A stretch of DNA of 64,000 nucleotides from Pseudomonas sp. G2-4 (lineage in GTDB: Bacteria; Pseudomonadota; Gammaproteobacteria; Pseudomonadales; Pseudomonadaceae), in the NCBI RefSeq assembly GCF_030064125.1, contig NZ_CP125957.1, positions 4,092,001-4,156,000 of the forward strand, read 5' to 3'. The notes under the pieces were generated by a model that made no database searches, was not told where the DNA came from, and saw only the letters and a list, made by a program, of their open reading frames with translations. Positions 1 through 64,000 of this stretch are shown piece after piece; within the stretch, counting starts at the first letter, position 1; every line of letters starts with the position of its first letter. Both the position numbers and the translations under genes were made by a program.

Positions 1-484
1 GCCGCACCGCTCGCGCATCTCCCAGCAGCGTGGCGAGGTCCTTGCTCAGGACCTTGAAGCTCCAGACCTTCTGGTTCAGGTCCAGGCCGACGAACCAGCG
101 AAACAGCAGGTTGTAATTGAGTTGTTCGTAGAGTTGCTGCTCGCTGGGCACCGAATAGAGCAGCTGCAGCAGCAGGATGTGCATGGCCGTTTGCGGTGCG
201 ATCAGCATGCCGGCATCAGCATTGAGACCCAGCAGCACGTCGCGGTGCTCGGCCAGCAGGTCGTCGATCTGTGGCCGTAATAGCACCAGGGAATGACCCT
301 GGGGGATGTAGCTGGACACTTCCTTGAGCGCGCCCTGCCAGTCATCCTGGGAAACGATCCAGACCCACGGCGCGCCATAGCGATACACCGAGACCGGCTG
401 CTTGCGCGCCGCCTCGACGATCTTCGACAACCGCTGGTCCAGCTCCTGCATGCCCACTTTCGAATAACGTTCCATAGTCCCCAT
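1..484 (-). CDS. phdA: PhdA-like protein: Phd/YefM-type domain joined to an IS5-type transposase N-terminal domain (partial)
   Basis: The reading frame starts at ATG 484 (GGGAG upstream; a second ATG lies at 475) and stays open to the window edge, giving at least 161 residues. Residues about 4-45 look like a Phd/YefM antitoxin fold: a short helix with MQELDQRLSKIVEAARKQPV, then VYRYGAPWVWIVSQDDW, which matches the family's strand-turn pattern. Residues about 85-155 contain YSVPSEQQLYEQLNYNLLFR followed by WFVGLDL, the hallmark of the N-terminal domain (DUF772) of IS5-family transposases. No DDE catalytic part is seen before the edge. From memory of PAO1, the gene beside pdtA (PA0691) is phdA, linked to phage-related lysis and DNA release in biofilms. 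The same position here supports that assignment. The partner transporter gene pdtB would be expected just beyond the edge. The domain fusion is read directly; the function is inferred. Confidence 0.7.
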   Translation of the reverse strand, partial: MGTMERYSKVGMQELDQRLSKIVEAARKQPVSVYRYGAPWVWIVSQDDWQGALKEVSSYIPQGHSLVLLRPQIDDLLAEHRDVLLGLNADAGMLIAPQTAMHILLLQLLYSVPSEQQLYEQLNYNLLFRWFVGLDLNQKVWSFKVLSKDLATLLGDARAVR

Positions 485-585
485 CGCCTCACTCCCGGCT
501 TCGCGCCCCGGCTCCAAGCGACCTGAAAGGTCCCCTCGAACACGTCACACAGGCATGACGGGAATGGCGATGTGCTACCGAACTT

Positions 586-603
586 TTGTCATGAAAGCTT
601 CAT
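586..603 (+). promoter_or_regulatory. Putative PhoB-box-like element upstream of phdA
   Basis: TTGTCAT-GAAA-GCTTCAT reads on the plus strand about 100 bp upstream of the phdA start. It resembles the PhoB direct repeat (CTGTCAT, 4-nt spacer, CTGTCAT); the second half is the weaker one. It matches the pdtA upstream element at 16 of 18 positions, and both are preceded by ACCGAAC two bases upstream. This suggests phdA, and probably pdtB beyond the edge, have their own phosphate-responsive promoter. Orientation is opposite to the gene, which lowers confidence. Confidence 0.45.
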
Positions 604-638
604 TTGAAAAGATCTATGAGAGGTTGGCCGCGGACTCC

Positions 639-768
639 GTGGCGAGGGAGCTTGCTCCCGCTGGGTAGCGCAGCAGCCCCAAAAAGGCTGATGGAGATCA
701 GCCTGACACACCGAGGTGACTGGCTTGGGGCCGCTACGCAGCCCAGCGGGAGCAAGCTCCCTCGCCAC
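639..768. repeat. BIME: inverted pair of Pseudomonas REP elements
   Basis: One REP copy (GTGGCGAGGGAGCTTGCTCC, from 639) faces its reverse complement (GGAGCAAGCTCCCTCGCCAC, ending at 768), with about 90 bp between them. The same palindrome recurs at 19300-19430 and 25497-25588. It lies just after the pdtA stop, between pdtA and phdA. Confidence 0.85.
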
Positions 769-810
769 GGGTGTAATGGGTGCCCGCAGACGCCCAGGCA
801 CAACAAACCC

Positions 811-836
811 TGTGGGAGCGAACTTGATCGCGATGG
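811..836. repeat. Degenerate REP element of a second family
   Basis: TGTGGGAGCGAACTTGATCG followed by CGATGG resembles the common P. fluorescens-group REP with consensus TGTGGGAGCGAGCTTGCTCG, carrying a few substitutions. It lies between the BIME and the pdtA stop codon. Confidence 0.6.
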
Positions 837-861
837 CAATGACTCGGTTTTACGCCAGGCA

Positions 862-3800
862 TCACAAGCTCAACCGCCCCCGCTCCTCCTCGGTCAACCG
901 CTGCCGCGCCTGCTCATCCAATGGCCCGGCGCCCAATACCTGCACCGGACTGGCGGGATCATAGGCGCGTGGCGTCTCACGGCTGGCGCCGTCGCGGGAT
1001 GGGGCCAGTTGCTCCGAGCCGAAACTCACCACTTGCACGGTAAACACCGACGCCTGGTTCTGCCGCGCCGCGTTCTGTTGCTGGCGGGCCACGTCTTCCG
1101 CCGCTTGTGTCGCCGAGGACGCCGCCGAACTGGCCGAGGTGATGGCCCCGGTGTTCACCGAGGCCGCCAGTGGCACACCGGAGGATTTGCCCTGAGTCTG
1201 GATATTGGCCGCGTTCACCACGGTCAACGCCGCGATGTTCACGTTACCCGACACCCGGATCCCCGCCTCGCCCGCATCGATGGTGCCCAGCGGCGCGATC
1301 AGATCAATGTCGCCAGGCGCCACTTCGGCAATCGGGTTGAGCGTGGCGATACCGGCGCCGGTGCTCGGCACCGACGGCGACAATGTCACGTTACCCCACG
1401 TGTCATACAAGCGCTTGGGCGGCGTGTACACCACGGTGGTCTTCGAACCGCGACCGGCGTTGATGTCGCCCTGAGCCGACCAACCGAGGATCGAGCCGCC
1501 GAAAGTGGTCATGATCCGGCTCTGCCCCAGCAGGATGCTGTTCTGCGCATACAACTGAATATCGCCCTCGCCCTGGGTAATGACCCCGGCGGTGGACGGC
1601 GGCGCATTGCCCTCGATGCCGAAGGTCTGCCCGCCGCCCGGCGTGAGCATCTGGATGCTGCCGCCGAAATCGGTGTGCACCCCCGCCCCGCCGAACATCG
1701 TGATGTCGCCCTTGTAGGTGATCGCATTACCCGCCACGTCTTTGGCTGGGAACAACAGCGCAATAGCCTCCCGGCTCCGCAAGTAACTGCCCTCGCGAAC
1801 GCCACCGGCTTCGTTGTACTCACGGCCACCGGCCTTGAGTTCAGCGAAGTACACATCGCGAGCAAACACCCGCTGCTGCTCGGCCGGCAGCGCCGCGAAG
1901 TAACTGCGGGCCTCTTCGGTGTCGCCGCTGAAGCCGAAGCGTTCCTTGAGCCAGTCCACCAATTCGACCTCATAGGTCTTGGCGACTTTACCGTCCTGGT
2001 TCGCCAGGGGCACACCGGCCAAAGCCTGGTTGGCCGGGTCCAGGTACGCCTTGACGAAGCGCTGGTAATCCGCGCCGTTGAGGCCAGCGCCGGCTTGCAG
2101 CACCAGGCTCGCGCCGGGGCGCGCATCCCCCGGTACCACGGCGCCGAGGCTGGTGATGCTGACCTTGTCGTCCATCAGGATATTGCGCCCGGCGGTGATC
2201 TCCAGCAGGCCGGGGCCGGCGACGTTGAAGTTGCTGTAGAGGATGTCGCGCCCGGCGGAGACGATGGAAATGTCGGTGGGGTTGTTGTGGATGAAGAGGT
2301 TGCCGGAGCTGGTGTAGTTTCCCGTGCCCCCCACGCCGGAGTCCTCATTCAGAGACCCGCCCAGCGGTATGCCGCTGCTGACAATGTCTCGCCCAGCCAT
2401 CATCCGCACAGGTCCGGCGCCTTCGTAGGCGATTCGCCCCGGCCATCTGCCTGTGGAGACTGATGCCATCGACCGTCCAGTAGTGACTGCCAGCAAGTCG
2501 CCTTCAAGCGCATAGAAGCGAGCAGGATCGTCATTGAGGGCCCACTCGCTGGAAGCGCTGCTGGTGTCAAAGGCAAACAGCGGCAATATGTTCAAACTAG
2601 GGCGAGCGGGGTTGCCATCGGCTGAGAGATTGCTGGTCTTTATGACGAAACCATCCATACCGACAAAGGCTGGCCGAAACGGTGTCGCCAGGGCCGCAGA
2701 CGATGCACCGGAACGACTGACCGACATATCGCCGCCGTAGATGGAATCGCCGGCCATGAATTGCAACTCACTGTTGATGCCGGGAGCGAGCAGTAGGGCT
2801 GGACGGTTGTTGCCGTTGTAGCCTGTGTCATACAGTTCCGAGGACTTGCCATAATAAAGGCTGCCACTGGCTGCCACAGCCCTCAGGATGGACGGATAGA
2901 CCACCGCCAGGTCCGTTGCGGTGCTGGATGTGAAAGGTGTCAGGTTGCCTCCCGACGTCCACAAGTCGACCGCAGTATTGGCTGTCCACAGCGTGAACCA
3001 GCTCAGGCCTGATCCGTTACTGTCACCGTCCTTGAAGCGTGAGGCGCTCATCATCGGTGCCCGGCCCGGGTCGGCGACGTCCATCACGACAAGGTCGCCC
3101 GAAGTCGTCAGGTCGAAGGTAGCGTCACCCGGCATTAGGGTCAGTCCACCAGTAGCAAACCCTCGTGTGGATTTGAAGGAGTCGTAGGCCCGCGTTTCTC
3201 CAGGGGACTGTGTTGAGACAGCATTGCCGTATCGAAGGTCGATTCGACCGATGGCGCCGCTGTCGATCTGCGCGTGGCCCCGCAGGTTGATGACCGCGCC
3301 GTTGAGATGCCCGTTCACGAACAGGCTCTCGGGATTCAAAGCACCACCCACACGCAGATTGAGATCGCCACCACCGGTCAATTGCAGGCTGCCATCAGCG
3401 CCCACACGTCCGGTGCTGCCCACCGCCAACAGCAGCCCCTGGCTACGAGAGTTGATGTTTGAGTTGAAGTCGCTACCGGCGAGTCGGTTCAACACGCCCG
3501 CGTCCCCCTTCACCTGTACATCCAGATCACCGCCGCCCAAGGTCCCGAACCCGGTGAAAGCGGCCATTTGATCAGCGCCACCGGACACCGTCGACGCGGT
3601 ATAACTACCGAAGTTGATCCACCAGGCGGTCGGCTGGCTGTTCGCTGAATCACCATTGCCCTGGCGCCAGAGCCAATTGCCCACATTGGCCGAGTCCTGG
3701 CCCGTGTCGGCGGGATTCGGTCGTCCGCTAGGGGTTGCTGCAGGCGCGGTCAGGTTACCGCTGAGGTCGCCGCCGACCTTGAGCAACAGGTTACCGCCCG

Positions 3801-6800
3801 CGTCCGGATACCAGGCGCGATAGAGACTTTCAGTGCCGCCGTCGACCAGCTTTTCGTTGCTGCCATCCTCGTCGTTGAGCACCTTGCCGTTGGCGCCCAG
3901 GGCCTTGGGCTGGTTGTAGGGATCGCCTGGGAACGTTGGTGCTGATGAGGTGCCAGCGGTATAGATGCCGAACAACGAATCCATGCGCAGGCTGCCGCCG
4001 CTCAATAATTCCAGGTCCCCGGTGCCGGTGCGGATGACGCTCGGACGGACACTGCCGACAACCGCTTCATACTCCACGTCTGCGGGGGCACAGACACTCG
4101 GCGCCGCGTCGCAGAGTGACTGAACCGAATCAAACTGGAAAAACTGCGCAGCCGCTTGGCTGATCAGCTCGCCGGCCTTGACCTCAAAGCCGGAACCTGC
4201 CAATTCCTCCTCCGCTGCCTTGGTCCATCTGTAAGAGGCTTGAAGCGCGCAAATACCGGCGAAATCCGCACAGAAGGCGTCAACCGAGTCGTAGCCAAAA
4301 TTGCTCACGATGTCCAGGTCAACGGTTTGGCCAAGCTCTACCGTGAACCCCGCGCCCGCCAGCTCATCGACCCCTTGCTGGGTCCACCGGTAGGTGCCCT
4401 TGGCAGGCACGGCTTTACCAAACATACCGTAATGGCTATCGGCAAGACGCAAGTCGCCTTGTACCGGGTCAGGCTGGACGACCCGGCTGTCCGCCGCCGC
4501 CGTATCCGCCCCAGCCACCAACCGCAGCGACCAGGACTGCGAGCCCTCGGCGAGCATCGGGGCGATAGCCCACATGCGGCCATCGCTGCCCGCAAGCTCC
4601 GGGCGCAACTGCACCGATTCGACGCCGTCCGGCAACTTCACATCGGTGCCAGAGGGGATCAGCGAACCGCGGTTCAAGACCAGGCTGCCTTCGAGCTTGA
4701 GGATATTGGTCTGCACATTGCCCGCGTCGGCCACGTTGGGCAGCGCCACGCCTTTGGGCCAGGTGAAGCCACGCAACGCTGTGGCATCGCTCAACACGCT
4801 GCCAGCGCCCAGCTGCGAGCCGGCTTCCAAAGTCTGAGCCCGGTTCAGCAAAGTGCCCGCAGCAAACAGCAGGTTGCCGGACGCATCGTGCACCGCAGCT
4901 GCCAACACCGTGCCGGCCGGCAGTTGCAACGGTTGGTCAAGGACTGCGGCCACTGGCAGTCGAGTACCCGCCGCCAGGGTCACGCCCTTGATCGGCAAGT
5001 CGTAGTTCAAGGTGGTTCCCGCCGGGAACGCCGTGCCGTCGGCCAGGGTCACCCCCGCACCGGGGACGACGATGTCGCCACCGGTGAAATCGATGCCGGG
5101 CAGCAGCACCCAGCCTTTGTCGTCTTGGGTGACGGGTGGCGGAGCGAATCCGTCGTTGATGCTGCCGTAGATGCTCAGGTCGCCGCCGGCGCGCAGGGTC
5201 AGCGCACCGACCTCGCCGGAGCCGTACACGGCGGTTTTACGAGTATGCGGATTTACACTGGCGTAGCGATAACCGGACAGGTCCAAGTCACCCTGCACCA
5301 CCAGGTCACCGTCGGCAGTGGCACTGACGATTTCCACGCCGGGGCGCAGGTGGAACGCATCAGCATAGCGAGCATTATTAAGGCCGGAGAGCTTGCGCCG
5401 CATCAAATCGCTGTTGTCCAGCGCCGCGTTGATGAAGGCGAGGCTGTCCTGATGCTTGCCATCCAGGTAGGCCTGGTCGATGACCTGATAAGGACGGCCA
5501 CTGGCCGCCGGATCACTGCCAAAGGCTGCGTCGTTGTATTGCCACATACCATTGACGGCGATGGACCGCGCGCCCTGGATATCCAGGTTCCCGCTGGCGT
5601 CGATGGCGATGTCACCGTGGGTGGCATCTGGCCCGACGCGCCGGGCATTGAGTTCCAGAGTGCCACGAGCGCGCCCATCATGCTGCCCCGCAGGCGCCGC
5701 AGTGCCATGGCGCAGATCGATGCGGGCACCGTCGGCCAATGTCAGCACGCCGCCCCGGGAGGTCAGGTCGACCATGGCGCGGTTCGGTGAGTCGATGATC
5801 TTGCCGTAGCTGTCCACCCGCAGGCGATTGCCGTGGGCGTCGAGTACCGCGCTGCTGCCCAGGGTCAGGGAGCGCCCGGCGGCGAGCCGGATGCTGCCAA
5901 CCCGCTCGCCGCTGGCGTCGACCTTGCCGTTGACCAGCAGGCTGCCATTGTCCAAGGACACACTGATGGACGAGGCCTTGAGCTCATTGCCAATGACCAA
6001 ATCGCCCTGTTTGAGCTGGAAACCACGGGAACCGAACACCTGCCCTTCGTTCAACCTTTGGTTCAAGGCCGCGAACTGCTCGCTGAGGTTACCGTTGCCG
6101 CCCAGGCGCTGGGCCTGGATCTCCACGCCGCCGGCCAGATATGGCATGGCAGTGCCCCCGGCGTCATATTCGCCCGTGCTGCTGCCGAGGATACGCCCCT
6201 GCAAATCGACCACCCCGGCCGCGCCGTCCAGCGCCACCGCACTGAGCCGACCGGCCTGGTTGTGGCGGGCCGAAAGGTCGATGCTGGAACCAGCAGCCTG
6301 GCGGATGTTGCCGCTCTGGCTTTGCAGAATCACCTCGCCACCGGCGCTGTAGCGTGTCACATCGTTGAAGGTGACGGTGCGGCCCGCCACGTCGATCAGT
6401 GCCCCATCGGCCAGGGTCAGGTCATCCGTTGCGCTCAGGGTCAGCTTGCCGCTGGGCAGGATCACCGCGCTAGCAACGTTTAGGCTCGCGCCTTTGATGG
6501 ACAACTCGCCCCCAAGCCCGGAGACATTGCCCGGCTTAGCGCTTGTGCCCGCTACGTTGACCGCGCCGCCTGCGGTGATGCGGTTGACCGAGCCGGCTTC
6601 ACCGGTCAGCAACGGGGTGAGGATATTCAGGTTGCCGCCGCTGTAGGCGTAGCCCGTTTTCGCGTCATAGGCCTCCTGGCGTTGATACACCGCCAGGCTG
6701 CCTTTGTGGTTGGCGGTCAGGCGTTCGCTGGCACTAAGGTTGACGTTGGCGAAGCCCAGCGCAAGACGGCCCAGGGTAGTGATCGAGCTCGGTTGGGCGA

Positions 6801-9800
6801 AATCGCCATAGCCGAACTCGATACGCTGGGCCTGGATGTCCAGGCGACCGGCCCCGGTGCCAGCACCGCCGGCAATCACCGAACCCGGCGCGCCAACAGC
6901 GCCGTTCCAAATCAGGTTGGCGGTGCGAATGGTCGCCACGTCACTGGCGCTGCCTGCGCCATAAATGGCCGGGGTGCTGAGCATCAGGTTATTCAGGCGC
7001 GACTTGCCGGTGGCCGGGTCATAGGTGTCGAGGCTGACGGTGCCGTAGAAATTCAGTGCTTCACGGGCCGACAGCTCGAGGGTTTCCAGGGCCGGGGCGC
7101 CGTATTCAGTATCGCCACGCAACAGGCGATCAAGAACGGTCTGGCTCAGGGTCAGACCCGCTGGCAAGACTTGGCGCGTCGCGGCATCGCTCAGAGCCTG
7201 AGCTGTGCCAACGTTGATGTTGCTCAGGGCCAGGGTCAGGTGACGGGTGCCGTAGCGCACCTGGTCGCCCAATGCCACACTGCCGCCCGAAGCGGCGACG
7301 ATACTGCCCTCGGAATGAATCCGTGTAACGCCACTGCAAGCCATCAGGCTGCAACCGCCGATGTCGATGGAACCGATGGACCCCGATTCGGGCGCCAGCA
7401 CGTTGAGCAAACCGTTGGAGGCGGCCAGCATACTGTAGTTGTTTGATTTCCCAGTGAGGTTATAAATGAAACCATCACGAGCGTCGTAGGCGGCCTTGCC
7501 CCGTCCGACGGTGTTGATCACGGCGCCTTGTTCCACCAACACTTCCCCGCCGCTGGACAACAGGAAAACTTCGGGAGCTGCCAAGGTCGCGCCTTCACGC
7601 AAGATCACGCTGCTCGACACCCTTTGCGGAGTGATGTAGTTGCCGCCTTGTCCATAGATTACCGAAAACTGGCCGCCGATCACTTGGCGCGAGGCATTCA
7701 ATGCATTCAGGCTCTCGGCATTGAGGGTCACACCTTCGAAGCCAGCCGTCGCCCCACGCCCATCAGCAACCACCTCAAGCGCGCTCCCGACGCTCCCGAC
7801 CACCGCGACAGTACCGCCGTAGCCACCGGTCTGAGGCGAAAATTTGCCGATGCCCTTGAAGGAGAACGCCTGCTCCCCCGCTCCAGGGGCCAGGTTCAGC
7901 TTCAAGGTCTTGGCGTCCACTGGCAACATTGCCCGAGGCACGCCCAGGCGAGCAGCATCGGCCAGGGCAAACTGGGCATAGCTGGTTTCGTTGTATTGCG
8001 AGTAGCGACGCAGCACATCGCCCGACGTCAGGATGACCTGACTGGACAGACTGTTGCGCTGCCCGGTATTGGCCACCGACAGCACGCCGGCAGTGGTCCA
8101 GGAACCGTTGCGCATCTGTTGCGCGCCCGTTGTGACACCTTGCCCCGCCAAGCCATTGACCTCGACTCGGAACGCCCCCGGCAACAAGGCGTAGGTGGAC
8201 GGCATCAAGGTATAGGTACCCGCCGCCAACCCCGGAACACCGGCACCGATGGTGATCTGCTGGCCCACCCGCGGATCCACCGCGCCGCCTTCGGGCGCGA
8301 CCGGCGCGTAGGCACTCTGGTTACCCGGTACGATAGCGTACACCGGGTTGCTGGAAAGACCCGGTAAGGTGAAGCCGCCATTGGCGCCGATTTGCACCAG
8401 TGGGTTGAAACGCGCGTCAGTAGAGCCTCCACGGCCTGAGATGAAACCGGCACCCAGCAGTTCACCGCCTCCAGAAAGATCGAGTACCGAATTTTCCTGG
8501 GCCGCCACCGACTGACCACCGAGGATAACGCCGATGTTCAGGTCGCCGTTGTTGGAGGGCACCGCGCCTTGCCCTAGCAACACAACTTTCTTGCCGGCGT
8601 ACTGATAACTTTGGCCGTCGACGGTGCCGCCATAAGGCAGTACCAATCCCAGACCACTGACCGACGTCAGGCTGCCTGGCAACAGATTGACTCGATCGGT
8701 GACAGCTTCCCCTGAACCACCATTGGTACCGATTTCAAGCAACCCCAAAGGCGCGCGGACGACACCACCTTGTTCGATTTTCGCGCTGCCCAATTGCAGG
8801 CGGCCGAATGCCGAATAGGGCACCTGAGGCGTAACCTCAGTGGTACGCCGGATGACCAGGCTGCGCGCCGGATCGTAGAGCGGGGTACCGGCAGCATCTT
8901 GCCCCCAGCCATAGCCCGCCAATATCCGTGCCCCTACTCCAGTCGCCGGGTACAGCTGCGCCGCTTGCAATAACATGTCCGAAGGGGTCAGCAGTTGGGT
9001 GGTAAAGCCCGTAGGCAGTCCGTCACTGGAGAACCCAGCCAGGAATCGCAAATCCCCCCGACTGTTTAGCTGAACCTGGTCGAAACCGGCGCGTTCCAGT
9101 CCGACCGTACTGCCGTCGGCCTGCCTCACCGTGCCTTTGCTGCTGAACATCACACTGCCCTGCACATCCAGCAGATCCGCGTTGACAGAAAACACCGCCT
9201 TGTTCGCCAACGACGATATACCGCCATTGATCAAAGGTCGGGTGTAGCCCTCCATATTCGGAAGACTGGCCGCAGGGCCCGATAGCAGCACATGGGAGGC
9301 ATTGAGTTGGAGCCGGGTATCAGCTGGTGCGGTTGCGCTCATTCCGAAGCTGCGGGCATACAAACTCAGGCTTTGGCCGAGAGACAGTGACACGTCGCCA
9401 TCGACGCTCAACAGGCCATTGCTCAACAAGGCAAGGCTGTCGAAGCCGCCCGACTGGACCTGGTCCACGCCCAACCGGCCGTGACCGTAGACAAGGGAAT
9501 CCGCCGAGGTCTCGGCTGTGTCGCCCAGCAGGGTCGCCTGGGCGTTTTCCCCCAGCACCAGCTCACGCACCTGCAAGACCCGGTCACTGACCGAATCGTT
9601 GCGGTAGTACGGCGTTTCCAGGGCCACCGACAAACTGCCGCCTGCCGCCCCTGTGCCACCCGAACGAGCGCTGAACTCGCCGTCCAGGTACAAACCATTG
9701 GCCGACGCCAGGGAAATACTGCCGCCATTGCTCGCCACCGACGTGCGTCCCTGGCCGGGAATATCCAGCACGGCCTGGCTGCCATCCGCTTGCAAACGCG

Positions 9801-12800
9801 CACCGTCGCGCACCACCACGAACAATTCGGACGCTGAAGCCGATCCTTTCGCGGCATCGATCTGACCGCCGATAACAATCTGCCCACCGTCGCGTACCAG
9901 GCCGTAGGTCAGGCCGCGCATATCCCGGGCGGTCACGGCCCGACTGGAGACATCGATCAGGGCGTGCTCGCCGAGCCAGATGGAACGACCGTGGCCCTGA
10001 GCATTGACTGCTTCGCCGCCTGCTCCAGTGACACTCAACCCGCTGAGGCTGACCCGCCCACCCCAGGCGTTGAGTGTGCCGTTGGCGGTCAATTGACCAA
10101 TGCTGCGTATATCAATGCCTTGGCCCGGATCAACACTGATCACGCTGCCCTTACCCAGGTTCAATACCGTGCTCGCCATGTCGGCGGCGCTGGAGTTCGC
10201 GGTACCGGCAGTGAGGCTCAGGCTCGCGCCGCGACGCTGGGTCAGGACGCCTTTGATCGCATCTTCCTGATAAAGCTCCGGCGTCCAGCGCTGCAAAGCA
10301 TCCGCCGGTTCTGCGCCACTGCCGGTGCTCAACGCCTGCTCGCCGAAACGGTACACCGGCATCGTCACATCGACCTTAGTACCTTCGGCCACCGTCAGGC
10401 CTTCGTTGCCGGTGATGTCATAAGCTGAGAAGCCCTTGTCGAAGAAATCGCCGCCCAGTTGCAAGGTACTCGGTTCAAGCGGCGAGCCACTGTTGCCGAT
10501 CAGCACTTTGTTGGCCGCTAGCTTCAAGGTCCCGCCGCCATTCACACCGGTGCCGCGCAGTTCACCCTTTAGGGTCAAGGCGCCGTTACCGGACGACGCG
10601 CCGGTACTGGCGGTCAGGGTCAGGTCACCACCCTTGCCACCGCGGGTCTTGCCATCAGCCATAACCGCAGCACCGGAGCTGACGTCGATCAGGCTGCCCT
10701 GACGCACATCGATACCGCCGCTGCTGCGCACGGACACGACGCCGCCATTGATGAATGGCAAGCCCTGACGGTCGCCGCCGTCAAGCAGCAGGTTGCTCCA
10801 CCGGCCAGCGGTGTTCAACGTCACGCCCTCGCCCAACGTGACCACAGCACGCTGACCTGTGGCGGGCGAAAGCACGACATCTCCCATCTGGAAATTATCG
10901 GTTCTGACCTGTTTAAGCACGTTACCCAAGGCAATGCGGCCACTGCGGGCCGTCAGGTCGGCGTTCACTTCGACCTGCGGCGCATAAAGCGTGATGTCGC
11001 CGCCATCGGCTACCTTGAGCGCGCCATCGACCTTGATGCCCTCAAGCGCCGCCACCTTGACCGCGCCGAGTTGGAAACCGTTGAGCAGATCGTTATCTAA
11101 AAACAGTTTGCCTTGCCGATCAGTGCCGACCACCGAGGTCAGGTCCAGGCTCGCAGCAATCTTGTCGGCCACCTTGCCGACGGTGACCTGATCGAGCGTG
11201 GGGTTCAGGCCGCTGTTGATCACGCCGCTGGTCTTGTCATAGATCGGCGTGTAGCTGCCCACCCACAACTGCGCCCTTCGGGCCACGGCGTTTTGCGATT
11301 GCTGGTAACCGTCGAGGTTGAGGTTCGGTGCCTGGGTCTGGCGTTCGCCCTGGTAGACCTCGCCGACTATCTGGCCTTCCAGCACCGCGTTGCGGGTCGA
11401 CACCACCAGCTTGCCGGCATCGCGGCCGACGGTGTAGCCGGCTTCGAAGCGCTCACGCGGGGCGATCAGCGGGTTGTAGAAGTATTCGGTCTGACCCCAG
11501 CGCTGGCTGTGATCTTCGTAGCCCTTGTAGATGCCGGTGTAGAGGATGTCCCCCGGCGCCTTGGACAAGTCATACAAACGCCCATTGGGGCCCTTGAGCC
11601 AGGACTGACGCAGATAACCACTCTGCACATCCAGAGTACCGCCGGACAGATTCAGTTGCGCCGCCTGCTGGGTCACCACGTCGTTGCCGGTGAACGTCAG
11701 GGTGCCGCCTTGAGCAGCCCATTCACCGGCGCTGTGGCCTCGAGTGCCCAAATAACCGCCGACTTCCAACAGCCCACCCGCCGTGTACCAACGGTCGGTG
11801 GCGTAACCGTTGGTGCCCGCCGGCACGTAGATCAAATCACGCACGTCCACCCACACATCGTTGTTGGTCAGCTTGCCGCCCTCGCGGTTGACCGGCGCAT
11901 CACGCTGCTCGTTGCCCTGCACGTTGACCTTTATGGAATTGGACTCCATTGCCACCTTGACGCCGATGGCGCCGGAGACATCGATCACCGCGCCATCGCG
12001 CACCAGGCTGCGACCGGCGGCGCTGACCGCGACCTGGCCGCCGGTGGCCAGGGTGATGGAGCCGTTCTGGAAGTCGACGCTACCGCCACTGACGATCTCG
12101 ACCCGCGACTGATCGCTGCGGTCAACCACGCTGCTGAGGTTGTTGAACTGACCCGTGATCAGGTTGTTCGGCGTGCCGTCCAGGCCAGCCGGTCCGGCGT
12201 TGCGCTGGCTGTCCAGGGCACTGCCGCCTGCGGCGTCGAGCAGCACCGCCGTGGCGCTGCCCTGCCCCAGGGTCACACTGCCGGTGCTGTCGTTGAAGGC
12301 GTTGAGCAAGTGCACGGTGCCGCGGGTGTCCACTGAACTCGTAGCGATGGCCACGCCCTTCTGCTCAACCCGGTGTCCGGTGAGGGTAATGTCGCCGGTG
12401 CTGGCCTGGATCAGGCCACTGTTGATCACCGTGCCGGCGCTGCTGCCGGGCTTGAGGGACGTCGCCACCTCGTTGCCACGGGTAGTGGAGCGCAGGTTGC
12501 CGCTGGTGCCCTGGCCCCGGCGGATATAAAAACTGTCGCCCGCCGCCAGGGTGGTCTGGCCCTTAGCGGTGATGATAGAGCCGGCGTTCTCCACTTCGCT
12601 ACCCAGCAACAAGGCATAACCACCACCGGCCGTAGAGGTAGCGGCGCGGTGGGTTTCGATCAGTGCGCCCTGCTGCACTTCGACCTTGCCTGCCGCGTCA
12701 GTGAAGGTCGGTTGGGTGCCGGTGGCATCGACATACAAGCCGCGCTTGCTGAATTGCTCATCGCTGATGTTGGCCGCCACCGCCGCCAGGTTGCGTACGT

Positions 12801-13494
12801 TGACCTGACTGCTGCCGCTGAAAATGATGCCGTTGCGGTTGACCAGCATCACCGTGCCGTTGCCCTTGATCTGACCCTGGATCTGGCTCGGTCGTGCCTG
12901 GGGATCGTTGACCCGGTTGAGCACGGCCCAGTCCGATTGCTGCTGGAAATCCACCGTGGTATTGCGCCCGACGTTAAAGGTTTCCCAGTTGAGAATCGCT
13001 TTGTCGGCGGTCTGCTCGATCTTCACCGTGGTCTTGCCGCCGGCCTGGGTCTGCTGCGGTCCCTTGGCGTTGAGCCAGCCCTGGGTCAGGCTGTTATCGA
13101 CCTTGAGCCCGCCCTCGCCCAAACCGTCGGGCACGGTCTGCACCTGCCCGAATGCGGCTTGCCGCCCCGCAGCCTGGGCCGCCTGCTGGGCCGCGATGGC
13201 GGCCACGGTGTTGTTGAGGTTGGTCAGCGAACGCTGCAACTGCGCATTGGCCCGTTGCTGTTGCGCCAGGGGTGGCGGCATGCCTGGCTGCGCCGTCGCG
13301 GGCCGCCCCGCGCCACCGGCCTGGGACGCGCCCTTGGCGGCAAACCAGGCCGAACTGAACGCCGTGGCCGCCTGGGCATTGCCGGCCACCATCAGTAGGG
13401 CAATGGCCTGGGCCAGCGGCTTGAGCCGCAACAGCGACAATTCGCCATCGCGACGGGGGGCATTCAGGTTCGTCGGGGGTTTGCAGCGCAGCAT
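862..13494 (-). CDS. pdtA: PdtA-like giant two-partner-secretion exoprotein (filamentous-hemagglutinin family)
   Basis: This 4,210-residue TpsA protein should be exported by the Sec pathway and passed across the outer membrane by a TpsB partner (PdtB type). Start ATG 13494 has AAAGGA eight bases upstream; ATG 13503 and TTG 13545 are alternatives with poorer spacing. A long basic N-region precedes a hydrophobic core (LAQAIALLMVAGNAQAA). Residues about 125-300 form the TPS domain, with ILNWETFNVG and a NRNGIIFSG motif in place of the usual NPNGI. The rest is low-complexity, Gly/Ala/Ser-rich beta-helix repeat sequence typical of haemagglutinin-like adhesins. It has few cysteines, except in a 53-residue tandem duplication near residue 3035 and a GGCSLMAC segment. 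Length and position next to lapB match PdtA of P. aeruginosa, which is induced by low phosphate. An adhesive, surface or released role is inferred from the family. Confidence 0.85.
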   Translation of the reverse strand: MLRCKPPTNLNAPRRDGELSLLRLKPLAQAIALLMVAGNAQAATAFSSAWFAAKGASQAGGAGRPATAQPGMPPPLAQQQRANAQLQRSLTNLNNTVAAIAAQQAAQAAGRQAAFGQVQTVPDGLGEGGLKVDNSLTQGWLNAKGPQQTQAGGKTTVKIEQTADKAILNWETFNVGRNTTVDFQQQSDWAVLNRVNDPQARPSQIQGQIKGNGTVMLVNRNGIIFSGSSQVNVRNLAAVAANISDEQFSKRGLYVDATGTQPTFTDAAGKVEVQQGALIETHRAATSTAGGGYALLLGSEVENAGSIITAKGQTTLAAGDSFYIRRGQGTSGNLRSTTRGNEVATSLKPGSSAGTVINSGLIQASTGDITLTGHRVEQKGVAIATSSVDTRGTVHLLNAFNDSTGSVTLGQGSATAVLLDAAGGSALDSQRNAGPAGLDGTPNNLITGQFNNLSSVVDRSDQSRVEIVSGGSVDFQNGSITLATGGQVAVSAAGRSLVRDGAVIDVSGAIGVKVAMESNSIKVNVQGNEQRDAPVNREGGKLTNNDVWVDVRDLIYVPAGTNGYATDRWYTAGGLLEVGGYLGTRGHSAGEWAAQGGTLTFTGNDVVTQQAAQLNLSGGTLDVQSGYLRQSWLKGPNGRLYDLSKAPGDILYTGIYKGYEDHSQRWGQTEYFYNPLIAPRERFEAGYTVGRDAGKLVVSTRNAVLEGQIVGEVYQGERQTQAPNLNLDGYQQSQNAVARRAQLWVGSYTPIYDKTSGVINSGLNPTLDQVTVGKVADKIAASLDLTSVVGTDRQGKLFLDNDLLNGFQLGAVKVAALEGIKVDGALKVADGGDITLYAPQVEVNADLTARSGRIALGNVLKQVRTDNFQMGDVVLSPATGQRAVVTLGEGVTLNTAGRWSNLLLDGGDRQGLPFINGGVVSVRSSGGIDVRQGSLIDVSSGAAVMADGKTRGGKGGDLTLTASTGASSGNGALTLKGELRGTGVNGGGTLKLAANKVLIGNSGSPLEPSTLQLGGDFFDKGFSAYDITGNEGLTVAEGTKVDVTMPVYRFGEQALSTGSGAEPADALQRWTPELYQEDAIKGVLTQRRGASLSLTAGTANSSAADMASTVLNLGKGSVISVDPGQGIDIRSIGQLTANGTLNAWGGRVSLSGLSVTGAGGEAVNAQGHGRSIWLGEHALIDVSSRAVTARDMRGLTYGLVRDGGQIVIGGQIDAAKGSASASELFVVVRDGARLQADGSQAVLDIPGQGRTSVASNGGSISLASANGLYLDGEFSARSGGTGAAGGSLSVALETPYYRNDSVSDRVLQVRELVLGENAQATLLGDTAETSADSLVYGHGRLGVDQVQSGGFDSLALLSNGLLSVDGDVSLSLGQSLSLYARSFGMSATAPADTRLQLNASHVLLSGPAASLPNMEGYTRPLINGGISSLANKAVFSVNADLLDVQGSVMFSSKGTVRQADGSTVGLERAGFDQVQLNSRGDLRFLAGFSSDGLPTGFTTQLLTPSDMLLQAAQLYPATGVGARILAGYGWGQDAAGTPLYDPARSLVIRRTTEVTPQVPYSAFGRLQLGSAKIEQGGVVRAPLGLLEIGTNGGSGEAVTDRVNLLPGSLTSVSGLGLVLPYGGTVDGQSYQYAGKKVVLLGQGAVPSNNGDLNIGVILGGQSVAAQENSVLDLSGGGELLGAGFISGRGGSTDARFNPLVQIGANGGFTLPGLSSNPVYAIVPGNQSAYAPVAPEGGAVDPRVGQQITIGAGVPGLAAGTYTLMPSTYALLPGAFRVEVNGLAGQGVTTGAQQMRNGSWTTAGVLSVANTGQRNSLSSQVILTSGDVLRRYSQYNETSYAQFALADAARLGVPRAMLPVDAKTLKLNLAPGAGEQAFSFKGIGKFSPQTGGYGGTVAVVGSVGSALEVVADGRGATAGFEGVTLNAESLNALNASRQVIGGQFSVIYGQGGNYITPQRVSSSVILREGATLAAPEVFLLSSGGEVLVEQGAVINTVGRGKAAYDARDGFIYNLTGKSNNYSMLAASNGLLNVLAPESGSIGSIDIGGCSLMACSGVTRIHSEGSIVAASGGSVALGDQVRYGTRHLTLALSNINVGTAQALSDAATRQVLPAGLTLSQTVLDRLLRGDTEYGAPALETLELSAREALNFYGTVSLDTYDPATGKSRLNNLMLSTPAIYGAGSASDVATIRTANLIWNGAVGAPGSVIAGGAGTGAGRLDIQAQRIEFGYGDFAQPSSITTLGRLALGFANVNLSASERLTANHKGSLAVYQRQEAYDAKTGYAYSGGNLNILTPLLTGEAGSVNRITAGGAVNVAGTSAKPGNVSGLGGELSIKGASLNVASAVILPSGKLTLSATDDLTLADGALIDVAGRTVTFNDVTRYSAGGEVILQSQSGNIRQAAGSSIDLSARHNQAGRLSAVALDGAAGVVDLQGRILGSSTGEYDAGGTAMPYLAGGVEIQAQRLGGNGNLSEQFAALNQRLNEGQVFGSRGFQLKQGDLVIGNELKASSISVSLDNGSLLVNGKVDASGERVGSIRLAAGRSLTLGSSAVLDAHGNRLRVDSYGKIIDSPNRAMVDLTSRGGVLTLADGARIDLRHGTAAPAGQHDGRARGTLELNARRVGPDATHGDIAIDASGNLDIQGARSIAVNGMWQYNDAAFGSDPAASGRPYQVIDQAYLDGKHQDSLAFINAALDNSDLMRRKLSGLNNARYADAFHLRPGVEIVSATADGDLVVQGDLDLSGYRYASVNPHTRKTAVYGSGEVGALTLRAGGDLSIYGSINDGFAPPPVTQDDKGWVLLPGIDFTGGDIVVPGAGVTLADGTAFPAGTTLNYDLPIKGVTLAAGTRLPVAAVLDQPLQLPAGTVLAAAVHDASGNLLFAAGTLLNRAQTLEAGSQLGAGSVLSDATALRGFTWPKGVALPNVADAGNVQTNILKLEGSLVLNRGSLIPSGTDVKLPDGVESVQLRPELAGSDGRMWAIAPMLAEGSQSWSLRLVAGADTAAADSRVVQPDPVQGDLRLADSHYGMFGKAVPAKGTYRWTQQGVDELAGAGFTVELGQTVDLDIVSNFGYDSVDAFCADFAGICALQASYRWTKAAEEELAGSGFEVKAGELISQAAAQFFQFDSVQSLCDAAPSVCAPADVEYEAVVGSVRPSVIRTGTGDLELLSGGSLRMDSLFGIYTAGTSSAPTFPGDPYNQPKALGANGKVLNDEDGSNEKLVDGGTESLYRAWYPDAGGNLLLKVGGDLSGNLTAPAATPSGRPNPADTGQDSANVGNWLWRQGNGDSANSQPTAWWINFGSYTASTVSGGADQMAAFTGFGTLGGGDLDVQVKGDAGVLNRLAGSDFNSNINSRSQGLLLAVGSTGRVGADGSLQLTGGGDLNLRVGGALNPESLFVNGHLNGAVINLRGHAQIDSGAIGRIDLRYGNAVSTQSPGETRAYDSFKSTRGFATGGLTLMPGDATFDLTTSGDLVVMDVADPGRAPMMSASRFKDGDSNGSGLSWFTLWTANTAVDLWTSGGNLTPFTSSTATDLAVVYPSILRAVAASGSLYYGKSSELYDTGYNGNNRPALLLAPGINSELQFMAGDSIYGGDMSVSRSGASSAALATPFRPAFVGMDGFVIKTSNLSADGNPARPSLNILPLFAFDTSSASSEWALNDDPARFYALEGDLLAVTTGRSMASVSTGRWPGRIAYEGAGPVRMMAGRDIVSSGIPLGGSLNEDSGVGGTGNYTSSGNLFIHNNPTDISIVSAGRDILYSNFNVAGPGLLEITAGRNILMDDKVSITSLGAVVPGDARPGASLVLQAGAGLNGADYQRFVKAYLDPANQALAGVPLANQDGKVAKTYEVELVDWLKERFGFSGDTEEARSYFAALPAEQQRVFARDVYFAELKAGGREYNEAGGVREGSYLRSREAIALLFPAKDVAGNAITYKGDITMFGGAGVHTDFGGSIQMLTPGGGQTFGIEGNAPPSTAGVITQGEGDIQLYAQNSILLGQSRIMTTFGGSILGWSAQGDINAGRGSKTTVVYTPPKRLYDTWGNVTLSPSVPSTGAGIATLNPIAEVAPGDIDLIAPLGTIDAGEAGIRVSGNVNIAALTVVNAANIQTQGKSSGVPLAASVNTGAITSASSAASSATQAAEDVARQQQNAARQNQASVFTVQVVSFGSEQLAPSRDGASRETPRAYDPASPVQVLGAGPLDEQARQRLTEEERGRLSL
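4075..4392 (-). repeat. Tandem 53-residue duplication inside pdtA
   Basis: Two adjacent 159-nt units each encode a segment starting YRWT and containing a conserved ELAG-GF stretch, then a Phe/Asp-rich part with two cysteines (FCADFAGIC in the first, LCDAAPSVC in the second). The protein copies are clearly related but diverged, so the duplication is not recent. Cysteines are otherwise rare in this exoprotein. Confidence 0.75.
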
Positions 13495-13600
13495 CCTACT
13501 CATCCTTTCGGTTTGCTCTAAGGGTTCGCAACGCGCTGCTTTCAAGCTGCCAGCGTTGGTTATAGGGGATAGGCGGTTACAGCCGGTCGGGACCGAACGG

Positions 13601-13618
13601 TTGTCATGAAAATTTCAT
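13601..13618 (+). promoter_or_regulatory. Putative PhoB-box-like element upstream of pdtA
   Basis: TTGTCAT-GAAA-ATTTCAT lies 107 bp upstream of the pdtA start. Its right part, ATGAAAATTTCAT, is a perfect palindrome. It shares TTGTCAT-N6-TTCAT with elements upstream of phdA (586-603) and vreA (29487-29504). Low-phosphate induction of pdtA in P. aeruginosa makes PhoB the likely binder. The orientation is opposite to the gene. Confidence 0.5.
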
Positions 13619-13649
13619 GTGGCTGTGCCGGTACGTGTGTTGTGCAAAA

Positions 13650-13679
13650 AATCAGCAACGACTTGCGCCGTGGCTGATT
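13650..13679 (-). terminator. Rho-independent terminator after lapB
   Basis: An imperfect hairpin (AATCAGC ... GCTGATT outer stem, with CG pairs inside) is followed on the minus strand by a run of six T residues. It sits 29 bp after the lapB stop and just before the pdtA promoter region. Confidence 0.7.
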
Positions 13680-13707
13680 AAGGTTGGGGGTTGCTCCCAG
13701 CATGGTT

Positions 13708-14889
13708 TTACAGCGGACGACCTATACCGTTGCATACGTTTGGGTTGCCGATGCTTAAGGTGTTGGAAGCCGTCAGAAAAGTGGTGCGGATTGCGGTTTT
13801 CCAGGCGGCGGGTAATGGCAACAGACGGTTGGCGCTAATAGCGGCGTCGTTATTGACGGTAGGGAAAGCGTTGTAGTGACGGGTAAAGAAGTTACGCACC
13901 TGTGTGCTCTGGGTGGCATCGGCATAGCACTGGCTAAAGATCAGGTTGGTGAAGCCGAGGATCGGGTAACCGGTCGTTGGGTAGAGAAATAAGCTAGGGT
14001 CGTTTGGGTTTGCATTGAGCATTGCTATAGAAGTAAACACCGGCACCCAGTTGCCGGGGTTTGCACGATTAGCGGTGGCAGGAACAGAGAGAGTGGCTAT
14101 GGCTGCCGAAATATTCGCTGGCGCAGGAGAAACACCGGCAATCCGGGCCACCTTTGTGGCGTCATCCAGGCCGGCCAACGTCGACGCAGCATAAGCCGGG
14201 CTCATATAAGTGATAGCACCTTGAGTGGCGTTCACCGCGTACATGGCACCTTCACTGTGGACGGCCGATAGAGCACCGGCGGGCGGCCCTCCGCTGTAAC
14301 TGGAGGCAAAGTTGGTGGCGACGGAGAAGGTGCCTGTTTCCGCGCACTTGGCGTTCAGGAATCGGGTGAACAGCTCGGTGGTGCCACTGCTCTCGGCACG
14401 ATAAACCACAGTGATTGGCCCGGTACGGCCTGATCCGGCGATCTGGCTCCAATCGGTCAGGCGGCCGGAGAATACGCCGCACAACTGGTTGACACTCAAG
14501 TCGATACCAGCCGCGCCGGCCTTGTTGAAAGGAATGGCGATTGAAGTGGCGGCCGAAGGCACCTGGATCAATGGACCCCAGGCTGCGCCGTGAGCGAAGG
14601 CGTAAGTGTCCAATTCAACGGGTCTGAGCTTTGAGTCACTGGCGACCCAATGCACGTTCTTGGTGGTAATGCCCCCCACGAACTTGCTGTAGTCGTTATT
14701 CAGAAAAGCGATCTTGCCCGCACCGCTGCCCACCCCGATATAGGGGGCGAAACCGCCGGTCAATACGCCGGATGTCTGATAAAGCGGCTGCGCCAAGGTA
14801 GTGCCACCACCGTTAACTTCGGCCATTGCCACCGGCGCGCATAAGCCGCCACACAACAATGCAACCGTTCGAGAAAGATGCTTGAACAT
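13708..14889 (-). CDS. lapB: DING-family phosphate-binding protein / low-molecular-weight alkaline phosphatase, second copy
   Basis: The 393-residue protein has a signal peptide (about 23 residues, ending PVAMA) and a mature start EVNGGG, a variant of the DINGGG signature. DING proteins are PstS-like periplasmic or extracellular phosphate binders; LapA/LapB of P. aeruginosa also have phosphatase activity. SSGTTELFTRFL and VGSGAGK are phosphate-loop-type segments, and cysteines in QLCGVF, NAKC, SQCYAD and NVCNG are shared with the neighbouring copy. AGGAG precedes ATG 14889. It follows lapA by 154 bp across a hairpin and is probably partly co-transcribed with it. Position between lapA and pdtA matches PA0689. 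It may be an Hxc substrate, as shown for LapA in P. aeruginosa; for this copy that is inference. The name lapA/lapB here is unrelated to the LapA biofilm adhesin. Confidence 0.8.
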   Translation of the reverse strand: MFKHLSRTVALLCGGLCAPVAMAEVNGGGTTLAQPLYQTSGVLTGGFAPYIGVGSGAGKIAFLNNDYSKFVGGITTKNVHWVASDSKLRPVELDTYAFAHGAAWGPLIQVPSAATSIAIPFNKAGAAGIDLSVNQLCGVFSGRLTDWSQIAGSGRTGPITVVYRAESSGTTELFTRFLNAKCAETGTFSVATNFASSYSGGPPAGALSAVHSEGAMYAVNATQGAITYMSPAYAASTLAGLDDATKVARIAGVSPAPANISAAIATLSVPATANRANPGNWVPVFTSIAMLNANPNDPSLFLYPTTGYPILGFTNLIFSQCYADATQSTQVRNFFTRHYNAFPTVNNDAAISANRLLPLPAAWKTAIRTTFLTASNTLSIGNPNVCNGIGRPL

Positions 14890-14986
14890 GACAAGACTCC
14901 TGTCTTGAAATGCTGCGCCCGATCCGAGTCACTCGAGTGGTAGCGCAGCTCAAAGGTGTGAAACGGCCACCGTTAACTACGAAGAA

Positions 14987-15014
14987 ATCAGCAACGGCTT
15001 TCGCCGTTGCTGAT
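14987..15014. terminator. Strong hairpin between lapA and lapB
   Basis: ATCAGCAACGGC-TTTC-GCCGTTGCTGAT is a perfect 12-bp stem with a 4-nt loop, 29 bp after the lapA stop. On the minus strand it is followed by TTCTTC, a weak U-tract, so it may only partly terminate or may protect the lapA mRNA end. Confidence 0.6.
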
Positions 15015-15043
15015 CGGGTATTGCAGGTCGTTCAAGCGTGGGC

Positions 15044-16216
15044 TTACAACGGACGACCGATGGCGTTGCAGACGCTGGCGTTGCCGATGCTCAGACCGCT
15101 GGAGGCCGTAACGAAGGAATCACGAATGGCGGTTTTCCAAGCCGAAGGCAGCGGCACGAAACGGTTGGCGGTGATGGCCGAATCGTTGTTGGTCAACGAA
15201 CCGTAGTGGCGGCTGAAGAAATTGCGAACCTGAGTGGTCTGGGTCGCATCGGCGTAGCACTGGCTGAAGATCACGTTGGTGAAGCCCAGGATCGGATAGC
15301 CGGTGGTTGGGTAAACCACGACGCTTGGATCGTTAGGGTTGGCGGCGGCGGCGAATACCGGCACCCAGGCGTTCGGGTTGGCGCGGTTGGCGACGGCTGG
15401 TACTGGAACAGCAGCGATAGCGGCCGAAACGTTGGCTGGCGCAGGGGAAACACCGGCAACGCGGGCGACCTTGGTGGCATCATCCAGACCGGCCAGGGTG
15501 GTAGCTGCGTAGTCCGGGCTCATGTAGGTGATACGGCCCTGGGCAGCGTTCACCGCAGTCATCACAGCCTGGCTGCCGGTGGCGGACACAGCACCGGCTG
15601 GCAGGCCACCGCTGAAGCTGGAGGCGAAGTTGGTGGTGATCGCAAAGGAAGCGTTATTAGGCTCAGTGCACTTGGCATTCAGGAAGCGGGTGAACAGCTC
15701 GGTGGTGCCGCTGCTTTCTGCACGATATACCACTGTGATCGCGCCGGTACGACCTGAACCAGTGATCTGGCTCCAGTTAGTCAGACGGCCGGAGAACACA
15801 CCGCACAACTGATCGACGCTCAAGTTGACGTTGGCAGTGCCAGTCTTGTTGAACGGAATGGCAACTGAAGTGGCGACCGAAGGCGCCTGAATCAATGGAC
15901 CCCAGGCCGTGCCGTGGTTGGTGACGTAGGCGTTCAACTCAGCCTGGGTGAGCTTCGAATCGCTACCCGCCCAGTGCACGTTCTTGCTGGTGTCACCAGG
16001 CACGAAACGAGTGTAATCGTTGTTCAGGAAAGCGGCTTTGCCAGCACCGCTGCCCACGCCGATGTAAGGGGCGAAACCGGCAGTCAGTACACCGGAAGTC
16101 TGGTACAGAGGCTGAGGCAAGGTAGCACCACCGCCGTTGACATCAGCCATGGCGGCCTGAGCGGCGCAGAGGCCGGCGAGGGTCAGGGATACCGCGAGAA
16201 CGTTGCGCTTAAACAT
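15044..16216 (-). CDS. lapA: DING-family phosphate-binding protein / low-molecular-weight alkaline phosphatase, first copy
   Basis: The 390-residue protein carries a signal peptide ending AAMA and the mature start DVNGGGATLPQPLYQ, the DING signature with Val for Ile. It is closely similar over its whole length to the protein encoded at 13708-14889, so the pair arose by tandem duplication. Phosphate-loop-type segments (VGSGAGK, SSGTTELFTRFLNAKC) and four conserved cysteines are present. AAAGGAG stands before ATG 16216. The gene directly follows the Hxc operon, as lapA (PA0688) does in P. aeruginosa, where its product is secreted through Hxc under phosphate limitation. Expected location is therefore the periplasm and then the medium. 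Phosphatase activity is from family knowledge; the sequence alone also fits a pure phosphate-binding role. Confidence 0.8.
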   Translation of the reverse strand: MFKRNVLAVSLTLAGLCAAQAAMADVNGGGATLPQPLYQTSGVLTAGFAPYIGVGSGAGKAAFLNNDYTRFVPGDTSKNVHWAGSDSKLTQAELNAYVTNHGTAWGPLIQAPSVATSVAIPFNKTGTANVNLSVDQLCGVFSGRLTNWSQITGSGRTGAITVVYRAESSGTTELFTRFLNAKCTEPNNASFAITTNFASSFSGGLPAGAVSATGSQAVMTAVNAAQGRITYMSPDYAATTLAGLDDATKVARVAGVSPAPANVSAAIAAVPVPAVANRANPNAWVPVFAAAANPNDPSVVVYPTTGYPILGFTNVIFSQCYADATQTTQVRNFFSRHYGSLTNNDSAITANRFVPLPSAWKTAIRDSFVTASSGLSIGNASVCNAIGRPL

Positions 16217-16337
16217 GAAGAATCTCCTTTCATCGTGTTCGTACGTAGGTTGGGTGACGCGTGCTTGCCGTCATGGCGCTCGGTCCTGTGCCGATGGCGA
16301 TGGGGTGAGGCCATGGGTTAGAAATTCGCAGTTTCCG

Positions 16338-16355
16338 GTGACAGATAAAGGAAAA
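16338..16355 (-). promoter_or_regulatory. Weak candidate PhoB box upstream of lapA
   Basis: On the minus strand TTTTCCT-TTAT-CTGTCAC has a perfect right half-site (CTGTCAC) and a poor left half-site (4 of 7). It is about 122 bp upstream of the lapA start. Phosphate control of lapA is known in P. aeruginosa, but this exact site is only a guess. Confidence 0.3.
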
Positions 16356-16567
16356 AACCTCGGGAGCTGAGGGCTGTTTTTCGGGTTTTTTCCTCGGGTG
16401 TTCGAGGGCTCTGGACTGAGGGTTCAAGCTGGTTTTTCGGGGATGCGGAAAGGGTTGTCAGCGAAGTCGGCGGCAGGCCGTCGTGCAGCGGCGAAACATG
16501 ACAGAACGAGGAACCCGAGTTTGTCGTAGGTAGGACTCGGGAGGTGGGTGAGATCGCAAAAAATATT

Positions 16568-16595
16568 ATCTGCTTTTGTGGCGATGGAGCTTGCT
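16568..16595. repeat. Single REP palindrome after hxcS
   Basis: GTGGCGATGGAGC-TT-GCTCCCTCGCCAC forms a 13-bp stem with one mismatch, 42 bp after the hxcS stop codon. It belongs to the same REP family as the BIMEs in this window but stands alone. It may act as a 3' end stabiliser for the hxc transcript. Confidence 0.75.
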
Positions 16596-16636
16596 CCCTC
16601 GCCACTGGGTTCGTACCCACCTCTGGGTGTGTAGGT

Positions 16637-17848
16637 TTATTGAACCAACTGATTGATCTCGATGATCGGCAGCAGCACCGCCATGACGATCACCAGCACC
16701 ACCCCGCCCATGACCACAATCATCAGCGGTTCCAGCAGCGCGGTCATGCCCATGGCGCGGCGTTCGATGTCGCGGGACAGGGTCTGTGCCGCACGTTCGA
16801 GCATCGGTGGCAGGCAGCCGGTTTTTTCGCCGCTGGCGATCAGGTGGATCAGCACCGGTGGGAAGACTTTTTCCACCCGCAGCGCCGCCGCCAGGTTGAC
16901 CCCTTCGCGGACCTTGGCGGTGGCATCGCTGACGCTCAGGCTCAGGCGGTCGTTGGACAACGTCTGGCGGGCCGCCTCCAGGGCTCGCAACAGGGGCACC
17001 CCGGCGCCGCCGAGAATCGCCAGGGTCGAGGCAAAACGCGCGGTGTTGAGGCCCAGCACGAAACGCCCGATCAGCGGCAGGCGCAGCACCCGCGCATGCC
17101 ATTTCAACCGCGCCTGGGGCTTGCGCAGGTACATCCGCCAACTCCAGAAGCCACCGGCCAAAATACAAAAGCATAGCCAGCCCCAGGCCCGAATGAAGTC
17201 ACTGGCGGTGAGCATCGCCAAGGTCAGCCCGGGCAAGTCCTGGCGGGCCTGGGAGAACGCGCTCACAACCTGCGGTACCACGTAGCTGAGCAGAAAAATC
17301 ACGATGGCGACCGACACCAGCCCCACCACCCCGGGGTAAATGAACGCCGTGAGGATCTTGCCCCGCAGGTTGTTGCGTTCTTCGATGTAGTCCGCCAAAC
17401 GCTCCATCACCTGGGCCAGGTCGCCGGATTCCTCACCGGCGGCAATCAGCGCCCGATAGATTTCCGGAAAGTCCCGTGGCCGCGCCGCCAGGGCTTCGGC
17501 CAGGCGCATGCCGCTGCGCACGTCGGCGCGCACCGCGCTCAGAGTCTGGGCGATGTGCTTGCGTTCGGCCTGTTCCACCGTGGCGCTCAATGCAGCTTCC
17601 AATGGCAGGCTGGCCCCCAGCAGGCTCGCCAGTTGCCGGGTGGCCCAGGCCAGGTCGTTGTCCGAGAGTTTGGCGCTGAACAGGCCGGTGCCGTTGGCCT
17701 GTGCCGTATTGCGTTCGAGCTGGACCTGCAGCGCCGTCAGCCCGCGACTGCGCAACAGGTTGAAAGCCGCGCCCTGGCTGTCGGCTTCCAGGTGCCCAAC
17801 CTCGATCTTGCCAGTGGCGTCGGCGGCTTCAAAACGGTAGCGATTCAT
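16637..17848 (-). CDS. hxcS: Type II secretion inner-membrane platform protein HxcS (GspF family)
   Basis: This 403-residue polytopic protein is the GspF-type platform component that couples the HxcR ATPase to pseudopilus assembly. It has two repeated T2SSF cytoplasmic domains (about 65-190 and 270-390), each followed by hydrophobic segments. The segment near 173-195 (IYPGVVGLVSVAIVIFLLSY) and the C-terminal segment (MIVVMGGVVLVIVMAVLLPI) are clearly membrane-spanning. The family motif GEESGDL and its repeat counterpart GEKTGCLP are both present. Its start codon shares one base with the hxcR stop codon (TGATG), so the two are translationally coupled. It is the last gene of the hxcT-to-hxcS transcription unit. 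Confidence 0.9.
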   Translation of the reverse strand: MNRYRFEAADATGKIEVGHLEADSQGAAFNLLRSRGLTALQVQLERNTAQANGTGLFSAKLSDNDLAWATRQLASLLGASLPLEAALSATVEQAERKHIAQTLSAVRADVRSGMRLAEALAARPRDFPEIYRALIAAGEESGDLAQVMERLADYIEERNNLRGKILTAFIYPGVVGLVSVAIVIFLLSYVVPQVVSAFSQARQDLPGLTLAMLTASDFIRAWGWLCFCILAGGFWSWRMYLRKPQARLKWHARVLRLPLIGRFVLGLNTARFASTLAILGGAGVPLLRALEAARQTLSNDRLSLSVSDATAKVREGVNLAAALRVEKVFPPVLIHLIASGEKTGCLPPMLERAAQTLSRDIERRAMGMTALLEPLMIVVMGGVVLVIVMAVLLPIIEINQLVQ

Positions 17849-19266
17849 CAGGTGTCCCGTGTCACGCGCAAGATTTCTTCAGGTGCGGTGGCGCCACTGC
17901 GCACCCAGCGCTCACCGTCCTCGCGCATGCTGAACATGCCGGCCTGGCGGGCGGCAGCTCGCAGCGCCTGCTCCCCTGCCCCTTGGTGGATGAGGGTGCG
18001 AATGTCATCGTCGATGCAGAACAATTCATGGATGCCGGTGCGACCGCTGTAACCGGTCTGGTTACAGCTCGGGCAGCCCACCGGGCGCCAGGTGCCGAGG
18101 GTTGCCGGATCAGCTTGTTTGCACTGCGGGCACAACCTGCGCACCAGTCGCTGGGCGAGTACGCCGAGCATCGACGAGGCCAGCAGGAACGGCTCGACGC
18201 CCATGTCGATCAGGCGGTTGATGGCCGACACAGAGTCGTTGGTGTGCAGGGTCGCCAGCACCAGGTGACCGGTGAGGGACGCTTGTACGGCAATTTGTGC
18301 GGTTTCCAGGTCGCGGATTTCGCCGATCATGATGATGTCCGGGTCCTGGCGCAGGATCGCCCGCAAGGCCAGGGCGAAGGTCATGTCGATCTTGGCATTG
18401 ACCTGGATCTGGCTGATGCCCGGCAGGTCATATTCCACCGGGTCTTCGACGGTGAGAATGTTGCTGGTGCTGGCGTCCAGACGAGCCAGGGCGGCGTAGA
18501 GGCTGGTGGTCTTGCCACTGCCGGTGGGACCGGTGACCAGCACGATGCCGTGGGGCTGGCGGATCAGATGATCGAGCTTGCCCAGCACGCCCGGGTCCAT
18601 GCCCAAGGTCTCCAGTTGCAGGCGTCCGGCCTGTTTGTCCAGCAGGCGCATTACCACCCGCTCGCCGTGTCCGGTAGGCACCGTCGAGACGCGAATATCA
18701 ATAGGCCGCCCGGCCACCCGCAGGGCGATGCGGCCATCTTGGGGCAAGCGTTTTTCGGCGATGTCGAGCTGGGCCATGATCTTGATCCGCGACACCAGCG
18801 CGCCATGCAACGCCTTGCGCGGCGAAACCACATCGCGCAGGGTGCCGTCGACCCGGTAGCGCACCACCGAATGGCTTTCATAAGGCTCGATGTGAATGTC
18901 GCTGGCCTCGTCCCGCGCCGCCTGGGTCAGCAAGGCGTTGATCATGCGGATCACCGGCGCGCCGTCCTGAGTGTCCAGCAGGTCGGTTATCTCGGGAATG
19001 TCCTGCATCAACCGATCGAGGTCCACCTCATTCTCTGCCGCGCCTACCACGGCGGCGGCACTGCCGGTGTCGGCATAGGCCGTGTTGAGCAGCCCGTCGA
19101 GTTCCTCGTCACGCACCCGCTCCAGCCGTACTTCACCGAACTGGCGACGCACTTCGCTGATGGACCAGCCTGGCGTGGAGGGACACACCATCAACACCGC
19201 CTCCTCCCCGGACTGGCGCAACACCAGGCGCTGGGCCTTGGCCCAGGCGTATGGGAGGGTGTTCAT
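17848..19266 (-). CDS. hxcR: Type II secretion ATPase HxcR (GspE family)
   Basis: The 472-residue cytoplasmic ATPase powers Hxc pseudopilus assembly. Walker A GPTGSGKTT, the Walker B region IIMIGEIRD and the His box HTNDS are present. Near residue 400 two CxxC pairs (RLCPQC and VGCPSC) form the zinc-binding tetracysteine motif of GspE proteins. The start at 19266 is preceded by GAGGAG. The longer open frame reaching 19446 runs through a REP pair and is not coding. The gene is separated from hxcQ by a BIME, the only non-overlapping gap in the hxcZ-S part of the operon, which may lower or separate expression of hxcR and hxcS from the upstream genes. Confidence 0.92.
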   Translation of the reverse strand: MNTLPYAWAKAQRLVLRQSGEEAVLMVCPSTPGWSISEVRRQFGEVRLERVRDEELDGLLNTAYADTGSAAAVVGAAENEVDLDRLMQDIPEITDLLDTQDGAPVIRMINALLTQAARDEASDIHIEPYESHSVVRYRVDGTLRDVVSPRKALHGALVSRIKIMAQLDIAEKRLPQDGRIALRVAGRPIDIRVSTVPTGHGERVVMRLLDKQAGRLQLETLGMDPGVLGKLDHLIRQPHGIVLVTGPTGSGKTTSLYAALARLDASTSNILTVEDPVEYDLPGISQIQVNAKIDMTFALALRAILRQDPDIIMIGEIRDLETAQIAVQASLTGHLVLATLHTNDSVSAINRLIDMGVEPFLLASSMLGVLAQRLVRRLCPQCKQADPATLGTWRPVGCPSCNQTGYSGRTGIHELFCIDDDIRTLIHQGAGEQALRAAARQAGMFSMREDGERWVRSGATAPEEILRVTRDT

Positions 19267-19299
19267 TGGAGCCACTCCTCTACTGCTGAAACACCCACC

Positions 19300-19430
19300 G
19301 TGGCGAGGGAGCTTGCTCCCGCTGGGTCGCGTAGCGACCCCAAACAGGCTGAATGCAATTTGCCTGACACACCGCGGCGCCAGGTTTTGGGGTCGCTGCG
19401 CAACCCAGCGGGAGCAAGCTCCCTCGTCAC
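19300..19430. repeat. BIME between hxcQ and hxcR
   Basis: An inverted pair of the same REP (GTGGCGAGGGAGCTTGCTCC from 19300; its reverse complement ending at 19430, with one base changed) lies within the operon. The inner sequence (TGACACACCG and flanks) also resembles that of the BIME at 639-768. Confidence 0.85.
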
Positions 19431-19435
19431 GGTGT

Positions 19436-21793
19436 TCATCGTCCAACCGGCTCCGTTGCGGGCACCGCCTTGATCACCGCCCTCGGCATTTGCAGCCCGG
19501 CGGGCGCGGTGCCGGGAATCGCCCGGGCCGAGGTCGGCAACTGCGGCGCCTGCACGTCCGGCATGGCCCAGCTACGCTCCGGTTGCAGCAGGCCTTGGGC
19601 GCGGCGCATGAAGTCGTAGCGGTTGAGGGTGATGCCGCGCCCCGCCGCCGTGTCGCGGATGATGTAGGGACGCAGGAACACCATCAGGTTGGTCTTGGTG
19701 ACCTGACGCCGTTCGTTGCGAAACAGCGCGCCGATGCCGGGAATGGTCGACAACCACGGCACAGCATCGTTGCTCTGGCTGTAGCCGTCCTGCAGCAATC
19801 CGCCGAGGACCATAATCTGCCCATCGTCCAGCAGGATGCTGGTATCGATGGCCCGTTTGTTGGTGACGATTCCCGTGGTGCTGGAGGCGCGGTTGTCGAC
19901 GCTGCTGACCTCCTGGTAGATGTCGAGCTTGACCGTACCGCCCTCGGAAATCTGCGGGCGGACGTTGAGCTTCAGACCCACCTCTTCACGGGTCACGGTC
20001 TGGAACGGGTTGTTGCTGGTGCCGCCCCCCCCGGTGACGTAACTGCCGCTGACAAACGGAATGGTCTGGCCGACAAAAATGCTCGCGGCTTCGTTGTCCA
20101 GGGTCAGCAGGTTCGGTGTCGACAACACGTTGGTGCCGCCCTTGCTCTTCAAGGCCCGGGCCAGCACCTTGAGGTCGAGGATCTTGCCAATGCCGGGGAT
20201 GTCCACCGTGCCGTTGACCAGGCCCAGGTTCAGGCCCTGGGGCAATACGTCGATGCTGGTCTTGCCGTTGAGGTTGAGCCCGGTGCCACCGAGGTTGACC
20301 CCGCCGATCACGCCGCTGCCGCCCAGGTTGCCGGTCTGCCATTGCACACCGAATTCACTGGCATCGTCTTCGCCGACTTCGACGATCAGGCTCTCGATCA
20401 CCACCTGGGCCCGGCGCTGGTCCAGCAGGTCAATGACCTCTCGCAGGTTGCGGTACAGCGGGTCCGGTGCGGAAATCAGCAAGGTGTTGGTGGTGGCATC
20501 GGCCTGGATGGTCACGCCACCGGCACTGAAGGCCGTGTTCTGCTCGTTCTGGGTCGTGGTGGAAGTTTGCCCGCTGCTGCCCGGGGCGTAACCATTGCTG
20601 CTGGTCGAGACTGCGCCGCTCGCAGGGCTGGTGCCGCTTTCGTTGCCCTGCCCGCTCTGGCCGTTGGTGCTGGCGCCCATGCTGCTGAGCACCGAGCGCG
20701 AATTGTCGTTGCCCTCGCCTTCGCTTTCCCCGGTGAGCAAGCCGCGCAAGGTCTGGGCCAGTTTGGCGGCCTGGGCATTGCGCAGGTACACCACGTGCAG
20801 ATTGCTCGGATTGTTCTGGGCATTGTCGAGCTTGTAGATCAGGTTTCGCGCCAGCTCGGTCCGCTCGGGGCTGCCGGCGCGGATGATGATGGAATTGGAG
20901 CGCGGGTCGCCGATCACGTTGATCTTCTGGGTCTGGTCGCCGCCCTGGGTTTCCAGCAGATCCGAGACCATCTGGGCGATGTCCACGGCGATACCGTTCT
21001 GGACCGGCACCACGTCGGTATCGATGGCGCTCGGAGTGTCGATGCCCTCGATGAGCTGCGCGACACGGGACAGGTTCTCGGCATAATCGGTGATGACAAT
21101 TGTGTTATTACCGGGATACGCATTGATCGGGTTGTTCGGCGAGACGATCGGGCGCAGCACCGGAATCAGGTTTACCGCATTTTCGTATTGCAGGCGAAAG
21201 GTACGGGTCAGCATGCCGTTTCCGGCCGGTTTGTCGGCGCTGTAGATCGGCCCGCCCAGCAGCTTGGCGTCGGCCTCGGGCACCACCTGGGCCACGCCGC
21301 CGACATCCACCACGCTAAACCCCTGCATGCGCAAGGCGGCAAGCAGCATGTCGTAAGCCTGGCGGGCCGGCACCTGGCCTTCGGAGACCAGGGTCAGGTT
21401 GCCTTTGACCCGCGGGTCGACCAGGAATTGTTGCCCGGTGGAGCGGGACAAGGCCCGCACTACCGCCTGGATATCGGCCTCGACGAAATTCAGCGTCACC
21501 GGTTGATCACCCAAGGGGTTGGCCGCCGGAGGGCTGCTGCGCGGCTCGCGGGCGCGGGCCGTGAGATCGACTTGGTGCCGCACCGGTGGCTTCTGTTCAC
21601 GCGAAGCCTGAGCCCGTTGGCGATCCAATAGCACGTCGCCGCTGCGCTGGGTGCTGCCCAGCGGCATACCCAGCTCGCTGTCCACCAGTAAGGGAGGCTG
21701 CGATGCCGGCGGCGTGCTGGTGCACGCACCCAATGCCAGCAACAGCAACGGCGCGGCCTTGCGCCAATGACACGGGTATCGGGACCCCTTCAT
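19436..21793 (-). CDS. hxcQ: Type II secretion outer-membrane secretin HxcQ (GspD family, lipoprotein)
   Basis: The 785-residue protein forms the outer-membrane channel of the Hxc system. The N-terminus has a lipobox (LLLLALGAC, Cys about 27), consistent with HxcQ of P. aeruginosa being a self-piloting liposecretin; no separate pilotin gene is seen here. N-domains (about 95-420) include VTLNFVEADIQAVVRALSRS (N0) and repeated N1-N3 units with IIITDYAEN-like and IIIRAGSPE segments. A Ser/Gly-rich linker lies near 335-385, inside N3. The secretin core follows, with GGTNVLSTPNLLTLDNEAA and VGQTIPFV. The gene overlaps hxcZ by 4 nt (ATGA). No clear C-terminal S-domain is visible, as expected for a liposecretin. 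Confidence 0.92.
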   Translation of the reverse strand: MKGSRYPCHWRKAAPLLLLALGACTSTPPASQPPLLVDSELGMPLGSTQRSGDVLLDRQRAQASREQKPPVRHQVDLTARAREPRSSPPAANPLGDQPVTLNFVEADIQAVVRALSRSTGQQFLVDPRVKGNLTLVSEGQVPARQAYDMLLAALRMQGFSVVDVGGVAQVVPEADAKLLGGPIYSADKPAGNGMLTRTFRLQYENAVNLIPVLRPIVSPNNPINAYPGNNTIVITDYAENLSRVAQLIEGIDTPSAIDTDVVPVQNGIAVDIAQMVSDLLETQGGDQTQKINVIGDPRSNSIIIRAGSPERTELARNLIYKLDNAQNNPSNLHVVYLRNAQAAKLAQTLRGLLTGESEGEGNDNSRSVLSSMGASTNGQSGQGNESGTSPASGAVSTSSNGYAPGSSGQTSTTTQNEQNTAFSAGGVTIQADATTNTLLISAPDPLYRNLREVIDLLDQRRAQVVIESLIVEVGEDDASEFGVQWQTGNLGGSGVIGGVNLGGTGLNLNGKTSIDVLPQGLNLGLVNGTVDIPGIGKILDLKVLARALKSKGGTNVLSTPNLLTLDNEAASIFVGQTIPFVSGSYVTGGGGTSNNPFQTVTREEVGLKLNVRPQISEGGTVKLDIYQEVSSVDNRASSTTGIVTNKRAIDTSILLDDGQIMVLGGLLQDGYSQSNDAVPWLSTIPGIGALFRNERRQVTKTNLMVFLRPYIIRDTAAGRGITLNRYDFMRRAQGLLQPERSWAMPDVQAPQLPTSARAIPGTAPAGLQMPRAVIKAVPATEPVGR

Positions 21794-22347
21794 GAAGCTT
21801 CCTTAGCGCTTGGCGCCTGGTTCATGCGAACGGTTCCGGACAGAGTGCCGGGAGTAAGATCGGAATCGGCCGGGGCCGTGCGCTGCAAACGGGCCTCGAT
21901 CACTTCCAGGGAAAATTGCGCTGGATTGCCCAGCAGCCAGTCGATCACTCCATCGGCTGGCGCGTCGGTGAAAGTGAGCTGCCAGGCGCCCGGCGCGTCG
22001 GCACCTGGCGCTTGTAACTCGTAATGATCGCCCAGGCCGCTGCCATCCAGGGTCTGACGCAGGGCGACTTCAAGGGATTGGCCCCGGACAGGTCCGCCAA
22101 CGTCCCGCAACAGCACTTCGAGGGCCTCGGTCTGCGAGCGCAGCTTCGGGGTCTCGGCCTGCCAGTAAGCGATGGATTTCAGCGGCGGCTCGATCAGCGC
22201 CAGCCAGGCCAACCCGCTGCTCAGCGCTAGCGCCGCCAGGACCACGGCACGTCGCTCCCGCGTAGCCAGGCCCTGCCAGGTTGTGCGCCAACCCGTGCGA
22301 AGGCGCTGCCAACGTGTCCACAACAGGCCCGCAGATGACCTACTCAT
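21790..22347 (-). CDS. hxcZ: Type II secretion protein HxcZ (GspM-like)
   Basis: The 185-residue protein has a short cytoplasmic N-terminus, one membrane segment (about 31-50, AVVLAALALSSGLAWLALI) and a periplasmic domain of ferredoxin-like size. That is the layout of GspM, which anchors the platform together with GspL. The start at ATG 22347 overlaps the end of hxcY by 8 nt; the longer frame to 22443 lies within hxcY. Sequence similarity to GspM is weak, and the assignment rests on topology and on its place between the GspL and GspD genes, as in the P. aeruginosa hxc cluster. Confidence 0.8.
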   Translation of the reverse strand: MSRSSAGLLWTRWQRLRTGWRTTWQGLATRERRAVVLAALALSSGLAWLALIEPPLKSIAYWQAETPKLRSQTEALEVLLRDVGGPVRGQSLEVALRQTLDGSGLGDHYELQAPGADAPGAWQLTFTDAPADGVIDWLLGNPAQFSLEVIEARLQRTAPADSDLTPGTLSGTVRMNQAPSAKEAS

Positions 22348-23521
22348 CGTCTGCTTCCAGAGTGTCGTCGGGGCTACCCTGCGTGCCCTGCCCTGCAGGG
22401 GCCACGCGCAGGGTCCAGCCCTGGTCAATGGCCGCGACCTCAATGCCGGCCTGAGCCAGGGGCACCTTCCAATCTTCTCCCGCAGTGGTTTTCTGCGCCT
22501 CGGCCACGACCTTCAAGCGCAACTCACCGGCCTCGAATACCAGCTCTTGAACATTGCCGGTCATGAACGGCATGGCACTGCCTGCCTGCTTGACCAGGCT
22601 GGCAAAGCGTTGCGCCGGGTCCAACACCAAGCCACTTTGCCGAGCGGTGACTTGCTGACGCGCCTGCTGCAAAGGGTTGAGAATCAGCGGCAGTTCAGGA
22701 AACACCTGCTTGACGCGCTGACTCATCTGCGCCTTGAGTCGTTGGCCCTGGGCGGCTTCGCGGGCGGCATAGAGATTCAGCCCGACCACCCACACCGCCA
22801 ACGCCAGTGCGCAGATTCCCGCCGCCCGTCCCCAGCCGCCGCGCCCGACCATACCCTGTGTCAGCCCGGCATGCAGACCCCAGCCCGGGGCGGTACCGGT
22901 CCAACGCTGGGTAGCGGGCAAGCTATCGATCGACGCTTGCGGGGGCGACTCGCCTACCCAATGCAGGCCGGAGCCCACCTCCAGCAACCACTCACCCAGC
23001 GCTTCTTCCATCAGCGGCTGGACCGTGGCGTGCTGCAAATCGTGGCGTACCAGCAGGTGCCCGTCTTCAATGCAAGCCACTGGCCCTGGCAGCACTGGCA
23101 AAGCGTAGGCGGCCGGATAAAGGCCGCGCAGTTTCAGGCCAGCCTGAAGCAGGATCTGGCCCAGCGTGCCCAGCGACTCGCGATCCAGCCAGGCGACGTG
23201 CACCTGCCCGTCTGCACTACGTGGGCCGTGGGCCACTTGCATCTGTTCGCCGGCACCGAGCATCAGCGCCTGGGCCGCGCACGCCACTGCGGCGGAGGTT
23301 TTCGTCGCGGACAACGGCGGTAACTCCAGGCTCGTCAGCAAGCTGTCGCGCGGATGCAGGAAACACTCAACCATCAGGTGCTTCGTGCCCTGGCCAAGGG
23401 CCCTGAGACTGCTGCGTCCGGCGTCACGAACCTGACCCTGGCGATCCAGCCAGGCAAACGCCACCGGACTGTCGATGCCCAGGCCGTCCAGCGGCGCAAG
23501 GGCGATGCGCAAACGGCTCAT
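22340..23521 (-). CDS. hxcY: Type II secretion protein HxcY (GspL-like)
   Basis: The 393-residue protein consists of a cytoplasmic actin-like domain (about 1-240), a single membrane segment (about 252-272, ICALALAVWVVGLNLY) and a periplasmic domain. GspL recruits the GspE ATPase (HxcR) to the inner membrane. It overlaps hxcX by 4 nt upstream and hxcZ by 8 nt downstream, so expression is probably coupled. Length and topology match the family. Confidence 0.85.
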   Translation of the reverse strand: MSRLRIALAPLDGLGIDSPVAFAWLDRQGQVRDAGRSSLRALGQGTKHLMVECFLHPRDSLLTSLELPPLSATKTSAAVACAAQALMLGAGEQMQVAHGPRSADGQVHVAWLDRESLGTLGQILLQAGLKLRGLYPAAYALPVLPGPVACIEDGHLLVRHDLQHATVQPLMEEALGEWLLEVGSGLHWVGESPPQASIDSLPATQRWTGTAPGWGLHAGLTQGMVGRGGWGRAAGICALALAVWVVGLNLYAAREAAQGQRLKAQMSQRVKQVFPELPLILNPLQQARQQVTARQSGLVLDPAQRFASLVKQAGSAMPFMTGNVQELVFEAGELRLKVVAEAQKTTAGEDWKVPLAQAGIEVAAIDQGWTLRVAPAGQGTQGSPDDTLEADDE

Positions 23522-24501
23522 ACCCCCACCCGCGACCAGATTACCTGGGGCAAGCGGTCCTGACTGCGTTGCAGCAAGGCATCCAGCTCGACGCGCCGTT
23601 GACCGCTACGCGCCTGGCCCCGCAGGCGGAACCAGTCGCTGGTGATGCCGACTTTGACAGCGCTTGCTTCCAACTCCGGCATGCGCAGGCGATTGACGAA
23701 ATCCCCACGGTTGATGAACCAGCGGCCGCCGTCGCGTTCATTGATCAGCGCCTGGGCCCGCTGCAACGACAACCCCGGCACGTAGGCGGCCAGCACCGGA
23801 GCGCTGGCGGTGTTGCCGTTGAGCCAGGTATTGGCCGGCAGGATCGTAACGTAAGGGGTCAGCGTCTCCAGCAATGCAGGGGTAACGCCCTCGACGTTGC
23901 TCAGCTCCTGCAAGGTGCGGAGCATCGGCCGTGTCGGCGCCAAGGTGCCGGGCGCGTCCCGGGAGGTACTGCGGCCACTGTCGAACGTAGTGCTCGCGGG
24001 CGTCTTGTCGGCGCGCTCCGGATTCAACAGGCGCGGATAACCGGCAATCACCCGCTCGACGATCCGCGCCCGAAGCGTGGCGGCGACGCCAAGCTGTTCG
24101 CACAGCCGCTCGAAGGCCCGCAGCTGTTCCTGATCCACCTGCTCACTGGCCACGAGGTTACGCAGGTTGAACTTGCTCTGCTCATCCTCCAGTTGCCCTT
24201 CGAATGGCGTGTCGACCAGGCCGGAGCCTGGCATAACGATAGGTTTCGCCCAGGCCTGGCCGAAGCGCGTCAAGGGGTCGCGCTGGCTGGCGTCCAAAAG
24301 CAACTGGCGGCTCACTTGCAGGCCACCCTGCAACCTTGCCATGCCCTGGATGCGCAGTTGCTCGGCTTCCAGGCTGCGGGTGAACAGGGCCTGGCGGGTG
24401 AGCATGCCGCCAGCGATCACCGCCACCACGGCGGCGATCAGCAAGGCACTGATGACGGCCATGCCGCGCTGCTTCGCCGCTGTGGGCGAATTCGTTCGCA
24501 T
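23518..24501 (-). CDS. hxcX: Type II secretion minor pseudopilin HxcX (GspK-like)
   Basis: The 327-residue protein starts with a basic leader and KQRGMAVISALLIAAVVAVI, a prepilin-type cleavage site (G|M) and hydrophobic helix. Like other GspK proteins it lacks the Glu at +5 and is much larger than the other pseudopilins. The large periplasmic domain contains helix-hairpin-helix-like stretches such as VTPALLETLTPYVTILP. GspK caps the pseudopilus tip with GspI and GspJ. ATG 24501 is preferred over GTG 24504. It overlaps hxcY by 4 nt and follows hxcT by 8 nt. Confidence 0.87.
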   Translation of the reverse strand: MRTNSPTAAKQRGMAVISALLIAAVVAVIAGGMLTRQALFTRSLEAEQLRIQGMARLQGGLQVSRQLLLDASQRDPLTRFGQAWAKPIVMPGSGLVDTPFEGQLEDEQSKFNLRNLVASEQVDQEQLRAFERLCEQLGVAATLRARIVERVIAGYPRLLNPERADKTPASTTFDSGRSTSRDAPGTLAPTRPMLRTLQELSNVEGVTPALLETLTPYVTILPANTWLNGNTASAPVLAAYVPGLSLQRAQALINERDGGRWFINRGDFVNRLRMPELEASAVKVGITSDWFRLRGQARSGQRRVELDALLQRSQDRLPQVIWSRVGV

Positions 24502-24509
24502 CACGGGCC

Positions 24510-24953
24510 TTATAGCTGCCAGGAGCCGATATCGGCATTCACACCGTCGCCGTCAGGCTGGCCGTCGGCCCCCAGGGAAAAGATATCGACTTCACCGTTC
24601 GCGCCTGGGTTGAGGTAGTTATAGGGGCGGCCCCATGGATCGTTGGGCAAGCGCTCCAGGTAGGAACGCCAGGTGCTGTTCTTGGCATCGGCCGGCCGCT
24701 CCACCAACACCTTGAGGCCCTGGTTCATGCTGGGGTAGCTGCCGTGGTCCAGGCGATACAGCTTCAACGCCTGCATCAGCCCGCCAATGTCCTGTTTCGC
24801 CGCCGTGGCGCGGGCCTGGTCGGGTCGGTCGAGGACCTTGGGCACCACCATCGCCGCAAGGATGCCAAGGATGACCACCACGACCATGATTTCGATCAGG
24901 GTGAAACCCCGCTGCCCGCGTGGACCTGGGGTGTTGTGACGGGCGATCTGCAT
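24510..24953 (-). CDS. hxcT: Type II secretion major pseudopilin HxcT (GspG family)
   Basis: The 147-residue prepilin has the leader QRG followed by FTLIEIMVVVVILGILAAMV, the classical GspG signature with Glu at +5. The C-terminal part has NDPWGRPYNY, PGANGEVDIFSLGADGQPDG and a final DIGSW, the calcium-binding and C-terminal motifs of major pseudopilins. The start is taken at ATG 24953 (AAGGA upstream); the frame extends to a TTG at 24998. It is the first gene of the minus-strand hxcTXYZQRS unit and diverges from hxcV. Confidence 0.93.
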   Translation of the reverse strand: MQIARHNTPGPRGQRGFTLIEIMVVVVILGILAAMVVPKVLDRPDQARATAAKQDIGGLMQALKLYRLDHGSYPSMNQGLKVLVERPADAKNSTWRSYLERLPNDPWGRPYNYLNPGANGEVDIFSLGADGQPDGDGVNADIGSWQL

Positions 24954-25101
24954 CTCGACGGTCCTTCGCTGGATTCGATTCGAGGCGCAGTGTTGCAAGA
25001 AAATATGTCAGTGGTATTGAAATTGCTCAGGAGCTTGCGTCGTCAAACTGTCAAGGAAAACGGCCAGGCTTGAAGGCTGCCTTCACTCGTCGAGTCGACC
25101 G

Positions 25102-25476
25102 ATGCAACGCCCTGCCCTGCAAGCCGGTTTCACCCTGATCGAAGTGCTGGTGGCCTTGGCGATCATTGCAGTCGCCATGTCGGCCGCGGTTCGCGTGGCC
25201 GCAGTGATGACCCAGAGCAATGGCTTACTGCGGGACAAATCCATCGCCCTGCTGGCGGCCCGCAGCCAACTGGCCCAACTGCGCCTGGAAGGGCATTCAG
25301 CGCCGGGGATGAAAGTCTTCGAATGTGATCAGGGGCGATTGCCGTTGCGCTGCGAACAGAACCTGCGCCCTGCGAAAAACGGGCGGATGCTGCGGGTCGA
25401 GCTGAGCGTGTCCGACCGCAGCCGCGAGGCGCCGCCCTTGGCTCGGCTGGAAACGTTCCTCAGTCGGGAGAAGTAA
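25102..25476 (+). CDS. hxcV: Type II secretion minor pseudopilin HxcV (GspI-like)
   Basis: The 124-residue prepilin has a short leader ending QAG and FTLIEVLVALAIIAVAMSAA as hydrophobic helix with Glu at +5, plus a GspI-type C-terminus with two cysteines (FECDQG, LRCEQN). It is transcribed away from hxcT across a 148-bp divergent region and is followed by a BIME that separates it from the convergent hxcP. GspI nucleates the pseudopilus tip complex. Confidence 0.88.
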   Translation: MQRPALQAGFTLIEVLVALAIIAVAMSAAVRVAAVMTQSNGLLRDKSIALLAARSQLAQLRLEGHSAPGMKVFECDQGRLPLRCEQNLRPAKNGRMLRVELSVSDRSREAPPLARLETFLSREK

Positions 25477-25496
25477 CCAGATGAACGCGATCCCCC

Positions 25497-25588
25497 GTGG
25501 CGAGGGAGCTTGCTCCCGCTCGGTTGCGCAGTAACCGCAAAATACTGGGGCCGCTACGCGACCCAGCGGGAGCAAGCTCCTTCGCCAC
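25497..25588. repeat. Compact BIME between hxcV and hxcP
   Basis: Two inverted REP units (GTGGCGAGGGAGCTTGCTCC at 25497 and GGAGCAAGCTCCTTCGCCAC ending at 25588) lie 20 bp after the hxcV stop and 24 bp beyond the convergent hxcP stop. They probably serve as a bidirectional 3' end. Confidence 0.85.
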
Positions 25589-25612
25589 AAGAGCACTCAC
25601 CTGTAAGAGCTC

Positions 25613-26044
25613 TCAAGGCCGAGTCAACGAGGGCAAGCTCACCGAATCCGGCAACCGCGCAAGCGCCAGCCGGGCTTGTTCGCCACCGCGCTCGATCACT
25701 ACGGCTTGCGCCTCGATCGACACCAGCCTCACCCCTGGGGCGACCCGCTCGCCGGCCAGGAAGCTGCGTGGCGGTCCGTCGTTGAGGCTCAGGATCGCCA
25801 CGGCCCCGCGAGCACCGGCCATCACCCCACTGACCTTGATTTCCACCGTCGCCGGCTGGCTGGAGAACCATTGCAACGCCGGGCTATCGGAGCGCTCGGC
25901 CATGCGTTGCGGGGCCATGTCCGGGGTGCGTGACTCGGCGGAAGTCAGCAGCAGTGACGACCAGGTCGCCACCCCGGCCAGCGCCGCCAACAACCCCAGC
26001 GCCTGTACGATTTGCGCCGCGGACACTCGCTCGATGAACGTCAT
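25613..26044 (-). CDS. hxcP: Type II secretion protein HxcP (GspC-like)
   Basis: The 143-residue protein has one N-terminal membrane segment (about 13-32, ALGLLAALAGVATWSSLLL) and a periplasmic homology region (about 65-125) with KVSGVMAG, AILSLNDGPP and FLAGERVAPGVRLVSI, typical of GspC. It lacks the PDZ or coiled-coil domain found in longer GspC proteins. GspC links the inner-membrane platform to the secretin HxcQ. AAAAGGAG precedes ATG 26044. It diverges from hxcU. Confidence 0.85.
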   Translation of the reverse strand: MTFIERVSAAQIVQALGLLAALAGVATWSSLLLTSAESRTPDMAPQRMAERSDSPALQWFSSQPATVEIKVSGVMAGARGAVAILSLNDGPPRSFLAGERVAPGVRLVSIEAQAVVIERGGEQARLALARLPDSVSLPSLTRP

Positions 26045-26161
26045 GGCTTGATCTCCTTTTCGATCCAGTGCCCAGCGTACGCGGCAATTCTCTCCGTTTT
26101 ATTTCACATCCCTATCATCTTCACCATGCAGGATAGGTACCGATGCAAAGGAGCGCTCCCC

Positions 26162-26611
26162 ATGTGCGGCAAGCAACGCGGCTTCACCCTGATCGAATTG
26201 ATGGTGGTGCTGGTGATCGTCGGCATCGCCAGCGCCGCTGTGAGCCTGAGCATCAAGCCGGACCCGGCGAAGCTGCTGCGCCAGGATGCCCAACAGCTGG
26301 CACAACTGCTGCAACTGGCCCAGACGGAAGCGCGCACCGACGGGCGGCCAATCACCTGGCGCGGGGACGCCAAGGGGTTCGGCTTCAGCCGTCGTCTGGA
26401 CCAAGGGCCGGGGCTGGACCGTTTCAAGGAAGACCCACAGTTGCGCCCGCGGCGGTGGCAGAGCCCGTCCATGGAGATTCGTGTGGAGCCCAAGCAGCGC
26501 GTCGTGCTCGATGCCGAATGGATCGGCGCCCCTGTACTCATTCGCCTGTCGGACGGCCAGAACAGCTTCAGCGTGCAACGCAGCCCCACCGGCCGGGTGC
26601 AGGTGCAATGA
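26162..26611 (+). CDS. hxcU: Type II secretion minor pseudopilin HxcU (GspH-like)
   Basis: The 149-residue prepilin begins MCGKQRG then FTLIELMVVLVIVGIASAAV, with Glu at +5. The remainder (DAQQLAQLLQLAQTEARTDG, ITWRGDAKGFGF) matches GspH. AAAGGAG lies upstream of ATG 26162; the longer open frame starting at 26012 overlaps hxcP and is rejected. Its stop overlaps the hxcW start by ATGA. Confidence 0.9.
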   Translation: MCGKQRGFTLIELMVVLVIVGIASAAVSLSIKPDPAKLLRQDAQQLAQLLQLAQTEARTDGRPITWRGDAKGFGFSRRLDQGPGLDRFKEDPQLRPRRWQSPSMEIRVEPKQRVVLDAEWIGAPVLIRLSDGQNSFSVQRSPTGRVQVQ

Positions 26612-27219
26612 GCGGTCGGGAGACGGGCTTCACCTTGCTTGAAGTCATGGTGGCAATCCTGCTGATGGCGGTGGTTAGTCTGATCGCCTGGCGTGGGCTG
26701 GACAGCGTCACGCGGGCCGACAGCCATTTGCAGGCCAGCACCGAGCAGACCGAAGCATTGCTGCGGGTGTTGAACCAACTGGAGCGCGACGTCGCCCTGC
26801 GCGCCAGCATCGAGTTGAGCGAACCGGTAAAGCCCGGCGCCGACGACGCCCCCTCGACGGCCCCGCCCGCCGTCACCGTGCGCAGCACCGACGGCCAGGG
26901 TTTTCGCCTGGACGTGATCCGCGAGGCCGCCGATCTGGAGGGCGGGCTGCAACGGGTGCGCTGGTGGCTCAAGGGCGACACGCTTTACCGCGCCCAGGGC
27001 CAGTCCCGCAGCCGCTACCCTTTGCCGGCGCCGGGCGCGGGGGTTGCAGTGCTCAGTGAAGTCAGCGATGCGGGGCTGCGGTTCTGGAACAAGGAAAAAG
27101 GCTGGCGCAAACTCAGCGGCAACCTGCAGGAAAACCCGGCGGGAATCGAGATCAGCCTGACCCGGCAGACGTCCCAGGGGGCTGAACGCTATCGCCAGGT
27201 GCTGGGCCCCTTGGACTAA
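26608..27219 (+). CDS. hxcW: Type II secretion minor pseudopilin HxcW (GspJ-like)
   Basis: The 203-residue prepilin starts MSGRETG then FTLLEVMVAILLMAVVSLIA (Glu at +5), with QLERDVALR and VRWWLKGDTLYR as GspJ-type segments. The start overlaps the hxcU stop (ATGA). The gene ends only 5 bp from the convergent vreR stop. GspJ joins GspI and GspK at the pseudopilus tip. Confidence 0.9.
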   Translation: MSGRETGFTLLEVMVAILLMAVVSLIAWRGLDSVTRADSHLQASTEQTEALLRVLNQLERDVALRASIELSEPVKPGADDAPSTAPPAVTVRSTDGQGFRLDVIREAADLEGGLQRVRWWLKGDTLYRAQGQSRSRYPLPAPGAGVAVLSEVSDAGLRFWNKEKGWRKLSGNLQENPAGIEISLTRQTSQGAERYRQVLGPLD

Positions 27220-27224
27220 ACCAC

Positions 27225-28178
27225 TTAGCTCAGCACCACCACTCCACCCGGCAACTCGGTGCACTTGGCACCGTAGGCATCGCGAATCAGCAGCGCCACG
27301 CCAGCTAGCTGATCGAGGCGAAAACGGGCCTGGACCTTGCGCAGGCCCAGTTCGCGATTGAGCAGCAACAATATTCCGGGCCGGTAGCGGTTGATCTCAT
27401 CGATGACGCTAGCCAGGGTCGCATCGTTGAACACCAGTACCTGTTCACGCCAGGCAATGGCAGCCGACACATCGGCGGTTTCCGGGCTGCCGATATGACG
27501 GGTGTCGTAAGTCAATTGCATGCCTGGCTCAAGGCGAAAGTGTTGGCCTTGCACCTGGACCTGTACCACGCCCTCCAGGCAGGTCGTGCAGACGCTCTGG
27601 GCGACATAGCGAATATTGAACCGGGCATGGGCGGCGCTGATCCAGCCGGCGCCGGCCTGGACGCTGATCGGCGCGGTGCTGCTGCCCGACACTTCAACCT
27701 CGCCGGCGAGCAACTCCAGCCCTTGCCTCCCCTCGGCCAATGGGCGGCGACTGAGACGAGTCTGAGTATTGAGCTCAAGGCTCACGCCGGCGCCCAGTTC
27801 GACCCGGCGCTGCTCGCCCACTTCGGTGACGTAATCCGCACCAAGCCCGGAAAAGCCACCCGGCACCGTGGCGCGGATCAACAGGAATCCCGCCGACGCG
27901 GCGATCGCGCCGCCCAGCAAGGCCCGCCGACCAAAATGCCGAGGGGCATGCACCGCCTCTGCGGCCGGTTGCAAGCCATGCCACAGCGCCTTGGCCTGCT
28001 CGAATGCCCGCGCATGCTCGGGGCTTTGCCCACACCATTGGCGCAGGGCGCGGGCGTCGGCGACGGTAGCGCGTCCCGAGGTCAGCAGGATCAGCCAGTC
28101 CCGGGCCTCGCTGGCCAATCGGGTCTCGGGCGTGTCGTCAGGGGAAGCGATGCTGAAGATATTCAAGCGCACACACAC
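27225..28178 (-). CDS. vreR: Anti-sigma factor VreR (FecR family)
   Basis: The 317-residue inner-membrane regulator has an N-terminal cytoplasmic DUF4880-type domain (about 20-70, LTSGRATVADARALRQWC and a SPEHARAFEQA motif) that binds the sigma factor. One membrane segment lies near 85-103, followed by a periplasmic FecR domain (about 110-215) and a C-terminal STN-like part that contacts the receptor. The only usable start is GTG 28178. It follows vreI by 25 bp. In P. aeruginosa VreR holds VreI inactive until signalling under phosphate starvation. FecR proteins of this kind are often cleaved on activation; cleavage cannot be seen from sequence. Confidence 0.85.
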   Translation of the reverse strand: MCVRLNIFSIASPDDTPETRLASEARDWLILLTSGRATVADARALRQWCGQSPEHARAFEQAKALWHGLQPAAEAVHAPRHFGRRALLGGAIAASAGFLLIRATVPGGFSGLGADYVTEVGEQRRVELGAGVSLELNTQTRLSRRPLAEGRQGLELLAGEVEVSGSSTAPISVQAGAGWISAAHARFNIRYVAQSVCTTCLEGVVQVQVQGQHFRLEPGMQLTYDTRHIGSPETADVSAAIAWREQVLVFNDATLASVIDEINRYRPGILLLLNRELGLRKVQARFRLDQLAGVALLIRDAYGAKCTELPGGVVVLS

Positions 28179-28203
28179 TCACCAAAGGGTCGGGTCTCTA
28201 CTC

Positions 28204-28749
28204 TCAAGACGGTTTTCCCGCGCCGGGACCGAACCGCTGAATGACTTTTCTTTCCAGGCGTAGGGCGCAATGCCCCAGCGCTGCCTTGATTTCCTTCTCC
28301 ACCATGCGTGTGGAAATGCCAAAGCGCTGGGAAATTTCCAGGTGGGGGGCTTCTTCCAGGCGCGCCGCGATGAAAATCCTGCGGCGCCGCGCCGGCAGCT
28401 CGTACAAGGCCTTTAGCAGCGTCTGCAGTTCTTTCTGCCCGCCCACCACCCGGGCCGGGTCCAGTGCTTCGTCCGAGACCTGCAGCAACTCCTCGATCTC
28501 GCTGCCGGTGAGCAGGCGGGCATCGGATTGCCGACGGTCGGCGGCGATGTTCAGGGCCATGCGATAGAGATAGGCATTGGGCTGGGCGATGTCCGGCGTG
28601 TCGACCATGCGATCGACTCTCAGGTAGGTTTCATGTAACACATCGTTGGCGAGTTCCTCGGATCCCAGGCGCCTGCGCAAGCGCACCTTGAAATCCTCAT
28701 AGGAGGTGAGGAACAGCTTGACCATCGGGCTACGGCCAGTGTCTTTCAT
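28204..28749 (-). CDS. vreI: Extracytoplasmic-function sigma factor VreI
   Basis: The 181-residue ECF sigma factor has region 2 (about 10-70: SEELANDVLHETYLRVDRM and NAYLYRMALNIAADRRQS) and region 4 (about 115-170: ELPARRRRIFIAARLEEAPH, then LEISQRFGISTRMVEKEIKA). This is the iron-starvation/FecI-type group that pairs with FecR anti-sigma factors. The start is ATG 28749, overlapping the vreA stop by 4 nt; the longer frame to 29013 lies inside vreA. Position beside hxcW matches PA0675. Expected targets are hxc, lap and pdt promoters, together with PhoB. Confidence 0.9.
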   Translation of the reverse strand: MKDTGRSPMVKLFLTSYEDFKVRLRRRLGSEELANDVLHETYLRVDRMVDTPDIAQPNAYLYRMALNIAADRRQSDARLLTGSEIEELLQVSDEALDPARVVGGQKELQTLLKALYELPARRRRIFIAARLEEAPHLEISQRFGISTRMVEKEIKAALGHCALRLERKVIQRFGPGAGKPS

Positions 28750-29444
28750 CGCCCGAGCACCTCTTCCCCTGCTGTGCATTCCATGCTTTTTCCTGATGAG
28801 TCGGGTAACAAAAGCAGGGTCACCGGCTGGCGTAGCGAACTGGGCACCGGGCGGTCGATCCTGAGGTTTTGCAAACTGTTGACCAGGGCCTTGTCGCGCA
28901 GTATATCGCCCGTGGAACTGACCAGCCGGCTGTGTTGCACCACGCCGTCGCGGCCGATCCACACTTGCAGCACCGCGCGAAAACTGCCCGGCCAGGTCAG
29001 CGGCGAATGACACAGGTTGCGCTGGATGACCGCCTGAATCGATGCCGCATAGTTGCTGTCGCTCAAACCAGGGGCGGTGCCGGGCGGCAGTGGCACCTCG
29101 CGGACCCGCACCGGTTGCAAGGTGAATGCATCTGCACGGGCATAGTGCGCCGCCAGCCCGGTGCCGCTGAGCAGCACATTCAACCCTTGGGCGGGCGTGA
29201 ACAGCCCCTGAACGCCTAACGTATGGCGCCGGCTCGACAATGGGTGATCCACCAGCACCGCCATGCCAGTCGCACGGCTGAATTGCTCAAGGGCCGTAGT
29301 CAGCTCTTGGGGAGCGATGTCCAATTCCACCAACCCGGCGGCCTGCACCGGCTCGGCCAGCAAACACCACGCAACCATCAGCCATCCCAGGGGCGCCCTG
29401 GCCAATCCACGCCTGCGTCCGCCCCCGGTTATGCCCTGTTGCAC
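28746..29444 (-). CDS. vreA: VreA: receptor-like signalling protein without a beta-barrel
   Basis: The 232-residue protein has a signal peptide (cleavage near EPVQAAG), an STN signalling domain (about 37-110, DIAPQELTTALEQFSRATGM and LLSGTGLAAHYARADAF) and a C-terminal TonB-like domain (about 130-215, VQVWIGRDGVVQHSRLVSST-like: FRAVLQVWIGRDGVVQHSRL). It lacks the TonB-dependent receptor barrel, as VreA of P. aeruginosa does, so it should sit in the periplasm and signal to VreR. The start is GTG 29444; no in-frame ATG gives an intact signal peptide. It is the first gene of the vreAIR operon. Confidence 0.85.
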   Translation of the reverse strand: MQQGITGGGRRRGLARAPLGWLMVAWCLLAEPVQAAGLVELDIAPQELTTALEQFSRATGMAVLVDHPLSSRRHTLGVQGLFTPAQGLNVLLSGTGLAAHYARADAFTLQPVRVREVPLPPGTAPGLSDSNYAASIQAVIQRNLCHSPLTWPGSFRAVLQVWIGRDGVVQHSRLVSSTGDILRDKALVNSLQNLRIDRPVPSSLRQPVTLLLLPDSSGKSMECTAGEEVLGR

Positions 29445-29486
29445 GACTGATGTATCCGTTGAAAACCGTCATCCTGATGGGAATTT

Positions 29487-29504
29487 ATGAATGTCGTATG
29501 ACAA
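29487..29504 (-). promoter_or_regulatory. Putative PhoB box upstream of vreAIR
   Basis: On the minus strand TTGTCAT-ACGA-CATTCAT reads in the direction of vreA, 42 bp upstream of its start codon. Half-sites match CTGTCAT at 6 and 5 of 7 positions. The pattern TTGTCAT-N6-TTCAT is shared with the pdtA and phdA upstream elements. PhoB control of vreAIR is established in P. aeruginosa. Confidence 0.55.
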
Positions 29505-29578
29505 CCGATACAAATCCCGCGGACCGCTCTAGACTGACAATAACGAACCATCCCCCTTGGCAGACCAAGAGGTTAGTG

Positions 29579-29920
29579 ATGAAACACTGGATGAGCATGA
29601 CAGTCGGCATGGGGCTTCTGATAGCCTTGCCTTGGGCCCAGGGTGGAGACGCCCCAGCCTGTATCGAAGTGACCGTCGGCGGCTACAAAACCCCAGACTA
29701 CAATTGCCTGAGCCGACAGATGGGCAACAACCCCCATGCCGAGGCTGCTGCGCAACACACGCAGGAAGGGTTGAATGTACCGATCAACAAACGCGCGCCG
29801 AACAACATCGGCCTGGCGACCCCGGCGGCCACTGGTGTGCGCATGGGCAGCACCTTCGGCACATCGGTCAAGCCCCAGCGGCCGCCTGCGCCAGTGGTGA
29901 ATTCGCCACTACCCAAGTAA
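29579..29920 (+). CDS. Small secreted protein of unknown function
   Basis: I do not recognise this family. The 113-residue product starts at ATG 29579 with AGAGG upstream. Residues 1-22 form a signal peptide (SMTVGMGLLIALPWAQG). The mature part has two cysteines (PACIEVTVGG, DYNCLSRQM) and an Asn/Pro/Thr-rich tail ending VVNSPLPK, with no transmembrane segment. It diverges from vreA across 134 bp that contain the putative PhoB box. It could be part of the phosphate/VreI regulon or even an Hxc substrate; this is inference from position only. Confidence 0.65.
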   Translation: MKHWMSMTVGMGLLIALPWAQGGDAPACIEVTVGGYKTPDYNCLSRQMGNNPHAEAAAQHTQEGLNVPINKRAPNNIGLATPAATGVRMGSTFGTSVKPQRPPAPVVNSPLPK

Positions 29921-30135
29921 GAGCTTTTGTTCGTACAAATGGACGCACTCTCGAGCGTGCTCTCCATGCTGCGAGTCAAAAGCATCTTGCCATCCCGCTT
30001 CGAGGGCGCTGTTACTTGGGCGTTCAGCTTGGCGACGTACTCACAACCTCCACACCCTCTAGCGATTTAATCGTGATACACCTACGCCGCTAACTTTACC
30101 CGCCGATAACGATGTGAATCAGATTGGAGCTGACG

Positions 30136-31818
30136 ATGCCCCACCGCACGCCCAAACTTCTCATCGCAGCGGCTACTGCCACATTGGTCATGTCCGTCAC
30201 GGCTGCAGTGGGTCCGTTTACGCTGTTTTGGACAAACGAGACGCGTAACGAACGCAACCTGGTAGAAAAGCAGCTGGACAGCATTCGCACGGTGCAGGGC
30301 TTGCTCGTGGATGCGGAGACAGGCGAGCGCGGGTATGCGTTAACAGGGATAGAGACATTTCTGCGGCCTTATTACGTCGCCACATCGCAGCTTCCGGGCG
30401 CGATCAAGACCCTTCGTGAAAACTATCGAAACGATCCGTCCGATGAAATTACTCAGGTGGAGAATTTCATAGAGAGTTCCGCACTAAAGCTGGACCACCT
30501 GGACAGGGTCATAAAGCTGCGTAGCACCCAAGGCGCGGAAGCGGCGGCGACCGAAGTCGCTACGGGTAACGGCAAACATCTCATGGACCAGGTCCGCAGC
30601 ATGGGGGGCGAGCTGATTCAAGCAGAAGTTGAAGAAGTGGCTGTTCTGGACAACCAGCTTAACGCCAGCCTGCGTTGGGCCGTCGCCGTTTCCATCGCAA
30701 GCTTCCTGCTCACGCTTTTGCTGGGCCGTTTCATCTACGTGTCCATGCGTCAGACGATAAAGCGCCAAGCCGAATCTACGGCCAGCGCGCTCTCTTCAAG
30801 CACCCAACTCAGCAAAAGCCTAAAAAACCTTGAGCGGCGCAATACAGAAATAGGCTTGCTTGCGGAAATGGCTCGCCTGCTGCAGACCGAGATGAGCCAA
30901 GAGGAAACGCTTCAGCTGGTAAGCACTTACTGCCAGCAGTTACTGGAGGGCAGTAGCGGAACGCTGTACCTGTACCGCAACTCGGCTGATGCCCTGCAAC
31001 CAGCCGCAAGCTGGGGCCAAGTCGAGGCTCAACTGGACGTCCTCATGGGCCCCAAAGACTGTTGGGCGATACGTCGAGGCCATTCCCACATGGTTGAACA
31101 TCGTCATGAGCTTCGATGCGCCCATTACTCAACTAAATCAGAGTTTGACGATGGCGACCTTCACTGGTGCCTGCCGCTGATAGCCTACGGAGAAACACTG
31201 GGGCTTTTGCATATCCAGCATGCTGGCGGAAGCGGCGATAAGGAAGTCAGCCGCCAGTTTGCGGAAGCTGCCGCGGAGCAAACCGCGCTAGCGCTCGCGA
31301 ACGGCAGGATGCGCCAGGTCCTGCAAGTCCAGTCGATTAAAGACCCGCTGACGGGCCTGTATAACCGTCGTTTCATGGAGGAGACCCTCAAGCGCGAGCT
31401 CTCCAAAGCCACACGAGACGCAGTCGACCTGAGCGTCATTATGCTCGACCTGGATAACTTCAAAAAACTGAACGACATCCATGGTCATTCTGCAGGTGAC
31501 GCGGTGCTGCGAAGCACTGCGTCATTGATTATGAAGTCAATCAGAGCCACCGATGTCGCCTGCCGGTTTGGTGGAGAAGAGCTGATCATCATATTGCCGG
31601 ATTGCTCCATTGAAGACGCTCTCCTGCGAGCCGAATCCATCCGGGATTCGCTGGAAAGCATGAGCCCTGCGGATGGAATACAGACGTTCAGCGTTACCGC
31701 ATCCTTTGGCGTGGCCTCGACGACGCGTAGCGGGACCGATCAAGCCATACTGATCCGGGCGGCGGACGCAGCACTGTATAAGGCCAAGCGCGGGGGGAAG
31801 AACCGCGTAGCCTCGTAG
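30136..31818 (+). CDS. Membrane diguanylate cyclase, CHASE3-GAF-GGDEF
   Basis: The 560-residue protein should make cyclic di-GMP. Domains in order: membrane segment (about 8-30), periplasmic CHASE3 sensor (about 35-175, containing the hallmark DAETGERGYALTG), second membrane segment (about 180-202), coiled linker, GAF domain (about 240-385) and GGDEF domain (about 395-560). The active-site motif is GGEEL, an active variant, preceded by five residues after RATD, an intact RxxD inhibitory site. DPLTGLYNRRFM opens the cyclase domain. ATG 30136 with GGAG seven bases upstream is chosen over TTG 30124. The 215 bp upstream hold no gene. It stands alone, so the output pathway cannot be told from context. 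Confidence 0.88.
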   Translation: MPHRTPKLLIAAATATLVMSVTAAVGPFTLFWTNETRNERNLVEKQLDSIRTVQGLLVDAETGERGYALTGIETFLRPYYVATSQLPGAIKTLRENYRNDPSDEITQVENFIESSALKLDHLDRVIKLRSTQGAEAAATEVATGNGKHLMDQVRSMGGELIQAEVEEVAVLDNQLNASLRWAVAVSIASFLLTLLLGRFIYVSMRQTIKRQAESTASALSSSTQLSKSLKNLERRNTEIGLLAEMARLLQTEMSQEETLQLVSTYCQQLLEGSSGTLYLYRNSADALQPAASWGQVEAQLDVLMGPKDCWAIRRGHSHMVEHRHELRCAHYSTKSEFDDGDLHWCLPLIAYGETLGLLHIQHAGGSGDKEVSRQFAEAAAEQTALALANGRMRQVLQVQSIKDPLTGLYNRRFMEETLKRELSKATRDAVDLSVIMLDLDNFKKLNDIHGHSAGDAVLRSTASLIMKSIRATDVACRFGGEELIIILPDCSIEDALLRAESIRDSLESMSPADGIQTFSVTASFGVASTTRSGTDQAILIRAADAALYKAKRGGKNRVAS

Positions 31819-31832
31819 TCGGTAATAGGGAG

Positions 31833-32024
31833 ATGAGAACGTGGTTGGCGGCTCGCCTGGCATTCAATTGCACGCCGGTTGGGAAATTCCTGGGCCTTGA
31901 GGTTAATGGGGCAAGAATCTCCTTCGCGGAAAACGTCTTTTACGCGTTCGAGGACGGCAGGATCCGCGAGGTCTGGTCGGTCATCGACAAGGAAGCGATC
32001 GAAGCTCAGCTCCGATCAGAGTAG
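31833..32024 (+). pseudogene. Truncated ester-cyclase/SnoaL-like gene, C-terminal part
   Basis: The 63-residue frame (FNCTPVGKFLGLEVNGARIS, FYAFEDGRIREVWSVIDKEA) matches the last half of SnoaL-like ester cyclases, which are normally about 130-150 residues. The N-terminal half is missing; the fragment begins 15 bp after the cyclase stop at 31818. Its last 99 nt recur at 37608-37706 with seven differences. The ATG at 31833 has GGGAG next to it, so a short product is possible, but it would lack half of the fold. Confidence 0.65.
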
Positions 32025-32048
32025 CGGATGCCTCAGGGCTGCAAGTTA

Positions 32049-32183
32049 TCAAGGAACTACGTATGCAGGATTGTTGCATGCCTCATGCCAACGCTTTAGT
32101 GCGTCAGAGCCGTCAGAAGCTAATGCAGACAGTGATGCAGATACTAGCAATGTAGTTGCCAGGGCCAGTGTTAATTTTTTCAT
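32049..32183 (-). CDS. Possible 44-residue secreted peptide
   Basis: A short frame encodes MKKLTLALATTLLVSASLSA followed by LASDGSDALKRWHEAC and ends NNPAYVVP. The first 22-23 residues are a textbook signal peptide, and AAGGTGAG lies at good distance from ATG 32183. The mature part would be only about 21 residues with one cysteine, so this may instead be the intact 5' end of a gene truncated by rearrangement. No family was recognised. Confidence 0.5.
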   Translation of the reverse strand: MKKLTLALATTLLVSASLSALASDGSDALKRWHEACNNPAYVVP

Positions 32184-32338
32184 TGTTTCTCACCTTCGTT
32201 AGTTGAACTCCCGCGTCCAGAGCGCCAGGACATAAGCTCGCCAAAGTTGCAGGCAGAACACCAAGGCCACCAAGCCAAGCCCCAGGGTGGCGACAGGCTT
32301 GGGCTATCCTGTGATCGTTAAAGATTGAGGTCCCGAAC

Positions 32339-32794
32339 ATGGAATGTCAGGTTCGCCCCGCAACAGGCGAAGATACAGCTGCGATTAGCCGTGTCGTGAT
32401 CGCCGCTCTGCGTGAGTCAAATTCACTGGATTACTCACCTGACGTTATCGCTCAGGTTGAGCGGAGCTTTGCTCCTGAAGCCGTCAGCGCATTGCTCGAT
32501 AAGCGCAAGATTTTCGTAGCTTGGCTAGGCGAAAATATTACCGGCACTGCAAGCCTCGATGGTGATGTAGTCAGAAGCGTTTTCGTTGATCCTGCGTACC
32601 AAGGTGGCGGTATCGGTCGGCAGTTGATGGATGTCATTCATGCTACTGCTGCCAGCGCTGGTGTTGGAGCCTTACGGGTGCCCTCGTCGATTACTGCGGA
32701 GAAGTTTTACGCTGCGTTGGGTTATCAGAAAGTCCGCGACGAGTTTCATGGAGCTGAGCGCACCATCGTTATGGAAAAACAGCTTGAGGGATAG
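32339..32794 (+). CDS. GNAT-family N-acetyltransferase
   Basis: The 151-residue protein has the GNAT fold: N-terminal VRPATGEDTAAISRVVIAAL, central strand VRSVFVDPAYQGGGIGRQLM (the acetyl-CoA pyrophosphate loop, Q/RxxGxG/A variant QGGGIG) and a C-terminal KFYAALGYQKV motif. The substrate cannot be predicted. It lies alone between a small secreted peptide frame and an IS66 remnant. Confidence 0.85.
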   Translation: MECQVRPATGEDTAAISRVVIAALRESNSLDYSPDVIAQVERSFAPEAVSALLDKRKIFVAWLGENITGTASLDGDVVRSVFVDPAYQGGGIGRQLMDVIHATAASAGVGALRVPSSITAEKFYAALGYQKVRDEFHGAERTIVMEKQLEG

Positions 32795-32800
32795 TCCAGG

Positions 32801-32911
32801 CCATTCCACCCATGTAGGCGGCAGTAGTTCAGTGACTTTACTCGCCCGCTGCATCGGTAGACCCGTCAACACGTCCTTTAGATAAGCGTACGGATGCAGT
32901 TCAGCCGGACA
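32801..32911 (-). mobile_element. IS66-family transposase C-terminal remnant
   Basis: In one frame the minus strand reads PAELHPYAYLKDVLTGLP, then MQRASKVTELLPPTW, the conserved C-terminal end of IS66 transposases. Nothing upstream of PAEL continues the protein; the AraC-family gene begins to occupy the sequence 14 bp further on. It is a decayed scar rather than a mobile element. Confidence 0.75.
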
Positions 32912-32924
32912 TGCCCCGCGCCGA

Positions 32925-33941
32925 TCACTGCACGGGTTCACTGCTTCGACGTATCTGTCTGCTGGCCCCTGGTGGCTGGCCATTGATGCGCTTGAATGCA
33001 CGGCTGAACGCCGCTTGTGAGGTATAGCCCAAGCGTTGTGCGACGGCGTCGATCGACAGGTTGTCCTGCGTCAGCCATTGGCTGGCGATCCGCATCCGCA
33101 ACTCGGTGGCGTATCGCAATGGAGGCACGCCGATGGTGGCTTGGAATCGCTGTGCGAACACCGAGCGTGATACGTGAGATTCAGCTGCCAGCTCCGCCAC
33201 CGTCCACTCGCGTCCGGGTTGGCGATGCAGGGCAAGGATAGAACGTGCCAGGCGGGGATCTCGCAGCGCTGCCATGAGGCCTTGCGCGCTTTCAGAACCA
33301 CCCTCGACCCAACCACGTACGAATAAGGATGCGGCAACTTCCGCAAGCCGAGCCATGATCCCGGCATACCCGATGCGTCCGGCGCAGATCTCACGCTTGA
33401 TAGAATCGAGGATCGATTCCAACCCTGGATAACGTTGACCGCCGGTGTCCGCCACCATGACATTCGGCATCAACTTGCCTAACGCCCGCATGCCCCCAAG
33501 ATCGAACTCCATGCAACCATAGAACAGGATCGCACTGGGCGTGGAAAGTGTGCTCGGGCAGGTGTTCACGCCACTGACGGCCTCGCCTAAAGGGGCTGCA
33601 TCAAGTTGGTCGATATTCTGAACCGTGGCATCCAGCGCTGATAGCAGTTCGTGCCCATGGCCTTGCGGCACCAATACCGCGTCACCTGCCGATAGGTGAT
33701 GTATCGCGCCATCGCCTGTCCGCAGGATGGCCGTGCCCACTGCAAGATAATGAAAGTAGGCATGCGCCGATTTGTGTTCAAAACCCAAGCCAAAGCTCGG
33801 CCCCGTTTGAACGCGGCGGTACTGAACACCGCGCAGCCGCATACCTGTCAGCAGTTCGCTAATCAATTCAGACGACAGCGCAAATTGTCCTGATTCAGTC
33901 ATGTTAGGCGTTTCGATCAAAACACTAGGACTTTGCATCAT
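32925..33941 (-). CDS. AraC-family transcriptional regulator with N-terminal cupin
   Basis: The 338-residue regulator has a cupin-type sensing domain (about 30-215; HKSAHAYFHYLAVGTAILRT, SAGDAVLVPQGHGHEL) and two C-terminal helix-turn-helix motifs (about 240-330; WTVAELAAESHVSRSVFAQR and LSIDAVAQRLGYTSQAAFSR, then AFKR). Such cupin_6 AraC regulators usually control a divergent exporter or oxidoreductase. Here the divergent NepI-like exporter begins 61 bp away and is its probable target. The inducer is unknown. Confidence 0.88.
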   Translation of the reverse strand: MMQSPSVLIETPNMTESGQFALSSELISELLTGMRLRGVQYRRVQTGPSFGLGFEHKSAHAYFHYLAVGTAILRTGDGAIHHLSAGDAVLVPQGHGHELLSALDATVQNIDQLDAAPLGEAVSGVNTCPSTLSTPSAILFYGCMEFDLGGMRALGKLMPNVMVADTGGQRYPGLESILDSIKREICAGRIGYAGIMARLAEVAASLFVRGWVEGGSESAQGLMAALRDPRLARSILALHRQPGREWTVAELAAESHVSRSVFAQRFQATIGVPPLRYATELRMRIASQWLTQDNLSIDAVAQRLGYTSQAAFSRAFKRINGQPPGASRQIRRSSEPVQ

Positions 33942-34002
33942 AGATCATCCTGAAGCTCAACTCTAGACTGGGGGTCACGATCACTTCCCAAGGATTCTTG
34001 AG

Positions 34003-35214
34003 ATGAGTAGCAATGTGCTTGATGCTGCACCTGGCAGCGTTGCTGGGGTAGAGCCGGCAACCTCGGCTTGGACAGCGGTTTTCTCTCTGGCCATGGGTGT
34101 CTTTGGCCTACTGACGGCTGAATACCTTCCGGCGAGTTTGCTAACACCGATGGCCTCGGACTTGAGTGTGTCCGAAGCGATGGCCGGCCAGGCCGTGACC
34201 GTCACCGCCGTGGTTGCGTTGTTTGCTGGACTCTTGGTGCCAGGTCTTACCCGCAAGCTTGACCGCCGTACCGTCTTGTTAGGTTTTTCCGCGCTAATGA
34301 TTGCATCCAACCTGCTCGTTGCCATGTCGTCGAATCTGACGGTCCTGTTGCTGATGCGAGTGCTGCTTGGCATTGCTTTGGGTGGGTTCTGGAGCATGGC
34401 GGCTGCCGTGGCCATGCGGCTGGTACCGACGAAATTTGTGCCGCGCGCGCTGTCCATCATCTTCAGCGGCATCGCCGTGGGAACAGTGGTCTCCGTTCCG
34501 CTGGGCAGCTACTTGGGCGGCCTCTTCGGCTGGCGCAGTGCCTTTTATGCGGCAGCAGCGGTCGGCGTGCTGACGTTGATCTTCCAGTGGTTCACCCTAC
34601 CCAACATGGCGCCTCAGAAAATGGCACGCACAGCATCCGTGCTGGAATTGCTCCGCCGTCCTGGCATTGCCATCGGCATGCTCGGATGCGTGCTCGCACA
34701 CACAGGTCAATACGCGCTTTTCACCTACATCCGCCCCGCACTTGAAAGCGTCGTGCGCATCGACACCGATGGCCTGGCTTTAATGCTATTGGGCTTCGGC
34801 GTCGCCAATTTCGTCGGCACACTCGTGGCGGGTTGGCTGATGGAGCGTAGCTTGCGCCTGACATTGATCCTTATGCCTACCTTGGTCGCCGTGGCCGCGT
34901 TTGCCATGATCTCGCTTCCTCTCCAGGCGCCGGGACTGGCACTTGCCGTTGCGCTATGGGGCCTGGCTTTCGGCGGAGTGCCGGTTGCCTGGTCAAATTG
35001 GGTGGCTCGCGCGGTTCCGGATCAAGCCGAAACCGCAGGCGGGATGGTCGTCGCCGCGGTGCAGTCGTCAATCGCCGCGGGGGCGGCACTCGGTGGGTTG
35101 GTCTTCGGCTTTGGCGGTGTAGAGGGCGTCTTCATCATCGCAGGCGCAGTGATGCTGCTGGCGGCTCTGGTGATTGCTCTTCGTGTTCGGGTGGAATTGC
35201 CGAAGCAGGGGTGA
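34003..35214 (+). CDS. MFS exporter of the NepI / DHA1 type
   Basis: The 403-residue, 12-helix protein closely resembles the purine ribonucleoside exporter NepI of E. coli in stretches such as EYLPASLLTPMASDLSVSEA, GLALGGFWSM-like GIALGGFWSMAAAVAMRLVP and VGWSxW-like VAWSNWVARAVPDQAE. It should export small molecules by proton exchange across the inner membrane. Similarity is by recall, so the substrate (nucleosides, arabinose-like sugars or drugs) is open. It is divergent from an AraC regulator and convergent with the methionine aminopeptidase gene. Confidence 0.8.
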   Translation: MSSNVLDAAPGSVAGVEPATSAWTAVFSLAMGVFGLLTAEYLPASLLTPMASDLSVSEAMAGQAVTVTAVVALFAGLLVPGLTRKLDRRTVLLGFSALMIASNLLVAMSSNLTVLLLMRVLLGIALGGFWSMAAAVAMRLVPTKFVPRALSIIFSGIAVGTVVSVPLGSYLGGLFGWRSAFYAAAAVGVLTLIFQWFTLPNMAPQKMARTASVLELLRRPGIAIGMLGCVLAHTGQYALFTYIRPALESVVRIDTDGLALMLLGFGVANFVGTLVAGWLMERSLRLTLILMPTLVAVAAFAMISLPLQAPGLALAVALWGLAFGGVPVAWSNWVARAVPDQAETAGGMVVAAVQSSIAAGAALGGLVFGFGGVEGVFIIAGAVMLLAALVIALRVRVELPKQG

Positions 35215-35236
35215 CGTGATCAGTCAGAGCGAGCGC

Positions 35237-36013
35237 TCAGCTCATTGCACTTCTACCCAACTCATCCGGGCGCAACGTCAGCACCGAAACACCCGATGAA
35301 GTCACCGCAACAGTGTGCTCGAATTGTGCGGAAAGCGCTCCGTCCTGGGTCACGACCGTCCAACCATCAGCCTCAGTCCTGACATGACTCGAGCCCATAT
35401 TGAGCATGGGCTCGATGGTGAACACCATTCCCTCGCGCAGCATCAGGCCAGTGCCCGGCTTGCCGAAATGCAGCACCTGAGGTTCCTCATGCACCTCCTG
35501 GCCGATTCCATGGCCGCAATATTCGCGCACCACCGAGTAACCATTTCGCTTGGCGTGGCGTTCGATGGCCGCCCCAACGTCGCCCAGCCGCGCGCCTGGC
35601 CGTACCGCGCGGATACCCCGCCACATCGCATCGTACGTAACCTCGACCAGCCGCCGGGCAGCGGCGCTGACCTCACCGATAAGGTAGGTCTTGCTGGAGT
35701 CGGCGATATAGCCATTTTTTTCCAGGGTGATGTCGAGGTTGACGATATCGCCATCACGCAGAATTCTGGAAGGCGATGGCACACCGTGACAAACCACCTC
35801 GTTCACCGAGCAATTGAGTACGAACCCATAGCCATACTGACCTTTGCTCGCCGGACGGGCCTTGAGGTTCTCGACGATAAACCGCTCCACCATGGTATCG
35901 ACCTGGAGCGTCGACATCCCCTCGAGCGTGGTTTTATCCAGCCGTTCGAACACCGACGCCAGGAGCCGGCCGGACTCCGCTAGCAGGGCCACCTGCCCCG
36001 GATTCTTGATCAT
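35237..36013 (-). CDS. map: Type I methionine aminopeptidase (accessory copy)
   Basis: The 258-residue enzyme removes N-terminal Met from proteins. All five metal ligands are visible: Asp in VNLDIT, Asp in IADSSKTY, His in CGHGIG, Glu in FTIEPML and Glu in QFEHTVAV. It lacks a zinc-finger extension, so it is the short bacterial type. The gene sits 2 bp after a ParD-like gene, not next to rpsB, the usual place of the essential copy, so it is probably a second map. ATG 36013 is chosen over TTG 36019. Confidence 0.88.
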   Translation of the reverse strand: MIKNPGQVALLAESGRLLASVFERLDKTTLEGMSTLQVDTMVERFIVENLKARPASKGQYGYGFVLNCSVNEVVCHGVPSPSRILRDGDIVNLDITLEKNGYIADSSKTYLIGEVSAAARRLVEVTYDAMWRGIRAVRPGARLGDVGAAIERHAKRNGYSVVREYCGHGIGQEVHEEPQVLHFGKPGTGLMLREGMVFTIEPMLNMGSSHVRTEADGWTVVTQDGALSAQFEHTVAVTSSGVSVLTLRPDELGRSAMS

Positions 36014-36015
36014 GC

Positions 36016-36222
36016 TCAACTCATCACCAGTGGTTGGGCACGCACACCCGCGCTGTCAAGTTCACGGCGCATGACCTCGTTGAAGGTCAGCTCAGGGTTC
36101 AACTCGCACAACAGGCCGACCTTGATCCAGAAAGCGGCCTGCGCGTTGATGGAACGGCAAGACACCTTGGTAGCCCGGCGCAGTTGGTCATGCAGTTCGT
36201 CGTCGATGTTCACGATGCCCAT
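36016..36222 (-). CDS. ParD-like small DNA-binding protein (antitoxin-type)
   Basis: The 68-residue protein begins MGIVNIDDELHDQLRRATKV and continues SCRSINAQAAFWIKVGLLCE, a ribbon-helix-helix-like segment matching the ParD_like (DUF3423) family. A GGAG lies upstream of ATG 36222; the longer frame to 36282 includes promoter-like AT-rich sequence. It is followed almost immediately by map instead of a toxin of the ParE type. It probably autoregulates the pair through the palindrome at 36253-36264. A role as antitoxin is inferred only from the family name. Confidence 0.75.
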   Translation of the reverse strand: MGIVNIDDELHDQLRRATKVSCRSINAQAAFWIKVGLLCELNPELTFNEVMRRELDSAGVRAQPLVMS

Positions 36223-36252
36223 GGGTCTAGCTCCATACGTTTCATATATTAA

Positions 36253-36264
36253 AAGCATATGCTT
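36253..36264. promoter_or_regulatory. Palindromic operator candidate of the ParD-like/map operon
   Basis: AAGCATATGCTT is a perfect 12-bp palindrome 31 bp upstream of the ParD-like start. On the minus strand it is followed by an AT-rich TTAATATAT that could be part of the -10 region. Ribbon-helix-helix proteins commonly repress their own promoter at such sites. Confidence 0.45.
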
Positions 36265-36418
36265 CGTATTGATAAAAACCAAGTGTAACGGTTAAACGGA
36301 GCGGCAAACGAGGGACAGTAGCGGTTTCAGGTGCGTCCACGGGCGAACGATAAACACAAAAACACATTCAAAAACAAACAGTTAACTTAGATGCAGATTT
36401 ATTTTTCAAAATTATATT

Positions 36419-36476
36419 GCGCACAAACATTTAAGACGGTAAATTTATTTCAGCTTCTTAGCGCGCAAACATTTAA
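36419..36476. repeat. Two direct repeats of GCGC(A/G)CAAACATTTAA, period 42 bp
   Basis: Copies at 36419-36434 and 36461-36476 differ at one position and are separated by AT-rich sequence. They lie in a 346-bp intergenic stretch (36223-36568) that has no gene and is much more AT-rich than its surroundings. A 42-bp spacing is four helical turns, as for cooperating regulator sites. The stretch serves two divergent genes, the hydrolase and the ParD-like/map pair. Confidence 0.5.
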
Positions 36477-36568
36477 CGCGCACTAAACGTCAATACGCGT
36501 TTGTACGTCACCGTCTAACGCCACCGAACCCGGCAACCGCCCTTTTCTTCTCTTACAGGTAGTTACTC

Positions 36569-37339
36569 ATGAAAACGATTCTTTCTGGCTTGGCCTTCGC
36601 CACCGCTTTCGCAGCCGCTGGTTTTGCAAATGCTGCTGACGTCAAACCCACTGTGGTTTTGGTGCATGGCGCTTTTGCCGACTCGTCGAGCTGGAACGGC
36701 GTGGTCAAGATTCTGGAAAAGGACGGCTATCCGGTCATCGCGGCAGCTAACCCACTGCGTGGCGTCAGCAGTGACGCACAATCCGTGGCAAGCATCGTCA
36801 AAAGCATCAAGACACCGGTGGTTCTGGTCGGCCACTCCTACGGCGGTGCGGTGATCAGCGAGGCGGCGTACGGCAACCAGAACGTGAAGGGCCTGGTGTA
36901 TGTGGCGGCCTTCACCCCGGAGGCTGGCGAGACCGCGGCAGAACTGTCTGGACGATTCCCGGGGGGCACCCTGGCCTCCGCCTTGTCGGCCCCGGTTGAG
37001 TTGGCCGACGGCGGCAAGGATCTCTACATCCTGCAGGATAAATTCCACGACCAGTTCGCAGCTGATGTCCCTGAGGCTGAAGCTCGCCTGATGGCGGCGG
37101 GTCAACGTCCCATCACCGTCGCCGCGCTGAATGAAGCCGCCACCGATCCCGCCTGGAAAACCATTCCGTCCTGGTTCGTGTACGGCGACAAGGATAAGAA
37201 CATTCCCCCTCAGGCCATGGCGTTCATGGCAGAGCGGGCGCACTCCAAGCAGACCGTCGTGGTTAAAGGCGCCTCCCATGTGGTGATGGTTTCCAACCCG
37301 AAGGTGGTGGCTAACCTGATCGAGAAAGCCGCGCAATAA
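36569..37339 (+). CDS. Secreted alpha/beta hydrolase
   Basis: The 256-residue protein has a signal peptide (MKTILSGLAFATAFAAAGFA, cleavage after NA) and an alpha/beta-hydrolase fold beginning TVVLVHGAFADSSSWNGV. The nucleophile motif GHSYGG (Ser about 92) is followed by the likely acid in YGDKDKNIPP and the His in GASHVVMVSNP. It is of the EstC/hydroxynitrile-lyase-like group of small esterases, often annotated as salicylate-esterase-like in Pseudomonas. It is expected in the periplasm. The substrate is unknown. It has its own AT-rich promoter region and a strong terminator, so it is a single-gene unit. Confidence 0.85.
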   Translation: MKTILSGLAFATAFAAAGFANAADVKPTVVLVHGAFADSSSWNGVVKILEKDGYPVIAAANPLRGVSSDAQSVASIVKSIKTPVVLVGHSYGGAVISEAAYGNQNVKGLVYVAAFTPEAGETAAELSGRFPGGTLASALSAPVELADGGKDLYILQDKFHDQFAADVPEAEARLMAAGQRPITVAALNEAATDPAWKTIPSWFVYGDKDKNIPPQAMAFMAERAHSKQTVVVKGASHVVMVSNPKVVANLIEKAAQ

Positions 37340-37357
37340 ATGCCGTTGGCATCACGG

Positions 37358-37380
37358 GGCCCGCGTATGCGGGCCTTTTT
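37358..37380 (+). terminator. Rho-independent terminator after the alpha/beta hydrolase
   Basis: GGCCCGC-GTAT-GCGGGCC forms a perfect 7-bp stem followed directly by TTTTT, 18 bp after the stop codon at 37339. Confidence 0.9.
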
Positions 37381-37736
37381 GCCGTTGTTTCTGCCACATT
37401 GGATTCTGCGCCAGCTTGGCCGCAAACAACGCCCAGTCCCAGTGCTTTGGCACGCTCGATAGCCATGCGACCTGTATAGCCTGCCTGTATCAGCCGATCT
37501 TTTTCGCCGGGGCCTCGTGCTCCCTTGATAGCCCTGTATGGCCTTGATGAGACGCGACAAAAAGGCCTAGGATCGCAGAAGCCGAGAACAGACCTATAGC
37601 GGAGGGCGCGGAAAACGTCTTCTATGCGTTCGAGGATGGCAGGATCCGCGAGGTCTGGTCGGTCATCGACAAGGAAGCGATTGAAGCTCAGCTCCAATCA
37701 GCGTAACCCGCTACAAGCTGGTATTAACACTCGCGG
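37381..37736. other. Gene-free scar region between hydrolase and sugar operon
   Basis: Apart from the 99-nt ester-cyclase tail at 37608-37706, no coding sequence was recognised in any frame. A 128-codon minus-strand frame crosses the region but runs through the antisense of that tail and part of the hydrolase end, and matches nothing known to me. The stretch looks like rearrangement debris. Confidence 0.55.
37608..37706 (+). pseudogene. Second truncated tail of the ester-cyclase-like gene
   Basis: Thirty-two codons plus stop (AENVFYAFEDGRIREVWSVI, then DKEAIEAQLQSA) repeat the 3' end of the fragment at 31926-32024. Ninety-two of 99 nt are identical, and most changes are in third positions. 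Similarity stops abruptly upstream at about 37607. The two copies are in the same orientation, 5.7 kb apart. Confidence 0.75.
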
Positions 37737-38093
37737 TTATTGGATACCGTCGCAGGAGCGCACTGCTGTGCTTAGCTTGAAAAGCTCCTTGGACAGTTTC
37801 CATTTTCCTTCTACGGACCCTGGCATTGCACACTGATAGCGCCACATCAGTTGTTCCCATTCCTGCACTTTCGGGTTGCTGCCTTCCATTGCCGCCAAGC
37901 GATCAAAAGAGAAGTCATCGCCTGCTTCCAACAGCATGATCAACCGATTTTGATACCGCCAGATGGTCATGTCCTCCACACCCGCCAGGCGCAAATGATT
38001 GAGCACCTCAGGCCACACCGCCTGGTGATGAATTTCATATTCAGCGATCAGCGCGGGGTCATCCTTGAGGTCAAGTACTTGGCAATATCTCAT
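37737..38093 (-). CDS. L-rhamnose/L-fucose mutarotase-type protein (RhaM family)
   Basis: The 118-residue protein belongs to the DUF718/RhaM family of sugar mutarotases, which interconvert alpha and beta anomers. YEIHHQAVWPEVLNHLRLAG holds the catalytic His region, followed by DMTIWRYQNRLIMLLEA, and KVQEWEQLMWRYQ near the end. The start overlaps the stop of the lactonase gene by ATGA. In this operon it would supply the anomer needed by the aldose dehydrogenase. It is the last gene of the sugar operon; no clear terminator follows. Confidence 0.85.
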   Translation of the reverse strand: MRYCQVLDLKDDPALIAEYEIHHQAVWPEVLNHLRLAGVEDMTIWRYQNRLIMLLEAGDDFSFDRLAAMEGSNPKVQEWEQLMWRYQCAMPGSVEGKWKLSKELFKLSTAVRSCDGIQ

Positions 38094-38989
38094 TTTGGGC
38101 AGGCCGGATTAGTGTCAATTTGTTGGTCGGGCGCGGGGCGACCGCAATCGATCCGATAAAAAAGACAGGCGTTCATGCCCATGATCAATGGGGTGCCCTC
38201 GCGTATCGATCGAGTCTCATGTTTATCCAGGTACTGGCGAGTCATCGTCCACCACTCGAGGTAATCCGAAGCAAGATTGATCACGGGCCAATCGCTGCCC
38301 CAGATCACCCGCCGTGTACCAAACAACTCAAGGACGTTGTCCATGTAGGGTTGCAATGCTTGGGCACCGTCGCCTTGCGCGGCTTCAGTGAGCAGCCCCG
38401 ACAGTTTGCAGTACACATTAGGCAGCGCTGCCAGACGTTGAAGGTCACGGGACCAGGGTTCGGTCTGCCGACTCGCGATATCCGGCTTTCCCGCGTGGTC
38501 TATCACAATCCTCAATGCACTATTACGCTCGGCCATGGCCACTACCCCGTTAAGGTGCTTAGGCAAAACCAAGACATCAAGACTGAGATCGTGCTCTACA
38601 AGTGCATCCATGGCGGCTTGAATCTTGTTTCCCTCGATCCAGTTGTGGGCCGGCAGCGCTTGCAACATGGCCCGCACGCCCTTGAATTTGGGGTGCCGAG
38701 CCAAGCGTGTTATCTCCTGCACAGCAGTGGTTGATGTCAGATCAACCCACCCCACTACCCCGAAGATGCTGTCGTGTTGATCAGCCAACTCCAGCAAGAA
38801 ATGGGTATCGCCCAAGTGGGGGTTCGATTGAACGGCGACGGTTCCGTCGATGCCACATTCACGCAGGTGTTCAATCAAGTCATCAGGCGTGAAGTCCTTG
38901 AAGATTGGGGCTAAATCAGCCGAGGGCCAATCCCCATGGCCGCTGTTGAGACGCCAGTAATGTTGATGGGCGTCGATGCAAAGCGTCAT
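38090..38989 (-). CDS. Amidohydrolase-family sugar lactonase (L-fuconolactonase-like)
   Basis: The 299-residue protein is of the amidohydrolase_2 group: DAHQHYW near the N-terminus holds the first metal/His motif, with IDHAGKPDI, YCKLSGL and GSDWPVINL further on, the order seen in fuconolactonases and other sugar lactonases. It should hydrolyse the 1,5- or 1,4-lactone formed by the neighbouring aldose dehydrogenase. It overlaps both neighbours by 4 nt (ATGA), showing tight coupling. Substrate L-fucono-lactone is the best guess, from the operon partners. Confidence 0.83.
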   Translation of the reverse strand: MTLCIDAHQHYWRLNSGHGDWPSADLAPIFKDFTPDDLIEHLRECGIDGTVAVQSNPHLGDTHFLLELADQHDSIFGVVGWVDLTSTTAVQEITRLARHPKFKGVRAMLQALPAHNWIEGNKIQAAMDALVEHDLSLDVLVLPKHLNGVVAMAERNSALRIVIDHAGKPDIASRQTEPWSRDLQRLAALPNVYCKLSGLLTEAAQGDGAQALQPYMDNVLELFGTRRVIWGSDWPVINLASDYLEWWTMTRQYLDKHETRSIREGTPLIMGMNACLFYRIDCGRPAPDQQIDTNPACPK

Positions 38990-40002
38990 AGGGCACCTTG
39001 GGGCAACGGCGCATCAGCATCGATCAACTCGCGTGCTTTAAGTGTCTTCCAGAAAGCCTCTGGGATGTCCTGCTCGAACCACTCGATACTCCGGTCGAGT
39101 TGCTGCGGCGTACGTGTACCCACCACACAAGACACCACTGCGGGATGCGCCATTGGAAACTGCAACGCTGCCGCGGGCAGCGGTACTTCAAACTCTTCGC
39201 AGACGGTTTTCAGCGCTTGGACTTTCGCGATCACCGCGGCGGGCGCTTCGCCATAATCAAAGTGCGTGCCCCCGGCAAGAATGCCTGAGTTGAATACGCC
39301 ACCCACTACAATTGAGTTGCCCTGTCCCAGGCATTTGTTCATCAGTGGTCCAAGGCTTTGCTGATCAAGCAACGTGTAGCGTCCCGCCAGCAATGTGCAG
39401 TCCAGCTGGCATTCGTTCATGCTGTCTTGCACAACCTCCCATTCGTTCACACCCAGACCAATGGCCGCAATCGCTCCGTCCTCACGCAGGCTTTCGAGCG
39501 CTCGAAATCCGCCGCCTCTGGTCAACTGATCCCAGTGAAATTGGTGTCGTTCGCCATGGGTAAGCCGCCCGATATCATGCACGTACAGGATGTCTATCCG
39601 GCAGACTCCCAGACGTTGAAGGCTATCTTCATAGGAACGCATGATTGCGTCATATCCATAGTCGTACACGGGCCGGAAAGGCAGCGGATTGGCCCATCCA
39701 TCGTCCCCATCGCGTACTGAACCATCAGCGCGCAGAAGCCTACCGACTTTAGTGCTCAGGATAAAATCCGCTCGCGATCGCTCGGCCAACTCTGTGCCGA
39801 CCCGCCGTTCGGAACGGCTGTATCCATAAAAGGGGGCCGTATCGTAATAGCGGATTCCCCGATTCCAAGCGGCTTGCAGCGTTTGCGTCGCCTGATTCGC
39901 AGAGACTTCCCGGTAGAGGCCACCCACTTGTGAGCACCCCAGGCCAAACACCCCTATTTCAAGCGCGCTTTTGGCAAGCCTTCGTTTTTCGGAGATTTTC
40001 AA
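38986..40002 (-). CDS. Aldo/keto reductase, D-threo-aldose 1-dehydrogenase (L-fucose dehydrogenase) type
   Basis: The 338-residue (beta/alpha)8 enzyme has the AKR tetrad: Asp and Tyr in YYDTAPFYGYSRSE, Lys in LSTKVG and His in DILYVHDIG. The Pseudomonas L-fucose/D-threo-aldose dehydrogenases belong to this group and oxidise the sugar to its lactone with NAD(P)+. The only usable start is TTG 40002, with GGGAGTGAG nine bases upstream, which implies weak translation initiation. It follows the binding-protein gene by 20 bp. Confidence 0.82.
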   Translation of the reverse strand: MKISEKRRLAKSALEIGVFGLGCSQVGGLYREVSANQATQTLQAAWNRGIRYYDTAPFYGYSRSERRVGTELAERSRADFILSTKVGRLLRADGSVRDGDDGWANPLPFRPVYDYGYDAIMRSYEDSLQRLGVCRIDILYVHDIGRLTHGERHQFHWDQLTRGGGFRALESLREDGAIAAIGLGVNEWEVVQDSMNECQLDCTLLAGRYTLLDQQSLGPLMNKCLGQGNSIVVGGVFNSGILAGGTHFDYGEAPAAVIAKVQALKTVCEEFEVPLPAAALQFPMAHPAVVSCVVGTRTPQQLDRSIEWFEQDIPEAFWKTLKARELIDADAPLPQGAL

Positions 40003-40022
40003 GTTCGCTCACTCCCTTCCGA

Positions 40023-40967
40023 TCAATACAGGACGTTCCGAGCCTCTGAACTGTCGATGTTCGATTTATCGATCAGAAGTACGCCGGTATCGATATTCTT
40101 GGGCACTGCGGTCCCAGCGATGGCCTTGGCGACCGTGGTGACAGAATCAAGCCCCATCCTGTAGGAGCTTTGAACGATGATTGAATCGAGGGTACCGTCC
40201 TTTACAAAGTTCTGAAGGTCTTCGTTACCGTCAAATCCGATAGCCACAAGTTTTCCGGATTTTCCGGCTTGTGCAATACCGCGCGCCATTCCTACGGCCG
40301 TCGGCTCGTTGGCACCGTAAATACCTTTAAGATCGGGATTCGACGCCAGCACGTCGGTGGTTTGATTCAGCGCGTTGGCCATCTGGGACTGAGAATAAAA
40401 GGGGCCGACGATAGTCAAGTTCGAGTGCTGCTTTATGTAGTTTATGAACCCCCCCACTCGTCCAATCTCGGATCCCGCCCCAGGCACGTAGGACATAATT
40501 GCAATCTTGCCTGTCTTTCCCACCTTTTCGATCATGCGCTGCGCACAGAGCTCACCGGCCCTGGTGTTATCCGTCGAGAGGAACGATTGATAATAAGCAT
40601 CGCCGTCAGTAGAAATCGTTGAGTCGATGAGCACCACCGGGATATGGGCTTCCCATGCTTGTTTAATTGCAGGCACCAAGGCGTCCGGGTCGGCAGCTGC
40701 CAGGACAATCCCGGAAACCTTGCGGTTGACCGCGTTGACCACCATGTTCACTTCATCCGCTACCGCCGATTCGGATGCTGGCCCCTGAAAGGTTACCGTC
40801 GTGTTCGGCAGTTCCTTTGCGGCCGCCTGGGCACCCTTCTGAACATTCTGCCAATAGTTGGAGTTTGCACTTTTAACAATAACCGCAATTTCCCCATTAT
40901 TGGCCAGCGTGGTGGTGGACGTGAACAAGACAGCCATAACAACCGCAATCAAGTTTAGCTTTTTCAT
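40023..40967 (-). CDS. Sugar ABC transporter periplasmic binding protein (RbsB-like)
   Basis: The 314-residue protein has a signal peptide (MKKLNLIAVVMAVLFTSTTT, cleavage near LAN) and the two-lobe periplasmic-binding fold of the ribose/galactose group: AVIVKSANSNYWQNVQKGAQ, IVLAAADPDALVPAIKQA, VVLIDSTI and IYGANEPTAVGMARGIAQAG. It delivers a monosaccharide to the RbsC/RbsA-like proteins encoded upstream. The operon suggests L-fucose, L-rhamnose or a similar deoxy sugar. Confidence 0.88.
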   Translation of the reverse strand: MKKLNLIAVVMAVLFTSTTTLANNGEIAVIVKSANSNYWQNVQKGAQAAAKELPNTTVTFQGPASESAVADEVNMVVNAVNRKVSGIVLAAADPDALVPAIKQAWEAHIPVVLIDSTISTDGDAYYQSFLSTDNTRAGELCAQRMIEKVGKTGKIAIMSYVPGAGSEIGRVGGFINYIKQHSNLTIVGPFYSQSQMANALNQTTDVLASNPDLKGIYGANEPTAVGMARGIAQAGKSGKLVAIGFDGNEDLQNFVKDGTLDSIIVQSSYRMGLDSVTTVAKAIAGTAVPKNIDTGVLLIDKSNIDSSEARNVLY

Positions 40968-41002
40968 CGAAATCGATTCCTTATTGTTGTCAGTGCTTTG
41001 GT

Positions 41003-42043
41003 TTATCTTTTTCGGTTTCTAAGTTGGTCGACACACACCGTCAGCAGAATGACCAGCCCGATGATGATCTGCTGGGTAAAGCTGGAAACACCCAACATGT
41101 TCAGGCCATTGCGCAAAATGCCAATGGTGAACGCACCGATGATGGTGCCGGACACGCTGCCGATACCGCCGGACAAGGAAGTACCACCAATGACCGCACT
41201 GGCAATGGCATCGAGTTCATACATGACGCCTTCATTTGGCTGCGCGGAAACTAACCGTGACATCAATACACAGCCCGTCAAACCCGCGAGCACACCAGAC
41301 AGTACGTAAGTGAACAAGGTCACCCGGTTGACATTGACCCCGGACAGTCTTGCTGCTTCCGCATTGGAGCCCACGGCGTAGATGTGACGCCCCAGGCGTG
41401 TACGGCTCAAGATCATCCAAAGCCCGATGGCCAAGGCGATCATGATCACTACCGGGTACGGGATGCCGGGAAAAATGACATTCGGAAAGCCATTGGCGCC
41501 GATGTTCTCTATACGAAAAAGGGTTCCATTACCCAGCGTGCCGAACCCCTTGCCCAGCCCCGATACAGGTTGAGCATCCGTCAGACGCAGGGCGAGGCCC
41601 CTGGCAACCAGCATCATCCCCAATGTCGCAATGAAGGGTGGAAGCTTTAATCGAGTGATGAAAACACCGTTAATGGCGCCGCATATTCCGCCCACTAGCA
41701 GGCCGACCAGGATTCCAACAGGAATCGAGGCCCCGGCTTTGATGGCCAACGCATTGGCTACACCGGCCAACGCCAATACCGAGCCGACCGAAAGATCGAT
41801 ACCACCGGTGATAATGACAGCGGTAGCGCCAAGTCCAAGGAAAGCAATAGAGGTGACCTGTAGCGCCACGCTCATACCATTGCCCATCGACAAGAACGCC
41901 TCGCTGGTACTCGCGAATACAACGATGAGGGCAAAAAGGCTGGCCAAGGCACCGAACTTCTGCAGAAGTTCTTTGCGTCGATCAGTATTGATAGCGTTTG
42001 CGGTGACGGGTTCTGCTGGCTTATCGATACTTAGGTCATTCAT
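41003..42043 (-). CDS. Sugar ABC transporter permease (RbsC-like)
   Basis: The 346-residue inner-membrane protein has about nine to ten hydrophobic helices and the BPD_transp_2 signature GGIDLSVGSVLALAGV, with GRHIYAVGSNAEAARLSGVN as the coupling loop for the ATPase. It overlaps the upstream ATPase gene by 4 nt and precedes the binding-protein gene by 35 bp. Confidence 0.9.
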   Translation of the reverse strand: MNDLSIDKPAEPVTANAINTDRRKELLQKFGALASLFALIVVFASTSEAFLSMGNGMSVALQVTSIAFLGLGATAVIITGGIDLSVGSVLALAGVANALAIKAGASIPVGILVGLLVGGICGAINGVFITRLKLPPFIATLGMMLVARGLALRLTDAQPVSGLGKGFGTLGNGTLFRIENIGANGFPNVIFPGIPYPVVIMIALAIGLWMILSRTRLGRHIYAVGSNAEAARLSGVNVNRVTLFTYVLSGVLAGLTGCVLMSRLVSAQPNEGVMYELDAIASAVIGGTSLSGGIGSVSGTIIGAFTIGILRNGLNMLGVSSFTQQIIIGLVILLTVCVDQLRNRKR

Positions 42044-43584
42044 TTGGAATACCCCGACGCGTAATGCATGATTTCTTCTTGTGATGTGCGGCGGGCATCC
42101 AGTTCGCCGGTTGCACGTCCCTCATGGAAAACCAGAATTCGATCACTCATTCCCAATAGTTCGGGAAGCTCGGAACTGATCAGAACAATCCCGATGCCTT
42201 GCGACGCCAGTTTGTCCATCAGTTCGTAAATGGCATACTTCGCACCGACGTCTATGCCCCGGGTAGGCTCGTCGAAGAACAAAATTCTAGAGTTTCGAAA
42301 CAGCCATTTACCGATCACAACTTTTTGCTGATTGCCGCCCGAAAGATAGCGGGTAACCTGATTGGGCGAAGGGGTGCGAATGCCGAGGCTATCGATGTAG
42401 CCGCGCGCGGCCTTCTCTTCATCCTTGAATCGAATGAAGCCAAACGCGTTACAGACCGCTCCCATGTTTGCCAACGTAATGTTGCTTGCAAGGGACATCT
42501 TCAAGGCCAAGCCGTCACTCTTGCGGTCTTCTGACAGGTAAGCGATTCCGTGCCGGATGGCGTCCTGCGGTTTTTTGATCGTAACGGGTTTGCCGAAAAG
42601 CTCCAGACTGCCTGTGTCCACAGGATCCGCGCCGAAAATAGCCCGTGCGATTTCAGTCCTGCCTGCACCCATCAGCCCTGCAAACCCTAGGATTTCGCCC
42701 TTGCGAAGCTCGAAATCAATCGACTGAAACGCGCCCTTCCGGCTGAAATTCTTGACGTTGAGTAATACTTCTTTCGTGGGCGCACCGGTTCGTGGAGGAA
42801 ACTTTTCCTTCAACGACCGACCCACCATGTCAGCGACGATAGTATCGACCGTGGTGTCGCAGAACAGGGACGTAGAAACATAACAACCGTCCCGCATGAC
42901 GGTGACCCTGTCGACGATATGTTGCATTTCGTCCAAGCGGTGGGAGATGTAAAGCATGCCGACGCCCTGCGCCTTCAACTCGTTGATCACTCGAAAAAGC
43001 TGTGCCGTTTCCGTTTCAGTCAACGATGAGGTGGGTTCATCAAGGATCAACACTCGTGCATTTAGCGACAGGGCCTTGGCGATCTCGACCATCTGCTGCT
43101 GAGCGACGGAAAGCTTGTTAACCAACTGGTTGGGATCAATATCCACCCCTAACCGTTGAAGGCACTCACGTGTGTCTGAAAGCAGCTTGCGCCGATCAAT
43201 GAGACCAAATTTCACCGGCTCTCTGGCCAAGTAGACGTTTTCAGCAACCGACAGGTGCGGTACCAAATTCAGCTCTTGGTGGATGATCGCAATGCCAACC
43301 CGCTCGGCATCACTGACCGATTTAAACGTTCGCTCTTCACCTTGGTAGGTAATGGTCCCTTGGTCGGGAGTCAGTTGCCCGCTGATGACTTTCATCAGGG
43401 TTGATTTGCCGGCGCCATTCTCTCCGCATATCGCGTGCACCTCTCCTGCATTGAGGCTGAGTGAAACGCCGTTCAGCGCGAGCACCCCAGGGAAACGCTT
43501 GACGATGTTTTCCAGGCGTAAACAAGGGAGAACCGAGGCTGGTTCAACTGCAGGCCCGACGGACCGAGGGGACGAGACATTCAA
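42040..43584 (-). CDS. Sugar ABC transporter ATP-binding protein (RbsA-like, two nucleotide-binding domains)
   Basis: The 514-residue protein contains two fused ATPase domains. The first (about 22-260) has Walker A GENGAGKSTL, signature LSVAQQQM and Walker B VLILDEPT. The second (about 270-505) has the degenerate Walker A GLMGAGRTE and signature LSGGNQQK with ILFFDEPTRGID, as usual in this subfamily. No ATG exists near the start; TTG 43584 gives a start close to the normal N-terminus. First gene of the sugar operon, immediately downstream of the GntR-like operators. Confidence 0.9.
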   Translation of the reverse strand: MNVSSPRSVGPAVEPASVLPCLRLENIVKRFPGVLALNGVSLSLNAGEVHAICGENGAGKSTLMKVISGQLTPDQGTITYQGEERTFKSVSDAERVGIAIIHQELNLVPHLSVAENVYLAREPVKFGLIDRRKLLSDTRECLQRLGVDIDPNQLVNKLSVAQQQMVEIAKALSLNARVLILDEPTSSLTETETAQLFRVINELKAQGVGMLYISHRLDEMQHIVDRVTVMRDGCYVSTSLFCDTTVDTIVADMVGRSLKEKFPPRTGAPTKEVLLNVKNFSRKGAFQSIDFELRKGEILGFAGLMGAGRTEIARAIFGADPVDTGSLELFGKPVTIKKPQDAIRHGIAYLSEDRKSDGLALKMSLASNITLANMGAVCNAFGFIRFKDEEKAARGYIDSLGIRTPSPNQVTRYLSGGNQQKVVIGKWLFRNSRILFFDEPTRGIDVGAKYAIYELMDKLASQGIGIVLISSELPELLGMSDRILVFHEGRATGELDARRTSQEEIMHYASGYSK

Positions 43585-43612
43585 GGCGGCGTTCTCATTT
43601 ATTTTTATTAAA

Positions 43613-43711
43613 GGTCTACAGACCCATTAAGAAAATGCACTTTCCGCAATCTACACTTGAGAAAAATTATTGGCAAGACCAATTTAGTATTTTAAAAATT
43701 GGACAGACCAG
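43613..43711. promoter_or_regulatory. Promoter region of the sugar operon with GntR-like operators
   Basis: Three related sites: GGTCTACAGACC (43613-43624), TTGGCAAGACCAA (43670-43682) and TTGGACAGACCAG (43699-43711). The last two are 29 bp apart and fit the TTGG-N3-GACCA pattern typical of FadR-type GntR operators. The surrounding sequence is AT-rich. No GntR gene is in the window, so the regulator must be elsewhere. Confidence 0.55.
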
Positions 43712-43827
43712 TTTGAATTTTGGAAGATCAGGACGATATACGTGATCGCAACCATCGGAGTCGAACTGAAGACAATCCAACCCGGAAGCGGCAGTGGCTG
43801 AAGGGAAACCGGTGCGGAACGTCAGGC

Positions 43828-45207
43828 CTATGCGCGGGCCTGGCTTACCTGATCATTCGACAGCAGGAATCGGAGCCCCGGCTCAGCCTGCTCAGCGGTA
43901 AGGTGCCAGCCGTGGGCCAGGGCAATTTCCTGGCAAATTGCCAAACCCAGGCCGGCGCCATGATCTCGTCGGTGGGCAGCGCGCCAAAAGCGGTCGAACA
44001 GCAACGGCAATTGCGCGCTATCGATGCCTGGTCCTGTATCTCGTACGATGACTTTGTCGTAATGAATGTCGATGCTGACAACCGTGTTGGCCGGAGCATG
44101 CTGGATTGCGTTCTCCAACAAATTCTTGAGCAGGGTGAACAAGGCACCCCGGTCAGCCCTCCATATCACATCGTCTGCCGCGCAAATGCTCAGGCATACG
44201 TCTGCGGCTGACGCCATGCGTTGCATGTAGCCAATCGCTTCCTCGACGATCTCTTGCACCCGAACGAGGGTGAACAGGTAGTTGTGCGTCTCGCTTGCTT
44301 CCGCCAAGAGCAAAATCTGCTGCACCTGGCGGCTCATGTATTGGACGTCGCTCAGCAGCGCGTCGCGGTGGTTTCCGGCATCCTCCCTCAATTCGATCTG
44401 CGCACGGATCAGCGCCAGGGGCGTTTTCAACTCATGCGCGGCGTTACCGAGAAAATCCTGCTGCACGCGATAGCCTCGTTCGAGGCGATCCAGCGCCTGA
44501 TTGAAACTGTCGACAAGTGGGGCGATTTCCGACGGTACCGCGTCGATGCTCAGGCGGGCGTTCAGGGAGCGCGGGGAGATTGCCGTGGCGGACTTGGACA
44601 GGTCTTGCAGGGGTTTGAGGGTGTAGCGCAATGTGATGTAGGTGCACAAACCGAAGGCAACAAGCAGCACAAGGCTGAACATGATGATGCCAGCGCCCAC
44701 CAACGGGAGGGCCACGCGATGGAGCAGCCCCATGAATCTTGTGGTGACAGCAAGCTGGAAAAACCACGTCCGGCCTTCGTGCAAGACAGGTTCGGTGGCA
44801 CCGTACAATGTCACATCGTTGTGCTCGAAATCGAAGCGACCACGCTCCAGGCGCAGCAATTCGCCGTCAGTTGGCCAGAACTGCGCCCAGGCACTCGACA
44901 GCAACACCACATTTCCGGCTTCATCCAGAATTCGGTAAGCGACTTCATGGTTCAGGCTGACGAAGGCCCATCCCAACTCATCGAAGTCCTCGTAGAATCC
45001 AACAGGCCTGCCATCGTCGTTGAAGCGGATGTCTTGCGCCAATTCTTCCACGAGGTCGGCGAAGTCCATGCGCGCCAGCAGGTCACTCTGCAACGCGACA
45101 GCGGCAGCGATCACCAGCAAGGTGATGCTGAGCAGCATGCCGGCCACATAGGCCAGCAGGATTTTCAGTCTCAGGCTATTGGGCTGAATCATCTTCACGA
45201 AGCGCAT
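43828..45207 (-). CDS. Two-component sensor histidine kinase
   Basis: The 459-residue kinase has two membrane helices (about 14-36 and 168-195) around a periplasmic sensor domain, a HAMP region (LRYTLKPLQDLSKSATAISP) and the kinase core: H-box GNAAHELKTPLALI, N-box LLKNLLENAIQHAP, G1 DTGPGID and G2 GAGLGLAI. The start at ATG 45207 has AGAGG seven bases upstream and overlaps the response-regulator end by 32 nt; the frame extends to 45225. The ligand is unknown. It is co-transcribed with mipA and the regulator. Confidence 0.87.
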   Translation of the reverse strand: MRFVKMIQPNSLRLKILLAYVAGMLLSITLLVIAAAVALQSDLLARMDFADLVEELAQDIRFNDDGRPVGFYEDFDELGWAFVSLNHEVAYRILDEAGNVVLLSSAWAQFWPTDGELLRLERGRFDFEHNDVTLYGATEPVLHEGRTWFFQLAVTTRFMGLLHRVALPLVGAGIIMFSLVLLVAFGLCTYITLRYTLKPLQDLSKSATAISPRSLNARLSIDAVPSEIAPLVDSFNQALDRLERGYRVQQDFLGNAAHELKTPLALIRAQIELREDAGNHRDALLSDVQYMSRQVQQILLLAEASETHNYLFTLVRVQEIVEEAIGYMQRMASAADVCLSICAADDVIWRADRGALFTLLKNLLENAIQHAPANTVVSIDIHYDKVIVRDTGPGIDSAQLPLLFDRFWRAAHRRDHGAGLGLAICQEIALAHGWHLTAEQAEPGLRFLLSNDQVSQARA

Positions 45208-45862
45208 AACCAAGACCTCTGACATTGGCTATTCGCTGGCGTGACCCAATGGCGAGCAGCTTGCGACGAATACGATGAAGGGCGACATCCAGGGCGTTGG
45301 GGGTGACCGCATCACTTAGCCCCCAGGCTGCGGCCTCCAGTGTGGCTCGACGCACGACCTCATGATGCTTGCGTAAAAGTAGCAGCATGATGTGCATTTC
45401 CGCCGGTGCGAGTGTGATGCTCTGCCCAGCGCAACACAGCGCGCCAGTGTCAGGACGCAGGGTCAAATCACCATGATCAAGGTCGAGTGTACGAAACTCC
45501 ACCGGCCGGCGTAGCAATGCCTTGACGCGGGCCACCAGCTCATCCATGGCGAATGGTTTGGGAAGGTAGTCATCGGCCCCGGCGTCCAGGCCTTGGACGC
45601 GGTCATGCAACGCATCGCGTGCGGTCAATACGAGGCAAGGAATGCCCAGCCCGGCGTTGCGCAACTTCGGTAACAAGACAAGACCGTCACCGTCGGGCAA
45701 TCCCCGGTCGAGGATCACCGCCTGATACTGCATCTGCTGGACAGCAGCCCATGCGGCATCGATACGGCCGACCACATCGACCGCAATACCAGCAGCCGCC
45801 AGCCCATTGCACATCAACTGGGCGAGTCGTTCATGATCCTCAACAAGCAGTATCCGGCTCAT
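45176..45862 (-). CDS. OmpR-family response regulator
   Basis: The 228-residue protein has a receiver domain with phospho-acceptor Asp52 (AVILDRGLPDGDG), acidic pair in LLVEDHE and Lys in DDYLPKPF, then a winged-helix DNA-binding domain (about 130-222, NALDVALHRIRRKL and IANVRGLGYAL). Its start shares one base with the mipA stop (TGATG). Probable targets are its own operon and the divergent RND pump. Confidence 0.9.
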   Translation of the reverse strand: MSRILLVEDHERLAQLMCNGLAAAGIAVDVVGRIDAAWAAVQQMQYQAVILDRGLPDGDGLVLLPKLRNAGLGIPCLVLTARDALHDRVQGLDAGADDYLPKPFAMDELVARVKALLRRPVEFRTLDLDHGDLTLRPDTGALCCAGQSITLAPAEMHIMLLLLRKHHEVVRRATLEAAAWGLSDAVTPNALDVALHRIRRKLLAIGSRQRIANVRGLGYALREDDSAQ

Positions 45863-46677
45863 CAGAAACGGTACACGTAGCCAAAGGTGAGGTTGTTCTG
45901 GTTTGACTGATCCACCAGCGGACTGTCTTTGATTTCGGATGACAATTGGGTGACCTCTGCATCGGCAAAAACAGAATTATGCTTATCGAATCGATAGACT
46001 CCGCGCAGGCCCAGCTCGATGTTTACACCGGACTTGCCTTCATAGAAACCACGATTGGCGAGCACTTCGCTCTCCCGGACGCCAAAATAGTAGTCAACAT
46101 ATTTGCTGTCCTGCCATGTCGCGCCAACACGGGGTGTCAGCATGATGTGCTCGTTGATCTGCCAGGTCCTTTCCAGGCCGAGGCTGACACTTTGCCCCTT
46201 GCTGTTGCCCGAAATGTCATGAACCCACTCGAGGCTGACGTCCGCCAGACCCGTTTGCCAATCGACTCTGGCGCCAGCCCAGAAACCACTCTTGCGGTCG
46301 CTCATGCCTTCGAGAATATCGGCATCGTCGTCTTCATAACCGCTTGAGTCGTATTTAGCGACCAGGCTGAAATCGACTCTATTGGTCTCGGTGATCTCAA
46401 AGCCCGGCAGTTTCAACGCCAGATTGGGACCGAACAACCGGATGTACTGGTTCTCGAACTGTATCAGCGGCAACACCTCGGTATCACGATCAATTCCCCT
46501 GTAGGGCTTCTGGGTGCTCTTGGCACCGATGCCCACGCCCCAGGACGATGAAGCTTGCGGATCGTCCTCAGCCTTCACTGTCGCCGGGAAAACCAGCGCT
46601 ACGACAACTATCGCCGCAAACGCCTTGTGAATGTACGGAACGTTGAAAATCGAGACCGGCGACAAGAGCGTGCGCAT
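45862..46677 (-). CDS. MipA/OmpV-family outer-membrane protein
   Basis: The 271-residue protein has an N-terminal signal sequence (hydrophobic stretch FAAIVVVALVFPATVKA) and a MipA/OmpV beta-barrel: SSWGVGIGAKSTQKPYRGID near the N-terminus, alternating aromatic/polar strands and a terminal aromatic (TFGYVYRF) as in outer-membrane barrels. First gene of the operon with the two-component system. Some MipA homologues act as envelope sensors tied to two-component systems and RND pumps; the arrangement here fits that, but the role is inferred. Confidence 0.82.
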   Translation of the reverse strand: MRTLLSPVSIFNVPYIHKAFAAIVVVALVFPATVKAEDDPQASSSWGVGIGAKSTQKPYRGIDRDTEVLPLIQFENQYIRLFGPNLALKLPGFEITETNRVDFSLVAKYDSSGYEDDDADILEGMSDRKSGFWAGARVDWQTGLADVSLEWVHDISGNSKGQSVSLGLERTWQINEHIMLTPRVGATWQDSKYVDYYFGVRESEVLANRGFYEGKSGVNIELGLRGVYRFDKHNSVFADAEVTQLSSEIKDSPLVDQSNQNNLTFGYVYRF

Positions 46678-46736
46678 AACCGTTTCCTGTAATTGCGTTG
46701 GGAAGTCGCATCATCAAGGCGCTCTTCTTACGCATT

Positions 46737-46775
46737 ACTTACCGGAACGTATTTTCGATTTTATGGCTGGTAAGT
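46737..46775. promoter_or_regulatory. Inverted repeat in the mipA / RND divergent promoter region
   Basis: ACTTACC (46737-46743) and GGTAAGT (46769-46775) form a perfect 7-bp inverted repeat with a 25-bp AT-rich spacer, in the middle of the 158-bp divergent region. It is a possible binding site of the neighbouring OmpR-type regulator, although such sites are more often direct repeats. Confidence 0.35.
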
Positions 46776-46835
46776 GTCTGGAAAGTCTCACTGCCGGAAG
46801 GTCTCTCCTGTCGCCGACACAGATGAGAGCACCGC

Positions 46836-48341
46836 ATGCCATTCCCTACAATATCTATCACGAATTCAGCCGGATCGCGGCGCGGATTGGCGGCTATCGG
46901 GCATGCACTGTCCATCGTGGCCCTGGCAAGCGTGACGATAGGGCTGCTGGGTTGCTCGTCCGGAATGTCTAAACCGATTCCGGGTGGGATCAAGCCTGTA
47001 GCGACACAATGGCATGCGCCGTTGCCCCATGGCGGGCGGCTTGAAGCAATGAGTCAATGGTGGGCACAGTTCGATGACCCTCTGCTGCTTCGCCTGCTGG
47101 AGGACGGTCAACGTGCCAGTCCGACACTCGCCCAGGCTGCCCGCAACATCGCCGATGCCCGTGCAGCGTACGTTGCCGGCCGGGCTGCCCTCCTCCCTTC
47201 CCTTGAAGCGAATGCCAGCGCGAGTCGGGGACGTAGCGATCTTGATAGCGCGAAGGGCAATAGCTACGCGGCAGGTCTACGGGCCAGTTGGGAGTTGGAC
47301 ATTTTCGGGAAGAATCGCGCCGCCACTGACGCAGCCTCCGCCAGGCTGGCGTCCAGCCAGGCCGGCTGGCACGATGCACGGGTTTCCCTGGCCGCCGAGA
47401 TAGCAACGACTTATGTCGACTATCGCGCGTGCGAGGCACAGACCCGGGAGGCCGAGATCGATGCCGGATCGCGGGCGCAGACCGCCGGGCTGACCACGCT
47501 TGCGGTGGCTGCGGGCTTTCGGTCGCCCTCTGCAGCCGACCTGGCCGACGCCAGCGCAGCCCAGGGCCGGGTTAGCGTGGTGCAGCAGAAGGCGCAATGC
47601 GACCTGCTCGTCAAGACACTGGTTGCCCTCACGGCGCAAGACGAAATGGCGCTGCGACACGATCTTGCCAGCGCTGCCGCACGCCTGCCGCGACCGGCTG
47701 GGCTCAGCATTGCCAGCGTACCGGCTTCGGTGGTCACACAACGCCCTGACGTCCATGCCGCCGCGCTGGATCTAATGGCCGCGAGCGCCGACTCGGATCA
47801 GGCACAGGCCCAGCGCTGGCCGAAGATCACCCTGAGCGGCGACATCACGCCAACCCGTCTCCACAGCGCAGGCGTCAGCACCGATGGCGTTATCTGGGGC
47901 GTGGGGCCGATCTCCATCACCATGCCGCTGTTCGAGGGTGGCGTGCGTAAAGCAGAGGCGCAGGCGGCCCTCATCCGCTACGAAGCGACGGCGACGATTT
48001 TCACCGCCCGCGTGCGCGAAGCCGTGCGAGAAGTCGAAAACGCGCTCGTGTCCCTGCAAAGCACAGCGGCACGCAGCGCGGATACCGGCGTCGCCGTTGA
48101 AGGATTTACACGCTCATACCAGGCAACGGAATCGGCGTACCGGTCCGGAGTGTCCAGCGTATTCGAACTGGAGGATGCACGCCGTAGCCTGGTGACCGCG
48201 CGCAGTACGGCTATCGGACTGGAGCACGAGCGCATCAAAGCCTGGATTGCGCTCTACCGCGCGACAGGTGGCGGCTGGTCCACCACTGACCTGCCCCAGG
48301 CCGGCCTTCCCTCGAAATCAAACAGCAAAAAATCCCCCTAA
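46836..48341 (+). CDS. RND efflux outer-membrane lipoprotein (OprM/NodT family)
   Basis: The 501-residue protein has a signal peptide with lipobox IGLLGC (Cys about 40) and the OEP family's two repeats: WWAQFDDPLLLRLLEDGQRA at about 74-93, and SWELDIFGKNRAATDAASAR further on, then QRPDVHAAALDLMAASADSD in the second half. It forms the trimeric exit duct of the tripartite pump encoded here. First gene of the RND operon, divergent from mipA. Confidence 0.88.
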   Translation: MPFPTISITNSAGSRRGLAAIGHALSIVALASVTIGLLGCSSGMSKPIPGGIKPVATQWHAPLPHGGRLEAMSQWWAQFDDPLLLRLLEDGQRASPTLAQAARNIADARAAYVAGRAALLPSLEANASASRGRSDLDSAKGNSYAAGLRASWELDIFGKNRAATDAASARLASSQAGWHDARVSLAAEIATTYVDYRACEAQTREAEIDAGSRAQTAGLTTLAVAAGFRSPSAADLADASAAQGRVSVVQQKAQCDLLVKTLVALTAQDEMALRHDLASAAARLPRPAGLSIASVPASVVTQRPDVHAAALDLMAASADSDQAQAQRWPKITLSGDITPTRLHSAGVSTDGVIWGVGPISITMPLFEGGVRKAEAQAALIRYEATATIFTARVREAVREVENALVSLQSTAARSADTGVAVEGFTRSYQATESAYRSGVSSVFELEDARRSLVTARSTAIGLEHERIKAWIALYRATGGGWSTTDLPQAGLPSKSNSKKSP

Positions 48342-48400
48342 AAGATCCTTACACGCTCTGGCGACTGCGCTGTCTCGGGCGGGCCGGCATCAGGAACGAG

Positions 48401-49555
48401 ATGATGAACAGCACCTATTTTTACGTAGCGGCTATCGCGGGCATCGCTTTGACTGTCACCGGCATGGCCATCACCGTTACCCGCCAACCGGAGCGCAATG
48501 AACCCGTTGCCGCCAGGCCCGCGCTCACAGTAACCCTGGCCCAACTACAGTTCGATCTGATGCCCATCGAGGTCTCGGCGAATGGCAACATCATGGCTTG
48601 GCAAGAAGCCAGCATTGGCACCGAGGCGGATGGCCTGAGGCTGGTCGAGGTCAGGGTCAACGTGGGTGACGTGGTGCGGCGTGGCCAGGTCCTCGCGGTC
48701 TTCGCCGCGCATACGGTAACCGCCGAACTGGCGCAGAGTCGTGCGGCGACTGCGGAGGCGCTCGCGGCACAGGCAGAGGCGACCGCCAACGCCGGCAGAG
48801 CCCGAGAACTCCGGGAAACCGGGGCGATGTCGGCCCAGCAGATCCAGCAATACCTGATGCAGGAGCGCGCGGCCCAGGCGCGTCTGGAAGGTGCGCGGGC
48901 GGTCGAGAAAACACAGCACCTGCGCCTCGTCCAGACTCAGGTGCTGGCACCCGACAATGGTGTGATTTCCGCACGAAGTGCCACGGTGGGTGCCGTGCTG
49001 CCCTCCGGCCAGGAACTGTATCGAATGATTCTGGGTAACCGCCTGGAATGGCGCGCCGAAGTGGCCGCTGCAGACGTGGCGAAGCTGAAAGCGGGGCAAA
49101 CCGTTCGGGTCAAACCGGCGGGTGGTGAGCCGATTACCGGCACATTACGCATGATTGCTCCCCTCATAGACACTCAGACCCGCAACGCAATGGTTTACGT
49201 CGATCTGCCGCAACCTGGCGCCGCGCGCGCCGGAATGTTCGCCCGCGGTGAGTTCGAGATCGAGACGCGGCGACTGCTGACCCTGCCGCAAACATCAGTG
49301 GTGCTGCGCGACGGATTCAGCCACGTGTTTCGTATCGGGGCGCAGTCCAGAGTCGTACAAACCAAAGTCACCACAGGCCGACGCACCGCAGATCGCGTGG
49401 AGATTGTCAGCGGTCTCGACCTGGCCGCCCAAGTAGTCGCTGCAGGCGGGAGTTTTCTGAATGACGGCGACCTTGTGCGCGTCGTTGCTGAGACTTCCCC
49501 TGGCGATCATCACCCGGCATCCAGCCCTGGCATTGCTCCCATCGTCTTGAAATGA
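48401..49555 (+). CDS. RND efflux periplasmic adaptor (membrane fusion protein, HlyD family)
   Basis: The 384-residue adaptor has an N-terminal membrane anchor (about 5-26), a lipoyl half-motif (EVRVNVGDVVRRGQVLAVF), an alpha-helical hairpin (about 110-175, many Ala/Gln/Arg) and beta-barrel and membrane-proximal domains (GTLRMIAPLIDTQTRNAMVY, LPQTSVVLRDGFSHVFRI). AGGA precedes ATG 48401. It connects the inner-membrane pump to the outer-membrane duct. Confidence 0.88.
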   Translation: MMNSTYFYVAAIAGIALTVTGMAITVTRQPERNEPVAARPALTVTLAQLQFDLMPIEVSANGNIMAWQEASIGTEADGLRLVEVRVNVGDVVRRGQVLAVFAAHTVTAELAQSRAATAEALAAQAEATANAGRARELRETGAMSAQQIQQYLMQERAAQARLEGARAVEKTQHLRLVQTQVLAPDNGVISARSATVGAVLPSGQELYRMILGNRLEWRAEVAAADVAKLKAGQTVRVKPAGGEPITGTLRMIAPLIDTQTRNAMVYVDLPQPGAARAGMFARGEFEIETRRLLTLPQTSVVLRDGFSHVFRIGAQSRVVQTKVTTGRRTADRVEIVSGLDLAAQVVAAGGSFLNDGDLVRVVAETSPGDHHPASSPGIAPIVLK

Positions 49556-49581
49556 CGTCTTGCAACGAATAGGTGCATACG

Positions 49582-52500
49582 ATGAGTCTGAATATTTCTT
49601 CTTGGTCGATCCGCAATCCGACACCGTCGGTGCTGCTTTTCATTCTGCTCACGGTCGTGGGCCTGATGGGATTCGTGGCGATGAAAGTGCAGAACTTTCC
49701 CGATATCGATCTGCCGACGGTCACCCTAACCGCAAGCCTGCCAGGCGCCTCCCCGGTACAACTGGAAAACGACGTTGCCCGCAAGATCGAGGATTCGCTC
49801 GCGACAATCCAGGGCGTGAAACATATCCAGAGCACATTGACTGACGGCGAGGTCAACATCGCGGTCGAGTTCAACCTGGAGAAACCCACGCAGGAGGCAG
49901 TCGACGACGTCCGCGACGCGGTTTCCCGGGTACGCGCCGACCTTCCTGGCGACCTGCGCGACCCGGTGATCCGCAAGGTTGAACTCGCTGGTTCGCCGAT
50001 CCTGACCTACACGGTGGACTCCACAAGCCTGGATGGCGAGGCATTGTCCTGGTTCGTCGATAACGAACTGAGCAAAGCGCTACTCGCCGTGCCCGGCGTT
50101 GGCCAAGTGACTCGTGTCGGCGGCGTCACTCGCGAAATACGCGTGGATCTCGACCCGGCGCGGTTGCTGGCGCTTAACGCCAGTGCGGCGGACATCTCGC
50201 GCCAGTTGGAACGGGTGCAGCAAGAAGCGTCAGGAGGGCGTGTCGAGTTGGGTGCCATCGAGCAATCGGTGCGTACGATTGCAACGGTCGACTCGGCGCA
50301 GGAGGTGGCCGCCCTGGAGATCGCGCTGGGCGACGGCCGCCACATCCGGCTCGACCAAGTGGCGAATATCTACGATACAGCGGCGGAACCACGCTCCGCT
50401 GCCTTTTGGAACGATAAGCCCGTGGTGGGTTTTGAAATCGTTCGCGCACGGGGCGCAGGCGAAATCGAGGTCGCTGAGGGCGTGCGTGCAGCCATCGAAA
50501 CCATGAAGAGCAAGCGCCAGGATATCGCGATCGTCGAAGCGTTCAACTTCGTCGATCCGGTGGTTGAAACCTACGATGGCTCGATGCAACTGATCTATGA
50601 GGGGGCGGTGCTCGCGGTGCTGGTGGTGTTCCTGTTTTTGCGCGACTGGCGGGCGACTTTGATTGCAGCAGTGGCGCTGCCGCTGTCGGTCATTCCGACC
50701 TTCGCGATGATGCACCTGATGGGCTTCAGCCTCAATATCGTGACCCTGCTTTCGCTATCCCTGGTGATTGGCATCCTGGTTGACGATGCGATCGTCGAGA
50801 TCGAGAACATCGAGCGACACCTGCGGATGGGCAAGACACCGTATCAGGCGGCCATGGAAGCGGCTGACGAAATCGGCCTGGCCGTCGTGGCGACGACCTT
50901 TACCTTGGTTGCCGTGTTCCTGCCGACCGCCTTCATGAGCGGCACGGTCGGCAAGTTTTTCGTCCAGTTTGGCTGGACGGCGGCTACCGCAGTCTTCGTC
51001 TCGCTGGTCGTTGCCCGCATGCTGACGCCGATGATGTGCGCCTACCTGATGCGTACTCCCAAGAAACTGACCAAGCCAGAGCCCTGGTGGATGGGCGGCT
51101 ATCTGTCATCGGCACGCTGGTGCCTGCGCCATCGACGCCTGACCATGACGGGCGCGTCGACATTCTTCTGCGCCGGCCTGATGCTCGCCGTGCTACTGCC
51201 TGGCGCCTTCATCCCTGCCGATGACGACTCGCAAACCCAGGTCACGTTAACCCTGCCGCCCGGCAGCAAGTTGAGCGACAGCATTGCCCTGGCTGAGCGA
51301 GCGCGACGAATCCTGAAGCAGAACACTCATGTGCGAACGGTCTATACCGCAATCGGCGCGGGGACTGCGGGTGCCGATCCCTCCGAACCGGCAACCCCCT
51401 CGGCCGCACAGGTTCGCAAAGTGGTGTTAACGCTGAACATGACGCACCGTAGCGAGCGCTCGGGACTGCGCAAGCAAGCACTTGAGCAACAATTGCGCGA
51501 TGCATTGGCGGTACTGCCTGCGGTTCGGATCGCGGTCGGCATGGGAGGCTCCGGCGAAAGCTATGTCCTGATGCTCGCTGGCGAAAACAGTCGGGAGCTT
51601 GAACAGCATGCGCAACAAGTCGGGCGTGAGTTGTCTGGCATTCCTGGCCTCGGTGCGATCACGTCGACGACGAGCCTGGTACGCCCGGAACTGATCGTAA
51701 GGCCCGACTTCGCCCGAGCGGCCGATCTGGGGGTCACTTCGGCGGCGATCGCCGAAACGCTGCGTGTTGCGACGTTGGGCGACTATGACCATGCACTGGC
51801 GAAGCTCAACCTCAGCGATCGTCAAGTGCCAGTGGTTGTGCGGCTCAACGACGCTGCCCGCCGCGACTACGAACTGCTCAAGCGGCTGCCGGTGCCCGGC
51901 GCACGCGGTCCCGTGCCGTTGGACAACGTGGCGACGCTGACACTGGGCGGCGGGCCTGCCGAAATAACGCGCTACGATCGATTGCGTAACGTCAACTTTG
52001 AGATCGAATTGAACGGTCGCGCGCTTGGCGAGGTGGAACGCGCCGTGCTTGCGCTGCCCAGCGTGAAAACGCTGCCGTCCGGTATCACACAAACCGCGCT
52101 GGGGGATGCGGAAGATATGGGTGAGCTGGTCACTGGCTTCGCTGTCGCCATGCTGACCGGCATCCTGTGTATCTATATGGTGCTGATCATGCTGCTCAAG
52201 GATTTCGTGCAGCCCATGACCATCCTGGCTGCGCTCGTACTGGCAATACCCGGTGCGGTTCTCGCGCTCTACCTCACCGGTTCAGCGTTGTCGATGCCTT
52301 CAATGATCGGGCTGATCATGCTGATGGGCATTGCGACGAAAAACTCCATTCTGCTGGTCGACTACATCGTTATCGCGCGACATGCGCACGGCCTGACGCG
52401 CACGGATGCAATCCTCGACGCTTGCCACAAGCGGGCTCGGCCCATTGTCATGACAACCATTGCCATGGCTGCGGGCATGCTGCCAATCGCGCTCGGTTGG

Positions 52501-52674
52501 GGCGGTGATCCGAGTTTTCGTGCGCCCATGGCAATCGTCGTCATTGGCGGGTTGATCTCGTCGACCTTCCTGAGCCTGCTAGTGATTCCAGTGATCTACA
52601 GTCTCGTTGATGATGCTGCCCAGTGGGTAAGAGGCCGAACTGAAATCGCAGTGGCTGGCTCGTCCAACCTCTAA
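49582..52674 (+). CDS. RND efflux transporter, inner-membrane pump (HAE-1/MdtB-like)
   Basis: The 1,030-residue pump has 12 predicted helices and two large periplasmic loops. The family features NISSWSIRNPTPSVLLFILL, FPDIDLPTV, the proton-relay aspartates in GILVDDAIVEIENIERH (helix 4) and the Lys in GIATKNSILLVDY (helix 10) are intact. Drug or other amphiphile export by proton antiport is expected; specificity cannot be told. ATG 49582 (AGGTG upstream) is preferred over GTG 49573. It follows the adaptor by 26 bp and is the last gene of the operon. Confidence 0.9.
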   Translation: MSLNISSWSIRNPTPSVLLFILLTVVGLMGFVAMKVQNFPDIDLPTVTLTASLPGASPVQLENDVARKIEDSLATIQGVKHIQSTLTDGEVNIAVEFNLEKPTQEAVDDVRDAVSRVRADLPGDLRDPVIRKVELAGSPILTYTVDSTSLDGEALSWFVDNELSKALLAVPGVGQVTRVGGVTREIRVDLDPARLLALNASAADISRQLERVQQEASGGRVELGAIEQSVRTIATVDSAQEVAALEIALGDGRHIRLDQVANIYDTAAEPRSAAFWNDKPVVGFEIVRARGAGEIEVAEGVRAAIETMKSKRQDIAIVEAFNFVDPVVETYDGSMQLIYEGAVLAVLVVFLFLRDWRATLIAAVALPLSVIPTFAMMHLMGFSLNIVTLLSLSLVIGILVDDAIVEIENIERHLRMGKTPYQAAMEAADEIGLAVVATTFTLVAVFLPTAFMSGTVGKFFVQFGWTAATAVFVSLVVARMLTPMMCAYLMRTPKKLTKPEPWWMGGYLSSARWCLRHRRLTMTGASTFFCAGLMLAVLLPGAFIPADDDSQTQVTLTLPPGSKLSDSIALAERARRILKQNTHVRTVYTAIGAGTAGADPSEPATPSAAQVRKVVLTLNMTHRSERSGLRKQALEQQLRDALAVLPAVRIAVGMGGSGESYVLMLAGENSRELEQHAQQVGRELSGIPGLGAITSTTSLVRPELIVRPDFARAADLGVTSAAIAETLRVATLGDYDHALAKLNLSDRQVPVVVRLNDAARRDYELLKRLPVPGARGPVPLDNVATLTLGGGPAEITRYDRLRNVNFEIELNGRALGEVERAVLALPSVKTLPSGITQTALGDAEDMGELVTGFAVAMLTGILCIYMVLIMLLKDFVQPMTILAALVLAIPGAVLALYLTGSALSMPSMIGLIMLMGIATKNSILLVDYIVIARHAHGLTRTDAILDACHKRARPIVMTTIAMAAGMLPIALGWGGDPSFRAPMAIVVIGGLISSTFLSLLVIPVIYSLVDDAAQWVRGRTEIAVAGSSNL

Positions 52675-52724
52675 ATCTCCTCAACCTGCACAGGGGCAAT
52701 ACCTGCATCGGTACTTACCCGAAC

Positions 52725-54482
52725 TCACTCCAGAAACGGTAGCGGTGCCTTGGCTGCGCGAATGGCGGCGATCCGGTAATCGGCTTGCGGCAACAAATAC
52801 GCAAAAAAGAAGCGGGCGGTATCCAGTTTGCCAGCGCGCAGTGGATCACTCTCGGGCAGCAACCGAGCGACACGCGCCGTCCGAGCCCAGGCAAAAGCCA
52901 ACAGGGTCAAACCGCACAGTCGCAGAAAATCTCCAGCGACTCGATAGGGGTATTCGCCCTCCTCGGCTGCCTGGTCATGGACCTCTGCCTGCACGCACTC
53001 GAGCTTGTCGCAGAGCAGCGCCAGCTCAGTGCAAAAGCTGGCGCAACCTGCTGTCTGGCCGCCCTCCCGGGCTTCTTCGCGCAAAACCGTGAGCAACTCG
53101 CGGAAGGCGCGGCCCTCATCGCCCAATACTTTGCGCAATAGCAGGTCATTGGCCTGAATCTCGTTGCTGCCCTCGTAAATCATTGCGACTCGACTGTCGC
53201 GCAGGGTCTGCTCAATGGCGAACTCGGTGATATAGCCGTAACCACCGAACACCTGCAAGGCATTGCTGGCCAAACAGAACCCCTGCTCAGTGAAGAAAGC
53301 CTTGATCACCGGCGTCAACAGCCCCGCCAGTTGAAAGGCATGCTGTCGAGTCGCGGGATCTGGGTCATGCTCGGCCTGATCGAGCAAGTGTGCGGCCCAA
53401 TAACCGACTGCGCGCATGCCCTCGGTGTACGCCCGCAACTCCAGCAAAGCGCGCCGTATGGCTGGGTGATAGTGGATCGGGTCGGCAGCCTCGGCGCCAA
53501 TGCCGACCGGTCGATTGGGCGCACGCATTTGCTTGCGCTCCACCGCGTAGGCGTGGGCATTCTGCCAAGCGGCTTCGGCGTGTCCCAGCCCCTGCAGGCC
53601 GACGTGTAGCCGCGCCGAATTCATCATCACGAACATCGCCGCCAAACCGCGATTAGCCTCGCCAATCAGCCAGCCTTGGGCACCGTCGAACGTCAGCGAA
53701 CAGGTGGCGCTGCCCTTGATGCCCATCTTGTGTTCAATACCGTCGCAGCGCACGGCGTTGCCTTGAGCGTCATCCAGGCGTTTAGGCACCAGAAACAGCG
53801 AAACACCACGACTGCCGGCGGGCGCACCGGGCAGGCGGGCCAGCACCAGATGCAGGATGTTTTCGGTCAGGTCGTGTTCGCCTCCGGAAATAAAGATCTT
53901 GTTGCCACTCAGCCGATAGCTGCCATCACTCAGCGGCTCGGCGCGGCAGCGCAACAGGCCGACGTCGCTGCCTGCCTGGGGCTCGGTCAAGCACATGGTA
54001 GGCAATGCCTCACCGCTGACAATCTGCGGCAGATAACGGTCTTTGATCCACTGCGGTGCATGGGCCTTGAGGCACAGATAGGCGCCATGGGCGATGCCGG
54101 TGTACATGGCCCAGCCGTGGTTGCTCGCATAAAGCATTTCCTGCAGTGCGGCATCGAGCAGTTGCGGCAACCCTTGGCCGCCGAACGCCTCATCACAGGC
54201 CAGCGCCGGCCAGCCACCTCCGGCGAATGACCGGTAAGCCTCGACAAAACCGTCCGGGGTACTGACCCGGCCTTCTTCGAAACGGCAGCCCTGGCGATCA
54301 CCGTTGCTGTTGAGCGGCGCCAAGACACCCGTACTGAAACGTCCGGCTTCTTCCAGAACCTGAATCGCCAGTGGTAAGTCCAGGGTGTCGAATGCGGACA
54401 TTTGACCCCACGCCCGAGGTGCCTGCAGCCAATGTTCGAGAATGAATTGCATGTCGCGCAGCGGCGCCTGGTAGTGCCACAT
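52725..54482 (-). CDS. Acyl-CoA dehydrogenase (long form, DmdC/FadE-like)
   Basis: The 585-residue flavoenzyme opens WHYQAPLRDMQFILEHWL, as in the long acyl-CoA dehydrogenases near 590 residues. FAD/substrate motifs CLTEPQAGSDVGLLR and GNKIFISGGEHD and the region with the catalytic Glu, MIYEGSNEIQAND, are present, followed by the C-terminal extension domain. ATG 54482 has TGAGG six bases upstream; ATG 54494 is an alternative. It follows the thiolase gene and is probably co-transcribed with it. The pair should act in a beta-oxidation-like step; the acyl substrate is unknown. Confidence 0.87.
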   Translation of the reverse strand: MWHYQAPLRDMQFILEHWLQAPRAWGQMSAFDTLDLPLAIQVLEEAGRFSTGVLAPLNSNGDRQGCRFEEGRVSTPDGFVEAYRSFAGGGWPALACDEAFGGQGLPQLLDAALQEMLYASNHGWAMYTGIAHGAYLCLKAHAPQWIKDRYLPQIVSGEALPTMCLTEPQAGSDVGLLRCRAEPLSDGSYRLSGNKIFISGGEHDLTENILHLVLARLPGAPAGSRGVSLFLVPKRLDDAQGNAVRCDGIEHKMGIKGSATCSLTFDGAQGWLIGEANRGLAAMFVMMNSARLHVGLQGLGHAEAAWQNAHAYAVERKQMRAPNRPVGIGAEAADPIHYHPAIRRALLELRAYTEGMRAVGYWAAHLLDQAEHDPDPATRQHAFQLAGLLTPVIKAFFTEQGFCLASNALQVFGGYGYITEFAIEQTLRDSRVAMIYEGSNEIQANDLLLRKVLGDEGRAFRELLTVLREEAREGGQTAGCASFCTELALLCDKLECVQAEVHDQAAEEGEYPYRVAGDFLRLCGLTLLAFAWARTARVARLLPESDPLRAGKLDTARFFFAYLLPQADYRIAAIRAAKAPLPFLE

Positions 54483-54564
54483 GGAAAACCTCATAGCGTC
54501 GAGAATTGCAAGGGGCTGTGGCCGGTCACTATTCGCCCGGCGCTGTTCAACGCGGCGATAGTGC

Positions 54565-55803
54565 TCAGCCGCGGTACTGCGGGTTCTCGATCAGCACGGC
54601 CATGCCCTGCCCGCCACCGACACAGGCAGCGGCGATTCCGTAGCGCAGGTGCTGCTCGCGCAGCTGTCGGGCCAGGGTCATCACCAGGCGCAGGCCGGTA
54701 GCGGCCAGTGGGTGCCCGAGGGCAATCGAGCCGCCGCGGCGATTGAGCTTGTGGGTGTCCAACTCCAGCGCCTGGGCCACTGCCAGCACCTGGGCGCCCT
54801 GCGCCTCGTTGATTTCAACCAGGCTGATATCGTCCAGGACCAACCCGCTGCGTTGCAGCAGCAGCTGGATCGCCGGAACCGGGCCGATTCCCATGAACTC
54901 CGGCGCCACGCCGACCACCGCAGTCGCCAGCAGGTTTGCCAGTGCCGGTCGCGTACCGGTCGATGCGCGACCAACCAGCATCGCCGCCGCTCCGTCCACC
55001 ACTGCACAGCTGTTGCCGGCGGTTTGCACGCCCCCCGCATGAATTGCCCGCAACCTCGCCAATGCGGGTAAATCAGTCGGTCGAATGTGGCTGTCGAGGG
55101 TGACTGCGTCTATCCGACGCGGCAGTGTAATGCCCCGTGGCTGATAGCCGTCCAGCTCGAACGACTCGTTGCGCACGGTGACGATTTCATCGGCGAACCA
55201 GCCAGAGGCCTGCGCTTGCAACGCTTGCTCATGGCTGTTGAGGGCATAGGTATCCACCGCCTCGCGACTCAGTCCATGACGCCTGGCAAGGTTTTCCGCC
55301 GTGGCGATCATGTCCAGTCCCGGTGCCGGGTCGAACAGCGCCTCCCAGAGGAAGTCCTTGAAATCCACCGACGCTCCGAGACGAAATCCGTCCCGATGGG
55401 TGTAGGCCGCTATCGGGTTGCGCGACATGGATTCGGCGCCCACACACAGCGCCAGTTCTGCGCCGTCGCGAAGTTGCTCGCCGGCCTGGCGCAGCAGCTC
55501 GAAGCCGGTGGCGCAAATGCGCTGCACCGCCAGCGCCGGCACCTGTTGCGGCACACCGCTGTAAAGACCGATGTGACGTGGCAACAAGTAGGCATCGAAG
55601 CTGGCCTGGGCCATGGAGCCGGCCAATACCGTGTCGACTGTTCGTGGATCGAGCCCGGCACGGGCCAGCACTTCACGACCGACCTTGATCCCCAAATCAA
55701 TGGGCGATACCTGGGCCAGCGCACCGCCGAGGTCGATCCAAGGTGTGCGCACGGCCTCAAGGATCGCCACATCCCTGAACACCGAATATTGCCCTGGGTT
55801 CAT
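54565..55803 (-). CDS. Thiolase (acetyl-CoA acyltransferase)
   Basis: The 412-residue enzyme has the nucleophilic Cys in VQRICATGFELL, the His in GGSIALGHPLAATG and the second Cys in AACVGGGQGMA. The usual NEAFAAQ loop reads NEAQGAQ, a notable change beside the active site. It would cleave a beta-ketoacyl-CoA to acetyl-CoA or make the reverse condensation. It is the first gene of the minus-strand pair with the acyl-CoA dehydrogenase. Confidence 0.87.
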   Translation of the reverse strand: MNPGQYSVFRDVAILEAVRTPWIDLGGALAQVSPIDLGIKVGREVLARAGLDPRTVDTVLAGSMAQASFDAYLLPRHIGLYSGVPQQVPALAVQRICATGFELLRQAGEQLRDGAELALCVGAESMSRNPIAAYTHRDGFRLGASVDFKDFLWEALFDPAPGLDMIATAENLARRHGLSREAVDTYALNSHEQALQAQASGWFADEIVTVRNESFELDGYQPRGITLPRRIDAVTLDSHIRPTDLPALARLRAIHAGGVQTAGNSCAVVDGAAAMLVGRASTGTRPALANLLATAVVGVAPEFMGIGPVPAIQLLLQRSGLVLDDISLVEINEAQGAQVLAVAQALELDTHKLNRRGGSIALGHPLAATGLRLVMTLARQLREQHLRYGIAAACVGGGQGMAVLIENPQYRG

Positions 55804-55890
55804 AGCGGTTGCTCGCTTGTTGTTCGCTTGAAGGTGAGCAAAACCTAACCGGCGCCGTTAGTTATGTCAATTAACCATTAACCGTAATAA

Positions 55891-56823
55891 TCAAATCAAT
55901 ACCTGTTCGGCGGGAGAGAAATCACCGAGCAATTCAATGAATGATTGCCGCAACCAACGATTGGCCGGGTCGTAATGGAAACGCGTATGCCAGTACAGAT
56001 GGATGTCGTAGCCGCAAATGTCCCAAGGCAGCGCCACCAGCCGGACATCAGTGATTTCGGCAAACCGCCGTCCTACCGCCAGCGGCACGGTGGCGATCAT
56101 GTCCGACTCGGCCACCAGAAACGGCACGCCCATGAAGCGCGGCAAGCTGAAACGCACACGCCGGGTGATGCCATGGGCGGCCAACTCGCGATCCAGCACA
56201 CTCATGCCGCGCCCTTCGGCCTGGACCGCGACATGCACAGCAGCCTGGTATTGTTCGGCACTCAGGCTGTCACCGATGGTCGGGTGATCGCGGCGCACGA
56301 TGCAGACGAACGAGTGGCTGTACAGCGCCCGATGACGGATCGAGGTGTTGAGCAACCGCGGGAAATAGCCGATTGCCGCGTCCACTTCTCCGGCATCCAG
56401 GCCCTCTTCCAACTGCTCCTGGGACAGCGCCAGAGTGCGAATTCTCAGCTGCGGTGCTTCTCTGTCGAGCATCCGCATCAACCTCGGCAGGAACACCATT
56501 TCTCCAATATCCGACATGCACAGCACCAGTTGCCGCTCGGAGTGTTCGGGAGCGAAACCGGTGGATGGCAGCACTTCGCTGCTGACCATCTCTAGAATCC
56601 GCTGCACCGGCTCGGCGATCTGCAGAGCCCTCGCAGTCGGCTGCATGCCACGGGAAGAACGGATGAACAACGGGTCATCGAATAACGTGCGCAACTTGGA
56701 CAAGGCAAAGCTCATGGCGGGCTGACTGAGCCCCATGAGATCACCGGCCAGGGTCACGCTTTGCTTTTTGCGCAGCGCATCGAAGACTTTCAGCAGGTTG
56801 AGGTCGACGTCCTTTATATCCAT
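55891..56823 (-). CDS. LysR-family transcriptional regulator
   Basis: The 310-residue regulator has an N-terminal winged helix (about 6-65, VDLNLLKVFDALRKKQSVTL and LSQPAMSFALSKLRTLFDDP) and a periplasmic-binding-like effector domain. It is of the NodD/NahR-like subgroup that binds aromatic or other organic acids. It lies between the thiolase/acyl-CoA dehydrogenase pair and the divergent dehydratase cluster, and probably controls the latter. Confidence 0.88.
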   Translation of the reverse strand: MDIKDVDLNLLKVFDALRKKQSVTLAGDLMGLSQPAMSFALSKLRTLFDDPLFIRSSRGMQPTARALQIAEPVQRILEMVSSEVLPSTGFAPEHSERQLVLCMSDIGEMVFLPRLMRMLDREAPQLRIRTLALSQEQLEEGLDAGEVDAAIGYFPRLLNTSIRHRALYSHSFVCIVRRDHPTIGDSLSAEQYQAAVHVAVQAEGRGMSVLDRELAAHGITRRVRFSLPRFMGVPFLVAESDMIATVPLAVGRRFAEITDVRLVALPWDICGYDIHLYWHTRFHYDPANRWLRQSFIELLGDFSPAEQVLI

Positions 56824-56863
56824 ATTTTGGATTTTATCTATAAGTCAAATAAGGTTTTCGGAT

Positions 56864-56881
56864 TCTAGGTCGAAGCCTAGA
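56864..56881. promoter_or_regulatory. LysR-type operator candidate between lysR gene and dehydratase cluster
   Basis: TCTAGG-TCGAAG-CCTAGA is a perfect 6-bp inverted repeat with 6-bp spacer, located 41 bp upstream of the lysR-type start codon and 66 bp before the dehydratase start. The size and place fit a LysR recognition site in a divergent promoter. Confidence 0.55.
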
Positions 56882-56946
56882 CTCGGCACAAGATCACTCA
56901 AGCGGTACACCGGATTAGCCTACTTATAAAAATAACGGAGCAAGAC

Positions 56947-58659
56947 ATGCCCAGAAAGTTGCGCAGTAATTTTCCCTACGGCTCCTATTTGTGGGCCGTG
57001 CGTGCCGCCCAATGGCGTGCCCTGGGGATTGATGAGAGCGAACTGGAAAAGCCGAAGATCGCAATCGTCAACTCTTCGTCCAACCTGGCAATCTGCTTCA
57101 GTCACCTGGACGGCATTGCCGCCGAAATAAAACAATCGATCCGCGACGCCGGCGCCCTGCCCTTCGAAATTCGCACTGCCGCACCCAGTGACTTCATCAC
57201 CGGTGCCGGTGCGGGTGGCGCCTATATGCTGGCCGCCCGCGACCTCATCACCAACGATATCGAAGTGGCGGTCGAAGGCGCTCAGCTCGATGGCATGATC
57301 TGCCTGGCCTCCTGCGACAAAACAGTACCCGGCCAGTTGATGGCCGCCGCCCGACTGAACATTCCAACGCTGATCGTGGTGTGCGGGTATCAGCCAAGTG
57401 GCGAATACAAGGGCCAGCACGTCGACATCGAAGATGTGTTCATCAGTTCCATGCACGTGGTCACCGGCAAACTGCCGGTCGAAGAGCTGGTTGGCATGGC
57501 ACGCAATGCCATCAAGGGACCCGGCGTCTGCTCGGGCATGGGCACCGCCAATTCCATGCACCTGGTCTGTGAAGCGTTGGGCATGGCCTTGCCCGGCAGT
57601 TCACCCATCGCGGCCAACAGCCCGCAGATGTTTGACTTCGTTCGTCAGGCCGGCAAACGCATCGTCGAAATGGTCGAGGAAGACCTCAAACCCCGCGACA
57701 TCCTGACCCCTGGTGCCTTTGCCAATGCCGTGGCGACCATTCTCGCGGCCGCAGGCTCGGTCAACACCATCAAACACATGCAGGCGGTTGCAGCCGAAGG
57801 CGGCATTGATGTGGACGTCTACCAGCTTTTCAGGGAGCTGGGCAATCAAGTGCCGGTGCTGGTCGGCGTGCGTCCGGTGGGCGAACACAGCATTGAGCAA
57901 ATGGAAGCTGCGGGGGGTGGTCGTGGACTACTCAAGCGCCTGGAGCCTTTGCTGCATGGCGATGTGATGACCGTCACCGGCAAAACCCTGACGCAAAACC
58001 TGCAAGGGGTAGCCATCAGCGACGATGAGGTGATCCGTGCGCTGGACAACCCCTTCGCCACCCAGCCGGCGATCGTGATGCTGCGCGGCAATATCGCGCC
58101 ACAAGCAGGCATCGTCAAATATGGCATCGACCCGAACAAGATGCGCCAGTTCAAGGGCCCGGCAATCTGTTTCGAGCGCTCGGCCGATGCCATCGAAGCG
58201 TTGCAGGACGGGCGCATCCAGCCCGGCCATGTGGTGGTCATGCGCGGTGCCGGTGTACGCGGCGGCCCGGCCATGGGCGGCGGCGCCTCGAAAGTGGTGT
58301 TCGCCATCGATGGGGCCGGGCTCGGCGACCATGTGGCGATGCTCACCGACGGCCATCTCTCGGGGCTGGTGTGCAAAGGCCTGGTGGTCGCCGAGGTGGC
58401 CCCGGAAGCAGCAGTCGGCGGTCCATTGGCGCTGGTCGAAGACGGCGACATCATCGACATCGACCTGGATCTCAACACGCTCAACGCCGACATCAGCGAA
58501 ACGCAAATGCAAGCGCGCCGCGCCCGCTGGCAGCCCATGGCGTCGCAGTTCGGCGGTGGCTGGCTGGATATCTACCGCAACAGCGTGTCCTCCATGGAAC
58601 ACGGTGCCGTGCTGGTCAAACCGCTCGACATCACCGACAAACCGGAGCAGCCGCAATGA
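56947..58659 (+). CDS. IlvD/Edd-family dehydratase
   Basis: The 570-residue protein is a member of the dihydroxy-acid/sugar-acid dehydratase family. Three Fe-S cysteines are in the expected places: Cys50 (AICFSHLDG), Cys123 (ASCDKTVPG, with the Lys that is carbamylated in homologues) and Cys195 (GVCSGMGTANSM). The C-terminal swivelling domain has RGAGVRGGPAMGG and TDGHLSG. The housekeeping ilvD is normally much better conserved and differently placed, so this is a catabolic paralogue acting on a sugar acid or hydroxy acid. Its stop overlaps the next gene by ATGA. Confidence 0.87.
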   Translation: MPRKLRSNFPYGSYLWAVRAAQWRALGIDESELEKPKIAIVNSSSNLAICFSHLDGIAAEIKQSIRDAGALPFEIRTAAPSDFITGAGAGGAYMLAARDLITNDIEVAVEGAQLDGMICLASCDKTVPGQLMAAARLNIPTLIVVCGYQPSGEYKGQHVDIEDVFISSMHVVTGKLPVEELVGMARNAIKGPGVCSGMGTANSMHLVCEALGMALPGSSPIAANSPQMFDFVRQAGKRIVEMVEEDLKPRDILTPGAFANAVATILAAAGSVNTIKHMQAVAAEGGIDVDVYQLFRELGNQVPVLVGVRPVGEHSIEQMEAAGGGRGLLKRLEPLLHGDVMTVTGKTLTQNLQGVAISDDEVIRALDNPFATQPAIVMLRGNIAPQAGIVKYGIDPNKMRQFKGPAICFERSADAIEALQDGRIQPGHVVVMRGAGVRGGPAMGGGASKVVFAIDGAGLGDHVAMLTDGHLSGLVCKGLVVAEVAPEAAVGGPLALVEDGDIIDIDLDLNTLNADISETQMQARRARWQPMASQFGGGWLDIYRNSVSSMEHGAVLVKPLDITDKPEQPQ

Positions 58660-59939
58660 TATTGCGCGACGACGAAAAAGCCATGCTCGCCGGCGACGAA
58701 GGCCCGGCGGTGCGCAAAGCCATGGATTTGCTGGTGCGTTATGGCGAAGCCCTGGATGCGCAATGCCTGGTGGATACGCGAAACGTAGCCGGCACGATCG
58801 GCGCCACCACGCCCTTTTTGCGCCAGTACGGTGATCGTAACGGCGGTATGGATGCGGTGTTCAGCGAGTTCAACCTCGACAGTGCCGAAGTGGTCAGTAT
58901 TCCCAAGGTCAAGGTCTTCAGCAGCCACCTGCAACAGGGTATCGATCCTCGACAAGCCGAACGCCAAGGCATCTCGGAGGATGTGGTACGCATCTATGAA
59001 ACCGGTCAGGCCTACAGCAGCAGCCTGGGCGTGCAACCCTTGAATACCTGTACGCCTTACCAGGTCGGCAACGTGCCGGTAAAAGGCGAGCATTGCGCCT
59101 GGATGGAGTCCTCGGCGGTGATCTACATCAACTCGGTACTCGGTGCCCGGACCAATGCCGAAGGTCGGGAAAGCACTGGCGCGGCGATGCTCACCGGCAA
59201 GCTCCCCTACTGGGGTCTGCACATCAGCGAGAACCGTCGCGGCACCCACCTGATCCAACTGGATATCGAGGTCAGCACCACCGCCGACTGGGGATTGCTT
59301 GGCTACTGGATCGGTGAGCAGGTGCAGGATCGCATCCCGGTCATCGAGGGCCTGAGTCACCAACCGAACCTGGCGCGGCTCAAGCACTTTGGCGCAGCGG
59401 CGGCCTCCAGCGGCGGCGTGGAGATGTTTCATCTGGTCGGTGTCACACCGGAGGCCCGGACCCGCGAGGACGCTTTCGGCTCACGCAAGCCTGAAGGCAC
59501 ATTACGTTTCGGCGAAGCCGAACGACGCTGGGCCTACGAACAAGTCAACCTCACAGCGCGAGATGCCGAAGTCGATTTCGTGATGCTTGGCTGTCCCCAC
59601 TACAGCCTCGAGCAGATCTGGGAGGTCTGCCAGTTGCTAGAGGGCCAACGCCTGAGCCCGAATACCGAACTGTGGATATTCACCGCGGCGTCGATCAAAC
59701 AACTGGCCGACTTGGCCGGCTACACCCGCATCATCGAACAGGCCGGTGGCCATGTAATGACCGATACCTGTTCGGCGATCGGCAAGGTGGTCCCCAAGGG
59801 GACCAAGGTGGCAGCCGTCGACTCGGCCAAACAGGCCCATTACCTGCCGGCGATCATGGGGATCCAGGCCTGGTTCGGTACCACGGCCGATTGCGTGCAG
59901 GCGGCCATCGAGGGGCGCTGGAGAGGAGTACTGAAATGA
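58656..59939 (+). CDS. Aconitase X large (catalytic) subunit
   Basis: The 427-residue protein is the AcnX catalytic domain (DUF521). Conserved cysteines stand in LNTCTPYQ (132), LGCPHYS (313) and MTDTCSAIG (372), the likely Fe-S ligands. AcnX proteins known so far are hydro-lyases: cis-3-hydroxy-L-proline dehydratase (bacteria) and mevalonate 5-phosphate dehydratase (archaea). The small subunit is encoded separately by the next gene (ATGA overlap), the two-subunit form. The substrate in this cluster is not known; the presence of an IlvD-type partner is unusual for hydroxyproline loci. Confidence 0.87.
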   Translation: MILRDDEKAMLAGDEGPAVRKAMDLLVRYGEALDAQCLVDTRNVAGTIGATTPFLRQYGDRNGGMDAVFSEFNLDSAEVVSIPKVKVFSSHLQQGIDPRQAERQGISEDVVRIYETGQAYSSSLGVQPLNTCTPYQVGNVPVKGEHCAWMESSAVIYINSVLGARTNAEGRESTGAAMLTGKLPYWGLHISENRRGTHLIQLDIEVSTTADWGLLGYWIGEQVQDRIPVIEGLSHQPNLARLKHFGAAAASSGGVEMFHLVGVTPEARTREDAFGSRKPEGTLRFGEAERRWAYEQVNLTARDAEVDFVMLGCPHYSLEQIWEVCQLLEGQRLSPNTELWIFTAASIKQLADLAGYTRIIEQAGGHVMTDTCSAIGKVVPKGTKVAAVDSAKQAHYLPAIMGIQAWFGTTADCVQAAIEGRWRGVLK

Positions 59940-60418
59940 GCAAGACCTTCACTCTCAAGGGCCGCAAAGTCGTCGGCGGCCGTTTCGAAGGCGAAGCACT
60001 GGTGACCCGTGACCGCATCTCCGGCTGGGGCGGCATCGACCCGCGCAGCGGCACCGTCATCGAGACTCGCCACGCACTCAAAGGCATCAGCTTCGCCGGG
60101 AAAGTGCTGGTGTTTCCGGGGGCCAAGGGCTCGTCTGGCTGGTCATCGCAGTTCCACATCGCCCGCCTCGCCGGAGTGGCGCCCGGCGCCATGTTGTTCA
60201 ACGAGATGACCGCGAAGATGGGCCTTGGCGCGGTGGTCGTGCACGCCCCGGCCATGACCGACTTCGATGAGGATCCGCTGGAGCGCATTCGTACCGGCGA
60301 CTGGGTCCGCGTCGATGCCGACACCGGGACCATCGAGGTGACCCCGCGCGAGCATCGCCGCGATCGGCATTTGTCAGAAGTTGCGACCGCCCTGGATCGA
60401 ACACCAGACCAGCCGTAA
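59936..60418 (+). CDS. Aconitase X small (swivel) subunit
   Basis: The 160-residue protein is the DUF126/AcnX swivel domain. VFPGAKGSSGWS contains the serine motif (Ser66/67) that forms part of the active site in the holoenzyme, and GAMLFNEMTAKM follows. GAGAGGAG lies upstream of ATG 59936, which overlaps the large-subunit stop (ATGA). Confidence 0.87.
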   Translation: MSKTFTLKGRKVVGGRFEGEALVTRDRISGWGGIDPRSGTVIETRHALKGISFAGKVLVFPGAKGSSGWSSQFHIARLAGVAPGAMLFNEMTAKMGLGAVVVHAPAMTDFDEDPLERIRTGDWVRVDADTGTIEVTPREHRRDRHLSEVATALDRTPDQP

Positions 60419-60516
60419 CCCGAACCCGGAATCCGCTTGCCGAAACAACCGTGACCCGTGGCCCCAGGCCAACGGGCTCGGGGTCGGCTGCCCTTTTCAC
60501 ACTCAAAGGTAGTCAA

Positions 60517-61794
60517 ATGACTCATGTAATCCGCACGGTGCGCCGTACCAGCGCACCCACTGTCCAACACCTGCAGGCTGACGTGTGCATCGCCGGCGCC
60601 GGCATATCCGGAATTTCCGCGGCCCTTGAGGCCGCCGCGCTCGGCAAGCGCGTGGTGCTCTTCGACGCCCTGCCGATGCTCGGCGGGCAGGCAGTCGGCT
60701 CGATCATCGGGACCTTTTGCGGGTTGTTCTCCAATGGTCCGAACCGCCGGTTGCTGACCCATGGCATCGCCGACGGCATCCTCCGTGACCTGGGTGCCTC
60801 GGGGGATCTACACCAGGCTATCGGGCCCTTGACCACGGTGGTCTATTACGACGAAGTGGCGCTGGGTCGCTGGATCGGCCAGAAAGTCCTCGACGCCGGA
60901 ATCACTGTTGTGCTCGGCGCGGTATTGCGCGATGTCGTGCGCGAAGGTTCGCGGGTACAAGAAGTGGAACTGGCCACCCGCTACGGCGATGTACGCGTGG
61001 CGGCCAAGGGCTTTGTCGACGCCAGCGGAGACGCGGCGCTGACCTGGAATGCCGGGTTTGCCTGTCGCGAGCCAGATACGCCTATCTACGGCACCCAGAT
61101 GTTCGTCCTTGAGCATATCAATGAAGCGCACCTGCCCACTCGCCCACAGTTCACCGAACGGGTCAAACAAAAGGCCAAAAGCTACGGCATCGAACGCGAC
61201 GACGGGTTGTTCTTTCAGTTCCCCGGGCGCGGCACTGCCGCCTTCAACATGACCCATATCGAAACGCCTCTGGATCCGGTCGCGGCCTCTCACGTCGCAA
61301 TCGCTGGGCGTCAGCAGGTGGATCAAGTGATCAACTTCCTCCAATCGGAATACCCTGAGGCCTATGGCAAGGCCAAGGTGCGTGCCTACGGGTTGCCAGG
61401 TATTCGCCAGACCCGCTGGATTGTCGGGCATCATCACCTGAGCACCGATGAAGTCCGGGCGGCGACGATGTTCCCGGATGCGGTAGCGCGCACCTCCTGG
61501 CCGGTGGAACTGCACGGCGACACCAGTGGTTATCAATGGGAGCCCTTTGGTGACGATCACATCCACAGTGTGCCGTTGCGCAGCATGCTTCCCGAAGGCA
61601 GCGACAACCTCGTTGTCGCCGGACGCTGCATCGACGCCGATGCCGCGGCGCTGTCGAGCGTCCGCGTAATGGGACCCTGTATCGCGATGGGGGCCGCTGC
61701 GGCCCATGCACTGGATCTCGCCGGCCCGGACGGCAGGTTGAGCGACATACCCGCCGAGGCCTTGCGCGAGCGGCTGGCGTTCAATCTGGAATAG
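60517..61794 (+). CDS. FAD-dependent oxidoreductase (FAD_oxidored family)
   Basis: The 425-residue flavoprotein has the dinucleotide-binding motif GAGISGISAALEAAALGKRV near residue 27 and a second family motif MLGGQAVGSIIGTFCG, typical of FAD_oxidored proteins. VVAGRCIDADAAALSSVRVM near the C-terminus contacts FAD in the family. ATG 60517 has AAAGGT upstream. It is separated from the AcnX small subunit by 98 bp without a clear terminator. It likely oxidises or reduces the pathway intermediate before or after dehydration. Confidence 0.82.
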   Translation: MTHVIRTVRRTSAPTVQHLQADVCIAGAGISGISAALEAAALGKRVVLFDALPMLGGQAVGSIIGTFCGLFSNGPNRRLLTHGIADGILRDLGASGDLHQAIGPLTTVVYYDEVALGRWIGQKVLDAGITVVLGAVLRDVVREGSRVQEVELATRYGDVRVAAKGFVDASGDAALTWNAGFACREPDTPIYGTQMFVLEHINEAHLPTRPQFTERVKQKAKSYGIERDDGLFFQFPGRGTAAFNMTHIETPLDPVAASHVAIAGRQQVDQVINFLQSEYPEAYGKAKVRAYGLPGIRQTRWIVGHHHLSTDEVRAATMFPDAVARTSWPVELHGDTSGYQWEPFGDDHIHSVPLRSMLPEGSDNLVVAGRCIDADAAALSSVRVMGPCIAMGAAAAHALDLAGPDGRLSDIPAEALRERLAFNLE

Positions 61795-61811
61795 GATTCA
61801 AGCAGTTCGAA

Positions 61812-61836
61812 GCGCCCACCGCTCAAACGTGGGCGC
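61812..61836. promoter_or_regulatory. Hairpin in the leader of the MFS gene
   Basis: GCGCCCAC-CGCTCAAAC-GTGGGCGC forms a perfect 8-bp stem with a 9-nt loop, between the FAD oxidoreductase stop and the MFS start. No U-tract follows on the plus strand (an A-rich run does), so it is more likely an mRNA-stability or attenuation element than a terminator. Confidence 0.5.
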
Positions 61837-61872
61837 CACTACAAAAAAATAAAAATATAGTGGAGAACGTAC

Positions 61873-63237
61873 ATGTCACAGTCCCGCACCCTTGATGTGG
61901 CGGCGCTCATAGAAGATCGCAAGCTGTCACGCTTCAACTATGTGGTGATTCTGGTCTCGGTCCTGGTCACCTTCCTCGACGGCTTCGATTTGCTGGTGCT
62001 GTCCCACACGGCTTCCTACATTGCCGACGAAATCGGCCTGGACAAGATTCAACTGGGCGAGATCTTCTCGGTCGGCCTGCTGGGGATGATGCTCGGAGGC
62101 TTCTTCTTCGGCTACTTGGGTGATCGTATCGGTCGGCGCCCCACGATCATTTTTTCGACCTGCTCATTCGGCGTGTTGACGCTGCTATTCGCCATGGCCA
62201 ACAGCTATGAATCGCTGATGGTCTTGCGCTTTTTCAATGGCTTCGCCCTGGGCGCAATGTTGCCGCTGTGCTGGGCCTTGAACATCGAGTTCGTGCCCAA
62301 GCGTTATCGCTCCACGGTGGTGACCATCATCATGGTCGGATTCAGCCTCGGCAGCGCAATGGCCGGACCACTCACGGTGTGGCTAGCGCCGCATATCGGT
62401 TGGCAAGGCGTGTTCGTGTTCGGCGGCATACTGACCCTTGCCGCCAGCGTGCTGTTGTTCTTCACCCTGCCCGAATCGGTCCGGTTCCTGGCCAGCAAGC
62501 GCAAAGGCCCGGATAAGATCGCAGCGATTCTCAAGCGTATGGACCCGAACCTGGATGTGCGGTCGAGTGACCGATTCGTCCTGCTGGACGAGCCGGATAT
62601 CGGCCAAAAGGACTTTCGTATCAGCCAGCTGTTCATCGGCCGATTGAAATGGCTCACGCCGATGATCTGGCTCGGCTACTCGGCCAGCTCCATGGCCATG
62701 TACTTCCTCGCCTCCTGGAGCCCGCTGGTTTACCAGTACGCCGGCTTTGATCGTGCAACCGCTTCGTGGGTCAGCTCCATCGCCTCTTTCAGCGGCGCGA
62801 TGGCCGGTCTGGCGATGATGCGTTTCGTCGATACCCGCGGCCCTTACATGGTGATGATCTATCCGCTGCTGGCGCTACCGTTCCTGCTGGTATTGGGCAT
62901 CACCGGCATGCAGGGAACCGCCTTTCTCATGCTAAGCCTGGTCGGTGCCGTGTTCGTCAAGGGCTCCCACTATGGAATCCTCAGTATCGCCGGGGTCTTC
63001 TACCCCAGCGCCATACGCGCCAATGGCGCTGGCTGGGCCACCTCGATCGCCAAGATCGGTTCGATCCTCGGCCCATTGCTCGGTGCTTATGTGCTGAACA
63101 GCGGCATGCCGGTGGTCAAGAGCTTTCTAGTCCTCGCTATCTGCCCGGCCGTGCTGGCGGCCAGTGCGTTGGCGATCGGTCATCTGACTCGCAGTGACCG
63201 TGCAGCAGAACCTCTGCCCGCGCCTTCGCGATCGTGA
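61873..63237 (+). CDS. MFS transporter, aromatic acid:H+ symporter type
   Basis: The 454-residue, 12-helix carrier has DGFDLLVLSHTASYIADEIG in helix 1 and the MFS signature GYLGDRIGRRPTI between helices 2 and 3, both characteristic of the AAHS family (PcaK/BenK-like organic-acid uptake). ESVRFLASKRK marks the central loop. It should import the substrate of the adjacent catabolic enzymes by proton symport. Confidence 0.87.
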   Translation: MSQSRTLDVAALIEDRKLSRFNYVVILVSVLVTFLDGFDLLVLSHTASYIADEIGLDKIQLGEIFSVGLLGMMLGGFFFGYLGDRIGRRPTIIFSTCSFGVLTLLFAMANSYESLMVLRFFNGFALGAMLPLCWALNIEFVPKRYRSTVVTIIMVGFSLGSAMAGPLTVWLAPHIGWQGVFVFGGILTLAASVLLFFTLPESVRFLASKRKGPDKIAAILKRMDPNLDVRSSDRFVLLDEPDIGQKDFRISQLFIGRLKWLTPMIWLGYSASSMAMYFLASWSPLVYQYAGFDRATASWVSSIASFSGAMAGLAMMRFVDTRGPYMVMIYPLLALPFLLVLGITGMQGTAFLMLSLVGAVFVKGSHYGILSIAGVFYPSAIRANGAGWATSIAKIGSILGPLLGAYVLNSGMPVVKSFLVLAICPAVLAASALAIGHLTRSDRAAEPLPAPSRS

Positions 63238-63279
63238 CCGGCACCCTCTGATCCGTAACACCTGACCCACACACGCCCT

Positions 63280-63301
63280 GCCGCGTCGTCATCGACGCGG
63301 C
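63280..63301. other. Perfect hairpin before the OprD-like porin gene
   Basis: GCCGCGTCG-TCAT-CGACGCGGC is a 9-bp GC-rich stem with a 4-nt loop, 43 bp after the MFS stop. There is no T-run, so it may be a Rho-independent-like pause or a processing site between MFS and porin. Confidence 0.5.
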
Positions 63302-63355
63302 CCGGCAAGACTCGTCCTGAAAAACCTTCATCCGCACGCCTGGAGACCAATAAAA

Positions 63356-64000
63356 ATGAACAGGAATCGATTATTTGCCACAGCGGTGTTGCTCTTGTGC
63401 CACTTCACTAACGCCCAGGCAGACTTCGTCAAAGACAGCACCGCAACATTGACTACCCGTAACTTTTACTTGAACCGGGACTTCCGCCAGAGCGGCGCGC
63501 CCCAGGCCAAGGCCGAAGAATGGACCCAAGGTTTCTTCGCCGAATTTCAGTCTGGGTACACGGATGGCACCTTGGGGTTCGGACTCGACGCCCTGGGTGA
63601 ACTGGGGATCAAGCTCGACTCGGGTCCGGGTCGGCGAGGCACCGGGCTACTGCCCTATGGGCCGAACAGCAACCAGCCAGTGGACGACTACAGCGAACTG
63701 GGCCTGACCGCGAAAATGCGCCTTTCCCGGACCCAGCTCAAAGTGGGAACCCTGATGCCGATCCATCCGCTGGCCTACTACAGTGATACCCGCTTGCTGC
63801 CTTCGACTTTCACCGGCGCCTATTTGACCTCGAGCGAGATCGACGACCTGTCCGTCACCGCGGCGAGATTGACCGAAGCCAACGGCCGCGATTCGTCGAG
63901 CAATGACGACATCAGCTACGCCGGCCAGAACAGCGATCATCTGGACCTGCTCGGCGGTGACTATACGCTGGGCAAGAACCTGACCTTGCGCTATCACCAT
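63356..64000 (+). CDS. OprD-family outer-membrane porin (5' part)
   Basis: The frame runs from ATG 63356 to the window end (215 codons, open). It has a signal peptide (MNRNRLFATAVLLLCHFTNA, cleavage after QA), then DFVKDSTATLTTRNFYLNRD, followed by WTQGFFAEFQSGYTDGTLGF and GLTAKMRLSRTQLKVGTLMP, the typical OprD N-terminal half. OprD porins take up specific acidic or basic small molecules, and here it probably supplies the substrate of the LysR-controlled pathway. The full length would be about 420 residues. Confidence 0.88.
   Translation, partial: MNRNRLFATAVLLLCHFTNAQADFVKDSTATLTTRNFYLNRDFRQSGAPQAKAEEWTQGFFAEFQSGYTDGTLGFGLDALGELGIKLDSGPGRRGTGLLPYGPNSNQPVDDYSELGLTAKMRLSRTQLKVGTLMPIHPLAYYSDTRLLPSTFTGAYLTSSEIDDLSVTAARLTEANGRDSSSNDDISYAGQNSDHLDLLGGDYTLGKNLTLRYHH

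Follow-up and report, generated by a model that had tools for sequence, protein, structure and literature searches.

Gene organization of the locus

An aconitase X (AcnX) of a separate clade, a PF12831 FAD-dependent oxidoreductase (FAD_oxidored) and, in most loci, an IlvD/Edd-family dehydratase of a distinct subfamily form an uncommon, conserved bacterial gene unit, for which the probable general scheme is that a hydroxy acid is taken up and undergoes flavin oxidation as well as one or two dehydrations. We tentatively propose, rating it a little below an even chance, a more specific reading of the sequence data: the flavoprotein, AcnX and usually IlvD would successively process a hydroxylated carboxylic acid taken up by the cell, for which a side-chain-hydroxylated arylpropanoate is the likeliest candidate, and so deliver it to hydroxycinnamate or arylpyruvate breakdown.

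The unit was identified at the end of the window, the 64,000-nucleotide stretch of Pseudomonas sp. G2-4 DNA analyzed here. Pfam and NCBIfam matches and the coordinates bear out the preliminary description of this region: all genes that it named are present, on one strand and where it placed them. On the plus strand, these genes encode the IlvD/Edd-family dehydratase (56947..58659; PF00920 and PF24877), the large subunit of AcnX (AcnX-large, 58656..59939; PF04412), the small, swivel subunit (AcnX-small, 59936..60418; PF01989) with the predicted catalytic Ser66, the FAD_oxidored protein (60517..61794; identified with Pfam), a major facilitator superfamily (MFS) carrier related to the family of aromatic acid:H+ symporters (AAHS) (61873..63237; TIGR00895), and an OprD-family porin (63356..64000; PF03573) that is cut by the window end and is 409 amino acids long in the genome. 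A second AAHS-like MFS gene is located 3′ of the porin gene, outside the window. The ATGA overlaps described previously are real and flank AcnX-large on both sides, as read directly in the sequence (58656-58659 with IlvD and 59936-59939 with AcnX-small). The minus strand carries a divergent LysR-type regulator (55891..56823; PF03466 and PF00126) and two neighbors that are not part of the core, a thiolase of the ferulate-type operon (aat, 54565..55803; Pfam, and TIGR01930 above the cut-off) and an acyl-CoA dehydrogenase (acd, 52725..54494; Pfam).

A separate clade of aconitase X

Both subunits belong to the AcnX family, with scores of 393.6 bits for AcnX-large (PF04412, cut-off 31.5) and 78.1 bits for AcnX-small (PF01989, cut-off 27), and the clade is separate in the phylogenetic tree, with support of 100/100. 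The catalytic Glu, Ser, Lys and Tyr are kept in all 89 AcnX rows of the alignment, and Cys132, Cys313 and Cys372, at the PMDh-type sites A, 1 and B, are present in all 89 AcnX-large rows (86 distinct); three-Cys ligation of the [4Fe-4S] cluster has been shown for PMDh (PMC10040528). Overall, the carboxylate- and beta-hydroxyl-contacting residues are retained, whereas the amine-binding residues and Asn79 are lost. Asp203 and Thr72 (AtAcnX numbering) are the amine-binding landmarks of AcnX Types I and IIa, the C3LHyp dehydratases (PMC8184944). Asp is found at the first site in none of the 89 rows (Cys in 61, Ala in 22, Val in 3, Thr in 2 and Ser in 1), and Thr is absent from the second, which is Gly in 87 and Ala in 1 of 88 rows. 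Asn79 of TkAcnX, which contacts the 5-phosphate in the Type IIb PMDh (PMC8184944), is likewise missing from all 89 rows, the equivalent residue being Leu in 86, Val in 2 and Thr in 1. In AcnX-small, Ser66 and Trp31 are invariant (88/88 rows, 84 distinct) and Trp69 is present in 87 of the 88, so that Trp31 is kept and Trp69 gained, both near the catalytic Ser66.

Compared with Types I and IIa, the clade shares the AcnX fold family and the catalytic residues and has two subunits, as does Type IIa, unlike Type I, but carries the three PMDh-type Cys and has lost both landmarks; the window AcnX does not lie in a hydroxyproline cluster. With the Type IIb archaeal PMDh (TkAcnX and ApPMDh), it shares the two-subunit organization, the Cys residues of sites A, 1 and B, and the Glu-Ser-Ser motif, but the Asn79 equivalent is replaced, Trp31 takes the place of Leu27, the extra Trp69 lies near the catalytic Ser, and the gene context is bacterial and catabolic. 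Because the amine-binding Asp and the mevalonate-phosphate Asn are both absent from all 89 rows, this clade is, judging by residues and tree, neither of the hydroxyproline nor of the mevalonate-phosphate type, and to this extent the preliminary interpretation is supported.

That the window protein is nonetheless a C3LHyp dehydratase, a reading that we disfavor, appears extremely improbable: it belongs to the same Pfam family and matches the NCBIfam C3LHypD model, at 236 bits against a cut-off of 700, but the substituted Asp203 and Thr72 sites and the separate clade speak against this function, and the same genome already encodes a separate, fused AcnX in a cluster that reads as hydroxyproline-like. 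A phosphate-free branched 3-hydroxy acid, mevalonate-like or otherwise, as the substrate would agree with the three-Cys pattern shared with archaeal PMDh, and phosphomevalonate dehydratase is the name given to AcnX relatives in some sources; with Leu, Val or Thr at the Asn79 equivalent throughout, and no mevalonate genes in the part of the neighbors that was scanned, we consider such a substrate very unlikely. The likeness to Types IIc-f, which are also bacterial, two-subunit and devoid of the landmark residues, is drawn from their published description only, which the clade fits by landmark absence alone. These types are called uncharacterized in the 2021 paper (PMC8184944) and of unknown function in the 2023 paper (PMC10040528). 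The question of function for a clade fitting that description is now directly testable, given its constant partners, a predicted type of cluster, the pocket residues lost and gained, and a short list of substrates; the unit would give this AcnX branch its first assigned role.

Recurrence of the unit in other genomes

A pattern search yielded 407 stretches, 390 of which encode relatives, and the best 80 of these 390 were kept. Early gene calls in this survey were rough; the counts of neighbors come from tblastn with chosen references, so that families beyond the reference set are invisible, and cover 10 kb around AcnX in the 83 loci of the clade whose flanks are complete. Variovorax and its relatives dominate the sample. 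L089, which belongs to another AcnX subclass, was left out, L116 stands for the genome of L007, L177, L178 and L180 were excluded as loci already counted, and L179 was counted. Two loci entered the counts twice, one as L060/L160 and one as L065/L067, so the distinct loci number 92 of the 94 used for gene order and 81 of the 83 with full flanks.

AcnX-small was detected in 82 of the 83 loci, with a partial match in the remaining one (L031). FAD_oxidored, with at least 45% identity to one reference, is found near AcnX in 81/83 loci (79/81 distinct), and IlvD of the same subfamily in 68/83 (66/81 distinct). IlvD, FAD_oxidored and AcnX occur in six arrangements across the 94 loci, among them FAD_oxidored followed by the large and small AcnX subunits and IlvD (36 loci), the window type with IlvD first and FAD_oxidored last (11 loci, and 14 more with a TauD gene in between), and an arrangement with divergent IlvD (6 loci). 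This comparison of neighborhoods, which had been suggested as a check, shows that the unit is real and conserved; the partnership of IlvD with AcnX recurs as described, but it is the flavoprotein, not IlvD, that accompanies AcnX most constantly.

Among 16 genomes without IlvD near AcnX, 8 encode the subfamily elsewhere; in the other 8, several of which are draft bins, it was not found, and AcnX and FAD_oxidored are kept. A completeness of 100% is recorded for three of these (G706, G578 and G605). In one genome with a distant IlvD, this gene is paired with the FAD_oxidored gene that is absent from the AcnX locus (L109 and L036). IlvD is thus a common but not an obligatory partner of AcnX. The genomes without detectable subfamily IlvD would suit a general carboxylate island in which IlvD and AcnX serve separate substrates under a common regulator and importer; the proximity of the two genes in 68/83 loci in six arrangements, the IlvD genes elsewhere in 8 more genomes and the ATGA overlaps in the window make this organization quite unlikely.

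A TfdA-like TauD dioxygenase is encoded at 18 of the 94 loci, which is nearest to a 2,4-D dioxygenase (5bke, 238 bits). Acceptance of cinnamates by TfdA found no support in the literature searched and was not used as evidence. TctC, TRAP and an OpdH-like porin are also among the partners of the unit.

IlvD, the flavoprotein and the transporters

The window IlvD belongs to the IlvD/Edd superfamily (PF00920, 333.8 bits; PF24877, 181.5 bits) and reaches no NCBIfam cut-off. Assignment as the biosynthetic dihydroxy-acid dehydratase (TIGR00110, 480.2 against an equivalog cut-off of 618.15) or as L-arabinonate dehydratase (NF009559, 361.2 against 882) was rejected. Its identity is 54-94% with the IlvDs of the other clusters (78 rows, 75 distinct) and 30-38% with 6nte and with four paralogs in its own genome. 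The Fe-S ligands Cys50, Cys123 and Cys195 align with those of 6nte and are present in all 78 cluster rows. With the dihydroxy-acid and pentonate dehydratases, the subfamily shares both Pfam domains, these three Cys and the CDK and TDG-x-x-SG motifs, but column 89 of 6nte, which is acidic, is Ala in 70 of the 78 cluster IlvDs.

The FAD_oxidored protein matches PF12831 over the full model (257.3 against a gathering score of 27); fold comparison of its AlphaFold model (pLDDT 86) indicated no function, which counts against the arylpropanoate explanation. The MFS carrier scores 330.7 with TIGR00895 (AAHS; cut-off 418.55), the best of 52 families matched, and is, by this profile, a relative of AAHS outside the curated family; the galactonate-type TIGR00893 reaches 112.5 bits. 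The nearest solved chains of the OprD protein are the porin 2y0h/3t0s and the cis-aconitate porin OpdH.

The unit might instead degrade a polyhydroxy plant acid, such as an aldonate, aldarate, tartrate or quinate, perhaps the partner in a hydroxycinnamate ester. IlvD would then form a 2-keto-3-deoxy acid, AcnX would catalyze a second dehydration and the flavoprotein would oxidize one carbon, in a Weimberg-like route with other enzymes. The Weimberg route balances two dehydrations and one oxidation, in line with this version, the solved catabolic relatives of IlvD include L-arabinonate and galactonate dehydratases, and the TctC, TRAP and OpdH-like partners would fit; these partners suit non-aromatic di- and tricarboxylates equally, which weighs against an arylpropanoate. 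We nevertheless regard a polyhydroxy acid as possible but rather unlikely, given the AAHS-like carrier with its low galactonate-type score, the two Trp near the catalytic Ser of AcnX and the absence of an aldolase or semialdehyde dehydrogenase among the identified recurring neighbor families, which are part of all.

Ferulate-type neighbors and the proposed function

The Pseudomonas ferulate operon ech-vdh-fcs-aat-acd is a CoA-dependent route. None of its five genes encodes AcnX, IlvD or a PF12831 protein, but the complete operon adjoins the unit in L011, where it is directly divergent and where Ech (p-hydroxycinnamoyl-CoA hydratase/lyase) scores 504.5 against an NCBIfam cut-off of 276, and aat-acd adjoins it in the window. 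The window thiolase is 78% identical to the L011 copy, and the acyl-CoA dehydrogenase is 74% identical to the L011 gene beside fcs-vdh-ech, the last gene of the operon there. Among 10 Pseudomonas loci, four have aat beside LysR, alone or together with acd; the other six have no ferulate-type gene there, and the fcs-vdh-ech genes of the window genome are about 1 Mb from the unit, both of which argue against an aromatic substrate.

Elsewhere, the single fcs-type gene of the genome and an ECH gene lie behind IlvD on the same strand in four Pigmentiphaga-type loci, an Fcs-SDR-Acd block adjoins FAD_oxidored-AcnX in G706 and G578, and Fcs-type and thiolase genes occur near the distal IlvD in L110. 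An Fcs-type gene is found within 10 kb in 8/83 loci from four lineages, a minority link that was noticed after the fact among catabolic genes, which cluster anyway. In favor of the link, no such gene was detected in 15 windows around other AcnX (13 plus L004 and L089) or in 4 around other IlvD. Against it, G488, which carries the full unit, has no Fcs-type match at E 1e-120. The Fcs-type ligases score 696-739, just below the cut-off of 777 of the general acyl-CoA synthetase model, so their ferulate specificity comes from context only. Further aromatic-type neighbors include an IclR regulator in L045, nearest to the PcaR/PobR model and below its cut-off, a LigB-type gene in the flank of L045, whose cluster is present in 20 loci, and an intradiol dioxygenase gene in L028.

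The preliminary description named no substrate. The Fcs-type ligases, Ech, the TfdA-like dioxygenase and the AAHS-like carrier point to phenylpropanoid acids as the substrate, without proving it, and arylpropanoate is, in our estimate, a possible, somewhat doubtful identification. Under the arylpropanoate reading, the unit is likely to be a CoA-free front end that would convert side-chain-hydroxylated arylpropanoates to hydroxycinnamates or arylpyruvates. The acid would enter through the OprD porin and the AAHS-like carriers. Before the dehydrations, the flavoprotein would introduce or eliminate a C=C bond or a hydroxyl/keto group. AcnX, with a predicted [4Fe-4S] cluster on Cys132, Cys313 and Cys372, would dehydrate a 3-hydroxy acid across C2-C3, with Ser66 of AcnX-small taking the C2 proton; from 3-hydroxy-3-arylpropanoate, this reaction would supply hydroxycinnamate to the feruloyl-CoA route. 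IlvD could convert the 2,3-dihydroxy analog, an arylglycerate, to arylpyruvate. Where present, the TfdA-like dioxygenase might act oxidatively at C2, where it would either release an aryl ether or introduce the second hydroxyl.

In its most explicit form, which we consider unlikely, the proposal makes this clade the first hydroxycinnamate-making enzyme of the aconitase superfamily, a CoA-free 3-hydroxy-3-arylpropanoate dehydratase that works alongside IlvD as an arylglycerate dehydratase and is supplied by the flavoprotein and, in many bacteria, by the TfdA-like dioxygenase, which would naturally act on the matching lignin-type aryl ether acid. If so, ferulate catabolism would gain a second route of entry, one that uses free acids; more generally, an aromatic substrate would imply a CoA-free entry to the degradation of lignin and plant acids and may explain the pre-herbicide role of TfdA-like dioxygenases. 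In the literature searched, which excluded most subscription journals, we found no published link of IlvD (dihydroxy-acid dehydratase) with AcnX/DUF521 and nothing on the IlvD-AcnX-FAD_oxidored set, in keeping with the initial view of the set as an undescribed unit.

The LysR regulator and its predicted operator

The divergent LysR gene and the upstream palindrome TCTAGG-N6-CCTAGA (56864..56881) are present as first described, the role of the latter as a LysR operator being predicted. By our own estimate, about 0.4 repeats of this kind are expected in 123 bases, and a single occurrence carries no significance alone. Among the eight Pseudomonas intergenic regions compared, the arms are exact in six and imperfect in L012 and L165, and the six spacer bases vary; the palindrome was not found in the Burkholderia-group intergenic regions compared. 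A LysR gene (at least 40% identity) lies within 10 kb of AcnX in 28/83 loci. L175 carries the unit intact, LysR and the second MFS gene included, at another chromosomal place, where it adjoins what, read by eye, is a putative phosphate-uptake operon.

Organization of the gene cluster

As the preliminary description had it, the genes for IlvD (56947-58659), the large and small subunits of aconitase X (AcnX; 58656-59939 and 59936-60418), an FAD_oxidored flavoprotein (PF12831; 60517-61794), an MFS carrier (61873-63237), and the porin OprD (from 63356) lie on one strand, and ATGA overlaps were read directly at both ends of the AcnX large subunit gene. The OprD gene runs past the end of the window and is followed by a second AAHS-like MFS gene. 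A LysR gene (55891-56823, minus strand) is divergent from the core genes. The palindromic operator proposed upstream, TCTAGG-N6-CCTAGA (56864-56881), would be weak as a lone repeat. However, six of the eight Pseudomonas intergenic regions compared preserve both arms exactly around a variable spacer, so that a real operator can be predicted as likely. The window (C1:4092001-4156000) belongs to a single-contig 6.65 Mb genome, with Pseudomonas as the nearest relatives. This genome encodes four further IlvD/Edd paralogs and a second, fused AcnX (C1:3070527-3071732), the neighbors of which look, by eye, like hydroxyproline-type genes (racemase/epimerase-like, amino-acid-oxidase-like, dihydrodipicolinate synthase-like, and ABC transport).

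Conservation and core of the unit

A scan of genome contigs yielded 407 stretches and 390 relatives, of which the best 80 were kept; together with further ones, 94 loci of this AcnX clade (two of them duplicates) were annotated using tblastn with a chosen reference set. Comparison of the neighborhoods of these loci showed a conserved unit: among the 83 loci with full flanks, the AcnX small subunit was found in 82, FAD_oxidored in 81, and IlvD of the same subfamily in 68. Other partners were TctC (50/83), IclR (48/83), LysR (28/83), an AAHS-like carrier (23/83), and TfdA-like TauD (16/83; 18 of all 94). AAHS-like carriers occur in Pseudomonas, the Burkholderia group, and locus L166, TctC carriers in most other Burkholderiales loci, and TRAP carriers in Paroceanicella, L031 (DctM), and L179 (by eye). 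The unit is uncommon: among 298 Pseudomonas genomes, 6 had it at a threshold of E 1e-120.

Disregarding TauD, IlvD, FAD_oxidored, and AcnX occur in six arrangements. The commonest order signatures among the 94 loci (L and S, AcnX large and small subunits) were FAD-L-S-IlvD (36), IlvD-TauD-L-S-FAD (14), FAD-L-S (13), IlvD-L-S-FAD (11), and divergent IlvD (6). The gene order is thus shuffled at constant content, which argues for a shared function rather than an inherited neighborhood. Identity between the window FAD_oxidored and its counterparts in the other main groups is only 19-29%, so this partner seems to have been swapped for a distant cousin.

IlvD was searched for in 12 genomes with an AcnX locus lacking it (two on cut contigs), and then in four more of the same phylum. 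In 7 of the 12, a subfamily IlvD is encoded elsewhere (57-79% identity; one copy carries an internal stop and another is broken into pieces), and in the other 5 it was not found (best match at most 41%). Among the additional four, it lies about 13 kb from AcnX on the same contig in G530 and was not found in G706, G578, and G605, giving 8 of 16 elsewhere and 8 of 16 not found. The core consists of AcnX and the flavoprotein, with IlvD a frequent third enzyme.

Decay or an assembly fault could account for the interrupted IlvD gene at L111 (8527-10200) and for the two pieces close to a masked stretch at L115 (8967-10296). The PF12831 gene is missing at L116 (11613-14863), where AcnX stands next to an aldehyde dehydrogenase gene and, by eye, a GMC oxidoreductase gene; the same genome encodes a subfamily IlvD and an FADb-like protein at another place (L113). 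In metagenome-assembled genomes (loci L021, L023, and L037), AcnX is preceded by an Amdase gene (PF17645, EutA-like), TctC, and a third FAD_oxidored type.

A distinct AcnX clade

In a 44-row tree, the 29 clade rows group at 100/100 on a long stem, separate from the hydroxyproline-type reference AtAcnX and from a set of related bacterial forms, as well as from the fused AcnX encoded in the window's genome; the placement of long rows, such as the archaeal phosphomevalonate dehydratase (PMDh) TkAcnX, is unsure. AcnX types IIc-f are left uncharacterized in the available text of PMC8184944, and that of PMC10040528 states their functions to be unknown.

We aligned 89 large subunits (86 distinct, at least 50% identity), taking residue roles from the available text of PMC8184944. 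Cys132, Cys313, Cys372, Glu151, Ser152, Ser153, Lys392, and Tyr396 are invariant in all 89; the three cysteines match the three-Cys ligation of the PMDh [4Fe-4S] cluster described in the available text of PMC10040528. In contrast to cis-3-hydroxyproline enzymes, none of the 89 rows has the amine-binding Asp, against 12/14 bacterial AcnX outside the clade; the Asn found in TkAcnX and AtAcnX is likewise absent (0/89 versus 13/14). In the small subunit, Ser66 (the predicted general base) and Trp31 are found in 88/88 rows, Gly or Ala replaces Thr72 of AtAcnX, and Trp69, new in the clade, is present in 87/88. From these residues, we infer a [4Fe-4S] dehydratase that would act on a 3-hydroxy acid bearing neither an amine nor a phosphate group, in an aromatic or hydrophobic pocket.

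The window IlvD reached no NCBIfam cut-off; its identity is 54-94% with the IlvDs of the other clusters and 30-38% with the solved dihydroxy-acid dehydratase 6nte and with the four paralogs in the window's genome. Cys50, Cys123, and Cys195 are present in 78/78 cluster rows, and Glu at 6nte column 89 is Ala in 70/78. The flavoprotein fold is of a common type.

Elsewhere, a different, roughly 40% identical AcnX on Cupriavidus necator plasmid p1 (L089, 9980-16050) is accompanied by TctC and three RraA-like aldolase genes (by eye), another uncharacterized cluster. Other-clade AcnX at L153, L167, and L169 adjoin recF, dnaN, and dnaA (by eye), an odd setting for a catabolic dehydratase.

Neighboring genes and a putative route

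In Pseudomonas flavescens (L011), ech, vdh-like, fcs-like, thiolase, and acyl-CoA dehydrogenase genes lie behind LysR, divergent from IlvD. With a score of 504.5, this Ech clears the 276 cut-off of the p-hydroxycinnamoyl-CoA hydratase/lyase model. None of the listed models was passed by the aldehyde dehydrogenase, and the fcs-type ligases score slightly below the threshold of a general model for acyl-CoA synthetases. The window has only the thiolase and acyl-CoA dehydrogenase (52725-55803). This thiolase adjoins LysR in 4 of 10 Pseudomonas loci (the window, L008, L009, and L011) and not in L010, L012, L013, L165, L175, and L176; L165 carries a different block, FadB-thiolase-thioesterase. Four Pigmentiphaga-type loci encode ECH and the genome's single fcs-type gene behind IlvD; FAD-AcnX borders on an Fcs-SDR-Acd block in both G706 and G578 (with an intervening LysR in G706 only); and Fcs-type genes lie near L072 and the distal IlvD of L110. 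Control windows contained none (0/15 around other AcnX, 0/4 around other IlvD). Across 16 records, fcs-type genes number one in nine, two in five, and zero in two (one a plasmid only). From these copy numbers, we estimate the chance of an Fcs-type neighbor within 10 kb at about 0.3-1.4% per genome, bearing in mind that catabolic genes cluster and that the link was noticed post hoc.

In the route that we infer for the unit, the flavoprotein, as the most constant partner, would act first. AcnX would dehydrate a free 3-hydroxy-3-arylpropanoate to a hydroxycinnamate, which would enter the CoA ligase route, and IlvD would convert the 2,3-dihydroxy analog to an arylpyruvate. Where IlvD is absent, the hydroxycinnamate exit would be the only one in use, a pattern suggested by the loci of G706 and G578. 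The earlier proposal of a possibly undescribed route for a hydroxylated acid is partly borne out: within the literature searched, the gene set is new as a combination; the substrate is deduced. Through the unit, an orphan AcnX clade gains a testable role.

The ferulate genes of the window's genome are split between the flank of the AcnX unit and a site about 1 Mb away, where ech-vdh-fcs lie beside an OprD-like gene (L173, 7074-11468). The nearest model for the L045 IclR is PcaR/PobR, with a score below the cut-off. TfdA-like dioxygenase genes (L016, 9083-9997, and similar) recur with AcnX, FAD_oxidored, and usually IlvD; the nearest relative of their product is a 2,4-D dioxygenase, and the AcnX unit may be their natural context.
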